Source of the DNA: Candidatus Harrisonbacteria bacterium
Lineage (GTDB): Bacteria; Patescibacteriota; Minisyncoccia; UBA6257; UBA11618
Assembly: GCA_023244835.1 (NCBI GenBank)
Contig: JAHFLN010000004.1
Coordinates: 1 to 46,694 of the forward strand
DNA length: 46,694 nucleotides
Direction: 5' to 3'
Position numbers and translations under genes: made by a program
Notes under the pieces: generated by a model
The model's input: only the letters and a program-made list of their open reading frames with translations
Databases searched by the model: none
Told to the model about the DNA's origin: nothing
In this document: positions 1 through 46,694 of the stretch, in pieces
Position numbering within the stretch: the first letter of the stretch is position 1
How the letters are laid out: every line of letters begins with the position of its first letter

Positions 1-2
1 GT

Positions 3-380
3 GCTAAGTCCGATGCGATCGAGCTTGTTTCCCGCGAATGCGGTATTCAAGCCGTCGTACATATGAAGCACGATCGCGTCCCAATGCCAGGTGTCAAGTA
101 CGGAATGCGCGGTCGCCTCCCATGCGCATGTCTGCCATGGGGTTGGTTTGACATCGGGCTTAGGGAGCGAAAAGCATATCGTGCCGCGCAGGAAGCGGGC
201 GTGAGAATGTTCGCTCGTGGTTTGCGCGCCGATATGCGTGATTCGTATATGGCGCACATGCTCGTCAGTCGCCGTAATGAGGCGGCCTCGTTCTGCATGG
301 TTCGGATACAAGAGGATGGCGGGAGTCATTCGGACGATCTCCTCAAAAGAGTGTGTGGTAATGCCAACGTGCGTATGTAA
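3..380 (+). CDS. Hypothetical protein, C-terminal part (open at left edge)
   Basis: Frame 3 is open from the window edge to a stop at 380; no family recognised. Confidence 0.3.
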   Translation, partial: AKSDAIELVSRECGIQAVVHMKHDRVPMPGVKYGMRGRLPCACLPWGWFDIGLRERKAYRAAQEAGVRMFARGLRADMRDSYMAHMLVSRRNEAASFCMVRIQEDGGSHSDDLLKRVCGNANVRM

Positions 381-428
381 AATACGCCATTTCAGTCGAT
401 CTGGCAACCAGAGCGGGAATTGTTTAGG

Positions 429-1388
429 TTAGCTCGTGATGTACTTGCGGTTGATCGAGATCGAGGCGTAGCCGAGTCCGATGAAGACGAACCCAAGGAC
501 GATGAGGGAGATCGGCCAGCCGAGAGAGTCCGCGAAGTATTCGCCGGTGATATAGGAAATATGGGCGATGAGGAAGAGGGTGCTTATGAGGAGGATCGCG
601 CCGCTTTTGAGCCGAGTCGCGAGGAAGAGGAAGCCGATCACGATTAGGAAGTAGAGCATTTGCCACCCGGTGGAGTCGAAGACGCGGGAGAATGCGGCGC
701 CGAGGAAGCCCGCGCTGCCGAAGAAGTAAAGTATTTTCGTGAGGGCGGCGTTCCGGCCGTCCTGAAAGGAGCGTCCGAGAAGCAGATAGCTCACACCCAT
801 TGCCATCGTGAGGTATGCGTATATATCCCAGTAGGCATGGGATGGGGAGCTTTCGAGGAGCGCGTTCGTCACGAGGTAGACGGACGCGGTTCCGTTTGCG
901 GTCGCGAAGAACGCCAATACCGGGCTCTTGTGGACGGAGTCGAGTATGAGGTAGAAGGCGAAAACGGCGACATAGGTAAATGCGACGACCCAGGGGTGGC
1001 TGCCGCCGGTCGAGAGTTCGGACAGGGCGACGAGCGCGCCGCCGGGAATAAGCGCGCCGCCGATCGCATGGAAGACGTGCCCGATGCTCTCGCTCGGTCG
1101 CTCCTTCCGAAGCATCGAGCCCAAGGCCGTTATGAGGAGGCCGAGGCCGAGCGTGACGGATACGCGCCCGAAGGAGCCGATATCGTTCCATATCTGCGAC
1201 ACGAAGATCACGATGCCGATCACGACTATCGCGGCTCCCATAACATAGAGCATCTTCGTGACGGAAAAATGCCGGGAAGTCTCCTTTCCAATGGAGGCGA
1301 GGGCGAAGCGTGCGATGAGATCGGACCGGCGCATCTCGCCGCTGGCTATTTTAGTATCGAGTTCCCGCAACAGATCTTCTGTGGTCAT
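429..1388 (-). CDS. Multi-pass membrane protein, DUF2157-like
   Basis: 319-aa ORF with soluble N-terminus followed by many hydrophobic segments; overall look of DUF2157-type proteins. Confidence 0.6.
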   Translation of the reverse strand: MTTEDLLRELDTKIASGEMRRSDLIARFALASIGKETSRHFSVTKMLYVMGAAIVVIGIVIFVSQIWNDIGSFGRVSVTLGLGLLITALGSMLRKERPSESIGHVFHAIGGALIPGGALVALSELSTGGSHPWVVAFTYVAVFAFYLILDSVHKSPVLAFFATANGTASVYLVTNALLESSPSHAYWDIYAYLTMAMGVSYLLLGRSFQDGRNAALTKILYFFGSAGFLGAAFSRVFDSTGWQMLYFLIVIGFLFLATRLKSGAILLISTLFLIAHISYITGEYFADSLGWPISLIVLGFVFIGLGYASISINRKYITS

Positions 1389-1397
1389 AATAGTGCC

Positions 1398-1988
1398 TTA
1401 GTCCTCGCTTCTACCGGGCAGAATCCACCCGATAAACTCAAAATTATTCTGGTAATAATATCGGTCGCTGCTATTTATGAGATTTATCTTCATCCGGCTC
1501 CTCCCCTTCATGAGATAATAGCCGTACGAGGATGATCCTCCGCCAAACGGGAAGAATATCTCGCCATTATTCCGGTCGTAGTAGCTTGAAACGGTGATGC
1601 CGTCAGGCGAGGTAAGGAGGCCGTTCAAGGTCATCGCTTGGGCCTCTTCGGGCGTTATTTCCCTGCTTTCGTTCTTCTGGGTGTCATGTAAGAAGATACG
1701 GCCGGAATAGTTCTCGGTATAATCAGGAACCCCGTTCTTATCAATATCCCGGCTCATATCAACGGAACGTATAACAAGCTTCCCGTTCTCGACCGAATAT
1801 CGTTTTTGCAGATAATCGTTGCACCGGTAGGGATAATTCGTTCCGTCGGCACAGGTCGCGTATATGAAATCGTACCTAGTCGAGAGGAAAAGCGCGGGCA
1901 GATACGTGGAGAGTGCGAAGGCGCCTATAAGCCCGATTGGGAGGATGAAGGCGAGGAGTATCGCGAAGTTTCTCTTGATGAAATCCAT
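1398..1988 (-). CDS. Hypothetical protein with N-terminal transmembrane segment
   Basis: 196-aa ORF, N-terminal hydrophobic helix (FAILLAFILPIGLIGAFAL), adjacent to preceding membrane gene on same strand. Confidence 0.55.
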   Translation of the reverse strand: MDFIKRNFAILLAFILPIGLIGAFALSTYLPALFLSTRYDFIYATCADGTNYPYRCNDYLQKRYSVENGKLVIRSVDMSRDIDKNGVPDYTENYSGRIFLHDTQKNESREITPEEAQAMTLNGLLTSPDGITVSSYYDRNNGEIFFPFGGGSSSYGYYLMKGRSRMKINLINSSDRYYYQNNFEFIGWILPGRSED

Positions 1989-2038
1989 ATAATCACTCTC
2001 ATAATACCCCGCAATTAGAGCGGTTGCAATGAAGCGGA

Positions 2039-2428
2039 TCAGTCAGATCTCCGTTTCCTATGAGCTTTCTTGATCAGGCCGTAATGAGCATCAGTCCCCG
2101 GCTCTTTGCCTCCTCTGTCTTTCACGGCCGAGGGCGGATACTTCTTAGAGGCATCTCTGAGCTTGTCGAGGATGATTGTTTCGGTGTCGAAGCCGAGCAG
2201 GATGCTCATATAGAAGCAGTAGAGGAAGACGTCAGCGAGTTCTTTCTTGATGTCGGCGATTTTCGCCGTGTCGCGTCTGACCGCATCGAGCTCGTGGTTG
2301 GTCCACTGGAAGAGCTCGAGGAGCTCGTTGGCTTCTATGCTTACCGACTTGGCGAGGTCGGAGGGCCGGAGCCGATTCCAGTCCCGATCCTCGAGGAACT
2401 TCTTCGCGGCGCGTTCGATCGTGTCCAT
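2039..2428 (-). CDS. MazG-like nucleotide pyrophosphohydrolase
   Basis: EANELLELFQW ... IKKELADVFLYCF motifs typical of MazG-like/dCTP pyrophosphatase family. Confidence 0.8.
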   Translation of the reverse strand: MDTIERAAKKFLEDRDWNRLRPSDLAKSVSIEANELLELFQWTNHELDAVRRDTAKIADIKKELADVFLYCFYMSILLGFDTETIILDKLRDASKKYPPSAVKDRGGKEPGTDAHYGLIKKAHRKRRSD

Positions 2429-2466
2429 GGCTCATAGTGCCATCCGTTGGGGATTTTGCAATCCAT

Positions 2467-2508
2467 ATAAAAAACCGTCCCGAGAGAAAACCTCTCGTGA
2501 CGGTTCGG
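2467..2508 (-). terminator. Rho-independent terminator (minus strand)
   Basis: Inverted repeat ACCGTCCCGAGAG/CTCTCGTGACGGT with T-tract on the minus strand. Confidence 0.7.
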
Positions 2509-2523
2509 ATTAGCCGCGTGCTT

Positions 2524-3516
2524 TCACGCGATAGCGCGTTCGAATGAGCCCGTGTTCGCGTGCGACATGCGGAGCCAATCGTCGCTCCCCCAGTCTTTGA
2601 GTGCGAAGCTGAGCCTGCGCGCGACGCGCGAGGAGATCTGCTGGATGCTCGACCCCGAAAGGTCGAAGAGTTCGCCGATCTCTTTAAGGCTTTTGTATCG
2701 CGGATAGCCGTTGAGGCAAACCCGCCGTTCGAAGATTTCCCGGTCGCGATCGGAAACATTGAGATCGCGGAGCGTTGCGAGGTAACGCTCATGGAGCGCG
2801 GCATCCGTGACCGATCTCTCCTTCGCGAGAATCCATTCAAAAGGCGTTGGTCCCGGGAAGCGGGGCTCGATCGTGAAGGGGTCCCTGTCCATGACATTCG
2901 TAACAACGGTTTCGGAGATAACTACCGATGCCGCTTTTACGACGAGACAGTCCTGTACCCTGTGAATCGGCACTCCTATACCCTCGGCAATTTCTTGAGT
3001 TGAGGGCGGTATGCCGTGCGTGCGGAGAAAGAGGCTTTGGAATTTCGCGATCTTTCCGTAGAGATCGTATTGGCGTCGTGATCTCCGGATATCCTGTCCG
3101 GAGTAGACGATTGCTTCCTTGATGGCCTGGCGTATGAGGCGCGCGGCATAGGGATGAAACTCCCCGTCCGGAGCGCGGGCGCGATCGAATGTCTCGATCG
3201 CGTTCATGAGGCCGAGAACCCCTTCGTCCATGAGATCGTCGATTTCGAAGTTGGGACAGCGCCCCAGATACGTTCGTGCGATTTTCCGCACGAGGCGAAG
3301 GTTCGACATAAGGGCGCGGTTTCGCGACGCGATGTCTTCCCTGTCGCGCTGATAGCGCGCGATGTGCTCGAGCAGCTCATCGTGCGGGAGGGAATCCGCC
3401 TCTTTCGAGTCGAGCATCCGTCGCGCAGTATCTTTCGTTTCGGCTCGGGGCCTGTCGGCAAGCGCTATGTGCTCCGACGGGGCTCCGTAGCCATCCGTGA
3501 TTGTCTGTCGGCCCAT
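2524..3516 (-). CDS. RNA polymerase sigma-70 family factor
   Basis: Region 2 (NLRLVRKIARTYLGRCPNFEIDDLMDEGVLGLMNAIETFD), region 3 and a region-4-like HTH. Confidence 0.8.
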   Translation of the reverse strand: MGRQTITDGYGAPSEHIALADRPRAETKDTARRMLDSKEADSLPHDELLEHIARYQRDREDIASRNRALMSNLRLVRKIARTYLGRCPNFEIDDLMDEGVLGLMNAIETFDRARAPDGEFHPYAARLIRQAIKEAIVYSGQDIRRSRRQYDLYGKIAKFQSLFLRTHGIPPSTQEIAEGIGVPIHRVQDCLVVKAASVVISETVVTNVMDRDPFTIEPRFPGPTPFEWILAKERSVTDAALHERYLATLRDLNVSDRDREIFERRVCLNGYPRYKSLKEIGELFDLSGSSIQQISSRVARRLSFALKDWGSDDWLRMSHANTGSFERAIA

Positions 3517-3681
3517 GATGACCTCTCCTTATAGATGTAGGACTCGGTTGGTGAATCAATGAGCGGTAAACCATCGCACCCGCAACGACATGGTATGTTT
3601 TCCAGCTATGCGAATGAGATTGCGCGGGTGGTGATGGTAAACAGGGATATGATGCCATGCCTCATCATGCGTGGCAAGAAT

Positions 3682-3716
3682 AAAAAGGCCGGCAGCGCTG
3701 TCGCTGTCGGCCGTGG
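3682..3716 (-). terminator. Rho-independent terminator (minus strand)
   Basis: GGCCGGCAGCGCTGTCGCTGTCGGCC stem with T-tract on minus strand. Confidence 0.6.
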
Positions 3717-3735
3717 GTTTTACCCCTCCCCTCTT

Positions 3736-4626
3736 TCAGTCCTGATTGAGACGTTTACGGAGCCGTTTCAATGCCTCGGCTTCGATTTGGCGCACGCGCT
3801 CGCGGGTGAGACCGATCGCCTCGCCGATCGCCTTGAGCGTTTGCGGCGTAGCGTCGCCATTCAGACCGAATCGCCGCGTGAGAATGTCTCGTTCGCGGGG
3901 ATCCGTTCCTTCGCTTGCGAGTAGCTCGATCATGCGCTCGATCATCTCGATATGCGCGACTGTCTCGTCCGGAGGCGGGTTAGGGTCGCGCTTTTCGAAA
4001 AGGGATCGCTTGACGTCGTTATTGTCGTTATCAAGCCCGTTTTCCGAGAAGACAAACGCGCAGTCGCGCGACTTGAGGCACGCGATGATCTGCTTCGGTT
4101 TCTTTTCGAGGCCTGCGGCAATTTCTTCGACCGTAGGCGAAACACCGAACTCCTTCTCGTACCTTTCGCGGAATTTGAGGATCTTGCCGTAGAGAGTGTG
4201 CTGTCCCTGCGGTATCCGGATAGTATCGTGCGTGTCGATGGCCGCGCGCCTCATCGTCTGCTTGATCCAGTACGAGGCGTACGTCGAGAACTTGGTGCCG
4301 CGGTCGGTTTGAAACATTTCCACGGCCCGCAGGAGACCAGGAACGCCGTTCATGACGATGTCGATGATTTCGGTGCCGGGTTTCACGAAGACTCGCGCGA
4401 TATCCCATACGAGACGGAGATTAGCCTTAACGGCTCGTTTGCCAGCCTCCAGATTGCCATTCGTTTTGAAATCGTCGATAAGGGCGAATAGCTCGCTGTC
4501 AGGGAGAAGGTCAGCTCCGTCGCACATACTCTGAACGATCGATGTGAGGGGCGCCCCCCGCTTTTTTTTCTTTTTGTTTTTTCCGGATGCGGGTCCGGAG
4601 CCGTTCGTGTCGGCTTCTCGGCTCAT
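3736..4626 (-). CDS. RNA polymerase sigma-70 family factor (RpoD/RpoS-like)
   Basis: NLRLVWDIARVFV ... FSTYASYWIKQTMRRAAIDTHDTIRIPQG; region 4 LKAIGEAIGLTRERVRQIEAEALKRLRKRL. Confidence 0.9.
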   Translation of the reverse strand: MSREADTNGSGPASGKNKKKKKRGAPLTSIVQSMCDGADLLPDSELFALIDDFKTNGNLEAGKRAVKANLRLVWDIARVFVKPGTEIIDIVMNGVPGLLRAVEMFQTDRGTKFSTYASYWIKQTMRRAAIDTHDTIRIPQGQHTLYGKILKFRERYEKEFGVSPTVEEIAAGLEKKPKQIIACLKSRDCAFVFSENGLDNDNNDVKRSLFEKRDPNPPPDETVAHIEMIERMIELLASEGTDPRERDILTRRFGLNGDATPQTLKAIGEAIGLTRERVRQIEAEALKRLRKRLNQD

Positions 4627-4714
4627 GGCCCTGTTCCTTTCTGGTGAGTGGTTAGTGAGTCAAAGGACGGGGCTATTATGCCATGGATAGAAATGATTGG
4701 CAATGAGTTAATAA

Positions 4715-4942
4715 GGGATGGGATTCGCCCCTCGCCGCCTTAAAGCTAAAGAACGTCGTCATCGCCTCGCTCCTTTCCGACGTGATTTTAAAATTCAAAC
4801 CTCTCCGCTTTGCGTATCGGGATAATTTTAAAATCAGGAATCTTCGGCTCCTATTCGGAGCCTGCGACCCGCGGTTCGAATCCCGCTTCACCGTACTATA
4901 GCGAAAAAAGAATGGCATGGAGCCACTCTTTTTTCGCTACTG
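4715..4942 (-). repeat. tRNA-trailing structured repeat (Ser copy) with hairpin next to the tRNA
   Basis: On the tRNA strand: GGGATTCGAACCGCGGGTCGCAGGCT... to ...GGGGCGAATCCCA; shares TCGAACCGCGGGTCGCAGGCT with the element after tRNA-Gly; internal GATTTTAAAATT/AATTTTAAAATC inverted repeat. Confidence 0.65.
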
Positions 4943-5026
4943 CGGAGGAGGTGGGATTCGAACCCACGAGACCCTTTCGAGTCGAGGATTAGCAATCCTC
5001 TGCCTTGACCGCTAGGCTACTCCTCC
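4943..5026 (-). tRNA. tRNA-Ser(GCT)
   Basis: Acceptor GGAGGAG/CTCCTCC, anticodon loop TTGCTAA in GAGGA/TCCTC stem, long variable arm, T-arm GTGGGTTCGAATCCCAC. Confidence 0.93.
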
Positions 5027-5096
5027 AGTCCTGCGCAGTATATCGCGATATCGCCGCTTGATCAATCGGCTCGCTATCCCCTATCATCCGCGTCAT

Positions 5097-5579
5097 ATGG
5101 TTGCGATACTTCACAATGTGAGAAGCGCGCATAACGTCGCCTCGATATTTCGCACCGCGGACGGCGCGGGTGTTTTAAGGCTCTATCTTTGTGGCATCAC
5201 GCCTGGGCCGCTCGATGCGTTCGGTCGCAATCGGAAAGATTTTACGAAGGTGGCGCTCGGTGCCGAAAAGACGGTTCCGTTCGAAAAAGTTGCGCGCACG
5301 GCAGACTGCATTCGTCATCTGAAGGCTCGTGGCTATTTCATATGCGCCTTGGAGCTTGCGAGGGGTGCGGTCCCCTACTACGAAGCAACGTTCCTCGCGG
5401 CGAATCGTGAAAAAATCGCGATCGTGGTCGGCCATGAGACGGAGGGGATTCCGAAATCGATCCTCGCGCGGTGTGATGCGGCGATCATGATACCCATGCG
5501 CGGGGAAAAGGAATCGCTTAATGTCTCCGTCGCCTTCGGCGTGATCGCTTTCGAAATAGCCCGGCATCGGCTACCATAA
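5097..5579 (+). CDS. SpoU/TrmH family RNA methyltransferase
   Basis: NVRSAHNVASIFRTADGAG, VVGHETEGIP and IPMRGEKESLNVSVAFGV motifs; ORF open from 5058, internal ATG at 5097 preferred. Confidence 0.88.
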   Translation: MVAILHNVRSAHNVASIFRTADGAGVLRLYLCGITPGPLDAFGRNRKDFTKVALGAEKTVPFEKVARTADCIRHLKARGYFICALELARGAVPYYEATFLAANREKIAIVVGHETEGIPKSILARCDAAIMIPMRGEKESLNVSVAFGVIAFEIARHRLP

Positions 5580-5585
5580 CGGCAT

Positions 5586-7184
5586 ATGTTCGGCCTGGAG
5601 AAGATAGCCTCGAAGATAGAGATCCCGCCGGAGGGCATAGACGCTGACTTGGCGATCCCCTCGTTCCGGGAAAGTCCCGAGGCAGTGGCGGAAAAGATCC
5701 GTGCGCTCAAGAGCCCTCTCTTTAAGGAAGTGGTTGTGAAAGGACGGTATGTGAACATCTCGTTCAATTATGCTGAGCTCGCGCCGCTCGTGCTTGCGGA
5801 CGTCGCGGAAAAGAAGGGTGAATACGGTTGGAATGCATGTGGCGCGGGAAAAGCGGTAATGATCGAATATTCGGCCCCGAACATTGCGAAGCCTATGCAT
5901 ATGGGTCACGCGCGCAATAATGCGATCGGTCACGCGCTCGTGAACCTGTACCGCGCGAACGGCTATCGCGTCATAACAACGAACCATTATGGCGACTGGG
6001 GCATGTCTCTCGCGAAGATCATGCTCGCGTATGGCAGATGGGGCGATCGGGCCGCGTTCGATAAGGACCCTGTCCGCCACCTGCTCGATCTCTACGTTCG
6101 CGTAACGAAGGAGTCGGCGGACAATCCGGAGCTCGAGGACGAAGCAAGGGCATTGTTCAGGAAGCTCGAGGCCGGAGATGCGGAGCTTCATGCGATGTGG
6201 CAGGAGTTCCGTGACGTGAGCGTGGCGAACTTTGAGCGGATGTATGGCCTGCTCGGGATCTCGTTCGATATCGATAACGGCGAGAGTTTCTATACGGAAT
6301 TCATCCCGGCGGCTATTCGTGAAGCCCTCCTAAAGGGCGTGGCGCAGTACGGCGAGGCCGCGGAAGGCGGCGAGGGAAGACCGATCGTCGTGAGTCTCGA
6401 CGCGTTCAAGCTCCCGTCCTTCCTCCTGCAAAAGAGCGACGGCGCATCGCTCTATGGCGCGCGCGACATCGCGGTCGTGAAGTGGCGCTTGGAGCACTAC
6501 GACGTCTCGAAGATCATCTACGTCGTGGGGCATGAGCAGGAGCTCTATTTGAAGCAGATATTCAAGACAATGGGGCTTATGGGCTACCCGGAAGAGAAGC
6601 TTGCGCATGTGAGTTACGGCATGGTGACGCAGGGCGGGAAGAAGATTTCGACGCGCACGGGAAACATCGTGTTCCTGGAAGACGGGTTTGAGGACGCGAT
6701 CGCCCGCGCGCGGGGCATACGGGAAGTGGGTGTGGGCGCGATCATATATAATATGCTGTCGATGGGCCGCGAGCACGATATTACCTTCTCATGGGACGCG
6801 GCGATGAGCGTAGAGGGCAATAGCGCGCCGTATATCCAATACGCGTACGTGCGCGCGAAGGCGATTCTCGAGAAGGCGGGCGCTTTGGCCTCTCCCCTCC
6901 TCTCGCCTTATCCGCACGAGGTGGGCGCGCGCGAGGCCGCGCTCCTGAAATTAATAGCGCATTTTCCCGAAGCGGTGCGGCAGGCGCATGCGCTGAATGC
7001 CCCGCACCTTATAGCGACGTTCCTAAACGCGTTCGCGCAGGAGTTCAATCGTTTCTATGCGTCCGTGCCCGTGCTCGAGGAGAGCGAGGGTCGCGACCTG
7101 CGCCTCGCGCTCGTCGCGGCTTCGGCGCAGGTGATCGAAAACGGGCTCTGGCTCCTGGGCATTGCGGTACCGGAACGCATGTAA
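5586..7184 (+). CDS. argS: Arginine--tRNA ligase
   Basis: EYSAPNIAKPMHMGHARNNAIGHALVNLYRANGY (HIGH region), YVVGHEQELYLKQIF, MVTQGGKKISTRTGN. Confidence 0.95.
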   Translation: MFGLEKIASKIEIPPEGIDADLAIPSFRESPEAVAEKIRALKSPLFKEVVVKGRYVNISFNYAELAPLVLADVAEKKGEYGWNACGAGKAVMIEYSAPNIAKPMHMGHARNNAIGHALVNLYRANGYRVITTNHYGDWGMSLAKIMLAYGRWGDRAAFDKDPVRHLLDLYVRVTKESADNPELEDEARALFRKLEAGDAELHAMWQEFRDVSVANFERMYGLLGISFDIDNGESFYTEFIPAAIREALLKGVAQYGEAAEGGEGRPIVVSLDAFKLPSFLLQKSDGASLYGARDIAVVKWRLEHYDVSKIIYVVGHEQELYLKQIFKTMGLMGYPEEKLAHVSYGMVTQGGKKISTRTGNIVFLEDGFEDAIARARGIREVGVGAIIYNMLSMGREHDITFSWDAAMSVEGNSAPYIQYAYVRAKAILEKAGALASPLLSPYPHEVGAREAALLKLIAHFPEAVRQAHALNAPHLIATFLNAFAQEFNRFYASVPVLEESEGRDLRLALVAASAQVIENGLWLLGIAVPERM

Positions 7185-7267
7185 TATATTCGTTATTGTT
7201 GTGGGGTGGAACAAGGCGGACGAGATGCCGGCCAAGCCGGTAAGCTTAGGTGGCCTTTCGAATCCCC

Positions 7268-7316
7268 AAACACCCTCCGTGCTGACCATGGCAGTTCACG
7301 GAGGGCTGTTTTTTGA
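7268..7316 (+). terminator. Rho-independent terminator
   Basis: CCCTCCGTG...CACGGAGGG followed by CTGTTTTTT. Confidence 0.7.
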
Positions 7317-7387
7317 CAGCGTTCGGGCGATGGGCTTATATGAACGGGTTCATTGAATCATAAGTCATCTGAAGAAAGGAGCCTGCT

Positions 7388-8080
7388 ATGGGTTTCTCGG
7401 CACGTTTGCTGATCACGTATCTCGAGGCGCGAACGCCGGGCATTCCCGTATGGAAGGCTCGCGAAGTGGTCGATTTCGGGGATATTACCCGGTTGGAAAA
7501 GCTCACGGGCGAGGCGGGCGCGGTAGAGTCGTGCAATCCCCATAAGCGCGCGGGCATCTGCGCCATGCGCATGATCCTCGATCGCCTATGGCCCCGCGCG
7601 GACGATCCGCGCCGCGAGTGGTTCGCGCCGGACATCCTCGTATACAGGGAGCATTGGAGCGAGGACCAGGCGCGTGCTGTGGCGGAGGAGGCAGGCGCGA
7701 CGGAGTGCCTCGATTGCGGCACGCGCAACCCGCAGACAGACGATATCTACGACGCGAAGAGCGGTACGCGCTACCCGTCCCTGAAGCGCATACGGGAGCA
7801 TAACCTCTTGATTTCGCTCGAAGAGGATGAGCTGCGCGATGTTCTAAAGCGCCGGAATTACCATGTGATCACCGAAGCGCCGATCATGTGGGCGCGGTGC
7901 GAGGAGATCGCCGAGTGGATGAGGGAAGACGAGCTTGGCGGATCGCCCGCATTTCAAGAAGCGGTAAAAGATGCCGTTTCGTATGCGCGCGTAACGGCGT
8001 GGAGGAAGTATCTCCGCGAGATCGGCCGGGTCGATGCCCGGGCGCTTTTCCTTTTTCCAAGTTGCGATCATGGCATATGA
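7388..8080 (+). CDS. Hypothetical protein
   Basis: 230-aa ORF with purine-rich RBS (GAAAGGAG) upstream and terminator downstream. Confidence 0.6.
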   Translation: MGFSARLLITYLEARTPGIPVWKAREVVDFGDITRLEKLTGEAGAVESCNPHKRAGICAMRMILDRLWPRADDPRREWFAPDILVYREHWSEDQARAVAEEAGATECLDCGTRNPQTDDIYDAKSGTRYPSLKRIREHNLLISLEEDELRDVLKRRNYHVITEAPIMWARCEEIAEWMREDELGGSPAFQEAVKDAVSYARVTAWRKYLREIGRVDARALFLFPSCDHGI

Positions 8081-8095
8081 GGCAGGCGCATGCGC

Positions 8096-8126
8096 GCCGC
8101 GGGTTCATTCCCGCGGCGTGTTTTTT
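8096..8126 (+). terminator. Rho-independent terminator
   Basis: CGCCGCGGG-TTCATT-CCCGCGGCG-TGTTTTTT. Confidence 0.85.
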
Positions 8127-8250
8127 GTGCGGGTGCCTGCCCCGCACTTCAAATCAACAGTGTTTATGGGGAACGAGTTGGAGTATGGATGGTCGGGAAT
8201 ATGAATGTGGGCGCATGCGGGAATTTGTAGTGCGGGGTATACTGATAGGC

Positions 8251-8838
8251 ATGAAGAGCATCGCGAAGAAGGCCCCGGTCGCTGACGACTTTTCGGTGTT
8301 TGAGGCGCTTCGGAAGAAGGGCGTTTCCGTTCCCCCGTTTGCGACCGATATGAAGGATATCGGGAAGGTTGGCCTTCCGGCCTTTATAATGTCGCGCGCG
8401 AAGGGCGGCAAGGTTACGAAGGAGACGGTCATGCGCTATGCGGATATCGCGCCCGCGATCGCGAAGGCGTCACGCGCGGGGGCCGAGGTTGTCGTCCAAA
8501 GAAGCGTTGCGGGACACGAGCTCGCCTGCGGCGTGATGCGCCACGAGCGGAAGCTCGTTCCGCTTATGCCGGTCGACGCTATCCCCCGGGCGCGACATGA
8601 AAGCGTGCCGTGGCATCTTACGGAGCGGCAGATCGAGCGGATACAGGCGCTCGCGGTGAAGGCGCATAAAGCGCTCGGTAGAGCGACGCACTCCTGCGTG
8701 CGGTGCGTCGTGTCGGGGAAAGACGCGTACGTGACCGCGGTCGAACTCTCCCCCGTTCTCTCGCGCGGGAGCCTCTTCGCCCACAGCGCGGCGGTTGTGG
8801 GCTTCACACTCCCCGAGCTCGAAGAATCGTTATCATGA
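8251..8838 (+). CDS. Short ATP-grasp / D-Ala-D-Ala ligase C-domain-like protein
   Basis: Pattern PAFIMSRAKGGK ... VVVQRSVAGHELACGVM ... LMPVDAIPR ... AYVTAVELSPVLSRGSLFAHSAAVVGFTLPELEESL resembles degenerate Ddl C-terminal ATP-grasp; start is a choice within longer ORF 7888-8838. Confidence 0.5.
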   Translation: MKSIAKKAPVADDFSVFEALRKKGVSVPPFATDMKDIGKVGLPAFIMSRAKGGKVTKETVMRYADIAPAIAKASRAGAEVVVQRSVAGHELACGVMRHERKLVPLMPVDAIPRARHESVPWHLTERQIERIQALAVKAHKALGRATHSCVRCVVSGKDAYVTAVELSPVLSRGSLFAHSAAVVGFTLPELEESLS

Positions 8839-9272
8839 TTACCTGGTCATCCCCCGAATTCCATTATCACGAAAAGGACGAGGCGTGGCCCGTCGTCGTA
8901 GTGTTAGTGGGCGCGGCTGTCGCGGGCATATCGCTCTGGCAGCATAATTTCCTTTTCTTCATATTCACGCTCATCGCGACCGGGCTCGCGGTCGTATGGG
9001 GTACGCGCCGGCCGCGGCACTTCGAGTTCTCGCTCGAAAAGCGCGGGGTGCGCATAGACGGCAAGATATATCCGTATCACGACTTCGATGGCTTCGCGAT
9101 CGACGGGGCGATACTCCAATTAAGCACGAAAAGCCTCCTGCGGCCCCGGTTTTCCATACTGATTCCCGACGAGCGGGCGGGCGACATCCACGGGCATCTC
9201 CTGGCATTTTTACCCGAAATCGAATATGATGAATCATTCATAGAGGCGCTCGGACGCATAGCGAGATTCTGA
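8835..9272 (+). CDS. Membrane-associated hypothetical protein (two TM helices plus soluble domain)
   Basis: 145-aa ORF overlapping the upstream stop (ATGA), two hydrophobic helices. Confidence 0.65.
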   Translation: MITWSSPEFHYHEKDEAWPVVVVLVGAAVAGISLWQHNFLFFIFTLIATGLAVVWGTRRPRHFEFSLEKRGVRIDGKIYPYHDFDGFAIDGAILQLSTKSLLRPRFSILIPDERAGDIHGHLLAFLPEIEYDESFIEALGRIARF

Positions 9273-9273
9273 A

Positions 9274-9300
9274 GGGCGCCTTAAAAAAGGCGTCTTCTTT
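9274..9300 (+). terminator. Rho-independent terminator
   Basis: GGGCGCCTT-AAAA-AAGGCGTC followed by T-rich sequence. Confidence 0.6.
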
Positions 9301-9356
9301 CGCTTTGATTCGTATTGATATTATGATATAGTTATTTGAAATTAGTTTAATAGAAA

Positions 9357-10049
9357 ATGAGAGGAAGAATATATTTGGATAAGGAGAAGGATGAAGCGAG
9401 GCGTTTTATAGCGGGAGGTAAAAGCTATGGATATGTTAGTGAAAAACTTGGAATTCCGAAAAGCACGTTAAGCGTTTGGTTCGGAAAAACTTTACGCGGG
9501 CCGATGAATAATGAAACGGTAAGGGCACATCTGAAGCGTATCAGGCCCAGCGCTGCCGCGGCGTTACGGAAAAGATTTATAGAAATCGGCAAGAAGCAGG
9601 ATGAGATGGTTCTAGAACGGGTTCTGAAGGCTTTGAAGGAGATTCCCTTTCGTAATAAGGATGTATTGCGGGCATTACTTGCGATGTTGTATTGGGCAGA
9701 AGGTAGTAAACGCGGAAGTGGTATTAAATTTGTGAATACAGATCCAGATTTAATGCATTTATACATTTCCTTATTAAGGAGTTGTTATAAAATCAACGAG
9801 AATAAGTTAAAGGTAGTGGTGCATATTCACGATTATCATTCAGAAGTTAAGGTTAAAAATTTTTGGTCGCAACTATTAGATATACCCCTAACGCAGTTCA
9901 ATAAAACATTTATAAAGCCCCGGAGCAAAACTCGGCGATTTAGGAGAAACTTTATGGGGATTTGTCTTTTATATTATGGTGATACGAGTTTACGGAAGGA
10001 ATTTGCTATATTGAATTCTATGTTAAAAAAGCGTATAGTGGGAGCGTAA
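9357..10049 (+). CDS. HTH plus LAGLIDADG-like homing-endonuclease-type protein
   Basis: N-terminal HTH (YVSEKLGIPKSTLSVWF), then LLAMLYWAEGSKRGSGIKFVNTDPDLMHLYISLLRSCY; markedly more AT-rich than flanking genes. Confidence 0.6.
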   Translation: MRGRIYLDKEKDEARRFIAGGKSYGYVSEKLGIPKSTLSVWFGKTLRGPMNNETVRAHLKRIRPSAAAALRKRFIEIGKKQDEMVLERVLKALKEIPFRNKDVLRALLAMLYWAEGSKRGSGIKFVNTDPDLMHLYISLLRSCYKINENKLKVVVHIHDYHSEVKVKNFWSQLLDIPLTQFNKTFIKPRSKTRRFRRNFMGICLLYYGDTSLRKEFAILNSMLKKRIVGA

Positions 10050-10052
10050 GAA

Positions 10053-10124
10053 GTCCTCATAGCTCAATGGATAGAGTGTAGCCCTGCGAAGGCTGAGATT
10101 GTGGTTCGATTCCACATGGGGACA
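10053..10124 (+). tRNA. tRNA-Arg(GCG)
   Basis: Acceptor GTCCTCA/TGGGGAC, anticodon loop CTGCGAA in TAGCC/GGCTG stem, T-arm GTGGTTCGATTCCAC. Confidence 0.85.
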
Positions 10125-10175
10125 CACGCGGATTGATTTCTTCTTGGGGAAATTATAGTATGATCCCCATAGAGC

Positions 10176-10246
10176 GCGGGTATAGTACAATGGTAGTACG
10201 TTTGGTTGCCAATCAAAATACACGGGTTCGATTCCCGTTACCCGCT
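10176..10246 (+). tRNA. tRNA-Gly(GCC)
   Basis: Acceptor GCGGGTA/TACCCGC, anticodon GCC, T-arm CGGGTTCGATTCCCG. Confidence 0.93.
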
Positions 10247-10543
10247 CAAGCTAATACAAAAGATCCCTTTATGAAGGGGTCTTTTGTATTAGCTTCGGGT
10301 AGATAATGAAATCGAACCGCGGGTCGCAGGCTTCTCCATAAGAAGCCGAAGATTCCGAGCCGCGGAAGCGGCGAAGGGGCGATTCCCGTTTTAATGCCGA
10401 AGGTCCCCTGTTTATTCCAATCGCCGCGCGATTGGTTATAAACAGCGACCTCGACCGATCCGCCGTTCGGCGGAGAGGAAGAGGCAATTCCCCGTTTTCA
10501 ATTAGGAGATGAGATCGAACCGCAAGCCCGCTATTTTCAATGA
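10247..10543 (+). repeat. tRNA-trailing structured repeats (Gly copies, two units plus a third truncated)
   Basis: Long hairpin AAGCTAATACAAAAGA..TCTTTTGTATTAGCTT, then units starting ATCGAACCG and ending GGCGATTCCCGTT / GGCAATTCCCC. Confidence 0.65.
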
Positions 10544-10606
10544 AAAAGCCCAGCCGAGTCGGCCGGGCTGTCGCTCCCCTCTCGAGGCGGGCGCGGGCTT
10601 CGCGTT

Positions 10607-11203
10607 TCAATAATCCCGAGTCGGAACGAACCCGAATTCCTGGATGATTATAGGCATGAGGTCGCGGACCTCCCGCTCCATAGGATCGTCGCGATTCTCG
10701 ATAGTGCTCCCCTTCCGGGGTCGCATACCGGCCCGATACTGCTTCGCGTGCAGGCACTCCTCGATGGTCTGGAGCGCCATCACGTGGAACGCGGGGAGAT
10801 CCGGTATGTCGTCCGGCATATGGCCGAAGCGCATCATATCCCCGCAGTGCCCGTGGCGCATGGCGCGCGCGGCGAAAACATTCGTGATATAGAGGATGGG
10901 TTCTTTAGCTAGCCGGTCTTCGCCGATAAACATTCGGTTGAAAGAAGTTCTTCCCTTGCCATCGCTCACGTCGCATGCGAACACGAGCGTATACGGAATA
11001 GCACGGGCTCCCCATTGCAGGGCGGCGAAGTCCATTCCTTGCCGCATCGCGTCGATAAGGCGGTACAGCGACGGGCTCGTTACAGAGGGATAAAGGCCCG
11101 TTCGTGCCACATGCTCGTCTTGGGAGACGATGGTTAAAAGATCGTGAAACCGCTCGTTCGGAGGCGGCTTTGAAAGCTCGCGGAGATAGTCGAGTGCGCT
11201 CAT
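10607..11203 (-). CDS. Hypothetical protein
   Basis: 198-aa ORF with downstream minus-strand terminator (AGCCCAGCCG...CGGCCGGGCT with T-tract). Confidence 0.6.
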   Translation of the reverse strand: MSALDYLRELSKPPPNERFHDLLTIVSQDEHVARTGLYPSVTSPSLYRLIDAMRQGMDFAALQWGARAIPYTLVFACDVSDGKGRTSFNRMFIGEDRLAKEPILYITNVFAARAMRHGHCGDMMRFGHMPDDIPDLPAFHVMALQTIEECLHAKQYRAGMRPRKGSTIENRDDPMEREVRDLMPIIIQEFGFVPTRDY

Positions 11204-11320
11204 AGTATTCTTTCGAGAAAGGCGAATTGTCGAAGATCAGCGCTGATATTCTGCATAAGATAGCCTAAAAAGTCAATAAAACCAAGCCTTTTCATGCCTC
11301 TTTTGTGGGCCTGGGAAAGC

Positions 11321-11350
11321 TTGACAATATTGATATTAGTATGGTATAAT
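11321..11350 (+). promoter_or_regulatory. Sigma-70 promoter
   Basis: TTGACA - 18 bp - TATAAT, both consensus hexamers, upstream of ORF 11444-11716. Confidence 0.8.
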
Positions 11351-11443
11351 ATACATGTAGATCATCGACAAGGGCATAGGCCCATAACCCGCTCGTAACG
11401 GTCCCTTCGGGACTTCGGGCATTACTCAAGGAGTGAGTGGATC

Positions 11444-11716
11444 ATGACATCATCGAATCGCGGAAATGGCTTCTTCTACCGAGTTCTCTGCATTCTCTCC
11501 GCCCTCCTCATTTGCGGCGGGGCGGGAGCTGTGGTCGCGAAGGAATACTTCTCGACCGGGCAGGTTCCCCGTCTTGAATGGGGGGTCATGTGGAGTTCCG
11601 GTATTTTCGCTCTCGCTCTCGGGATCATCCAGTCCGCGCTCACCTTGCGTGAATGGACGACGCGCGGAGCATGGGAACGGGCGCTTGCGGAGCAAGAGGC
11701 TCAGGGTGCGGAATAG
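11444..11716 (+). CDS. Small two-TM membrane protein
   Basis: 90-aa ORF, RBS AAGGAG upstream, two hydrophobic helices, strong promoter upstream. Confidence 0.6.
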   Translation: MTSSNRGNGFFYRVLCILSALLICGGAGAVVAKEYFSTGQVPRLEWGVMWSSGIFALALGIIQSALTLREWTTRGAWERALAEQEAQGAE

Positions 11717-11807
11717 GCATGAGGCATGCAATGCCTCGTTCACGAGGCTCGCTCGGATCCTGTATCCGGACGAGCCTTATTTTTTGGAGGAGAAAGGAGA
11801 ATGAAAG

Positions 11808-11993
11808 ATGAAAGGAGTGATACGAAGAATCCCCTGGTGCGTAGTGCTCTTTCTGTGCGCCATGGCATGTTTCGCCTGGTCCGCGCTCGCCTCGGGGCAA
11901 GCGGGAATCACGGAGGGCATGTCGCTTATCGGAGTGATTTCGCTCATTGTCGCACGCACGTCACTCGGCGGCCGGTGCGCATGGCGAAGGTGA
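11808..11993 (+). CDS. Small membrane protein
   Basis: 61-aa ORF with RBS GGAGAAAGGAG nearby and hydrophobic segments. Confidence 0.4.
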   Translation: MKGVIRRIPWCVVLFLCAMACFAWSALASGQAGITEGMSLIGVISLIVARTSLGGRCAWRR

Positions 11994-12034
11994 AGAAAAA
12001 GCCCCGGTAAGGAGGCGGGGCGGTGCAATGCGCC

Positions 12035-12067
12035 GTCGGATCGATTCTGATCCGGCGGCGTTTTTTT
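12035..12067 (+). terminator. Rho-independent terminator
   Basis: CGCCGTCGGATC-GATTCT-GATCCGGCGGCG-TTTTTTT. Confidence 0.85.
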
Positions 12068-13064
12068 ATACCGATGTATGTCGCATGGCGTCCGCAAGAT
12101 CCGCCCGCACCATCATCTCCACAAGTTCTTTAAAAGAAACACTAGGCGACCATCCAAGGGTTTTTCGCGCCTTAGCGCTGTCTGCGAGGAGGGCTTGAAC
12201 ATCTGTCGGTCGCAGGCGGGAGTCGTCGAATTTTACGAATTTCTGCCAGTCGAGATCGACGCACGAAAAGGCAATTTCGAGGAACTCCCGCACCGTATGG
12301 CTTTCTCCGGTGCCGAGAACATAGTCATCGGCTTTGGGTTGCTGCAGCATGAGCCACATGGCTTTTACGTAATCGGGGGCAAATCCCCAGTCACGCTCCG
12401 CGTCGATATTCCCGAGTTTCAGCTCTTTCTGGAGACCACATTTGATCCGGGCGACAGCAAGCGAGATGCGCCTCGTCACGAACTCGAATCCCCTGCGCGG
12501 AGACTCGTGATTAAAAAGGATTCCCGAACAGGCGAAGAGGCCGTACGCGTCTCGGAATATTTTAGTGAGATAAAATCCCGCCACCTTGGAAACCCCGTAG
12601 GGAGAGACCGGATTGAAGGGCGTTTGTTCGTTTTGAGGAGTCGCGAGGACCGACCCGAACATTTCGCTCGTCGCCGCAAAGTAGAATTTAGAGCGAGGAG
12701 CGAGCTCTTTCAGCGCGGATAGCATATGGTGGGTGCCGTTGATATTGACATCCATCGTACCGAATTGATCTTCAAAAGAGACTCCGACCTGGCTTTGCGC
12801 GGCAAGATGATAGATCTCATCGGGCTTGATAGCGTCGATGAGTTTCCAAACGGTGGGATAGTTCGTGATGTCGCCGTGATGAAGTTTCACGTTCTCCAGT
12901 ATGGGGAGGATGCGCGACATTCTCGCTTCATGATTTTCGGCGCCGATGCGCCGTACGATGCCGTGGACTTCGTAGCCCTTGCTAAGCAAGAGTTCGGCGA
13001 GATAGCTGCCGTCCTGACCCGTAATGCCGGTTATAAGTGCTCGTTTGGGGTTTTTTGCGTCCAT
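12066..13064 (-). CDS. gmd: GDP-mannose 4,6-dehydratase
   Basis: ALITGITGQDGSYLAELLLSKGYEVHGIVRR, YHLAAQSQVGVSFE, SPYGVSKVAGFYLTKIFRDAYG, NHESPRRG. Confidence 0.93.
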   Translation of the reverse strand: MDAKNPKRALITGITGQDGSYLAELLLSKGYEVHGIVRRIGAENHEARMSRILPILENVKLHHGDITNYPTVWKLIDAIKPDEIYHLAAQSQVGVSFEDQFGTMDVNINGTHHMLSALKELAPRSKFYFAATSEMFGSVLATPQNEQTPFNPVSPYGVSKVAGFYLTKIFRDAYGLFACSGILFNHESPRRGFEFVTRRISLAVARIKCGLQKELKLGNIDAERDWGFAPDYVKAMWLMLQQPKADDYVLGTGESHTVREFLEIAFSCVDLDWQKFVKFDDSRLRPTDVQALLADSAKARKTLGWSPSVSFKELVEMMVRADLADAMRHTSV

Positions 13065-13103
13065 ATGCGTAAGAAGATGTTTCTGTAATACGAAGGAATT
13101 TTT

Positions 13104-14246
13104 TTAGGACATCTTCAGTCTGAATGCTTTGAGTTTGCCGATTTGGAGAGTCGTGCCGTCGGTTATGGCGATCGTCGCGTCGGGGTTTATCTCCGCCGTG
13201 CCGTCGATCTTTACGCCGCCCTGTTCTATAAGCCTTCGCCCCTCCGCCTTGCTTTTCGTTCCTGCGAGTACGAGAAGGTCAGCGAGCTTCATGTCGCCCG
13301 CGGCGACGGTGAGTTCCGGCATGTCGGCGGGTATCCCGCCCTTTGAAAATGTTCGTATGAAGTCGGCCTCCGCCCTCTCCCCTGCTCCTTCGCCGTGATA
13401 CATGCCGACGATCGTGCGCGCGAGAAGCGCTTTCGTGTCGCGCGGCCCCATCCCGTCCGGCATCGTGATATCGGTGAGAAGCGCGAAATATTTCGGCATG
13501 AGTCCATCCGGAACGCTCATGATTTTTCCGAACATGTCATTCGGCTCGTCGTTTAGAGCTATGTAGTTCCCGAGACTCTTGGACATCTTTTTTTCGCCGT
13601 CGGTTCCTTCGATCAGGGGAAGGGTCATCACATCCTGCGGCTCCATGCCGCATTTTTCTTGTACGCTTCTGCCCATGAGCAGATTGAATGTCTGGTCGGT
13701 TCCGCCGAGTTCGACATCGGCTTTAACCGCGACGGAGTCGTATCCTTGGAAGAGCGGATAGAGCGTTTCGAGCATGGATATGCTGGTGCCTTCGCTCATG
13801 CGTTTCTTAAAATCGGCGCGTTGGAGTATCTGCTGGAGGGTGATCGCGCTGAAAAGGGAAAGGAGTTCGGGCAGGGATGAGGAGAGCCATTCGCTGTTAC
13901 GGCGGATCTCCGCCTTGGTCATATCAACGACTTTTCCCGCCTGCGCGAGATAGGTCTCGAGGTTCGCTGTCACTTGCTCCTTCGTGAGCATCGGGCGGGT
14001 GCCGGACTTGTCGGCGGGGTCGCCGATCATGGCCGTGAAGTCTCCTATGATAAGAACGGCCGTATGCCCCGCGTCCTGGAAGGCGCGCAGCTTCCGAAGC
14101 GGCACGGTATGGCCGAGATGGAGATCGGGCGCGGTCGGGTCTATGCCGAATTTAACGCGTAATTTCTTCCCGGACGCGAGCGCGGCTTCGAGGTGCGCCT
14201 TGTCCGCGATCTCTTCTGCGTGGACAAGTAAATTAGACGACTTCAT
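13104..14246 (-). CDS. tyrS: Tyrosine--tRNA ligase
   Basis: KFGIDPTAPDLHLGHTVPLRKLRAFQDAGH, KMSKSLGNYIAL (KMSKS), C-terminal S4-like region; start chosen at internal ATG. Confidence 0.95.
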   Translation of the reverse strand: MKSSNLLVHAEEIADKAHLEAALASGKKLRVKFGIDPTAPDLHLGHTVPLRKLRAFQDAGHTAVLIIGDFTAMIGDPADKSGTRPMLTKEQVTANLETYLAQAGKVVDMTKAEIRRNSEWLSSSLPELLSLFSAITLQQILQRADFKKRMSEGTSISMLETLYPLFQGYDSVAVKADVELGGTDQTFNLLMGRSVQEKCGMEPQDVMTLPLIEGTDGEKKMSKSLGNYIALNDEPNDMFGKIMSVPDGLMPKYFALLTDITMPDGMGPRDTKALLARTIVGMYHGEGAGERAEADFIRTFSKGGIPADMPELTVAAGDMKLADLLVLAGTKSKAEGRRLIEQGGVKIDGTAEINPDATIAITDGTTLQIGKLKAFRLKMS

Positions 14247-14754
14247 GGGGCGTTGCGGCAAAGAAGAAAGCGACGGTCGCAAAGGCGATTAAGGGTACGG
14301 GCAGCATGCCCGCGAGCGCGCCGATGAGGATCAAAAGAGCGTTCGCGGAAAGGGAGACGACGATCGCGTGGCCGATATTCCGAACGAGGTCGTTTTCGGC
14401 GCGCACGAGGAGGCGGTTAGCGAGGATATAACCGAAGGAGAAAAGAGCGATGCCCGTGTCGATGAACCATGCGGCCAAAGCCGGCGATGCGTTGGCCGAA
14501 GAGAGCCCGACCATCACGATCGCCGCCCCTCCTATGGCGGTCGCCGTCATTCTCGACCGGCGCGTCTGCCGCGCGTGGGCGTGCTTGCTGAAGGCGAGCG
14601 CGACGAAGGAGAGGGCGATAGTTAAAACAAGAAGGAGCGCGTATGGCATTGAGGTGAATGCGGGCACTACCCCCCCTTTCACGAAGGGGTAAAGGGCAAC
14701 GCTCCCGGTGAGCCCCGCGAAGAAAACGTATTCCCAGAAGCGGAGGCGGATCAT
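14233..14754 (-). CDS. Multi-pass membrane protein
   Basis: 173-aa hydrophobic ORF overlapping the start of tyrS and the end of clpP (operon-like). Confidence 0.6.
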
Positions 14755-15341
14755 TTCCGGCTTTTAATTATCTCGTCTACCACGCCGTAGTCTTTCGCTT
14801 CTTCGGCGGTAAGCCAGAAATCGCGATCGGTATCGTTTTCGATCTTCGAGAGTGTTTTGCCGGTATGGCGCATGAGAATGGAGTTGAGGCGTTCCTTGGT
14901 TCGAAGGAGATGTTTGGCGCTGATCTCGATATCGCTCGCCTGTCCCTGCGTGCCGCCCATCACCTGGTGCAGAAGGACTTCGGAATTCGGGAGGGCAAAG
15001 CGCTTGCCTTTCGCGCCGGCGGCGAGGAGCACGGCGCCCATCGACGCGGCGATGCCCACGCAGACGGTCGAGACGGCCGGTTTCACGTATTGCATGGTGT
15101 CGTATATGGCGAGGCCCGCGGATACTGATCCGCCGGGGGTGTTCACATACACGGTAATATCCTTCTTCGCATCTTCGTGCTCGAGGAAGAGAAGCTGGGC
15201 GATGACGGTGTTTGCCAGGCCGTCAGTGACGGGTCCGGATATGAAAACGATGCGTTCCTTAAGGAGTCGCGAGTAGATATCGTATGCGCGCTCGCCTTGC
15301 GGCGACTTCTCAATAACTGTCGGTACCAAGTAGTTTTGCAT
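14751..15341 (-). CDS. clpP: ATP-dependent Clp protease proteolytic subunit
   Basis: [33 protein letters not shown]; catalytic GIAASMGA and LLHQVMGG motifs. Confidence 0.95.
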
Positions 15342-16491
15342 ACACGTTTTTTTGCTGAATTCTCTCATAAATATAGTCGTGGAGCCGCTTCGCGTCAACG
15401 GGTTCGGGGCCTTTCGCGCCCGCATGATAGTGGGCGATTTCGCGCGCGATCTCGTCATCCGTGGGTTGGAGTCCCTCTTTCTCGGCGATCTCGTAGATCA
15501 CGAGATGCTGGGCTATCTTCTTCCTCGCATCGTTGTCCGTGAGCGAGGCGTCCTGTTCCTTGATGCGGAGAATCATAGCCTCCGGGATATCTATCGTCGC
15601 CGCCTGCGCGATCGACTCGAGCATTTTTTGCGCCGCGGCCTCGCTCTCGCGCTCGATCTTTTCGGCGAGAATGCCGGCACGCATGTTCGTGCGGAGCTCA
15701 TCGAAGGTCTTGATTGATCCGAGCGATTGGGCGAAGGCGTCGTCTGCCGCGGGGAGTACTCGCTCAAAAATCTTGTTCACCGTTACATCGAAGGATATCT
15801 CCGTGCCGCGCAGGCTTTCTTTCCAATAATCTGCGGGGCCCGTGAGCGAGAATAAGAGGTTCTTTCCTGCCGCCGCGCCGACAAGCTTCTCCTCGAAGCC
15901 GGGCATGAAGCGGCCGTTCCCGAGCACGAAGCGGTCATGATGGGGCTTCGGGTCTTCCGAGCTCGTCATGTCGATATCGATCACGTTCCCCTTCTCCGCG
16001 GGGGTCGCAAGCTCCGTGAGCGTCGCCCGCGAGGTGCGGAGCCAGAGAAGAGCGTCTTCAAGCTCCTTGTCGGAAACCGTAAGCGCGGCCTTCTTTGTCG
16101 CAAGCGCGGCGCGTTCCTTTTCCGCGATTGTCGCGTACTCGGAAATATCCACATCGGGGAAGAGCGAAAGCGTCGCGATATAGGAAAACGCGGCGGGGTC
16201 CTCCTGGATCTCTATGCGCGGCCGGTCGATAATCGTCCAATTATTTTTCTCGGCAGTTTCCGCGAGCGTTACCTTGATCGCGCGCTCCGCGGCGTCGTCG
16301 AAAACCGCCTTCTGGCTGATCGCCTCACGCGCCAAGGATTCGGGAACCATGCCGGGCCGGAATCCCTTTATCGCAAGCTCAGCCCGGCGCGCTTCGAACG
16401 CGCGGTCCATATACCCCTTGAATTCGGAAAGGTCGATCGAGACGGAAAGCTCGACACCTGATCCGGGAAGTTTTTTGAACGATGATTTCAT
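15310..16491 (-). CDS. tig: Trigger factor
   Basis: [10 protein letters not shown]-type RBD signature ([14 protein letters not shown]), FKBP-like middle domain, C-terminal domain; next to clpP as commonly seen. Confidence 0.88.
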
Positions 16492-16540
16492 GGTTAAGAT
16501 GTTTCGTGCGAAGACGGAGGCTTGAAAACCGAAGCTATGT

Positions 16541-18520
16541 CTAGATGAACGGGACGAGGAGAAGAGCGACGATATTCGCTACCTTGATAAGCGGATTGAT
16601 CGCCGGGCCCGCGGTGTCCTTGTAGGGGTCGCCTACGGTATCCCCTGTCACAGCGGCCTTGTGCGCGTGAGAACCCTTGCCGCCGAAGTGGCCGTCTTCG
16701 ATATATTTTTTGGCATTGTCCCATGCGCCGCCCCCGGTTGTCATGGAGATGCCGAGGAAGATGCCGGACGTGATGATGCCGATCAAGAGGCCGCCCAAGG
16801 CCTGCGCGCCGAGCAGGAGTCCGACCGCGATCACGCCGACGATCGGGATGAGCGCGGGCACGACCATTTTCTTTAGTGCTGCGCGCGTCACAATGTCGAC
16901 CGCCTGGCCGTAGTCGGGAAGGGCCGTGCCTTCCATGATGCCGGGGATTTCCCTGAACTGGCGGCGGATTTCGATAACGACCGCGCCGGCGGTGACGCCT
17001 ACGGCGCGCATGGTTATGCCGCTGAAGAGGTACGGGAGCGCGGCACCCACGAGGAGTCCTATGAGGACGAGCGGGTTCGTAAGGTCGAAGCTCGAGGAGC
17101 CGGCGGCTTTCGGAAGTGCTTCGGCGTAGCTCGCGAAGAGTACCATAGCCGCGAGTCCGGCCGAGCCGATCGCGTAGCCTTTGGTAACGGCTTTCGTAGT
17201 ATTGCCCACGGCGTCGAGTTCGTCGGTGACCTTCCGCACGTCGGCGGATGCCTTGCTCATCTCGGCGATGCCGCCCGCGTTATCGGTGATCGGGCCGAAG
17301 GAGTCTATAGCCACGATGATGCCGGTCGAGGAAAGCATGGCAACGGTAGCAAGGGAAACTCCCACAATACCCATTTCGAAATATGCGGCGAAGATGGCGG
17401 CGCAGACGACGAGGACGGGCATGAAGGTCGACTCCATGCTGACCGCGAGACCCATAATAACGTTCGTGCCGTGGCCCGATTTCGACGCTTCGGCAATCGC
17501 CTTCACGGGCGCGAACTTCTTGGAGGTGTAGTAGTCGGTGATCATGACGAGAAGGCCGGTAACGATAAGGCCGATCACGAGGCTCCATAAGACGCGCGGA
17601 ATATCTTCGGGTGCGAGGGCGAAGGTCGTTGTCGGGAGAATCTTCGTGATGGTAAGCCAGAAGAATGCGCCGGAGAGGACGAGCGAAGCGACAAGTCCCT
17701 TGTAGAGCGCGCCCATGACGTCCTGCTTCTTCCCAAGCGATACGAAGAACGCGCCGAGGAGCGACGCGACGATGGAGATGCCGCCCAATACGAGCGGGAG
17801 CGGGCTTTGCACGAGGAGGAGCGCGGCGATCATGGAAACGGCATAGGTCTCAAAAAGATCGGCGGCCATGCCGGCGCAGTCGCTTACGTTATCGCCCACG
17901 AGGTCGGCAATCACGCCGGGATTCCGGGGGTCATCCTCAGGGATATCCGCCTCTACTTTTCCGACAAGGTCGGTGCCGACATCCGCGGCTTTGGTGAATA
18001 TTCCGCCGCCCAGTCGGGCGAAGACGGAGATGAGGCTCGCGCCGAATCCGAGGCCGATGAGCGAGCTTATATTGCCTCCCGTCGCGAGAGTGAGGCCGGC
18101 GACGGATGCGAGGGCGAGAGCGACGACGAGAAAGCCGGTCACGGAGCCTGCGCGGAATGCGAGCGAGAGGGCGGGGGCGAGGCCTTTGTGCGCGGCCTGA
18201 GCCGTCTTCGCGTTCGCGCGCACGGCTACGTTCATACCGATATAGCCCGCGGCGCCCGAGGCGATCGCCCCGATCGCGAAGCCCATCGCGGTCATCTGGC
18301 CGAGATAGTACCAGATCACGAGCGCGAGCGGCACAGCCACAAGGGTGATCGTGAAATACTGGCGGTTGAGATATGCGGCGGATCCTGTCTGGATGGCGCG
18401 GGAGATACGTTTCATTTCCTCGTTGCCTGAGGACTGGGCGTTCATGCGGATGACAGTGTAGGCGCTGTATGCGATCGCGAGCGCTACGGGTCCGAAAATG
18501 AGGTAATTGATGGTAGCCAT
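16541..18520 (-). CDS. hppA: Membrane-bound pyrophosphatase, K+-independent type by motif
   Basis: [86 protein letters not shown]. Confidence 0.95.
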
Positions 18521-18544
18521 GGTGTGTATATATGAGATGTTTTT

Positions 18545-19855
18545 TTATTCTTCCTTCTTCATTTCGGTCTTAGGCTCCGGAGATTCTCCCAAGGGTTCGG
18601 GAGTTGCGGCGTTCTCCCCTGCCGCCGCGCCTTCGATCAGTTCCTCTGGCTTCGATGCGGCGCGTATGTCGATCTTCCAGCCGGTCAGCCGGTGGGCGAG
18701 ACGCACGTTCTGCCCGCCTTTGCCGATCGCGAGCGAGAGCTGGTCGTCGGGGATGAAAGCCCGCGCTTCGCGGCGCGGAAGAATCTCAACGCTCGACGCC
18801 TTTGCCGGCGAGAGCGCATGCATGATGAATTCCGAGGGATCCTCAGACCACTCGATGATATCGATTTTTTCCTGGCCGAGCTCGTTCGAAACGGCCATCA
18901 CGCGCGTGCCGCGCTGGCCGACGCAACATCCGACGGGATCGACGCCGCGCACGTTCGAGGCGACGGCGATTTTTGTGCGGCTGCCGGGCTCGCGGGCGAT
19001 CTCTTTGATCTCCACAGAGCCGTCGGCGATTTCGGGCGATTCGAGCGCGAAGAGCTTCATAACGAACTGCGGGTGGGAGCGGGACAGGATAATGCCGGGA
19101 CCCTTTGCGTCGTTTTGGATCGCGAGTACGTAGAAGCGCATCCGGTCGCCGATGCGGTAATATTCGCCGGGCATGGACTCGCTGTAGAACATCACGCCGG
19201 TCGCGCGGCCGATGTCGACATACGTTGTCCCCCGCTCCGTGCGCTGTATGGCGCCGCTCACAATCTCTCCCTCCTTGTTTTTGAATTCAGATAGTATCGA
19301 GTCGCGTTCCGCTTCGCGGATCTTCTGAAGAATGTTCTGCTTCGCGGTCTGGGACGCGATGCGGCCGAAATCGATCTTCGTCTCGAGGGGGAATTCGAGC
19401 TCCTCGCCGAGCAGTATGTCGGCTTTTATCTTTTGCGCGTCCGGGAGCATCATATGGCGGTTGGGATTAAAGCGCGGGAGCTTCCCCTCTTCTTCGATAG
19501 GCATCTCGGGCATCGCGCCGAAGCGCCCTGCGGGCTGCTCGTCGGGAACGATATCATCCTCCCCTATCGGCTGAGTAAGGTCGGCGGTCGTCTCGTCGAC
19601 AACGGTCTTCACTTGGGAAAAGGAGACGTCGCCGCTCTTCAAGTCGAAATGCGCGCGGACGATTTCGCCCTTCTTCTCGTATTCCTTTTTATACGCGGCG
19701 GCGAGCGCAACCTCGACGGCCTCGACAACTTTCTCGGTGGCGATTTTTTTCTCTTCGGCGAGTTGTTGTATGGCGCGCGCTATGGTCTTTAAGTCGAGCA
19801 TATCTCGTGATGTTAGTTTGTAGTCGGATAGGCGCCTTTCAAAAAATAATGCCAC
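18545..19855 (-). CDS. nusA: Transcription termination/antitermination factor NusA
   Basis: NusA N-domain, S1 domain, KH domains (VDPVGCCVGQRGTRV, IGKGGQNVRLAHRLTGWKIDI). Confidence 0.94.
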   Translation of the reverse strand: MALFFERRLSDYKLTSRDMLDLKTIARAIQQLAEEKKIATEKVVEAVEVALAAAYKKEYEKKGEIVRAHFDLKSGDVSFSQVKTVVDETTADLTQPIGEDDIVPDEQPAGRFGAMPEMPIEEEGKLPRFNPNRHMMLPDAQKIKADILLGEELEFPLETKIDFGRIASQTAKQNILQKIREAERDSILSEFKNKEGEIVSGAIQRTERGTTYVDIGRATGVMFYSESMPGEYYRIGDRMRFYVLAIQNDAKGPGIILSRSHPQFVMKLFALESPEIADGSVEIKEIAREPGSRTKIAVASNVRGVDPVGCCVGQRGTRVMAVSNELGQEKIDIIEWSEDPSEFIMHALSPAKASSVEILPRREARAFIPDDQLSLAIGKGGQNVRLAHRLTGWKIDIRAASKPEELIEGAAAGENAATPEPLGESPEPKTEMKKEE

Positions 19856-20030
19856 CCCCTCGGGCGGCCAATCAGTCGCATACCTCTATACAAGAAGGAT
19901 ACATGAATATAGGGCGATATGTCAATTGTCTATGCGGCGATTCTTTTTTTATATGGCCTCAATTGGCTTTACTGCGGCAACTATATGATCACTTTATCGC
20001 GGCCGCGATAAAGTGATTATAAAGATCGAT

Positions 20031-20408
20031 TCATATATTTTCGTAGTGGCGGATATGGTTTTCCTCGCCGCATAGATCGACGGCTATCATATCGATGCGC
20101 CATCCCCTCTCCCCTACGAGTGTCGGATGGGTGTTCGCATACGCCTCTGCGGCACGTTTTGTTTTTCTTATTTTTGTGGCCGTCATATTGTCCTCAGGTG
20201 TAATGTAATTGTTTGACTTACATGTCAAATCAGTATATATAGTCTTAACCTCTATAAAGACGAGCGTGCGGTCGGGCGCTAGAGCGACTATATCCAACTC
20301 GCCCCACGCCCGCAGGTGATTACGCTCGATGATCTGGTATTTCTTGGCGGTTAGGTAGTCGGCGGCAGCACTCTCCCCTGCCGCGCCGACAGATTGGGTT
20401 GTTTTCAT
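20031..20408 (-). CDS. yraN: YraN/UPF0102 family nuclease-fold protein
   Basis: GAAGESAAADYLTAKKYQIIERNHLRAWGELDIVALAPDRTLVFIEVKT. Confidence 0.88.
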   Translation of the reverse strand: MKTTQSVGAAGESAAADYLTAKKYQIIERNHLRAWGELDIVALAPDRTLVFIEVKTIYTDLTCKSNNYITPEDNMTATKIRKTKRAAEAYANTHPTLVGERGWRIDMIAVDLCGEENHIRHYENI

Positions 20409-20461
20409 AGGTCAATCATACAATGTTTGACGGCGAACACCCGTCAAAATTTTTAAAGGAA

Positions 20462-20782
20462 TGTTTCACGTTTTACAAACCGATCCGAGTTTTTGTAAAT
20501 CAGCAAACACTCAAAAATAAGATTTTTAAAAAACATAGGATTAATGAGGATATCCGATTGTAATAAAAATAGAGTGTTTCACGCTTGGTGAAAATGTTTC
20601 ACAGTCGGATAATCGCTTGGTTATTGAACTTTGAAGTGTAAAACATTTTATAAAAAATGTTTTACACTTTTGTTTCACAGTCGGATAATAGCTCTATTAT
20701 TAACATATCCGAGTGTGAAACATATGTTTTACACATAGGAATGTTTCACAGTGTTTTACAAAATGTTTCACAGTGTAAAACA
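20462..20782. promoter_or_regulatory. Dense cluster of TGTTTYAC / GTRAAACA half-sites (about 13)
   Basis: Sites at 20462, 20470, 20575, 20595, 20636, 20658, 20671, 20713, 20725, 20742, 20752, 20764, 20773; perfect IR AGTGTAAAACATTTT-ATAA-AAAATGTTTTACACT. Confidence 0.7.
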
Positions 20783-20903
20783 GGATGCGGTGGGGGGTGT
20801 AATTGAATAGGGAGTGGCTATGCAACCGATAAGAAATAAAAAAGCCGTCCGCTCGGGTGAGGGGACGGCGCATACGATTTGGACCTAGTCGGTAATAGTA
20901 GGG

Positions 20904-21533
20904 TCAGATGATGAGAGGGTGTCCGGATTCCCATGTTCTCATTCGTCTGATCTCCCGCGCGATCACGCCCGTGCCCTGGGCATCGATCATGAGCTGATGC
21001 ATGCGCGCGAACCAAGCGACACATCGCCGAGTTCGTATGCCAGGATATGTTCGTGGGCATACGGGAAGGGGATGGGCATTGCGCATGCCTCGGGCGCGGT
21101 ACATGCGAAGGAGGCGGGCGCAATCGAAGTCGCACGCCATGAAGTCGAAGTGCTGATCAACTCGTGTATCTCGCGCGTAGAGAAGCCGGTTCGCGAGGAC
21201 GATCTCTTCGAACCTATCCCGAGGCTTCATGAAGACGTGCGTTGCGGGAATATCTGCCTGGGTTATGACCTGTCGAGAGGGGACGCATCTCGTTGTGAGT
21301 CGGGCGGCCATCACCGAGGCAATGGTCACTTCGGGGTTGTTGTGGGGCAGATCGAGTCCGGAAAGCGGGATAAAAATCGTCCGCGGATACCGGGCGAAAT
21401 AGCGCGTAGCTTCGGCCAAAATATCTTCGGCGAGAGAGCTCGGTACGCCGAGCCGGTCTATCTGATATCCATGTATGAAGAGGATATGATCTGCCGGAGG
21501 GTCGAGATTAGGAGGCGTGGATACAACGCTCAT
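20904..21533 (-). CDS. Hypothetical protein, possibly DUF218/YdcF-like
   Basis: 209-aa ORF with minus-strand terminator just downstream (~20830-20870); weak DUF218-like layout. Confidence 0.5.
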   Translation of the reverse strand: MSVVSTPPNLDPPADHILFIHGYQIDRLGVPSSLAEDILAEATRYFARYPRTIFIPLSGLDLPHNNPEVTIASVMAARLTTRCVPSRQVITQADIPATHVFMKPRDRFEEIVLANRLLYARDTRVDQHFDFMACDFDCARLLRMYRARGMRNAHPLPVCPRTYPGIRTRRCVAWFARMHQLMIDAQGTGVIAREIRRMRTWESGHPLII

Positions 21534-21682
21534 AGGTCAGGATCCTTCTTGTTAGGGGAATGGATTGTCGGGGTACTACGAGGGAGAATCATACGCCGGT
21601 TGGCATGAAAAATAAACAGGCACCCTCCGATGGTTCGGATAGGTGCCTGTGGGGTGGGGAGCGGAGATTGTCGCTATTCGTA

Positions 21683-22210
21683 TCAGTGCGCGATCCGCTT
21701 ATAGAGCCACCACGGGATGCAGTAGAGAATCGTGTCGCGTATCATCCAGCGGTAGCGGTATTGCGTGCAGTACTGTTCGCCCTCGGGGTAGAACCAATAC
21801 GAGGGCGAGTGTTCTTCCTGGAGGATGTCTTGGCCGTATGCGGAAAGCGTGGCCTTGAGGCCGACTTCGCGCATCGCCATTTTCATATCGCGCATGCAAC
21901 GCCAGATATGAGGCGGCGCGGCGACGATATAAAGCTCGGTAATGCCCATATCCTTCGCATTTTGTGCCGCGAACCGGGCGATGCGGAGCGTCGGGGGCGG
22001 GGGATTGGCGCTTGGAATCTGCGGCAGGATCAGTACGCCGTTCGGAACATGCGGGTTCATAATGCCACAGTCGGCTTGCGTAAAGACCGTGGCGTTCATG
22101 AGATGCGCCGCGCCGCATGCGACGTCGTGGACGGCTTCATTCGCGGGGATGGAAAAGGGCATGCCGAACGCGAAGGCGACGACGGCTTTTCTCTCGGAGG
22201 AGGCGGTCAC
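21683..22210 (-). CDS. Hypothetical protein, possibly DUF218/YdcF-like
   Basis: LRIARFAAQNAKDMGITELYIVAAPPHIWRCMRDMKMAMREVGL resembles YdcF-like Rossmann fold; flanking terminators. Confidence 0.5.
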   Translation of the reverse strand: MTASSERKAVVAFAFGMPFSIPANEAVHDVACGAAHLMNATVFTQADCGIMNPHVPNGVLILPQIPSANPPPPTLRIARFAAQNAKDMGITELYIVAAPPHIWRCMRDMKMAMREVGLKATLSAYGQDILQEEHSPSYWFYPEGEQYCTQYRYRWMIRDTILYCIPWWLYKRIAH

Positions 22211-22371
22211 GGAAAGGGTCCTTTCTATGCGCTCCGGGGGAGCGAGGGGATGTCAGGGTACGTGCGCTAGTATGCGATGAAAATATAAAAAAGTCAAATA
22301 TAAACTGATAGGTATAATAAAAGCCCCGCATGGTGCGGGGCGGGGAATGCGGATCGCGGCACGGGTAGGGC

Positions 22372-23040
22372 TTAGAGCCTGTCCGGATCCTCGAAGAGAA
22401 GCAAGGGATCGCTGAAATGCGCGCGGTCGTTCCAGGCGCGGATGAGCCAAGGATTGTCCCGCGTCTCGTCGTACTCGAGTGTCGCGATGCCGCCGTTGTC
22501 CGTGCGGAAGGCGCGCATGAACTGGCTCATCTCGTGGCCGGATACGGCATTGCCGAAAGTCGCATGCGAGGCCATACAGCGCATGAAGACGCCATGAGTC
22601 GCGACGATAATCCGTTCGCATGGCATCGCGGCGAGGCAGGCGAGCGCGCGACGGGCGCGGTCCTTCAGGTCGTCGAAGTTCTCCTCGTCCGCGAAGCGGA
22701 ATCCCTCGCGGAAATTGTCATGGATCGTTTTCGAGATGGCGAGCATTTCGGGGCCGATCTTTTCGAGGCCGATATGGGCGCTGGGTTTCCGGCGCTCGAC
22801 GAAGAGGTCGGAGGGGATAGGGGAGAGGCCGAGCTTTTCGCCGATGATCTGCGCGGTTTCGCGGGCGCGTAGGAGCGTGCTCGAGAGAAGCGCATGATAA
22901 GGCTCGTCCTTCATGAGGCGCTGGGCAGCGCGCAAAGATTGATTCCTGCCAGAGGCGGTAAGCGGGGAGTCAGGGTTCCGGTAGACGGGACTCTCGTTGC
23001 CTTCGCTTTCGCCGTGCCGGACTAAGAGAATAGTTTTCAT
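22372..23040 (-). CDS. Histidine phosphatase (phosphoglycerate mutase-like) family protein
   Basis: MKTILLVRHGESEGNE (RHGE), LLSSTLLRARETAQIIGEKLG, IIVATHGVFMRC. Confidence 0.9.
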   Translation of the reverse strand: MKTILLVRHGESEGNESPVYRNPDSPLTASGRNQSLRAAQRLMKDEPYHALLSSTLLRARETAQIIGEKLGLSPIPSDLFVERRKPSAHIGLEKIGPEMLAISKTIHDNFREGFRFADEENFDDLKDRARRALACLAAMPCERIIVATHGVFMRCMASHATFGNAVSGHEMSQFMRAFRTDNGGIATLEYDETRDNPWLIRAWNDRAHFSDPLLLFEDPDRL

Positions 23041-23183
23041 ATATAAAGGATACGCTCGTAGATTATATATACGGGATCGGCGGGTCGGGAGCAAGGATGG
23101 ATATATGATGAAATAAGAGAAAACTCCGGAACAGTCGCTGCCATTCCGGAGTTTTGGGGAGATATCGTTGCGTGTGTGCCAAG

Positions 23184-23522
23184 TCATGCGGTCGCGAGGG
23201 CGATAGGGACAAGCTTCAGATACCAGGCCATAGCGTGGCGCATGCCGCACTCGCATGGCGTTCCGCCGAGATCGGTGCGCTGTCCGCCCGCCGGACACCC
23301 CGACAGGTGAAGTCCGATGACCCCGATAAGGTCATGGATCGCATTGAACTGCTCGATACGTCGGCCGTCATCGGGCTCTTGCGGATGAGGGCCTTCGAAA
23401 ATCGCGACGTCGAGCGTTATACGAAAGGGCTTTTTGCACGATCTGCACTGGACGAGATCTCCTTCGCGATACGTCTGCCTGTAATGCATTTCTTGGCATA
23501 TCGGGCATTTAGACTGTGCCAT
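23184..23522 (-). CDS. Small zinc-ribbon-like protein
   Basis: CPIC...CRSCKKPF and CECGMRH cysteine motifs; terminator downstream. Confidence 0.55.
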   Translation of the reverse strand: MAQSKCPICQEMHYRQTYREGDLVQCRSCKKPFRITLDVAIFEGPHPQEPDDGRRIEQFNAIHDLIGVIGLHLSGCPAGGQRTDLGGTPCECGMRHAMAWYLKLVPIALATA

Positions 23523-23609
23523 TGGATATAATCCTCGTAGAAGGTTGTGAGATGAGAGAGGCGCTGAACAATATATAATCGAAAGAAGTTAAAATTTCAA
23601 TGAATGGGT

Positions 23610-23866
23610 AGGGATTCGCCTGCCGCTTCGCGGCAGACCATCGATTTTCATAGTCGGCTGTAAAGCCTCCTTGAAAATCGTGGCCTGCGGTTCGATTTCA
23701 TATTAATAAGGGGAATCACCCCCTTCGCCGCTCGCGAGGCTATTCATATGGTAGGAGGGAATCGCCTCTCCCTCATACGATTCGGTCGAGACGCTGAATT
23801 TTAATAATAAGCCGTTACACGGCTTCTTTTAAAATTCGCGCCAACGCTTCGATTCCTCCTCTAATA
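23610..23866 (-). repeat. tRNA-trailing structured repeats (Val copies, about two units)
   Basis: On minus strand: AGGAATCGAAGC...AGCGTCTCGACCGAA...GGGAGAGGCGATTCCCT and AAATCGAACCGCAGGC..GATTTTCAAGGAGGC-TTTACA-GCCGACTATGAAAATC..GGCAGGCGAATCCC. Confidence 0.65.
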
Positions 23867-23914
23867 CCCACACATGCAAATACCCTCGCGTTGGAGGGTA
23901 TTTGCATGTGTGGG
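23867..23914 (-). terminator. 21-bp perfect hairpin overlapping the tRNA-Val 3' end
   Basis: CCCACACATGCAAATACCCTC-GCGTTG-GAGGGTATTTGCATGTGTGGG; includes tRNA 3' CCCA. Confidence 0.7.
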
Positions 23915-23982
23915 CAATGGGGGAATCGAACCCACGGCATCCTCTGTGTAAAAGAGGCGCTCTGCCACTGAGCTAATTGCCC
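23911..23982 (-). tRNA. tRNA-Val(TAC)
   Basis: Acceptor GGGCAAT/ATTGCCC, anticodon loop TTTACAC in CCTCT/AGAGG, T-arm GTGGGTTCGATTCCCCC (one mismatch). Confidence 0.9.
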
Positions 23983-24140
23983 TCTAGTAGGGGAGTATAG
24001 GCGGTTTGGGTATTCGGAGCAACGGGTGGGACAGATTGACAGAAGGTTGTAAATAGTAGAAAATACGGGAAGATGCTCCATATCGGAGTACGCCGTCTCG
24101 GATGGGACGGGTTCGAGTTCTTTAACTAGGGGATTGAGCC

Positions 24141-24434
24141 ATGAGTGCTCAGCTGCAAGAGGAAAGTGCTTCGCTCCGTGACGGGAGGCGAAGGAAAATG
24201 CTCCTGGGTCTATTGCGGGGGGAAGACGACGATCCTGCCCATCTTTTGGGTGATGGGGTTGATCAGTTCCTGGAAGAGAAAGGAAGAGCTGTTCAGACTC
24301 TTCTAGGGCAAGACGACGACGGCCGTCGATGCTCTTCGCCGGATGGCGAGGGTCTCAAATTACCCAATGGATTGGTGTTGGTGTTCATGAGTACTCAGGC
24401 TCTTGAAAGTCATTGCGGATGTTGCTTTGCGTGA
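24141..24434 (+). CDS. Small hypothetical protein
   Basis: 97-aa ORF, AGGGGA upstream of ATG, terminator ~120 nt downstream. Confidence 0.4.
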   Translation: MSAQLQEESASLRDGRRRKMLLGLLRGEDDDPAHLLGDGVDQFLEEKGRAVQTLLGQDDDGRRCSSPDGEGLKLPNGLVLVFMSTQALESHCGCCFA

Positions 24435-24556
24435 ACAGCGATCATTGCAACTATGACAGACGAGCGTGAGACACGGCATGAAACGATGCTTGGGCGGGCG
24501 CAGTGCGACCCAAACGGGCATGCGGCGTTTTGTGCGAAAGAGCTACAGCGGAGAGA

Positions 24557-24592
24557 CCTCGGACAGGGATTCCTGTCCGAGGCTCATTTATT
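24557..24592 (+). terminator. Rho-independent terminator
   Basis: CCTCGGACAGG-GATT-CCTGTCCGAGG then T-rich. Confidence 0.7.
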
Positions 24593-25155
24593 TATACGAC
24601 GATAGGGAAGAGGGAGCGTATTGCCTCAAGGGCCGAGGGAAGGGTTGTGAATCCATCCTCCGCATTCATGTGGCCCGCCTCGTGGAGCGTGATGAGCTTC
24701 GCGCCGAGCGTATCCCGTATGAGCGCGCCGCTGCCCGGAAGAACGTGCGGGTCGTCATCGCCTTCGATTGCGATGATCGCGCCGCAGGTGCTTTTGATAC
24801 GCTCGCAATCGAATGGAGAAGAGAAGAACGTCGCGAGCTCCGCATCGTCTGCTTCGAGAAAGCCGGCAACGAGAACAGCGCCTGCGACTCGCGTAGGAGA
24901 GGGGAGTGACTCGAGATAGCGGAGGATAGCAACTGTGCCGATGCTATGTCCTACGAGGATAAGGCCTTCATCGGCGGTACCGACGGTATCGCGTATGGTG
25001 GAAACCCACGCGTCTTTGTCGGGGTGGTCGGTGTCGGGCATCGCGGGGACGGATACGGCGAAGCCCTGTGCTTCGAGCTCGTGCGAGAGCCACGGGAACC
25101 AGTGGTCGGAAGGGGAAGCGCCCCAGCCGTGGATTATGACCGCTCGTTTCTGCAT
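24592..25155 (-). CDS. RBBP9/YdeN-like serine hydrolase (alpha/beta hydrolase)
   Basis: AVIIHGWGASPSDHWFPWLSHELEAQGF, ILVGHSIGTVAILRYLE (GHSxG), HEAGHMNAEDGF. Confidence 0.85.
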   Translation of the reverse strand: MQKRAVIIHGWGASPSDHWFPWLSHELEAQGFAVSVPAMPDTDHPDKDAWVSTIRDTVGTADEGLILVGHSIGTVAILRYLESLPSPTRVAGAVLVAGFLEADDAELATFFSSPFDCERIKSTCGAIIAIEGDDDPHVLPGSGALIRDTLGAKLITLHEAGHMNAEDGFTTLPSALEAIRSLFPIVV

Positions 25156-25231
25156 GGTGGGCCAGGATGGATTCGAACCATCGATCCTCGAGGTATAAGC
25201 TCGATGCTTTGGGCCCCTAAGCTACTGGCCC
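25155..25231 (-). tRNA. tRNA-Ile(TAT), CCA encoded
   Basis: Acceptor GGGCCAG/CTGGCCC, anticodon loop CTTATAC in TCGAG/CTCGA, T-arm GATGGTTCGAATCCATC, 3' ACCA. Confidence 0.82.
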
Positions 25232-25249
25232 CACGGCTTCCAGTCTATA

Positions 25250-27085
25250 TCAGGCCGCGATCGGCTTCAACTTGAACGATTGCACGATGGCGTTGAAGTC
25301 GTCCTGCTCCAAGACCTCCTTTTCGAGGAGGGCGTCCGCGATGGCGGTCAGTACTTTCTTGCGAGAGCTCACAATCTTCTTCGCGAGGGTATACGCGCGG
25401 GATATAAACCCTTTGATTTCAGCGTCAATTTCCGTTGCGGCGGTTTCGGAGTAGTTCTTTTCGCCGCCCATCGCGTGGCCGAGGAACATCGTCTCTTCGG
25501 TGGTGCCGAAAGCGATCGGGCCGATTTTCTCACTCATGCCGTACTGGGTCACGAGCCGGCGCGCGAGCTCGGATACCTTCTGCAAGTCATTCGAGGCGCC
25601 GGTCGACATTTCGCCGAACATCTCCTGTTCCGCTACATAGCCACCAAGCATCATGGCGAGGTCGGCCGCGAATTGCGAACGGGTGCGGAGCCGTACGTCT
25701 TCGAGGGGAAGTTTTAGGGTATAGCCGCCGGCGAATCCGCGGCTTACGATCGATACCTTGTGGATAGGGTCAGAGTTAACAAGGCTCGCGGCGACGAGTG
25801 CGTGGCCGGCCTCATGGTAGGCGGTTATTTCCCGTTCTTTCGCGGAGATTGCGCGGCCCTTCCGTTCCGGTCCCATCATGACTTTCTCAACGGAGTCAAA
25901 GATATCTTGCTGGGTGATCGAAGAGCGGTTCGCCCGCGCGGCGAGTATCGCCGCCTCGTTCATGAGGTTGGCGAGGTCTGCGCCCGAGAAGCCGGGGGTG
26001 CGTGTCGCGACCTTGCGGAGGTCGACGGTCTGCTCGATTGGTTTTCCCTTCGCGTGGATCGCGAGTATCGCTTCGCGGTCGGCGATGTCGGGGCTGTCCA
26101 AAGCTACGCGCCGATCGAATCGGCCGGGGCGAAGGAGGGCCTCGTCCAATACGTCAGGGCGGTTCGTGGCCGCGAGCACGACGACCTGCGTGTCTCGCTC
26201 GAAGCCGTCCATCTCGACGAGTATTTGGTTCAGTGTCTGCTCGCGCTCGTCGTGCCCGCCGCCCATGCCGCTGCCGCGGTGGCGGCCGATCGCGTCGATC
26301 TCGTCGATAAAGAGGATAGAGGGCGCGGACTTTTTCGCGGTCGCGAAGACATCGCGCGTGCGCGAGGCGCCCACGCCTACGAACATCTCCACGAATTCGG
26401 AGGCCGAGATATGGAAGAAGGGGACGCCGCTTTCGCCCGCCACCGCGCGTGCGAGAAGGGTCTTGCCCGTCCCGGGGGCGCCCATCAAGAGTACGCCGCG
26501 GGGAATCCGCGCGCCCATATCGAGAAATTTCTTAGGGTTCTTTAGGAAGTCCACGACTTCCTCGAGCTCGCGCTTGGTCTCCTTAAGCCCCGCGACATCC
26601 TTGAACATCACGCTGTCTTTTGAGGGGGAGAAGAGTCGGATGTTCGACTTGCCGAAAGAGAATGCCTGGCTCGCGCCGCCTTTCGCCTGGCGGAAGATGA
26701 ACCAGAAAATAGCGATCATGGCGATGATCGGAAGGATTGTGGGAATGAGGACGCTCGCCCAGAATCTGCCGCCCGACTGCCCTTCGACGGAAATCTTCAC
26801 CTTGCCTAATGCGGCGGCATCGACGCCGTAGTTCGTGAGTGTTTGGGTGAGTCCTGCTTCGTTTTCCTTCTCGGCAGTCGCCGCGGTGCCGTCTTTCATC
26901 GTTATGGAGAGGGTATTCTCGCGGACGGTTATCGCGGTTATCGAGCCTTCGTTGATCTTCGCGGCAACTTCATTCAGGGCGAGGGCGGGCGAGGCGGTGC
27001 CAAGCTCCGCGACGAGCGAGAAGGCGAATGATAGGGCAACGAGGATGGCGATGGCCCAGAAAACGTTCTTGTAGAGGAGTTTCAT
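25250..27085 (-). CDS. ftsH: ATP-dependent zinc metalloprotease FtsH
   Basis: [39 protein letters not shown] zinc site, SRH region; start chosen at internal [12 protein letters not shown]. Confidence 0.96.
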
Positions 27086-27145
27086 GTGTATGAGGGGTGT
27101 CCTTGAGGGTTTATCATAGCATGCGTTTGCCTGTATATTCAAACC

Positions 27146-28033
27146 ATGGCGATAGCGCGGATATTGAAGGAATATCTCGATTATATCGAGATCGAGCGTG
27201 GCCGTTCGGTTGCCACGCGTGAAGCGTATGCGCAGTACCTCGGCAGATTTTTCGAGGTTGAAAAGATCAGCGATGTTTCAGATATCACCGAGGGGGCAAT
27301 CCGCGACTTCAGGCTATACCTCGCGCGGCAGGACTTGAAAAAGTCTTCGCAGGCTCAGTATGTGATCGCAGTCAGAAGCTTCCTGAAGTACCTGGCGCGG
27401 CAGGGCGTGGAGAGCGTGCCGCCCGACCGCGTGGACGTGCCGAAGGCTCCCGAGAGGCAGATCGAGATTCTGGATCATGCGGAGCTCGTGCGACTCCTTG
27501 CCGCTCCCGACGTGCGCACATTGAAGGGGGCGCGGGACAAGGCGATTCTCGAGCTCTTTTTTTCGACCGGTATGCGGCTTTCCGAGCTCTGTGGACTCGA
27601 CCGGTTCCTCGATATGGCGAAGGACGAATTCACCGTACGGGGGAAGGGGGATAAGGTGCGGCTCGTGTTCGTGTCGAAAGAGGCGCGCGAGAGCATTAAG
27701 GAATACATGGCGAAGCGTGCGGACGCGGACGAAGCGCTCTTCGTGAGCGTTATGCGCGGGAAGGTGATTGGGCGCGTTACCCCGCGCTCGATCGAGCGGT
27801 TGATTACGGCATATGGGAAGAAGGCCGGTATCGTGGGAAAAAAACTCACGCCGCATACTCTGCGGCACTGCTTCGCGACCGACTTGCTCGAGAACGGCGC
27901 CGATCTCCGTTCGGTGCAGGAAATGCTCGGGCATTCGAACATATCGACGACGCAGATCTATACCCACGTAACGAACAGGGGACTGAAGGAGGCATTCAAG
28001 GCGTTTCACGACCGTAGGCGCACGGCGGAATAA
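27146..28033 (+). CDS. xer: Tyrosine recombinase XerC/XerD-like
   Basis: SAM-like N-domain; FSTGMRLSELCGL, LTPHTLRHCFATDLLENGADLRSVQEMLGHSNISTTQIYTHV. Confidence 0.93.
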   Translation: MAIARILKEYLDYIEIERGRSVATREAYAQYLGRFFEVEKISDVSDITEGAIRDFRLYLARQDLKKSSQAQYVIAVRSFLKYLARQGVESVPPDRVDVPKAPERQIEILDHAELVRLLAAPDVRTLKGARDKAILELFFSTGMRLSELCGLDRFLDMAKDEFTVRGKGDKVRLVFVSKEARESIKEYMAKRADADEALFVSVMRGKVIGRVTPRSIERLITAYGKKAGIVGKKLTPHTLRHCFATDLLENGADLRSVQEMLGHSNISTTQIYTHVTNRGLKEAFKAFHDRRRTAE

Positions 28034-28191
28034 GGCTGTCTGCGGACAGCCGATTATCACATCGTATTCTTTGTTTCCGATCGGAAATAAAGAAGTTGAA
28101 ATAATAGACAAAATCATAATTTTAGTTCATACTAGGCGAAGTCTCGGTTCTCAATGAGAGGCCGCTATTTCGATAACAAGGAGACTGTCAC

Positions 28192-28629
28192 ATGAGGCGG
28201 GTGATGAAGAGCGAGGAAATTTTTCGGAGGGTGCGCGAGGTGGTCGCGAGAGAGTTAGGCATCGAAACGAGGGATATTGCCTGGGAATCGCGGCTCGTGA
28301 CCGATCTCGGGGCGGAGAAGACCGATCTGCTCGATCTGGTGTTCCGTCTCCAGCGGGAATTCAAGATGGATACGATTCCGGCGGGGCATCTGTTTCCGAA
28401 ACTGACGCATGAAATGACTGATGCGGAGGGCGCGTTGACTGGAAAGGGTGTGGGGCTCTTGCTCGTGGGCGCTAAAGAGGCGAGTTTGGCCCATCTTGAT
28501 TTGGAGCCGGGAAAGCGGTTAGAAGACTTGCAGACGGTGGGTATGCTCTGCCGCTATGTCCGGGATCGCTTTACGGATCTGGATACGGCGTTTGCGGTGG
28601 GTAATCTCGACCTCGGAGGTGAGGGGTGA
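28192..28629 (+). CDS. Acyl-carrier-protein-like protein with non-canonical phosphopantetheine site
   Basis: VREVVARELGIETRDIAWESRLVTDLGAEKTDLLDLVFRLQREFKMD resembles ACP but canonical DSL is replaced by EKTD. Confidence 0.6.
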   Translation: MRRVMKSEEIFRRVREVVARELGIETRDIAWESRLVTDLGAEKTDLLDLVFRLQREFKMDTIPAGHLFPKLTHEMTDAEGALTGKGVGLLLVGAKEASLAHLDLEPGKRLEDLQTVGMLCRYVRDRFTDLDTAFAVGNLDLGGEG

Positions 28630-28650
28630 ATGAGAGAGAGTTTTCCGCGA

Positions 28651-28690
28651 GGCCGTCGGGTCACTATGACCGACGGCCTTCCTTTTTTAT
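28651..28690 (+). terminator. Rho-independent terminator
   Basis: AGGCCGTCGG...CCGACGGCCT then TCCTTTTTT. Confidence 0.85.
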
Positions 28691-28870
28691 CACCTCTTAT
28701 TTTCATGGAGCTGGGGGCGGTTCGCGCGGCGGTTTCCGGAATGGCGCGCAGTCCCGATGGGTTTGGTCGCGCCGTGGCGCGCCATCGGGGCGGGCGAAAA
28801 GAAAATCCCGCTGCTGGAGCGGGATTATTCTGGTTCCGAAAATCGGTGCGGGAAGCGGCCGTGAACAGTC

Positions 28871-30127
28871 TTATTGCGCGATCTCTACTTTCCCGTTTTT
28901 TACCGTCTTTACGTACGCCTCGCGGCTCGCGTTTCCGTCCGCATCGAAGTCGGCATGGCCCGCTTCGCCGGTATAGCCGTTGATCGAAGAGAGAGTTTCC
29001 TTGAGCGTCGTAGGGGAGACGGAATGTTCCCCGTCGTAACTTCTCGTAATCGCAACCGCGAGGAGTTTTAGACCGTCGAATGCCTCGGCGCTCCAGCGGA
29101 GCGGCTCGTGGCCATATGCGTCTTTTACGAGTCCCGTAAAGAGGGGAGTAGGCATGCCGTTGAATCCTGTCATCACGACGCCCTCGGCGGCATTACCCGC
29201 GGCAAGAAGCGTGCCGGGATCATCGAAGCAAAGATAGCCGAATAGCTGATTCGTGTAACCGAGTTCGCGGATCTGCCGGACGGCGATCGCGCAGTCGCGC
29301 TGAAGGCCCATAACGGCGATTGTCGCGGGTTTTTGGGCGATGAGCTTTTGGATCTGCGTGCGGAAATCGGTCGTCTCCTGGGTGAATCCCTCGGAGCCGG
29401 TTATCGCGCCGCCTTTTTCCGCGAATGTTTTTGTGAATGCCTCGTTGTATTCGACAACCGCATCGTTATAGGCCGCGAAAAGCGTTCCCGCGGAGGCGAA
29501 CCCGCGCTTCCGCACTTCTTCCGCGAGCGCGGCGCCGATCTTCGACGAGACGTCATCGTTCTTGAAGACGTAGTCGCCCGCGGTGTTAAGCTTTGTCGCG
29601 AGTGACGCCATGGTAAAGAGGACGGTGCGCGTTTCTTCCGCGATCGGGGCGACAGCCAAGGAAATGGGGGATGTGCCGGTTATGAGGGCGACCGCATGGT
29701 CGGTTGTTATAAGCTTACGCGCCGCGGCGGGGGCGTTTTTCACGTCGCTCCGAGTGTCTTCGTAGACGAGGTTGATATGGATGCGGAATTTATCGGTGTC
29801 GTTTACGCCCTTCGCGGCGAGGTCAAGACCTTCCTTGATGCCTTGGCCGTATATCGCCTGGGGACCGGAAAGGGGGATGATAACGCCGATCGTTTCCGAG
29901 TGTTTGGGTGATTGTTTCGCGGGCGCGGATTCTCTAGGCTTTGCGGGGGCCGTAGTCGTAGGGGTAGTCGTTGCCGTGCCGTCGGCGCTCGTGGACGTTT
30001 CGTATGAGAGGAGCTGAGGCGTGCCTGTGATAGAGAGTATCCGTCTGCCATTCCTATAGTGGTCGTAGCCGAGGCCTAATGCGGCAATCACGATGAGTAT
30101 GAGAATAAGCTTGTTCTTGGGATGCAT
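28871..30127 (-). CDS. ABC-transporter-type substrate-binding protein (Leu/Ile/Val-binding-like, periplasmic-binding fold)
   Basis: IGVIIPLSGPQAIYGQGIKEGLDLAAKGVND, LVYEDTRSDVKNAPAAARKLI, N-terminal membrane anchor. Confidence 0.85.
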   Translation of the reverse strand: MHPKNKLILILIVIAALGLGYDHYRNGRRILSITGTPQLLSYETSTSADGTATTTPTTTAPAKPRESAPAKQSPKHSETIGVIIPLSGPQAIYGQGIKEGLDLAAKGVNDTDKFRIHINLVYEDTRSDVKNAPAAARKLITTDHAVALITGTSPISLAVAPIAEETRTVLFTMASLATKLNTAGDYVFKNDDVSSKIGAALAEEVRKRGFASAGTLFAAYNDAVVEYNEAFTKTFAEKGGAITGSEGFTQETTDFRTQIQKLIAQKPATIAVMGLQRDCAIAVRQIRELGYTNQLFGYLCFDDPGTLLAAGNAAEGVVMTGFNGMPTPLFTGLVKDAYGHEPLRWSAEAFDGLKLLAVAITRSYDGEHSVSPTTLKETLSSINGYTGEAGHADFDADGNASREAYVKTVKNGKVEIAQ

Positions 30128-30194
30128 ATGGATTGTATATAGAGGAACGCGTGAGGCGCGTCAATAAAAAAACCGGAGTCTCGTAGGATTAGTG

Positions 30195-30277
30195 TGCCTC
30201 TGACAGGACTCGAACCTGTAACCCTTTTGGGGACAACGTTCTAAGCGTTGCGCGTATTCCAATTCCGCCACAGAGGC
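30195..30277 (-). tRNA. tRNA-Leu(TAG)
   Basis: Acceptor GCCTCTG/CAGAGGC, anticodon loop CTTAGAA in CAACG/CGTTG, variable arm, T-arm ACAGGTTCGAGTCCTGT. Confidence 0.93.
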
Positions 30278-30291
30278 ATATCTATGAGCAA

Positions 30292-30543
30292 TTATTTCAT
30301 TGTGCCTAGGATTTTTCTTTTGATCCACTCTTTTCCTGATCCTGATTTGAGATATTTTTCGCGCTGCCGCGCGGCAATTCTGGTAGAGTGCTCTTCATGG
30401 AGTATGAGCAGGAATGGCTTATAAGGAGACGTCGTTCGTTCTTTGCCGTTTTGATGCTGGGCCACCCTGCGCTCAAGGTTGTCGGTTATACCAACATAGA
30501 GATAATTCCTAGAAATGCTTTGTAATACATAGACGTTATACAT
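30292..30543 (-). CDS. Small GIY-YIG nuclease domain protein
   Basis: MYNVYVLQS...YLYVGITDNLERRVAQHQNGK...ARQREKYLKSGSGKEWIK. Confidence 0.9.
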   Translation of the reverse strand: MYNVYVLQSISRNYLYVGITDNLERRVAQHQNGKERTTSPYKPFLLILHEEHSTRIAARQREKYLKSGSGKEWIKRKILGTMK

Positions 30544-30562
30544 GATTATTTTTTGAGGCGCG

Positions 30563-30602
30563 CCTGCCTGCCCTGCCTACCGGCAGGTAGGCGGCAGGCA
30601 GG
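30563..30602. repeat. GC-rich palindromic repeat CCTGCCTGCC..GCCTACC-GGCA-GGTAGGC-GGCAGGCAGG
   Basis: 10-bp plus 7-bp nested inverted repeat read directly. Confidence 0.8.
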
Positions 30603-30624
30603 TCTGCCATTTCGCCACGGGGGC
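30601..30624 (-). pseudogene. Truncated tRNA-Leu 5' fragment
   Basis: Minus strand GCCCCCGTGGCGAAATGGCAGACC matches a tRNA-Leu 5' acceptor and D-arm (compare GCCCGGGTGGCGAAATGGCATACGC at 41694), then runs into the palindromic repeat. Confidence 0.65.
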
Positions 30625-30630
30625 TATATA

Positions 30631-30659
30631 TTGACTTTTTATACTATTTATGCTATATT
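30631..30659 (+). promoter_or_regulatory. Sigma-70 promoter
   Basis: TTGACT - 17 bp - TATATT upstream of ORF 30709-31104. Confidence 0.7.
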
Positions 30660-30708
30660 AAGCATAGCATAGGATTCAAAATCATCTCAACCCAAGAGCC
30701 CTCGGGGC

Positions 30709-31104
30709 GTGGAGGATTCCGTGTGGAGCTGGAATTTTTGGAAGAAGAAGTTCGAGAAGGGTTTCGTATGGGCGGGAGTGACGTTCGTCGTCCTCATTCT
30801 GACCGGCTTTTTCCCGTTGAGGGTCGAGAAGACGGTCATCATTCGCGAGTCCATACGGCCGTCGGAACCCGTCCGAGTGCCCGAGCGCGAGCCGCTCACA
30901 TGGTACTCGCGCGGCGGGGAAGGGGGGGGAGATGCCGTGAAGCGGCTATTCCCAAACCTAAAGGAGGTGTCTGTCCCTCCGATGCACTTCGGAGAGGATC
31001 GGGGCCTCGCACCTGTCCGCGTCCCTCCGATGCACTTCGGGGTTCCGGAGAATCCGCGCCCTCGATTCGAATGCCGGCACGGGCGCTGGGTGCGAGTGCA
31101 GTAG
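30709..31104 (+). CDS. Small single-TM hypothetical protein
   Basis: 131-aa ORF, TM helix VWAGVTFVVLILTGFFPL, duplicated VPPMHFG peptide, promoter upstream and terminator at ~31130-31165. Confidence 0.5.
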   Translation: MEDSVWSWNFWKKKFEKGFVWAGVTFVVLILTGFFPLRVEKTVIIRESIRPSEPVRVPEREPLTWYSRGGEGGGDAVKRLFPNLKEVSVPPMHFGEDRGLAPVRVPPMHFGVPENPRPRFECRHGRWVRVQ

Positions 31105-31187
31105 AAGAATCGGCATGCTAGCAGGCCGTATAAAAAACCGAGCGTGGATTCCCACACCCGGTTTTCTTTTTCTCTCTGTATATCGTT

Positions 31188-31688
31188 TTACCGCCCTACA
31201 GTGCACGCCTCGCCTCCCGCGCCGGTAACGGAGCAGATGAGCGGAATGACCGCGAAGGCAAGAAGCGCGACTACGATGCCAATCACGGCATTGAGTATCA
31301 TGGGAGAGGCCTCCTTTTCCTTACCCTGCGTGAAGAGGAATGCGCCGCGGAGGAGATAGACAAGGGCGACAAAAAAGATAATGACCTGAAAATAGCCGAT
31401 AAGCTTATATCCAACATCGAGAAGGGCATAGAAACCGCCGCCTGAGCCCCCGACGCGGGAGATGCCGCGGCCATAGCTCCCACCAGCGTTTAAGGGGGGG
31501 AGATTTGCTCCGGGAAAGCTATATCCGCCGCCGTAAGAGTTATTAAGAAGGCTTGGAGGAACGGAGTTTTGGTATAAGCTGTTAACGTAAGGATCGGCGG
31601 GATAATTCTGTCCAGGCTGGGCAAAAGCGGTTATAGGGGTGGAAAATAAGACAAGGAGTGATCCATACGTGGCGCGGATGAATTTCAT
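31188..31688 (-). CDS. T4SS-pilin-like (VirB2/TrbC-type) membrane protein
   Basis: Signal peptide plus two hydrophobic helices (VIIFFVALVYLLRGAFLFTQGKEKEASPMILNAVIGIVVALLAFAVIPLI). Confidence 0.7.
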   Translation of the reverse strand: MKFIRATYGSLLVLFSTPITAFAQPGQNYPADPYVNSLYQNSVPPSLLNNSYGGGYSFPGANLPPLNAGGSYGRGISRVGGSGGGFYALLDVGYKLIGYFQVIIFFVALVYLLRGAFLFTQGKEKEASPMILNAVIGIVVALLAFAVIPLICSVTGAGGEACTVGR

Positions 31689-31700
31689 ATTAATATCGTT

Positions 31701-32063
31701 TTACCGCCCTACAGTGCACGCCTCGCCTCCCGCGCCGGTAACGGAGCAGATGAGCGGAATGACCGCGAAGGCAAGAAGCGCGACTACGATGCCAATCACG
31801 GCATTGAGTATCATGGGAGAGGCCTCCTTTTCCTTACCCTGCGTGAAGAGGAATGCGCCGCGGAGGAGATAGACAAGGGCGACAAAAAAGATAATGACCT
31901 GAAAATAGCCGATAAGCTTATATCCAACATCGAGAAGGGCATAGAAACCGCCGCCTGAGCCCCCGACGCGGGAGATGCCGCCATTCCTAAATTGCGCGAA
32001 TGAAATAAGAGGTGCCGCAAGAAGCGGGAGAATCGATCCATATATAGCGCGGATGAATTTCAT
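31701..32063 (-). CDS. T4SS-pilin-like membrane protein, paralogue of 31188-31688
   Basis: C-terminal ~97 aa identical to neighbour; related signal peptide MKFIRAIYGSI. Confidence 0.7.
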   Translation of the reverse strand: MKFIRAIYGSILPLLAAPLISFAQFRNGGISRVGGSGGGFYALLDVGYKLIGYFQVIIFFVALVYLLRGAFLFTQGKEKEASPMILNAVIGIVVALLAFAVIPLICSVTGAGGEACTVGR

Positions 32064-32133
32064 AATAGTTTAAGCATACCACGGGCCGTAGTCGCCGTGC
32101 TTGTGGATAAGTCCGCAGTTTCTAGAATACGTT

Positions 32134-32544
32134 TCAAGAGAAGAGCTCTTGGATGATCTGCGTTACGCCGCCTGCAAGAAGAAGAAGGCCGAAACCGAGC
32201 GCGGCATAGTAGATCGTGTCCTGACCTTTTTTGATCTCGGTCGCATTGCCGCCTGACTTCGCGATTAGGAATGCGCCGTAGAGGCACATGATGGTAACGA
32301 CGGGAACGGCTATGGTAATCAAGGCGATCGAGAGTTTGTCGATAAGCTCGCCGACGGTTCGGGCGCCGAGCGGGTTTGGAAGTTCGTCATTCACGCCGAA
32401 ATTACCAGTCGTATTCTTGCCGCTGTTGCCACCCCTCAAAAGACTTCCGAAGCCGAAGGGATTATCAGAATCCGCCGCGAAGGAGGCGAGGGGGGCGAGG
32501 GTTCCGACAAGGATGTATGCGTACGCGGTGCGGAGTATGTTCAT
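32134..32544 (-). CDS. T4SS-pilin-like membrane protein
   Basis: Signal peptide, LIDKLSIALITIAVPVVTIMCLYGAFLIAKSGGNATEIKKGQDTIYYAALGFGLLLLAGG. Confidence 0.7.
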   Translation of the reverse strand: MNILRTAYAYILVGTLAPLASFAADSDNPFGFGSLLRGGNSGKNTTGNFGVNDELPNPLGARTVGELIDKLSIALITIAVPVVTIMCLYGAFLIAKSGGNATEIKKGQDTIYYAALGFGLLLLAGGVTQIIQELFS

Positions 32545-32939
32545 TGCTTGCAGGTTCGTATTGTGTACCATACCCCGTTGCAGGGGACATTGATTCCTAA
32601 AGTATAGAATGCGGTATTCAATATCGTCCATGCGCCCCACACGATCACGAGTCCCCAGAAGGCGTTATAGATGATATCCTTGCCCTGTTTCAGGAAGTTG
32701 GCATTCGCGCCGTAGAGGATGATAAGGCTCGCGCCGTAGAGCATTGAGAAGACGACGATCGCGGGAGCGAGCGCTATCACGGTGAAGCGGAGGGCAACAT
32801 AGACGAGCGCGATAAGGTCGGCGATCGTGCAGAGATTTTCGGTGATGACGGGCTGGACGGTTCCGCTATTTACCGGAAATTTTCCGTGGCACCACTGGTC
32901 GGCAAATGAGTTCGCTTGAGCGAGGAGCCAGTCTTTCAT
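32541..32939 (-). CDS. T4SS-pilin-like membrane protein
   Basis: IVVFSMLYGASLIILYGANANFLKQGKDIIYNAFWGLVIVWGAWTI; overlapping start/stop with next gene. Confidence 0.65.
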   Translation of the reverse strand: MKDWLLAQANSFADQWCHGKFPVNSGTVQPVITENLCTIADLIALVYVALRFTVIALAPAIVVFSMLYGASLIILYGANANFLKQGKDIIYNAFWGLVIVWGAWTILNTAFYTLGINVPCNGVWYTIRTCKQ

Positions 32940-34162
32940 AGTCCGTTTAGGCGGTTTGCCGCCTCCTGCGCCGCTTGGTCGGCGCTTTTTAACCCGCTCG
33001 TTACAGACTCGATCATTGCGGAAAGGATTGAGCGCGCCGTATTTTCATCGGCACGCGGCCACGAGCGCGCGGTAAGCAGTTGGCCGGCAAATGCCCTCAT
33101 AAGAGGGTCGTTTGCATAAGCGCTCGCGGTCGCACGGAGCGCCGCAGGCTCGCCGATGGCGTTCGCGTAGGCCATGGCATTTTCAGGGACTGTCGTAAGG
33201 TCGCGGATAAACGCCCACGCGACAGCCTGGTTCCTACTCTGCGACCATACGGCGAGTCCGGCATACGAGGGGATGGTAAGCGGCGCGCCTGACGACTGGA
33301 GCATGGGAGAGGTGCCTACGCGAAGCGCGGGGTTCGCGCGGCGGATCGCTGACACGTCGCCATGGTAGCCGAACATCATAGGGAGAGAGCCCTGCGCAAA
33401 GCGCTCGATGTCCGCGGGAAGGCGATCGTCCCACGTGTAGTATGAGCTCCGAGGGTCGGCGAATTTCGCATAGAAGGCGAGGCCGTCTTCGCCTCCGCGG
33501 AACGAGGTGCGGCCATCGGTCTCAACCATCGGGGCGCCGGCCTGCATCATGAGCACGGAGACGATGTCAGCGGCGTTCTGCATGGTGCGGTTCGTGCCGC
33601 CGATTGCGGCCGATCCCTTCCCTAACTTCCGCACGAGTTCTTGGAAAGTGAGCCAGTTTGAAGGGGGGAGCGCGACACCCTTCGCGTCGAAGATATCCTT
33701 ATTATAAATAAGGCCGAGCGTATCCATATAAAGCGGAAGGGCATAGACGGCGCCGTTTGCGGTGAAGTCTTGCATGACCGCGGCAGGGAAGAGGCTGTCG
33801 GCTTGCGCGTAGGAGACGATGTCGGCCGGCGCGGGCGCGAGCTTGTTGCCGTGCTTCGGGAGCCAGGCATTCCCGATCATGAAGATGTCGGGACCCTGCC
33901 CGGTCGCGAGGCCGTTTACGAGGAGATTCTCGTACTCCTCGGGCGAGAGCTGGACATATTTCACGGTGATCGCGGGATTCGCGCTATGGTATCCGGACGT
34001 TATATCCGACCATACGGACGGGTTGTCAAAACCCCATATCGTGATCTCGGTTTTTACGACGCTCCTCTTAAAGCCGGGGATAACGCCCGTGCCGACGAGG
34101 AGGCCGAAAATAAGGAGAAGAGCGAATCCGCCTATGGCAAGGAAGCGCCTGTTCAGAGGCAT
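32936..34162 (-). CDS. Extracellular solute-binding protein (family 1)
   Basis: N-terminal TM anchor; ITIWGFDNPSVWSDITSGYHSANPAITVKYVQLSPEEYENLLVNGLATGQGPDIFMIGNAWLPK. Confidence 0.88.
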   Translation of the reverse strand: MPLNRRFLAIGGFALLLIFGLLVGTGVIPGFKRSVVKTEITIWGFDNPSVWSDITSGYHSANPAITVKYVQLSPEEYENLLVNGLATGQGPDIFMIGNAWLPKHGNKLAPAPADIVSYAQADSLFPAAVMQDFTANGAVYALPLYMDTLGLIYNKDIFDAKGVALPPSNWLTFQELVRKLGKGSAAIGGTNRTMQNAADIVSVLMMQAGAPMVETDGRTSFRGGEDGLAFYAKFADPRSSYYTWDDRLPADIERFAQGSLPMMFGYHGDVSAIRRANPALRVGTSPMLQSSGAPLTIPSYAGLAVWSQSRNQAVAWAFIRDLTTVPENAMAYANAIGEPAALRATASAYANDPLMRAFAGQLLTARSWPRADENTARSILSAMIESVTSGLKSADQAAQEAANRLNGL

Positions 34163-36591
34163 ATTGTGCCGATGATCTTGTCGCTCGAGGGTATGTTCAT
34201 GATTTTCACGCCCTGCGTCGCGCGGCTCGCGGTGCGTACGGAGGGCAGCGTGGTACGAATGATTTGGCCTTTCGCGGAGAGCACGAAGAGCTCTTCCTCG
34301 TCGCTCACGCAATGGGCGGATACGATCACGCCGGTCTTAGAAGTAATATTAGCAGTTTTCACGCCCTGGCCGCCACGCGCCTGGACCTTGTATTCGGAAA
34401 GCTTCGTTTGCTTGCCGTATCCGCGCTCCATAACGACGAGGAGCTTCGCGCCCTTCGCTTGTTCGGGATTCACGATGTTCAAGGAATTGACGGCGTCGCC
34501 GGATTTCGCGCGGATCGCGATCACGCCGCTCGCGGTGCGGCCCATGCCGCGGATTTGCGATTCCTTAAAACGGATCGCCTGACCCCTCACCGTGGTTACG
34601 AGAATATCGTCTTTGCCCGACGAGAGCGCGGCCCATACGAGTCCATCGTCCTTTTTGAGTCCGATCGCGATAATGCCGTTCTTCCGGACGTTGCCGAAGT
34701 CTTTGAGCGGCGTCTTCTTGATGATGCCGTTCTTCGTGACCATTACGAGATAACCAGCCTGTTTTTCGGGATAGGCGACGATCGCGCTGATCTTCTCGCC
34801 TTCGGGGATATCCAAGAAATTCTGTATCAGCTTGCCTTTCGAGGTGCGGCTGCCCACGGGGATTTCCCAGGCCTTCGTCTGGAAGGCGCGGCCGCGCGTG
34901 GTGAAGAAGAGCACGTTGTCGTGGGTATTCGCGCTCATGATCTGTTGGAGGAAATCCTCCTCGGCGACGTCGGCGCCGATCAGTCCCTTGCCGCCGCGGT
35001 TCTGGCTTCTGATGGCCGCGGGCTGGGCGCGCTTGATGTACCCGCTCGCGGAGAAGGTAATTAGGGCGTCTTCGGCGGGAATCAGGTCGGCCTCGCTGAA
35101 GTCCTTCAGCCCGTGCGCGACCGCCTTCGTGCGCCGCGCGTCGCCGAACTTGTCCTTGATCGCCGTGAATTCGCCCTTGATGACCGTGAGGATGCGCTTC
35201 GGGCTTTTCAGGAGCGATTCGAGGTCGGCTATGATCGCGCGTTTCTCGGCGAGCTCGTCCTCGATTTTCTGCGTTTCGAGCGCGGCGAGCGTCTGGAGAC
35301 GCATATCGAGAATGGCGTTCGCCTGGATGTCGGTGAAGGCGAACTTCTTCATGAGGTTTTGGAAGGCGTCGGCGCGGTCCTTGGATTTCTTAATAATCGC
35401 GATCACGAGGTCGATCTGCTCCAGGGCTTTCTTCAGTCCTTCGAGGATATGGGCGCGCTCGAGCGCTTTTTTGAGGTCGAACTCCGCGCGGCGGCGTACA
35501 ACGGTCACGCGGTGGGCGATATGGGCCGCGAGGATGTCGCGTATCGACATGATCTCGGGCTGGTTGCCGTTCCGGAGGGCAAGCAGGTTCACGTTGAAAT
35601 TCTTCTGCAGGTCGGTGTATTCGTAGAGCTGGTTTAATATCTTCTGTCCCGATGCGCCGCTCTTCAACTCGATCAGTATCGAAATGTTCTCGTCGGACTC
35701 GTCGCGCATGTCGCGGATGCCCTCGATCTTCTTGTCGGTCACGAGCGCCGCGATCTTCACGATGAGTTCGGACTTGTCGACCTGGTAGGGGATCGAGGTT
35801 ATAACGATGCGCGAGTCGTCCTCGATTTCGGCCACGCCGCGGCAGGTGATCGGGCCGTGGCCGGTCACATAGGCGTTTATGATTGCCTTGCGGTCGTAGA
35901 TCACGCCGCCGGTCGGAAAGTCGGGGCCTTGTATGAAGTGCATAAGCTCTTCGCTTGTCGCCTCGGGGTTATCGATAAGGTGCGCGGATGCGTCGACGAT
36001 TTCGCGCAAGTTATGCGGAGGGATCGAAGTCGCCATGCCGACTGCGATACCTTCGGTGCCATTGAGGAGCAGGTTCGGAATTTTCGCGGGAAGGCACACG
36101 GGCTCGCGTTGGGAGGCATCGTAATTCGGCTGCCAGTCGATCGTTTCCTTATCAATATCCTCGAGGAGCGCTTCGGCCATAGGCGCGAGTTTGCATTCGG
36201 TGTAGCGGGGAGCAGCGGCGTTATCGCCGTCGATGGAGCCGAAATTGCCCTGGCCGATGATCAAGGGATAGCGCAGGGAGAAATCCTGCGTCATGCGCAC
36301 AAGGGCGTTGTATATAGAAAGGTCGCCGTGGGGATGGAATTTTCCCATTGTTTCGCCGACGACGAAGGCGGACTTGCGGGTCTTCGCGCCCGCCGTCACA
36401 TTACTCTCCCACATCGCCCACAATATGCGCCGATGCACGGGCTTCAGGCCGTCGCGTACGTCGGGAAGGGCGCGCGAGACGATCACGGACATCGCGTAGT
36501 CGAGGTACGACTCGCGCAGCTCCTGCGTTATCTCGCGGCTCTCAACCTTATTCGCCGCAACCGGACTCTCTTCGTCTTTTTTCTTGGTCAT
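34153..36591 (-). CDS. gyrA: DNA gyrase subunit A
   Basis: ESYLDYAMSVIVSRALPDVRDGLKPVHRRILWAM, KFHPHGDLSIYNALVRMTQDFSLRYPLIIGQGNFGSIDGD, GyrA CTD blades. Confidence 0.96.
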   Translation of the reverse strand: MTKKKDEESPVAANKVESREITQELRESYLDYAMSVIVSRALPDVRDGLKPVHRRILWAMWESNVTAGAKTRKSAFVVGETMGKFHPHGDLSIYNALVRMTQDFSLRYPLIIGQGNFGSIDGDNAAAPRYTECKLAPMAEALLEDIDKETIDWQPNYDASQREPVCLPAKIPNLLLNGTEGIAVGMATSIPPHNLREIVDASAHLIDNPEATSEELMHFIQGPDFPTGGVIYDRKAIINAYVTGHGPITCRGVAEIEDDSRIVITSIPYQVDKSELIVKIAALVTDKKIEGIRDMRDESDENISILIELKSGASGQKILNQLYEYTDLQKNFNVNLLALRNGNQPEIMSIRDILAAHIAHRVTVVRRRAEFDLKKALERAHILEGLKKALEQIDLVIAIIKKSKDRADAFQNLMKKFAFTDIQANAILDMRLQTLAALETQKIEDELAEKRAIIADLESLLKSPKRILTVIKGEFTAIKDKFGDARRTKAVAHGLKDFSEADLIPAEDALITFSASGYIKRAQPAAIRSQNRGGKGLIGADVAEEDFLQQIMSANTHDNVLFFTTRGRAFQTKAWEIPVGSRTSKGKLIQNFLDIPEGEKISAIVAYPEKQAGYLVMVTKNGIIKKTPLKDFGNVRKNGIIAIGLKKDDGLVWAALSSGKDDILVTTVRGQAIRFKESQIRGMGRTASGVIAIRAKSGDAVNSLNIVNPEQAKGAKLLVVMERGYGKQTKLSEYKVQARGGQGVKTANITSKTGVIVSAHCVSDEEELFVLSAKGQIIRTTLPSVRTASRATQGVKIMNIPSSDKIIGTICL

Positions 36592-36878
36592 TTATGTATG
36601 GTGAATGTGGTGCTTCCGGTAAGTGCGCTATGGAAATACATATAGGCATTCACAACGCCGGTTTCCACGGACCGCGCGATGACGCGTAGGCCGTTAGTAA
36701 AGATTTCGAGCGAGCCGGCATCGGCCGAGACTCCCTCTACGGACGGGGAAATCACCCAGTTCATATAGAGTATCCACAGGACGACGATCACCGCAACTGA
36801 AGCGGATGAGAGATATATGAGCGCGCGGCGCTTTTCCGTGTCCGTTCGGGGGGCGGTTATGCGGTGAGGCATACGCAT
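36588..36878 (-). CDS. Small single-TM hypothetical protein
   Basis: 96-aa ORF, overlapping neighbours on the same strand. Confidence 0.55.
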   Translation of the reverse strand: MRMPHRITAPRTDTEKRRALIYLSSASVAVIVVLWILYMNWVISPSVEGVSADAGSLEIFTNGLRVIARSVETGVVNAYMYFHSALTGSTTFTIHK

Positions 36879-37360
36879 GTGAGCCCCGACGACGGGACAT
36901 CTTTCTTCCGGATCGTGACCTTGTCCATGGTTTCAGCCTCGGCTCCGAGTTCCTTCGCAATCGTATGCGCTACGGCTTGGGGCGCGATCACCATGCGCGG
37001 CTCGATCTGTCGGATGAAGCTCGCGGCGCCGTCTGTCTGCGTGACAAAGACAATATCGATGCGGTTCAGCTTATCCAGGATCTTTACATTCGCCTCGGAA
37101 ACAATGGCAATGCGCAGGTCTTCAGCTTTCATTACGTAAGTGAAGGGAGCGATACCCTGGATCTCGACGCCCTGGATTTCATACTCGCCGGGACCCTCAA
37201 CCACGAAGCCTGCGTCGGGGAGGTCGACCTTCCCGTGCGCGGTGCGTAGAAGGATATCGGGCTTCATGCGGGAAGCGCCGCTCTCGGGGCCTTCGGTTGC
37301 GATCGTGAGTCCGCCTGTTTGGAATTTAAAGGAATTATGTCCGGCAAGCGTAATGATCAT
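36857..37360 (-). CDS. MBL-fold metal-dependent hydrolase-like protein
   Basis: MIITLAGHNSFKFQTGGLTIATEG...RTAHGKVDLPDAGFVVEGPGEYEIQGVEIQGI. Confidence 0.7.
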   Translation of the reverse strand: MIITLAGHNSFKFQTGGLTIATEGPESGASRMKPDILLRTAHGKVDLPDAGFVVEGPGEYEIQGVEIQGIAPFTYVMKAEDLRIAIVSEANVKILDKLNRIDIVFVTQTDGAASFIRQIEPRMVIAPQAVAHTIAKELGAEAETMDKVTIRKKDVPSSGLTCVCLTA

Positions 37361-37460
37361 ATAGGTGGATGATAGCGGATTTCGGGCCGTAAATCAATAA
37401 AAAACGGCGCGATTCCCAAGGGGGTTTCGCGCCGAAGCGGGAACGTTGTCACGCCGGAGA

Positions 37461-37856
37461 TCACATCATGGATCGTCGAGTTGCGCCGCGGTTCATGGTC
37501 TTATGCGCGAGTTGGAGAGCTCGTGTGAGACGGTCGCGGGGAATCTGGCCTCGCTTTTCCCATGCGGCGATTCGAGCGGTGCTTGAATGTAGTTCGCCTG
37601 CCATATCGTCTTGGGTATATCCGAGGGCTCTCCGCAAGTCCGCGAGGTCATACGCGACCCAATCTCTAACGGATTCCGCCATTTCCGGGGTTATCGCGAG
37701 CGCGACATGGTAATGCTCCAAAGGAATCGCACGTTCCTTTCGCCAAGTCTTTACGGCTGACGCGCTCACATCGAGCAGTTCCGCGAACTGGCGCTGATTG
37801 AGGCTAAGTCGTGCGAGCGTCGCGTCAAAATCAAAAAAAGTCGTGGTTTTCAGCAT
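37461..37856 (-). CDS. Transcriptional regulator with two HTH motifs
   Basis: LNQRQFAELLDVSASAVKTWRKER and LGYTQDDMAGELHSSTARIAAWEKRGQIP; start at internal ATG MLKTTTF. Confidence 0.75.
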   Translation of the reverse strand: MLKTTTFFDFDATLARLSLNQRQFAELLDVSASAVKTWRKERAIPLEHYHVALAITPEMAESVRDWVAYDLADLRRALGYTQDDMAGELHSSTARIAAWEKRGQIPRDRLTRALQLAHKTMNRGATRRSMM

Positions 37857-38034
37857 CACATGCCTTTCTAGCGGCTTATGCCACACGGGGGAAATGAAGC
37901 TGATAAGGATAATGCTGTTTTTGCGAAAGCGCGTCAATCGTGGTATTTTAAGAGGACTTATATGCCCTGTGCCACAACTGTGGCCATTCCGCGGGGCGGA
38001 ATTTAGGATAGGGCGATGAGCCGAATCTGATAAA

Positions 38035-39519
38035 ATGCCCAAAAAAAACGAGGAAAAGGAATCAGGATCTCATTCAGCCGCAGTTGTTTCACGGGGTATG
38101 AAGCGACCCCCTATAATCGCGGTCGTGGGCCATGTAGACCACGGAAAGACGACGCTTTTGGACGCGATCCGGAAGGCTGACGTTGCCGCGGGCGAGGCGG
38201 GGGGCATCACGCAGTCGATCGGTGCCTATGAGATAGTCCATTCGGGCGAGCGGATGACCTTTATCGATACGCCGGGGCACGAGGCCTTTATGGCTATGCG
38301 CCGTCGCGGGGCTTCGATCGCCGACTTGGCGATCGTGGTCGTCGCAGTTGACGAAGGCGTGCAGGAGCAGACGAAGGAGGCGATCGCGATCCTTACGGAA
38401 ACCGGAACGCCCTATGTCGTGGCGCTCACGAAGGCCGATCGCGGGTCAAACCTCGACAAGGCGAAGAATGACCTTATGCAGGCAGGCGTCTTGCTCGAGG
38501 GCTATGGCGGCTCGACGAGCTGGCAGGCGGTGTCGGGAAAGACCGGGGAGGGGGTAGCCGACCTGCTCGACCTCCTGCTTCTCGTGGCTGATACCCTGGG
38601 GCTTGAATGCGATCCGTCGTCTCCTGTGAGCGGCTTCGTGCTTGAGGCGAAGAAAGACGCGAAGCGCGGCGTCGTCGTGCACGCGGTCGTAACTGACGGA
38701 ACTTTGAGGGTTGGCATGGATATCGTGGCGGGCAAGGCGGGGACTCGCGTGCGCTCGCTCGAAGACGGTAATCGCGCGCGGATCGATTCCTGTACGGCGT
38801 CTGCGCCGGTTGTGATAGGCGGGTTCAAGGACATGCCTGCCGCAGGCGACGCGTTCGGTCCGGGAATAGTCGCGCCTACACCTCACGCGGCGCGTCAGAA
38901 TCGCGAGCGGCTGGTGCACGAGGAGGGGGTAACGGCGATCAATATTATAATCAAGGCGGATTCGCACGGCGCGCTCGAAGCGGCGAGCCAGGCAATCCGC
39001 GGAATCGCGCGGCCGGAGGGCACGCTCGTGCGCATTGTGAGCGAAGGCGTGGGCGATATCACGGACGGCGACGTGCAGTGGTTCGTGGCAACCGAATCCG
39101 AGCGCGGCATGGTGGTTGGTTTCAATGTGTCCGCGACGAAGCCCGCGGAAACCATGGCGAAGACGAATCGCATCGCGATCGTCGCGTCGCCCATCATTTA
39201 CGATCTCGTGCGCGCGGTGGAAGGGGCCTTGAAATCAATGACGAAGGCGGGCGCTTCAGGCGATCTTCAAGTGCTCGCGCTCTTCGGCATGAAGGGTCGG
39301 GGAGAGCACGTGATAGGCGGGAAAGTGGTTATGGGGGAGATGAAGAATGAGGCTGTGGTTAGGGTCGAGCGCGAAGGGGAAGAGATCGGCACGGGGGCGA
39401 TCGCTTCCTTGCAGTCAGGCAAGAAGCCGGTTGAAAGCGTGGAGGAGGGGAGCGAGTGCGGACTGATGGTGAAATCTGAGTGCGACATCAAGGTCGGAGA
39501 CCATATCATCATCCGATGA
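38035..39519 (+). CDS. infB: Translation initiation factor IF-2 (short N-terminus)
   Basis: PPIIAVVGHVDHGKTTLLDAIRKADVAAGEAGGITQSIGAYE, FIDTPGHEAF, TKADR, C-terminal IF2 domains. Confidence 0.95.
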   Translation: MPKKNEEKESGSHSAAVVSRGMKRPPIIAVVGHVDHGKTTLLDAIRKADVAAGEAGGITQSIGAYEIVHSGERMTFIDTPGHEAFMAMRRRGASIADLAIVVVAVDEGVQEQTKEAIAILTETGTPYVVALTKADRGSNLDKAKNDLMQAGVLLEGYGGSTSWQAVSGKTGEGVADLLDLLLLVADTLGLECDPSSPVSGFVLEAKKDAKRGVVVHAVVTDGTLRVGMDIVAGKAGTRVRSLEDGNRARIDSCTASAPVVIGGFKDMPAAGDAFGPGIVAPTPHAARQNRERLVHEEGVTAINIIIKADSHGALEAASQAIRGIARPEGTLVRIVSEGVGDITDGDVQWFVATESERGMVVGFNVSATKPAETMAKTNRIAIVASPIIYDLVRAVEGALKSMTKAGASGDLQVLALFGMKGRGEHVIGGKVVMGEMKNEAVVRVEREGEEIGTGAIASLQSGKKPVESVEEGSECGLMVKSECDIKVGDHIIIR

Positions 39520-39529
39520 TGATGAAATT

Positions 39530-39615
39530 CGAAGCACGAAACTCGAAATTCGAAACGAGGGCGGTAGCTCCGCACAGCGTCTTTTTCGGGTTTCGGATTT
39601 CGGGTTTCGGATTTT
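39530..39615. repeat. Degenerate CGAAATTCGAAA / TTTCGGATTTCGGGTTTCGG short repeats between infB and rbfA
   Basis: CGAAGCACGAAACTCGAAATTCGAAAC ... GGGTTTCGGATTTCGGGTTTCGGATTTTCCGG. Confidence 0.6.
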
Positions 39616-39622
39616 CCGGCGT

Positions 39623-39964
39623 ATGAATTACCGAAAAGAACGTATGGCGAGCCTCCTGCGCGAGGAGCTTGCGCTACTCGTAGCCCAGGAAATCGAGTTC
39701 AAGGACATGTTCGTCACGGTGACGGATGTCCTCGTGAATGGCGACTTGGAAGACGCGCAGGCGAAAGTGAGCGTCTTGCCGAGCGAGAGGGCTCATGACG
39801 CTTTGAAGATACTTCGCCCGTTCGAGCACCGGTTTCATGGGTTCCTGGTGCGGAAGCTGAACATCCGCCCGATTCCGCGGATACGATTCGTGATCGACCA
39901 TGGTCCCGAGAAGGCGGCCGAAGTTGAAAAAAAGCTGATGGGAGAGGATACTGTAGGGAATTAA
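39623..39964 (+). CDS. rbfA: Ribosome-binding factor A
   Basis: ERMASLLREELALLVAQE...VTVTDVLVNGDLEDAQAKVSVLP...RPIPRIRFVID; follows infB. Confidence 0.88.
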   Translation: MNYRKERMASLLREELALLVAQEIEFKDMFVTVTDVLVNGDLEDAQAKVSVLPSERAHDALKILRPFEHRFHGFLVRKLNIRPIPRIRFVIDHGPEKAAEVEKKLMGEDTVGN

Positions 39965-39971
39965 TAATAAA

Positions 39972-40043
39972 GGCCATGTAGCCAAGTGGTACGGCAAGAG
40001 TCTGCAAAACTCTTATGCATCGGTTCGATTCCGATCATGGCCT
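39972..40043 (+). tRNA. tRNA-Cys(GCA)
   Basis: Acceptor GGCCATG/CATGGCC, anticodon loop CTGCAAA, U73 discriminator. Confidence 0.93.
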
Positions 40044-40078
40044 CATAAAAAAACCGGCTTCGCCTCATGCGTCGCCGG

Positions 40079-41059
40079 TCATCGGGTTTTCTTTTTTATC
40101 CTTCGATTCGCGTTCCTGATACGGTCTTCGCGCCACTTCCACTTCCTATAGAGGTTGAGGAGTTTTTGTTCTCCGCGGGTTGCGAAGACATACCTCCTGC
40201 TCACGAGCCGGATCACGCTCATAAGTCCGTTGATTATGCTCGGCGGGGGATAGACCCCTGCCGTGCGTATCGCGGAACGCAGGGCGTTCCGCACGCGGTG
40301 GAAGAAGTGGCGAGGAACGAAGAGTCTTCCATCCTTGTCCATACCGATGCCGTTTATAACAACCGGCCCGCGCTGGATATCATGCGCGAACGCCTTCTCG
40401 TCATGGATCGCCATGCCGCTCGATTCGATGATGGCGCGTATGCCGTCACGGATCGCGCGGCTCTTCCGCTTCCCATTAACCCGGTGGCCGATAGGCTTCG
40501 GGGAGGAAATCGTGATGTCGTCGAGATAGCGGGTATACGTGAGGCCGTGTTTCGCGCAGTAGGCGCCAAGCGGCACGTCGATCAGTACGCCCGCGTAGAG
40601 GTTGAACCAGTCGGGAGAGGACGGCGCGCCGGTCATAAGCCCGCCTTCCTCGGCCATCACGAAGCGTTTCAGCACTTCTTCGACCTCGTAATACCAGTCT
40701 CCGGTAGAGACTGATCGGGGATCGCATTGCCCGAGGCACCATATAAGCCGTTCGAGGTTCACGCTCGGGTAGGCGCCTCGTATGTCATAAAGGAGAAAGA
40801 AGCGGTTTCCCTTATGGCGTTTCGCGTTCACGAGGGTTGAGCCGCCGCGCACGGACCCGGTCGCATAGGGCGACGGGGGGCAGCGGTCCATGAGATGCAT
40901 ACGGATCCGCTTGTGTACGATGCGCATCGCGACGTTCGGCGCATAGATGATGCGCTGTTTGCGCCGGCGAGAAATGGGATTCCAGTCGTCGAAGACGGAT
41001 CGGTTGAACAGGGGCTCGTGCGCAAGATCGCGCATGAGCATGGAGACAGAGAGATGCAT
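40079..41059 (-). CDS. Retron-type reverse transcriptase
   Basis: RKQRIIYAPN, NAKRHKG (NAxxH), FFLLYDIRGAYPSVN, GLMTGAPSSPDWFNL, GLTYTRYLDDITISS (YxDD), VINGIGMDKDGRLFVPRHF (VTG-like); RBS AAAGGA. Confidence 0.88.
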   Translation of the reverse strand: MHLSVSMLMRDLAHEPLFNRSVFDDWNPISRRRKQRIIYAPNVAMRIVHKRIRMHLMDRCPPSPYATGSVRGGSTLVNAKRHKGNRFFLLYDIRGAYPSVNLERLIWCLGQCDPRSVSTGDWYYEVEEVLKRFVMAEEGGLMTGAPSSPDWFNLYAGVLIDVPLGAYCAKHGLTYTRYLDDITISSPKPIGHRVNGKRKSRAIRDGIRAIIESSGMAIHDEKAFAHDIQRGPVVINGIGMDKDGRLFVPRHFFHRVRNALRSAIRTAGVYPPPSIINGLMSVIRLVSRRYVFATRGEQKLLNLYRKWKWREDRIRNANRRIKKKTR

Positions 41060-41381
41060 GCGCGATTCCTTTCATATGAAGAGGCTGTTTGGAAATGTTC
41101 AAAACGGAACGAGGGGCGGCCCCGGAACGGGATAACACCGAACCGTTGGGTCCGAAGGATTCCGCGACCGCACAGAAGCGGACCGGATTCGGACCGGAAA
41201 CGCATATCGCCCGATAGGCGACAGCACCGAGCCGGCAGAACGCCTGCTCGGGGACACTGTTCCCTAACGGGGGGAACGTTGCCGTTCCGGGTTGCGACAT
41301 CCGCCCCTCGCCCTGAGATTCCCCAGCGCCCGAAGGAGCCGAAGGACTGCTTGGTGTATAGCAGATGAGTATTAAAAAAGC

Positions 41382-41621
41382 GATGCGGGGGCAGGGAATG
41401 CGGCTATCCTTGCGCTTAAAGCATCGCTTTGCGAGTCCGAAGAAACTACGCCGATCATGGACGTGAGAGCGTAGTTCCGATTCGAAAGAATCCGGACTGA
41501 CCATAGGCTTGCATGACGCCCGAGGGGCGTCAGCGCTCGCGCCGCGGAACGCAGCGCGAGAGACACTATGCCTCATCATGAGGTCTTATGAATATGCCGC
41601 AGAGCCTAATGCCCCCGCATC
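41382..41621 (-). ncRNA. Candidate retron msr-msd non-coding RNA
   Basis: Perfect 12-bp a1/a2 inverted repeat GATGCGGGGGCA(41621-41610)/TGCCCCCGCATC(41393-41382); TTAG after a1; hairpins 41571-41583, 41536-41560, 41514-41532; branched element 41434-41498; same strand and upstream of the RT. Confidence 0.7.
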
Positions 41622-41634
41622 AAGAACCGATTGC

Positions 41635-41663
41635 ACTATGCCATGCCCGAAGATTGCGGGCAA
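41635..41663 (-). promoter_or_regulatory. Candidate promoter for the retron ncRNA
   Basis: Minus strand TTGCCC - 17 bp - CATAGT ending ~13 nt before a1 (4/6 match to each hexamer). Confidence 0.4.
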
Positions 41664-41693
41664 GGCTATTTTCCGGCTACTATAGCCAGTGAA

Positions 41694-41774
41694 GCCCGGG
41701 TGGCGAAATGGCATACGCACATCACTTAAGATGATGCGCCGCAAGGCATGTGGGTTCGACCCCCACCCCGGGCA
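41694..41774 (+). tRNA. tRNA-Leu(TAA)
   Basis: Acceptor GCCCGGG/CCCGGGC, anticodon loop CTTAAGA in CATCA/TGATG, T-arm GTGGGTTCGACCCCCAC. Confidence 0.92.
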
Positions 41775-42074
41775 CATAAGGTCGAACCGAAGGCGCCCGT
41801 TTTCAAGGAGGCATGAGCCGACTATGAAAACGGAGCGTCTCGACCGAAGGGAGAGGCGACCCCCACCCCGGGCACATAAGGTCGAACCGAAGGCGCCCGT
41901 TTTCAAGGAGGCATGAGCCGACTATGAAAACGGAGCGTCTCGACCGAAGGGAGAGGCGACCCCCACCCCGGGCACATAAGGTCGAACCGAAGGCGCCCGT
42001 TTTCAAGGAGGCATGAGCCGACTATAAAAACGGAGCGTCTCGACCGAAGGGAGAGGCGACCCCCACCCCGGGCA
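41757..42074 (+). repeat. Three 100-bp tandem repeat units downstream of tRNA-Leu, each ending with a copy of the tRNA 3' end
   Basis: Period exactly 100 bp (GGCACATAAG at 41771, 41871, 41971); each unit ends CGACCCCCACCCCGGGCA; single-base difference (ACTATGAAAA vs ACTATAAAAA) in unit 3. Confidence 0.95.
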
Positions 42075-42274
42075 CGGTAGGGGATTTCATTGACCCTGCC
42101 CCTCGTTCGGTGGTATTATACAATTTCGTTGGTTCTTTGGCAGAGTCCTGCAACACCCCTGCGAAAAGGAAGGGAGGAAGAGCGGGCAGACGATGGTTCG
42201 GAGGGCGCGTCATGCGCTTGAAGATGTTTTCGTTTAACCCATTTCATGATTTCTCGTAGGTTAAGGAACCTAAC

Positions 42275-42688
42275 ATGCAGAGACGTAGTTCGAGGAAAGA
42301 CTACGGAGATTTAGCGATCACCGTTCCGTTGCTCAATGAATGGGCCAGCCAGAATGGCTTGGCGCACATGATGCCGAAAGACTGCGCATTTGAACGGTCT
42401 TTCGTGGGAGGAGCGTCGTTCGATAAGCGGCGGATTATTTTCGCCCGGGTCAATGTTGATCACGCGGGTGATCGCATCGTCGCCTTTTTGGAGGCGCTCG
42501 TGGGCGAGTTTCCGTGCAGTCACGAGCCGATTGCTCCCACCGGAAAGAAAAACGCGGTTGAGTTGATGGTGAGGGCGGTTGAGGATATGCGGGCTTTGCG
42601 TCGCCTCGCGGAAGAGGCTGCGGCGAGTCCGAAGCGGAGAGCGCGGGCGAGGAGAAGGTCTCCGGTTGCCCTCTGTGGCATGGCGTAG
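42275..42688 (+). CDS. Hypothetical protein
   Basis: 137-aa ORF followed by strong terminator; no family recognised. Confidence 0.55.
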   Translation: MQRRSSRKDYGDLAITVPLLNEWASQNGLAHMMPKDCAFERSFVGGASFDKRRIIFARVNVDHAGDRIVAFLEALVGEFPCSHEPIAPTGKKNAVELMVRAVEDMRALRRLAEEAAASPKRRARARRRSPVALCGMA

Positions 42689-42722
42689 ACGTTTCCGTAG
42701 TACCGGCGAGGGAGGCGGAGAT

Positions 42723-42760
42723 CGGCGGCGGGTCCTTGAGACCCGTCGCCGCCTTTTTTT
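42723..42760 (+). terminator. Rho-independent terminator
   Basis: GGCGGCGGGTC-CTTGA-GACCCGTCGCCGCC-TTTTTTT. Confidence 0.9.
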
Positions 42761-42868
42761 ATTGACTTATCCACAGCTCTGATGGCATTACGTCATGCGC
42801 GGGCGATATACTCAAAAGGAACGGTGTGTAAAATCGTCAATAGAAATATAAAAAAGGGAAAATATATT

Positions 42869-44434
42869 ATGAATAAGAAATCGATTTCGTGGAGCGCGTC
42901 GCTTGCGGTCATAAGCACGCTTGCGACATTTACGCCTACTGCGATGGTATGGGCGCAGACGGGTGGCGTGAGCATGACGCCTCCGCAGCAAGGCGGTCAG
43001 ATGGGTGGGGGTGTGATGCCGATGGGTGCGCCTATGGCGGGCAGCGGCACGGTTATGGGGGGGCAGAATCCGACAACGGGCGGAAATAATAAGATGGGTA
43101 TGGGCGGCGGCATGGGAATGAGTCAGCAAATGGGAGGCGGGCAGGGGATGATGATGGGCGGTCAACACGAATCGCCACTTCGTCCGTACGTCGAGAAATT
43201 CAATACGTATGTCACGAGGTCTGCGGCATACGCGACTGATATCGGTGCGGTGATCCCGGACTTCGCGGATTCACTTCGGGAGTTTTCTGAAAATCTGACG
43301 GCGGGACAGCCTGATCCGGAAGATGTGGCTGCATTCACGTCCGATACGCAAGACCTAAAGGCGCAGATCGATCAGTGGAATTCTGTCGCGCCGAAAGGCA
43401 AGAAAAAGACGCTCTTGGGACAGATCAGCAATACCTGCAAGAATCTTTTAAGGGACTTGGGAACATTCGGCCAGGTGGCGCAGATAGAGAGCACGACGCG
43501 CGAAGCCATGACGACGATGCAGGTTGATGCGGCAAAGGCGCGGGCCGCGCAGGCGCAAAACAGTATTGCGGAGATGAGGACGCAGATGCAGACCATGGGT
43601 CAGCCGGGAGTGAATGGAACGGGCATGAACGGCATGAACGGCATGAACGGCATGAACGGCATGAACGGCATGAACGGCATGAACGGCATGAACGGCATGA
43701 ACGGCATGAACGGCATGAACGGCATGTCGCAAAATGGCATCAATGGAATGAATGGGATGATGGGTATGCCGAAGACTGCCGATGAAGCGGCAAGAATGTA
43801 CGAGCAGACGAATCCCGGCCAGAGGTATACTCAGGCCATGCGCGACCAGTTCAATACTATGCAGCAGGGCGGCGGCATGGGCATGATGCAGCCTGGTCAA
43901 TCGATGATGAGCGGCGGTCAGCCTGGTTCTCAGCCGACTGGCACGGGGGCGGGAACGCAGGGAAGGGTAGGTCAGTCGGCAGGTACGCCGCAGAACGGCC
44001 AGCCGATGATGGGTGGCATGGGTACGATGGGATCGATGCCGAGAACGGCGGATGAGATGGCAAGGATGTATACGCAACAAACCGGCCAGCCATACACCCA
44101 GGCTATGCGCGACCAGTTCAATGCGATGCCGCAGAATGGGGGTACGGGTATGATGCCGAACGGCCAGCCGATGATGAATGGGCCGATGAGCGGTCAGCAG
44201 CCTCCGCAGGGCCAGTATCAGCCGCAAGGTCAGCCAGGGCAGGGTGGTCAATCTGGGCAGCAATTCGGAGGTCAACCGCAAGGCGGTCAGATGCAAGGTC
44301 AGCCTCCTCCGCAGGGTCAGCCGACGGGTGGTCAGCAGCCCCCTCCGCCCCCGCAAGGAGAGCAGAAGAGTAGCGTGAATGATACGCTTGGCGCAGGATT
44401 CTGGGGAGGATTCTTCCGGTTCCTCGGGTTCTAG
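42869..44434 (+). CDS. Secreted low-complexity Met/Gly/Gln/Asn-rich protein
   Basis: Signal peptide MNKKSISWSASLAVISTLATFTPTAMVWAQ; helical domain ~110 aa; (MNG)n repeats; proline/glutamine/glycine-rich C-terminus. Confidence 0.75.
   Translation: MNKKSISWSASLAVISTLATFTPTAMVWAQTGGVSMTPPQQGGQMGGGVMPMGAPMAGSGTVMGGQNPTTGGNNKMGMGGGMGMSQQMGGGQGMMMGGQHESPLRPYVEKFNTYVTRSAAYATDIGAVIPDFADSLREFSENLTAGQPDPEDVAAFTSDTQDLKAQIDQWNSVAPKGKKKTLLGQISNTCKNLLRDLGTFGQVAQIESTTREAMTTMQVDAAKARAAQAQNSIAEMRTQMQTMGQPGVNGTGMNGMNGMNGMNGMNGMNGMNGMNGMNGMNGMNGMSQNGINGMNGMMGMPKTADEAARMYEQTNPGQRYTQAMRDQFNTMQQGGGMGMMQPGQSMMSGGQPGSQPTGTGAGTQGRVGQSAGTPQNGQPMMGGMGTMGSMPRTADEMARMYTQQTGQPYTQAMRDQFNAMPQNGGTGMMPNGQPMMNGPMSGQQPPQGQYQPQGQPGQGGQSGQQFGGQPQGGQMQGQPPPQGQPTGGQQPPPPPQGEQKSSVNDTLGAGFWGGFFRFLGF
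43622..43720 (+). repeat. 11 perfect copies of the 9-bp unit GGCATGAAC encoding Gly-Met-Asn
   Basis: Read directly; 99 bp uninterrupted. Confidence 0.97.
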
Positions 44435-44451
44435 AACAGTATCGGAATAAT

Positions 44452-44481
44452 AAAACCCCTGTCATTTGGCAGGGGTTTTAT
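44452..44481 (+). terminator. Rho-independent terminator
   Basis: AAAACCCCTG-TCATTTGG-CAGGGGTTTT. Confidence 0.8.
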
Positions 44482-44527
44482 AGTGGTCGTATCGGGCAAG
44501 ATGGGGTAGAATGGCTTGATTCCTTCA

Positions 44528-45556
44528 ATGCAGATTCTCGCGATAGAAACGAGTTGTGACGAGACGGCAATTGCCGTTGTTGAGTGTTCCGGTAAGCCGG
44601 AGAACCCGTCGTTTGTCGTACGCGCGCATGTGGTTGCGACGCAGATCGCGACGCATCGCCCGTTCGGGGGCGTGGTTCCCTCGCTCGCGAAGCGAGAGCA
44701 TCTGAAAAATCTTCCGCTCGCATATGACGAAGTTATTCAAAAATTGAATTCGCCAGCCGGCGGAGAAAAGTACGCATTGAAACCCGACCGTATCGCCGTC
44801 ACGGTCGGCCCAGGTCTCGAGCCCGCGCTTTGGACGGGTGTGAATTTCGCGAACAGTCTCGCGGAAAAACTCCACGTGCCGCTTATAGGCATAAATCACT
44901 TGGAGGGGCATATGTTCTCAAGCTGGCTTGCGGGAAAAACGGTCGCGTTCCCTGCGATCGTATTACTTGTGAGCGGGGGGCACACGGCGCTCGTGCGCAT
45001 GGATAGCATGAAGAGTTGGGAGAAGCTTGGGGAGACGCAGGATGATGCGGCGGGCGAAGCGTTCGACAAGGTGGCGAAAATACTAGGTCTCCCGTACCCG
45101 GGAGGGCCGGAGGTTGAAAAAGAGGCTCGTGCGGGGAATCCGGACGCGATCGCGTTTCCGCGTCCGATGTTACACTCGGGCGATTTCAATTTCAGCTTTT
45201 CGGGGCTGAAGACCGCGGTTCTCTACCACCTCCGCGTTAATCCCCTGACGCCTGAGAGCTCGAAGCCGAAAGCCGATATATGCGCCTCGTTCCAAAAGGC
45301 GGCGATTGACGTGCTTGTGGCAAAAGCGCTTCGCGCCGCGGACGAGTGTGGCGCTCAGTCGCTTCTCGTGTGCGGAGGGGTTGCGGGAAATGCTGTTTTG
45401 CGCGCGGAGCTCGCACGGCGGGCAGGGGAGGAAGGTATCGCATTCCATGCGCCGGCCATGGAGTACAATACCGACAATGCGGTCATGATAGCCGTCGCGG
45501 CCTATCTCGGCACGGCGCATCCGGCAGATAAGGCGCTGCCGAATTTGAATATCTAA
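44528..45556 (+). CDS. tsaD: tRNA N6-adenosine threonylcarbamoyltransferase
   Basis: MQILAIETSCDETAIAVVE, INHLEGHMFSSWL, SGGHTALVRM, GGVAGNAVLRAEL. Confidence 0.95.
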   Translation: MQILAIETSCDETAIAVVECSGKPENPSFVVRAHVVATQIATHRPFGGVVPSLAKREHLKNLPLAYDEVIQKLNSPAGGEKYALKPDRIAVTVGPGLEPALWTGVNFANSLAEKLHVPLIGINHLEGHMFSSWLAGKTVAFPAIVLLVSGGHTALVRMDSMKSWEKLGETQDDAAGEAFDKVAKILGLPYPGGPEVEKEARAGNPDAIAFPRPMLHSGDFNFSFSGLKTAVLYHLRVNPLTPESSKPKADICASFQKAAIDVLVAKALRAADECGAQSLLVCGGVAGNAVLRAELARRAGEEGIAFHAPAMEYNTDNAVMIAVAAYLGTAHPADKALPNLNI

Positions 45557-45583
45557 CCGATAGATTATAGACTTTCAGCACTT

Positions 45584-46694
45584 ATGGCCGAAGAGAAGAA
45601 AGCGTACGATCCGGAAAAGGCAGAAGCGAGCATCTATCCCGAGTGGGAAGCTTCGGGACTTTTTAATCCGGATAACCTGCCGCGGAAAGATGGTGAACCG
45701 TTCGTGATATTAATGCCGCTTCCGAACGTGACGGGCTCGCTCCATATGGGCCACGCATTCCAGATAACGCTTACGGACGCCCTGATCCGCTACCGCCGTA
45801 TGAAGGGCGATACGGTCGCTTGGCTGCCGGGTACGGATCACGCGGGCATCGCGACGCAGAACGTGGTTGAAAAGGAGCTGCGCAAGGAGGGGATATCGCG
45901 CTTCGATCTGGGCCGCGAGGCATTCGTCGCGCGCGTATGGGAATGGAAGGAGAAATACGGCACTATCATCTTCGGCCAGTTGCGCACGATGGGCGCCTCC
46001 TGCGACTGGAGTCGGTCGCGCTTTACTATGGATCCTGCCTACGCGGACGCGGTCCTGAAAGCATTCGTTCATTATCACGAAAAGGGGTTGCTGTACCGCG
46101 CGCTTCGCACGGTGAATTGGTGCGTGCGCTGCCACACGGGCATCTCGGATTTGGAAGTGGAACACGAGGAGAGGGATAGCGTTCTGTATCACATACAGTA
46201 CGGGCCATATACGGTCGCGACCACGCGTCCTGAAACGAAGTTTGGCGACACCGCGCTCGCGGTGAATCCGCGCGATGTGCGGTATATCGATTATATCGGG
46301 AAGGAGATTGGGATCGAGACGCTCGACACGGAAGGATCGCTCGAGGAGCCGCGGAAAACGAAGTCGAAGCTCCTTGTGGTGGGGGATGAGGCGGCGGATA
46401 TCGCATTTGGCACGGGTATCATCAAGGTCACGCCGGCGCACGATATCACGGACTATGAAATTTCGCGGCGGCACGGCATTCCGCTCGTCCAGGTAATCGA
46501 CGACCGGGGAAGAATGATGGCCGTGACGGGAAAGTACGCGGGGCTGAAGGCCGCGGAGGCGCGGAAGAAGGTCGTGGATGACTTGCGCGCGACAGGACTG
46601 CTCGTGAAGGAGGAGCCGTATCGCCATAATGTGTCGGTATGCTCGCGGTGCGCGACGCCGATCGAGCCCCTGCCCTCGTGGCAATGGTTCTTAA
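45584..46694 (+). CDS. valS: Valine--tRNA ligase, N-terminal part (runs off right edge)
   Basis: LPNVTGSLHMGHAFQITLTDALIRYRRMKGDTVAWLPGTDHAGIATQNVVEK, editing-domain start VATTRPETKFGDTALAVNP. Confidence 0.93.
   Translation, partial: MAEEKKAYDPEKAEASIYPEWEASGLFNPDNLPRKDGEPFVILMPLPNVTGSLHMGHAFQITLTDALIRYRRMKGDTVAWLPGTDHAGIATQNVVEKELRKEGISRFDLGREAFVARVWEWKEKYGTIIFGQLRTMGASCDWSRSRFTMDPAYADAVLKAFVHYHEKGLLYRALRTVNWCVRCHTGISDLEVEHEERDSVLYHIQYGPYTVATTRPETKFGDTALAVNPRDVRYIDYIGKEIGIETLDTEGSLEEPRKTKSKLLVVGDEAADIAFGTGIIKVTPAHDITDYEISRRHGIPLVQVIDDRGRMMAVTGKYAGLKAAEARKKVVDDLRATGLLVKEEPYRHNVSVCSRCATPIEPLPSWQWFL

Follow-up and report, generated by a model that had tools for sequence, protein, structure and literature searches.

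Retrons are described as one reverse transcriptase (RT) with one non-coding RNA, usually with an effector, and the locus studied here raises the question of whether one such RT can be paired with two RNAs and no effector. The stretch of DNA analysed, hereafter the window, corresponds to contig 18 (46,694 bp) in G000, a 658-kb genome that is 97% complete and whose placement in the Patescibacteria (CPR) supports the CPR-like origin suspected in an initial annotation. That annotation had proposed a complete ncRNA-RT pair. A retron-type RT and an RNA bounded by a1/a2 are indeed present, but together with a second RNA, so that the pair is a trio. Our comparisons suggest an unusual retron, which could yield two DNA products instead of one.

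The reverse transcriptase and its insertion site

In G000, the RT and two RNAs, nc1 and nc2, occupy 1,649 nt separating tRNA-Cys from tRNA-Leu(taa).

40045..41693, minus strand: whole cassette, inserted between the tRNA-Cys and tRNA-Leu(taa) genes
40079..41059, minus strand: retron-type RT, 326 aa (NAKRH, YLDD, ING), assigned from motifs, HMM, sequence and fold comparison

Because these tRNA genes lie adjacent, 3-22 nt apart and beside rbfA, in two relatives of the same genus (G384 and G386) and two of the same family (G388 and G299), the cassette, made up of the RT plus two RNAs, is a discrete insertion. The tRNA-Cys gene adjoins the RT, as first noted, and lies on the opposite strand. In the congeneric G385, the order tRNA-Leu/nc1/nc2/RT/tRNA-Cys is kept, and the minimal unit is RT, nc1 and nc2. 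An additional convergent ORF (L001 7057-7671), absent in the window, separates the RT from tRNA-Cys in G385; its hydrophobic start is predicted to be membrane-anchor-like.

Repeats are also found in the neighbouring DNA. Three tandem 100-bp repeats (41757-42075), 99% alike and with a strong hairpin, include a copy of the tRNA-Leu 3' end; they are absent in G385, and partial relatives (79-90% identity) are scattered on other G000 contigs. Further along, a 9-bp repeat present 12 times (43617-43726), with a shorter array in G385, codes for Asn-Gly-Met repeats within a large Gly/Met-rich ORF (42782-44434).

The RT contains the NAKRHKG, YLDD and VINGIGMD motifs reported for it, the last of which does occupy the VTG position, but reads ING rather than VTG. 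NAXXH occurs in 59% of retron RTs and its H in all, while VTG occurs in 47%, with I or L at the first position in 26% (PMC4244168), and two validated retrons deviate from VTG (PMC6868368). NAKRH is present in the window and G385; other relatives retain the H alone, several being without the N of NAxxH, and the VTG position reads ITG in G352 and G301.

RVT_1 is the only Pfam domain of the RT, and a group II intron maturase (GIIM) domain is absent from both the RT (Pfam) and genome G000. The 25 PADLOC matches listed are all retron-type RT models, headed by RT_VI (97 bits) and RT_II-A (96 bits), and the best NCBIfam match is the retron St85 RT, at 98 bits far under its cut-off of 235. Ec86 (Retron-Eco1) comes first among PDB sequence matches (E 1e-13); matches to Drt2 (E 0.043) and group II RTs (E 0.08-0.17) are weaker. 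With an AlphaFold model of the RT (pLDDT 82), 17 retron RT chains rank ahead of other RTs, the best fold match being Retron-Eco2 (Ec67). Among plasmid RT matches, those given a specific family name belong to the Ec67 or St85 retrons; the rest are mostly annotated just as reverse transcriptase, polymerase or hypothetical. Sequence, HMM and fold thus rank retron RTs first, and not the non-retron lineages among which the initial annotation had allowed that the protein might fall; by these comparisons, its closest similarity is to retron RTs. In a tree that omits G941 and is unrooted, without a non-retron outgroup, because no GIIM was found in the class sample or in plasmid and phage records, the window RT groups with its CPR relatives in a clade of 11 that excludes the named retron references (97/94). 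A single-protein search returned no viral relatives, and two distant RTs from an alignment-based viral search were set aside, as they fell outside the window clade.

The two RNAs upstream of the reverse transcriptase

An ncRNA had been placed about 320 nt upstream of the RT. The gap itself is the paralogous nc2, and the RNA described is the distal copy, nc1.

41635..41663, minus strand: promoter-like TTGCCC-17-CATAGT immediately ahead of nc1 a1, weak and seen by eye only
41382..41621, minus strand: nc1, RT-distal ncRNA, from a1/a2 pairing, G385 conservation and covariation
41610-41621, minus strand: nc1 a1, GATGCGGGGGCA, 12-bp perfect repeat
41514..41583, minus strand: nc1 shared core, putative msr, with H1 (41571-41583), AGTGTC, H2 (41536-41560) and H3 (41514-41532)
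41434..41498, minus strand: putative msd element of nc1; closing stem AGTCCG/CGGACT, inner stem 41471-41478/41442-41449
41382-41393, minus strand: nc1 a2, TGCCCCCGCATC, 12-bp perfect repeat
41374..41379, minus strand: six-T run directly after nc1, possible transcript end, in G385 too
41110..41310, minus strand: nc2, RT-proximal ncRNA, with its own a1/a2 pair and hairpin order as in nc1
41301-41310, minus strand: nc2 a1, CGAGGGGCGG, from a1/a2 pairing
41206..41277, minus strand: nc2 shared core, putative msr, with H1 (41259-41277), AGTGTC, H2 (41227-41251) and H3 (41206-41222)
41149..41195, minus strand: putative msd hairpin of nc2; closing stem GGTCCGA/TCGGACC
41110-41119, minus strand: nc2 a2, CCGCCCCTCG, from a1/a2 pairing

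All the elements that had been described in nc1 were recovered at the positions given for them: the perfect 12-bp inverted repeat, the hairpins of 11, 8 and 5 bp and the AGTCCG/CGGACT-closed element. By itself, the 12-bp repeat is unremarkable, since shuffles give a mean of 1.18 perfect inverted repeats of at least 12 bp at such spacing in the 46.7-kb window, and we discarded it as stand-alone evidence. The 634 nt upstream of the RT, however, contain three perfect inverted repeats of at least 10 bp versus 0.11 expected, and 0/2000 shuffles reach three. Rfam reported nothing except tRNA, and a consensus promoter scan did not report the TTGCCC-17-CATAGT element. A protein-coding reading of the ncRNA region was rejected, with stops in all three frames in G385.

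nc1 and nc2 can be aligned from H1 through AGTGTC, H2 and H3 to ATGC (local alignment z 7.5 versus shuffles). Over the two copies from each of the two genomes, four sequences in all, 97% of pair cells in this core are standard and 9/25 pairs are doubly changed, and H2 has five consecutive doubly changed pairs. The core covariation score of 0.520, which was reached by 0/500 shuffles and by no slid version, comes from four sequences that also supplied the structure, and is for that reason weighed jointly with the independent test between species. In this test, G000 and G385 differ on both sides of 6/14 pairs of the nc1 msd element, with no pair broken; in the nc2 inner stem, two pairs differ in this way and a third is broken in G385. 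Identity between the two genomes is about 82% for nc2, about 70-72% for nc1 and 38% for the spacer between the RNAs, while the RT genes share 82% DNA identity, with dN 0.092, dS 0.717 and dN/dS 0.13. The initial annotation would have been undermined by a repeat unconserved in homologous loci; instead, conservation and covariation in this second genome show that the structures of nc1 and nc2 are real. Judged by these substitution patterns, both the RT and the RNA structures are under selection.

A covariance model of the core (R1) has exactly two matches per whole genome in G000 and G385; its weak matches in G384 and G386 (E 0.02-0.06) we attributed to chance. From their sequences, nc1 and nc2 are paralogues, structured RNAs that are each closed by an a1/a2 duplex of their own, have a three-hairpin core in common and differ in the 3' hairpin region. 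Their duplication is older than the split between G000 and G385, and both copies have been retained.

Related loci in the Patescibacteria

Stand-alone relatives of the RT, at about 30-39% identity, occur in G443, G418, G352 and G301, and others wider in the phylum in G857, G914 and G941. As R1 finds nothing in G443, G418, G352 or other relatives, we identified the RNAs there from a1/a2 pairing, position and within-locus similarity. In G443, two related RNAs with a common GGGAC..CCTGCAG..ATCCC (z 11.8) lie upstream of the RT, the first closed by CAGGGAACTAG/CTAGTTCCCTG and the second by a weaker GGGTGGG/CCCACCC. In G418, paralogous RNAs flank the RT, one on each side, with a 52-nt core that has two differences (z 42); their a1/a2 pairs, of 12 bp and 11 bp, are perfect and fully complementary, yet unlike between copies. 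Unlike but complementary a1/a2 pairs around a common core are what a shared RT combined with a free msd would predict.

The two-copy genomes (G000, G385, G443 and G418) all belong to the window's order. A single RNA lies upstream of the RT in G352, G301, G857 and one G941 locus, and downstream in G914; self-alignment of the available locus DNA found no second ncRNA near the RT in G352, G301, G857, G914, G941 or G759. Paralogues from the window, G443 and G418 do not align between genomes, so the recurrence rests on within-locus similarity, and the copies may stem either from an ancestral duplication with concerted change or from repeated duplication.

Single upstream RNAs with 15-bp a1/a2 precede more distant Patescibacteria retron-type RTs in G759 (L056 3050-3361) and G941 (L078). 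In G843, an RT of the window clade is fused to a YaaA (H2O2_YaaD, PF03883) domain in a 652-aa ORF (L055 6180-8138), making this a candidate retron that carries YaaA as a fused partner. G226, of the window's class, has a 595-aa RT (L027 7126-8913) whose C-terminal part resembles, by eye, a trypsin-like protease, and which looks like the RT-protease (type XI) retrons.

One or two templates, and comparison with known systems

The locus is probably a retron-type cassette in which one RT serves two msr-msd RNAs. The RT would bind the shared core (msr) of both RNAs and start synthesis from the 2'-OH of a guanosine close to where the a1/a2 duplex ends on its inner side; copying of the downstream hairpin (msd) would then give two msDNAs that are alike in their RNA parts and differ in their DNA hairpins. 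The weakest point of this mechanism is the priming context. The priming guanosine mostly lies in TAGC near the inner a1 end, with variants and one validated exception (PMC6868368). The TTAG reported after nc1 a1 is present, as CATTAGG, but the likeness to Ec86 drawn from it holds in part: nc1 of both species has TAGG rather than TAGC, and nc2 has no such motif. Among relatives, TAGC is found in G443 copy A and in G857, and CAGC in G443 copy B.

This asymmetry fits a second reading, in which one RNA is the template and the other, which is not copied, attaches to the RT via the shared core and serves as a scaffold, decoy or regulator. nc1 has TAGG next to a1 where nc2 is without AG, it is followed by the T run and lies farther from the RT, and several relatives have just one RNA. 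We nevertheless regard a single template as unlikely: a1/a2 duplexes and 3' hairpins are kept in both RNAs, and the nc1 msd element stays paired through its six double changes.

Less likely still is an ordinary tripartite retron whose effector is encoded elsewhere in the genome, the second ncRNA being a recent, dispensable duplicate. In characterised defence retrons, an effector is usually present (PMC12548924). The insertion, however, contains the RT and two RNAs only, supporting the earlier observation that no effector is linked, and reading of the neighbouring ORF translations showed no effector candidate beside seven stand-alone relatives (G385, G443, G418, G352, G301, G914 and G857), including relatives at different chromosomal sites; the neighbours appear to be housekeeping or unrelated genes. 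A recent duplicate is also at odds with the age of the duplication and the retention of both copies. That the RT belongs to another class (DRT/UG, DGR or group II-like), and the RNAs to some other function, is very improbable: ING in place of VTG, the loss of the NAxxH N in several relatives and a separate clade in a tree without an outside root would allow it, but retron RTs rank first by every comparison, Drt2 and group II RTs trail, and RVT_1 is the sole Pfam domain.

Returning to one RT with two templates, we tentatively propose a Patescibacteria retron lineage, recurring in three lineages of one order, in which one RT makes two msDNAs from paralogues that share an RT-binding core and have diverged in msd, the RT and its two ncRNAs working as a self-contained unit with no effector protein. 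The least certain step is its biological role, for which characterised retrons serve as the model (PMC12548924): by analogy with them, the unit is probably a defence or sensor element and would work either by means of the RT-msDNA complex alone or with an effector whose gene lies elsewhere. If the proposal is true, a conserved, effector-free two-ncRNA unit shows the natural use of two templates by one retron RT, comparison of nc1 with nc2 reveals which elements the RT recognises (the shared core) and which vary freely (msd), and the unit, bounded by the empty site in sister species, offers a minimal system for the role of msDNA without a linked toxin. In the open-access papers searched, we found no description of a retron with two or several ncRNAs, and Patescibacteria retrons are barely mentioned there.

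Diversity-generating retroelements, which are frequent in CPR (compare PMC8144416), likewise combine an RT with a separate RNA template. Such elements have template and variable repeats plus an accessory gene. The window differs from them in that retron RT models and structures score first for its RT, and the long direct repeats in the segment searched for repeats, 40000-42300, are units of the 100-bp array only; the insertion has no accessory gene. Type VI retrons have a small helix-turn-helix partner gene. The best HMM matches of the window RT are to types VI and II-A (PADLOC RT_VI/RT_II-A) and to St85 (NCBIfam), but the insertion is without a helix-turn-helix or other partner gene. The RT of Retron-Eco2 (Ec67) is fused to a Toprim effector, whereas the window RT is without an extra domain. 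From Retron-Eco1 (Ec86), the window differs in its two diverged RNAs, the lack of a linked effector and its variant priming motif and VTG, while sharing with it an RT and an upstream RNA closed by a1/a2, in which short msr hairpins are followed by an msd hairpin.

Follow-up and report, generated by a model that had tools for sequence, protein, structure and literature searches.

We analysed a 46,694-nt stretch of a Candidatus Harrisonbacteria genome (hereafter the window), in which tRNA-Leu(TAA) is followed by a tandem array. With a probability of roughly 0.6, this array has arisen by tandem amplification of a small, non-autonomous mobile element, probably a selfish one, whose insertion site is the 3′ end of tRNA genes. 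Its unit belongs to a family, apparently not described before, of very small folded elements located behind many tRNA genes of Patescibacteria; no description of such a family was found by literature search. The direct observations on which this reading draws are the placement of the elements at tRNA tails, the duplication of these tails, inverted and direct tails that match the host tRNA, a conserved fold and the spread of the cores.

The tRNA-Leu(TAA) array and its relatives

An initial annotation had described three head-to-tail units with a 100-bp period, each rebuilding the tRNA 3′ end. This was borne out: TRF reported period 100 over 41757-42075 (3.2 copies, 99% match), and an exact 19-bp tail, CGACCCCCACCCCGGGCAC, recurs with 100-bp spacing at four positions, the first of them within the tRNA (Table 1). 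The unit had been divided into about 82 bp of element and 18 bp of tRNA tail; its make-up was correctly recognized, the actual lengths being 81 and 19 bp. As had been noted, the units are nearly identical: the first two are the same and the third carries a single difference. Each unit also contains an antisense copy of the T-arm (GGTCGAACC in the first). Array copy number is possibly under-counted, the genomes being draft assemblies and at least two of them derived from metagenomes, and the assembly itself may be in error at this point. Around the array, cmscan against Rfam (E ≤ 1) returned tRNAs and no other family.

Table 1. Positions of features in the window; S and S′ denote sense and antisense tRNA tails, P2 and P3 internal helices, and R1 and R2 the covariance models described in the text.
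Feature	Position	Strand	Basis and remarks
tRNA-Leu(TAA), host gene	41694-41775	+	ARAGORN, Rfam RF00005; tail 41757-41775 is the repeated segment S
Unit 1	41776-41875	+	TRF, R1 match 41778-41863, fold, sequence; S′ (GGTCGAACC) 41780-41788, P2 about 41792-41839, P3 about 41838-41857, S 41857-41875
Unit 2	41876-41975	+	TRF, R1; same sequence as unit 1; S 41957-41975
Unit 3	41976-42075	+	TRF, R1; differs from units 1 and 2 by one substitution; final S 42057-42075
AAGGAGG word	41804-41812		
Family member behind tRNA-Val(TAC) 23910-23982	23758-23856	-	R1, sequence
Second family member behind tRNA-Val(TAC)	23612-23699	-	R1, BLAST
Family member with compact-type core behind tRNA-Gly(GCC) 10176-10247	10308-10386	+	R2, sequence
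Second family member behind tRNA-Gly(GCC)	10387-10491	+	R1
Diverged family member behind tRNA-Ser(GCT) 4942-5026	4791-4883	-	R2, sequence
Retron-like reverse transcriptase	40079-41059	-	RVT_1
Conserved region upstream of the reverse transcriptase	41382-41621		Framed by a 12-bp inverted repeat
Nearly perfect 9-bp tandem repeat	43617-43726		12 copies

Three features of the array or its surroundings are recorded for themselves. In the long-form core, the inner P2 hairpin contains AAGGAGG, a perfect Shine-Dalgarno-like word, close to ATG codons; the word occupies the same site in other long-form copies and is not retained in compact forms. The best PADLOC matches of the reverse transcriptase are retron types VI and II-A. 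It stands at the same place in the congener G002 (86% identical); in G001 and G003 it is absent, and tRNA-Cys directly neighbours tRNA-Leu there; the conserved region upstream of it, framed by GATGCGGGGGCA/TGCCCCCGCATC, may be its RNA. Finally, the 9-bp tandem repeat codes for NGM repeats within a 550-aa ORF rich in Gly, Met and Gln and without Pfam match.

By BLAST, nine further relatives of the array unit were found elsewhere in the 658-kb source genome (G000), nearly all of them just 3′ of another tRNA and on its strand, by comparison with the 49 tRNA matches of that genome. Of this genome, 616,674 of 658,147 bases were read as stretches, the remainder being covered by genome searches alone. 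A loose regular expression gave mostly noise and was replaced by two covariance models, R1, built from 11 copies, and R2, for the compact core type. R1 detected the family in each of the four genus genomes searched (16, 7, 13 and 2 matches) and in three other genomes of the order (101 searched). When both models were applied to the stretches of the four genus genomes, 41 of 47 copies were located 3-242 nt 3′ of a same-strand tRNA. Four of the other six reside on the 4-kb contig C15, which has no tRNA and whose repeat is almost the same as that at the start of contig C1, behind tRNA-Gly(TCC); a fifth stops 29 bp short of a contig end, and the sixth is parted from tRNA-Ser(GGA) by an inserted restriction-modification island. 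A further 411 kb gave no family match at E ≤ 1. With R2, 14 of 388 genomes of the class, from 11 genera and in a patchy distribution, were found to carry the family, model E-values being rough and these wide searches so strictly filtered that weak copies are missed. Wherever a tRNA was readable, the R2 match lay behind it, mostly with that tRNA's own tail.

Some contigs of the source genome deserve separate mention. The starts of two contigs, C1:1-104 and C15:1-267, lie in almost identical copies of the element behind tRNA-Gly(TCC); the assembly probably broke there on a longer tandem array. The apparent restriction-modification island, at C10:40547-44300 (L079, about 1547-5300), lies directly 3′ of tRNA-Ser(GGA) and separates it from the family copy at C10:44410; it is bounded by an inverted repeat, AACTTTGAACC/GGTTCAAAGTT, and holds ORFs of 257 aa, 586 aa (LexA-like/methyltransferase) and 331 aa. 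At C28:3135-3457 (minus), four close-packed tRNA-like genes (Thr, Thr, Asn and Trp) are present, some scoring weakly; G002 has a similar Thr/Thr/Asn group, and the other tRNAs of the source genome are mostly single.

Host-matched tails and a conserved fold

Including their paired tails, the elements measure 64-125 nt. Well-kept copies display a common order: the tRNA with its tail S, usually a palindrome, an antisense tail S′ (...GGAATCGAACC), the core and a sense copy of S. The palindrome is perfect and terminator-like, and since its sequence varies from tRNA to tRNA it was left out of the element definition. The sense tail corresponds to the host tRNA from the T-loop to the discriminator; the right end of the element is thus a direct copy of the host tail, and the tRNA stays whole. 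Examples are tRNA-Trp (CGAATCCTGGTGCCCCCGC) and tRNA-Arg (CGATTCCTCATGGGCGCAC) of G024, tRNA-Asp of G062 (CGAGTCCCGTCCACCGCGC) and tRNA-Gly of G154 (CGATTCCCGCCGCTCGCAT), exact host tails occurring in other families and orders too. Antisense tails can be equally faithful: that of tRNA-Trp in G001 is a perfect 18-nt complement of its tRNA, and that of tRNA-Tyr in G443, directly after CCA, is perfect over 16 nt.

Host matching was also evident in counts. A tRNA's own tail was found downstream at 15 of 18 positions or better for 18 of 147 tRNAs; the corresponding rate for other tRNAs' tails from that genome was 0.45%. At the four positions beside the T-loop, antisense tails matched their host at 83-88%, compared with 40-82% for other tRNAs (41 tRNAs, anchored on the antisense T-loop). 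At the junction itself, all tRNAs have the T-loop word TTCGA in common. Moreover, the antisense tail tracks changes of the tRNA, for instance at tRNA-Leu(TAA) in G000 versus G002. At tRNA-Trp of G000, CCTTGTG is found in the tRNA and in the distal tail while the antisense tail is still like the CCTAGTG of the congeners. This pattern suggests, from sequence comparison, an exchange between direct tails, and such exchange could yield part of the host matching without any copying at insertion.

S′ and the distal S pair to form helix P1, which together with P2 and P3 makes a three-way junction. In the alignment 95.9% of cells are paired and 13 pairs show double changes; the covariation score of 0.346 compares with 0.118 for shuffles and with values no higher than 0.103 for slid structures. 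The strand of the tRNA folds more stably in 44 of 51 copies and the complement in 6, with one tie (p = 5e-7). The folded single strand, whether RNA or ssDNA, may therefore be the tRNA strand, a result which is only suggestive because the copies had been found with a model of that strand. Counts of G-T versus A-C pairs agree in part: G-T is in excess in P3, not in P2.

Spread between tRNA genes and competing explanations

After removal of the tails, 50 of 60 cores had their closest relative behind another tRNA species, with identity up to 97%. Thus, cores have spread between tRNA genes, the tails being the host's own. The initial annotation had called for empty and multi-copy sites to be sought in the lineage, and had named a copy number fixed across relatives as what would speak against mobility. 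The outcome was the reverse of the latter: empty and occupied orthologous sites both exist, and the array is present in none of the three congeners (0/3). Of the 16 tRNA species occupied in the genus, 12 lack the element at an ortholog in another member, where absence may also mean a decayed copy. The cleanest case is tRNA-Met: G002 has two tails with 73 bp between them, the second leading into ATATA and the downstream gene, and in G000 and G003 the tail abuts directly on ATATA or ATATT and that gene. This insertion has no terminator palindrome. At tRNA-Leu(TAA), no core was found in the other three congeners, G002 retaining the palindrome and the antisense tail; an older insertion, followed in G000 by terminator loss and tandem growth, is a plausible history. 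The family shares with the small non-autonomous mobile repeats that its copies are dispersed, related, devoid of a protein and variably present at orthologous sites.

We propose that the element is mobilised in trans through a single-stranded form (RNA or ssDNA) of the tRNA strand, and that both tails would be taken from the new host at insertion, with TTCGA of the T-loop possibly acting as priming or pairing homology for tail copying. The array may have grown by repeated insertion or by unequal exchange between identical 19-bp tails, presumably after loss of the terminator hairpin usual between tRNA and element. On these data head-to-tail reintegration is no likelier than slippage or unequal exchange. 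A more specific scheme, which we put forward only tentatively and would not bet on, is that of a target-copying element: its structured single strand would prime with both ends at TTCGA and copy the tRNA tail both ways. If so, one core could colonise any tRNA gene, rebuilding from the target both the tRNA 3′ end and its own closing helix.

Four points tell against the mobile-element reading: no enzyme was found that tracks with the element; the genomes, all single assemblies, showed neither an excised form nor a donor molecule nor variation within a population; the retained fold and the coevolution of antisense tail and tRNA could reflect a host function; and gene conversion between tails could mimic host matching. 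The third of these leads to an alternative that we consider unlikely and still worth serious attention, in which the elements would be structured RNAs of use to the host, located in tRNA trailers and serving processing, decay or regulation. The antisense tail would pair with the T-arm of the tRNA itself or with the distal tail and so constitute a switch between misfolded and free tRNA. The strong covariation, the better folding of the tRNA strand and an antisense tail that follows tRNA changes (tRNA-Leu(TAA), G000 versus G002) would all fit, as would the E. coli rtT unit, alike in anatomy and annotated as the small RNA RttR. However, a terminator-like palindrome usually stands between tRNA and element, which would therefore often be outside the tRNA transcript; the occupied tRNAs differ among close species and many tRNAs have no element; and cores are common to unrelated tRNAs.

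The same palindromes and tails could also be held responsible in another way, without any mobile unit: palindromes beside tRNAs would provoke template switching and slippage, copying the tRNA tail forwards and backwards. Tails and terminator palindromes do meet as inverted repeats, slippage would fit identical tandem units, and the tails in common at tRNA-Trp of G000 suggest exchange between repeats. Such local accidents do not create related folded cores at unrelated tRNAs and in unrelated families, and the clean tRNA-Met insertion occurred where there is no terminator palindrome; we regard this explanation as improbable.

An ordinary tyrosine-integrase element or its remnant (satellite or island), with the tRNA tail as attachment core, is about as improbable on our estimate. 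A tail duplication from the T-loop to the tRNA end is the classical attachment pattern of such elements, and this is the duplication seen here; at tRNA-Met it is accompanied by an empty orthologous site (G002 versus G000 and G003). The restriction-modification island between tRNA-Ser(GGA) and an element copy might be cited as well. Nonetheless, one attachment core cannot match many different tRNAs, and the inverted tail and covarying fold would be left unexplained. The initial annotation had inferred a minimal integrative element with the T-loop and acceptor 3′ half as its core. The segment from T-loop to acceptor end as duplicated core and the empty and occupied sites stand, but an ordinary one-core element does not: the single fixed attachment core must be given up, the duplicated core being the host's own and differing by tRNA, with an inverted copy and a covarying three-way junction besides.

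The search for enzymes and carriers bears on this as follows. One Xer-like gene was found in G000 and one PF00589 gene in most carriers, and none was found in G003; most carriers apparently possess the housekeeping copy only, so that a dedicated tyrosine integrase was rejected as candidate, though the enzyme could be supplied externally. For 7 of the 15 carriers, among them G000, G001 and G003, the search gave no Y1 transposase (Y1_Tnp), and for none of the 15 did it give Cas1, the casposase. Among viral contigs, four of five patterns gave no match, and the fifth gave two, without tRNA and without the rest of the element, which were taken as chance; there is thus no convincing viral contig with the element.

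Lastly, it is hardly credible that the neighbouring reverse transcriptase copies element RNA into tRNA tails, even if this retron-like enzyme ends 635 bp upstream of tRNA-Leu(TAA), both congeners richest in copies (G000 and G002) have it and a structured tRNA-strand molecule suits an RNA template, since it is not consistently present in carriers (elements occur in G001, 78% complete, and G003, where no RVT_1 protein was found), reverse transcriptases are common in element-free relatives (52 of 101 genomes), and this one is preceded by a conserved region of its own that bears an inverted repeat and looks like a retron RNA.

If the mobile-element reading is right, the family represents a kind of mobile or selfish element that avoids damage to essential tRNA genes by bearing the tail of whichever tRNA it adjoins, and it suggests that the highly reduced genomes of Patescibacteria still hold active-looking parasitic non-coding DNA.

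Relation to known systems

Small non-autonomous mobile repeats include MITE-like elements, REP/BIME and the Rickettsia palindromic elements. In bacteria such repeats are short, non-coding, dispersed and foldable and lack a protein of their own (review PMC2229807, and general knowledge). To this extent, the family resembles MITE-like, REP/BIME and Rickettsia elements. Where such repeats have fixed terminal repeats, however, the family carries at its ends host-tRNA copies in both orientations. It is also bound to tRNA 3′ ends, and for 7 of 15 carriers, the source genome among them, no Y1 transposase was found.

Casposons target tRNA 3′ ends, among them that of tRNA-Leu, and produce short duplications of the target; in the case of M. 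mazei, the duplication is 14-15 bp, 4 bp of which lie in the tRNA (PMC6977970). Entry at tRNA 3′ ends with a short target duplication is thus common to casposons and the family, but casposons do not have the anatomy described here; they have fixed terminal inverted repeats and need Cas1, found in 0/15 carriers. Tyrosine-integrase elements duplicate the tRNA tail from the T-loop and keep the gene whole, usually with one tRNA per integrase. The family shares this T-loop-onward duplication and the intact tRNA; in contrast, those elements have no inverted tail or conserved single-strand fold, and no dedicated integrase was found for the family. Integron attC sites are short imperfect inverted repeats whose structure is conserved above sequence, and in both respects the elements are like them. 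The attC core boxes RYYYAAC/GTTRRRY were not seen in the element on inspection by eye, and no integron-type integrase was found in the source genome, whose only tyrosine recombinase is Xer-like.

The nearest precedent is provided by the terminal repeats of E. coli tyrT/tyrV (rtT, rttR, RF00391); statements on these rest on RefSeq annotation, in which the repeat yields RttR, on measurements made here and on general knowledge. We measured 19-nt tRNA tails at a spacing of 178 bp. Like those of the family's array, the rtT units follow one another head to tail immediately after a tRNA, and every one holds that tRNA's 3′ end. Besides the known sense copy, the tyrV/rttR unit of E. coli K-12 (NC_000913.3:1287066-1287330) contains an antisense tRNA-Tyr tail, GGGGAAGGAT. 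This 10-nt antisense tail, a length reached by 2 of 2000 shuffles, is again as in the family, and the predicted fold is closed by antisense and sense tails. Unlike the family, rtT, examined at one locus, has a longer unit and an unrelated core, and the window contains no RF00391 match. Under the tentative target-copying scheme, the rtT repeats would have arisen by this process too, either independently or as a distant case. More generally, the mobile-element reading, if right, gives a framework in which the E. coli tyrT/rtT repeats, and tRNA-tail duplications where no integrase is found, can be tested.
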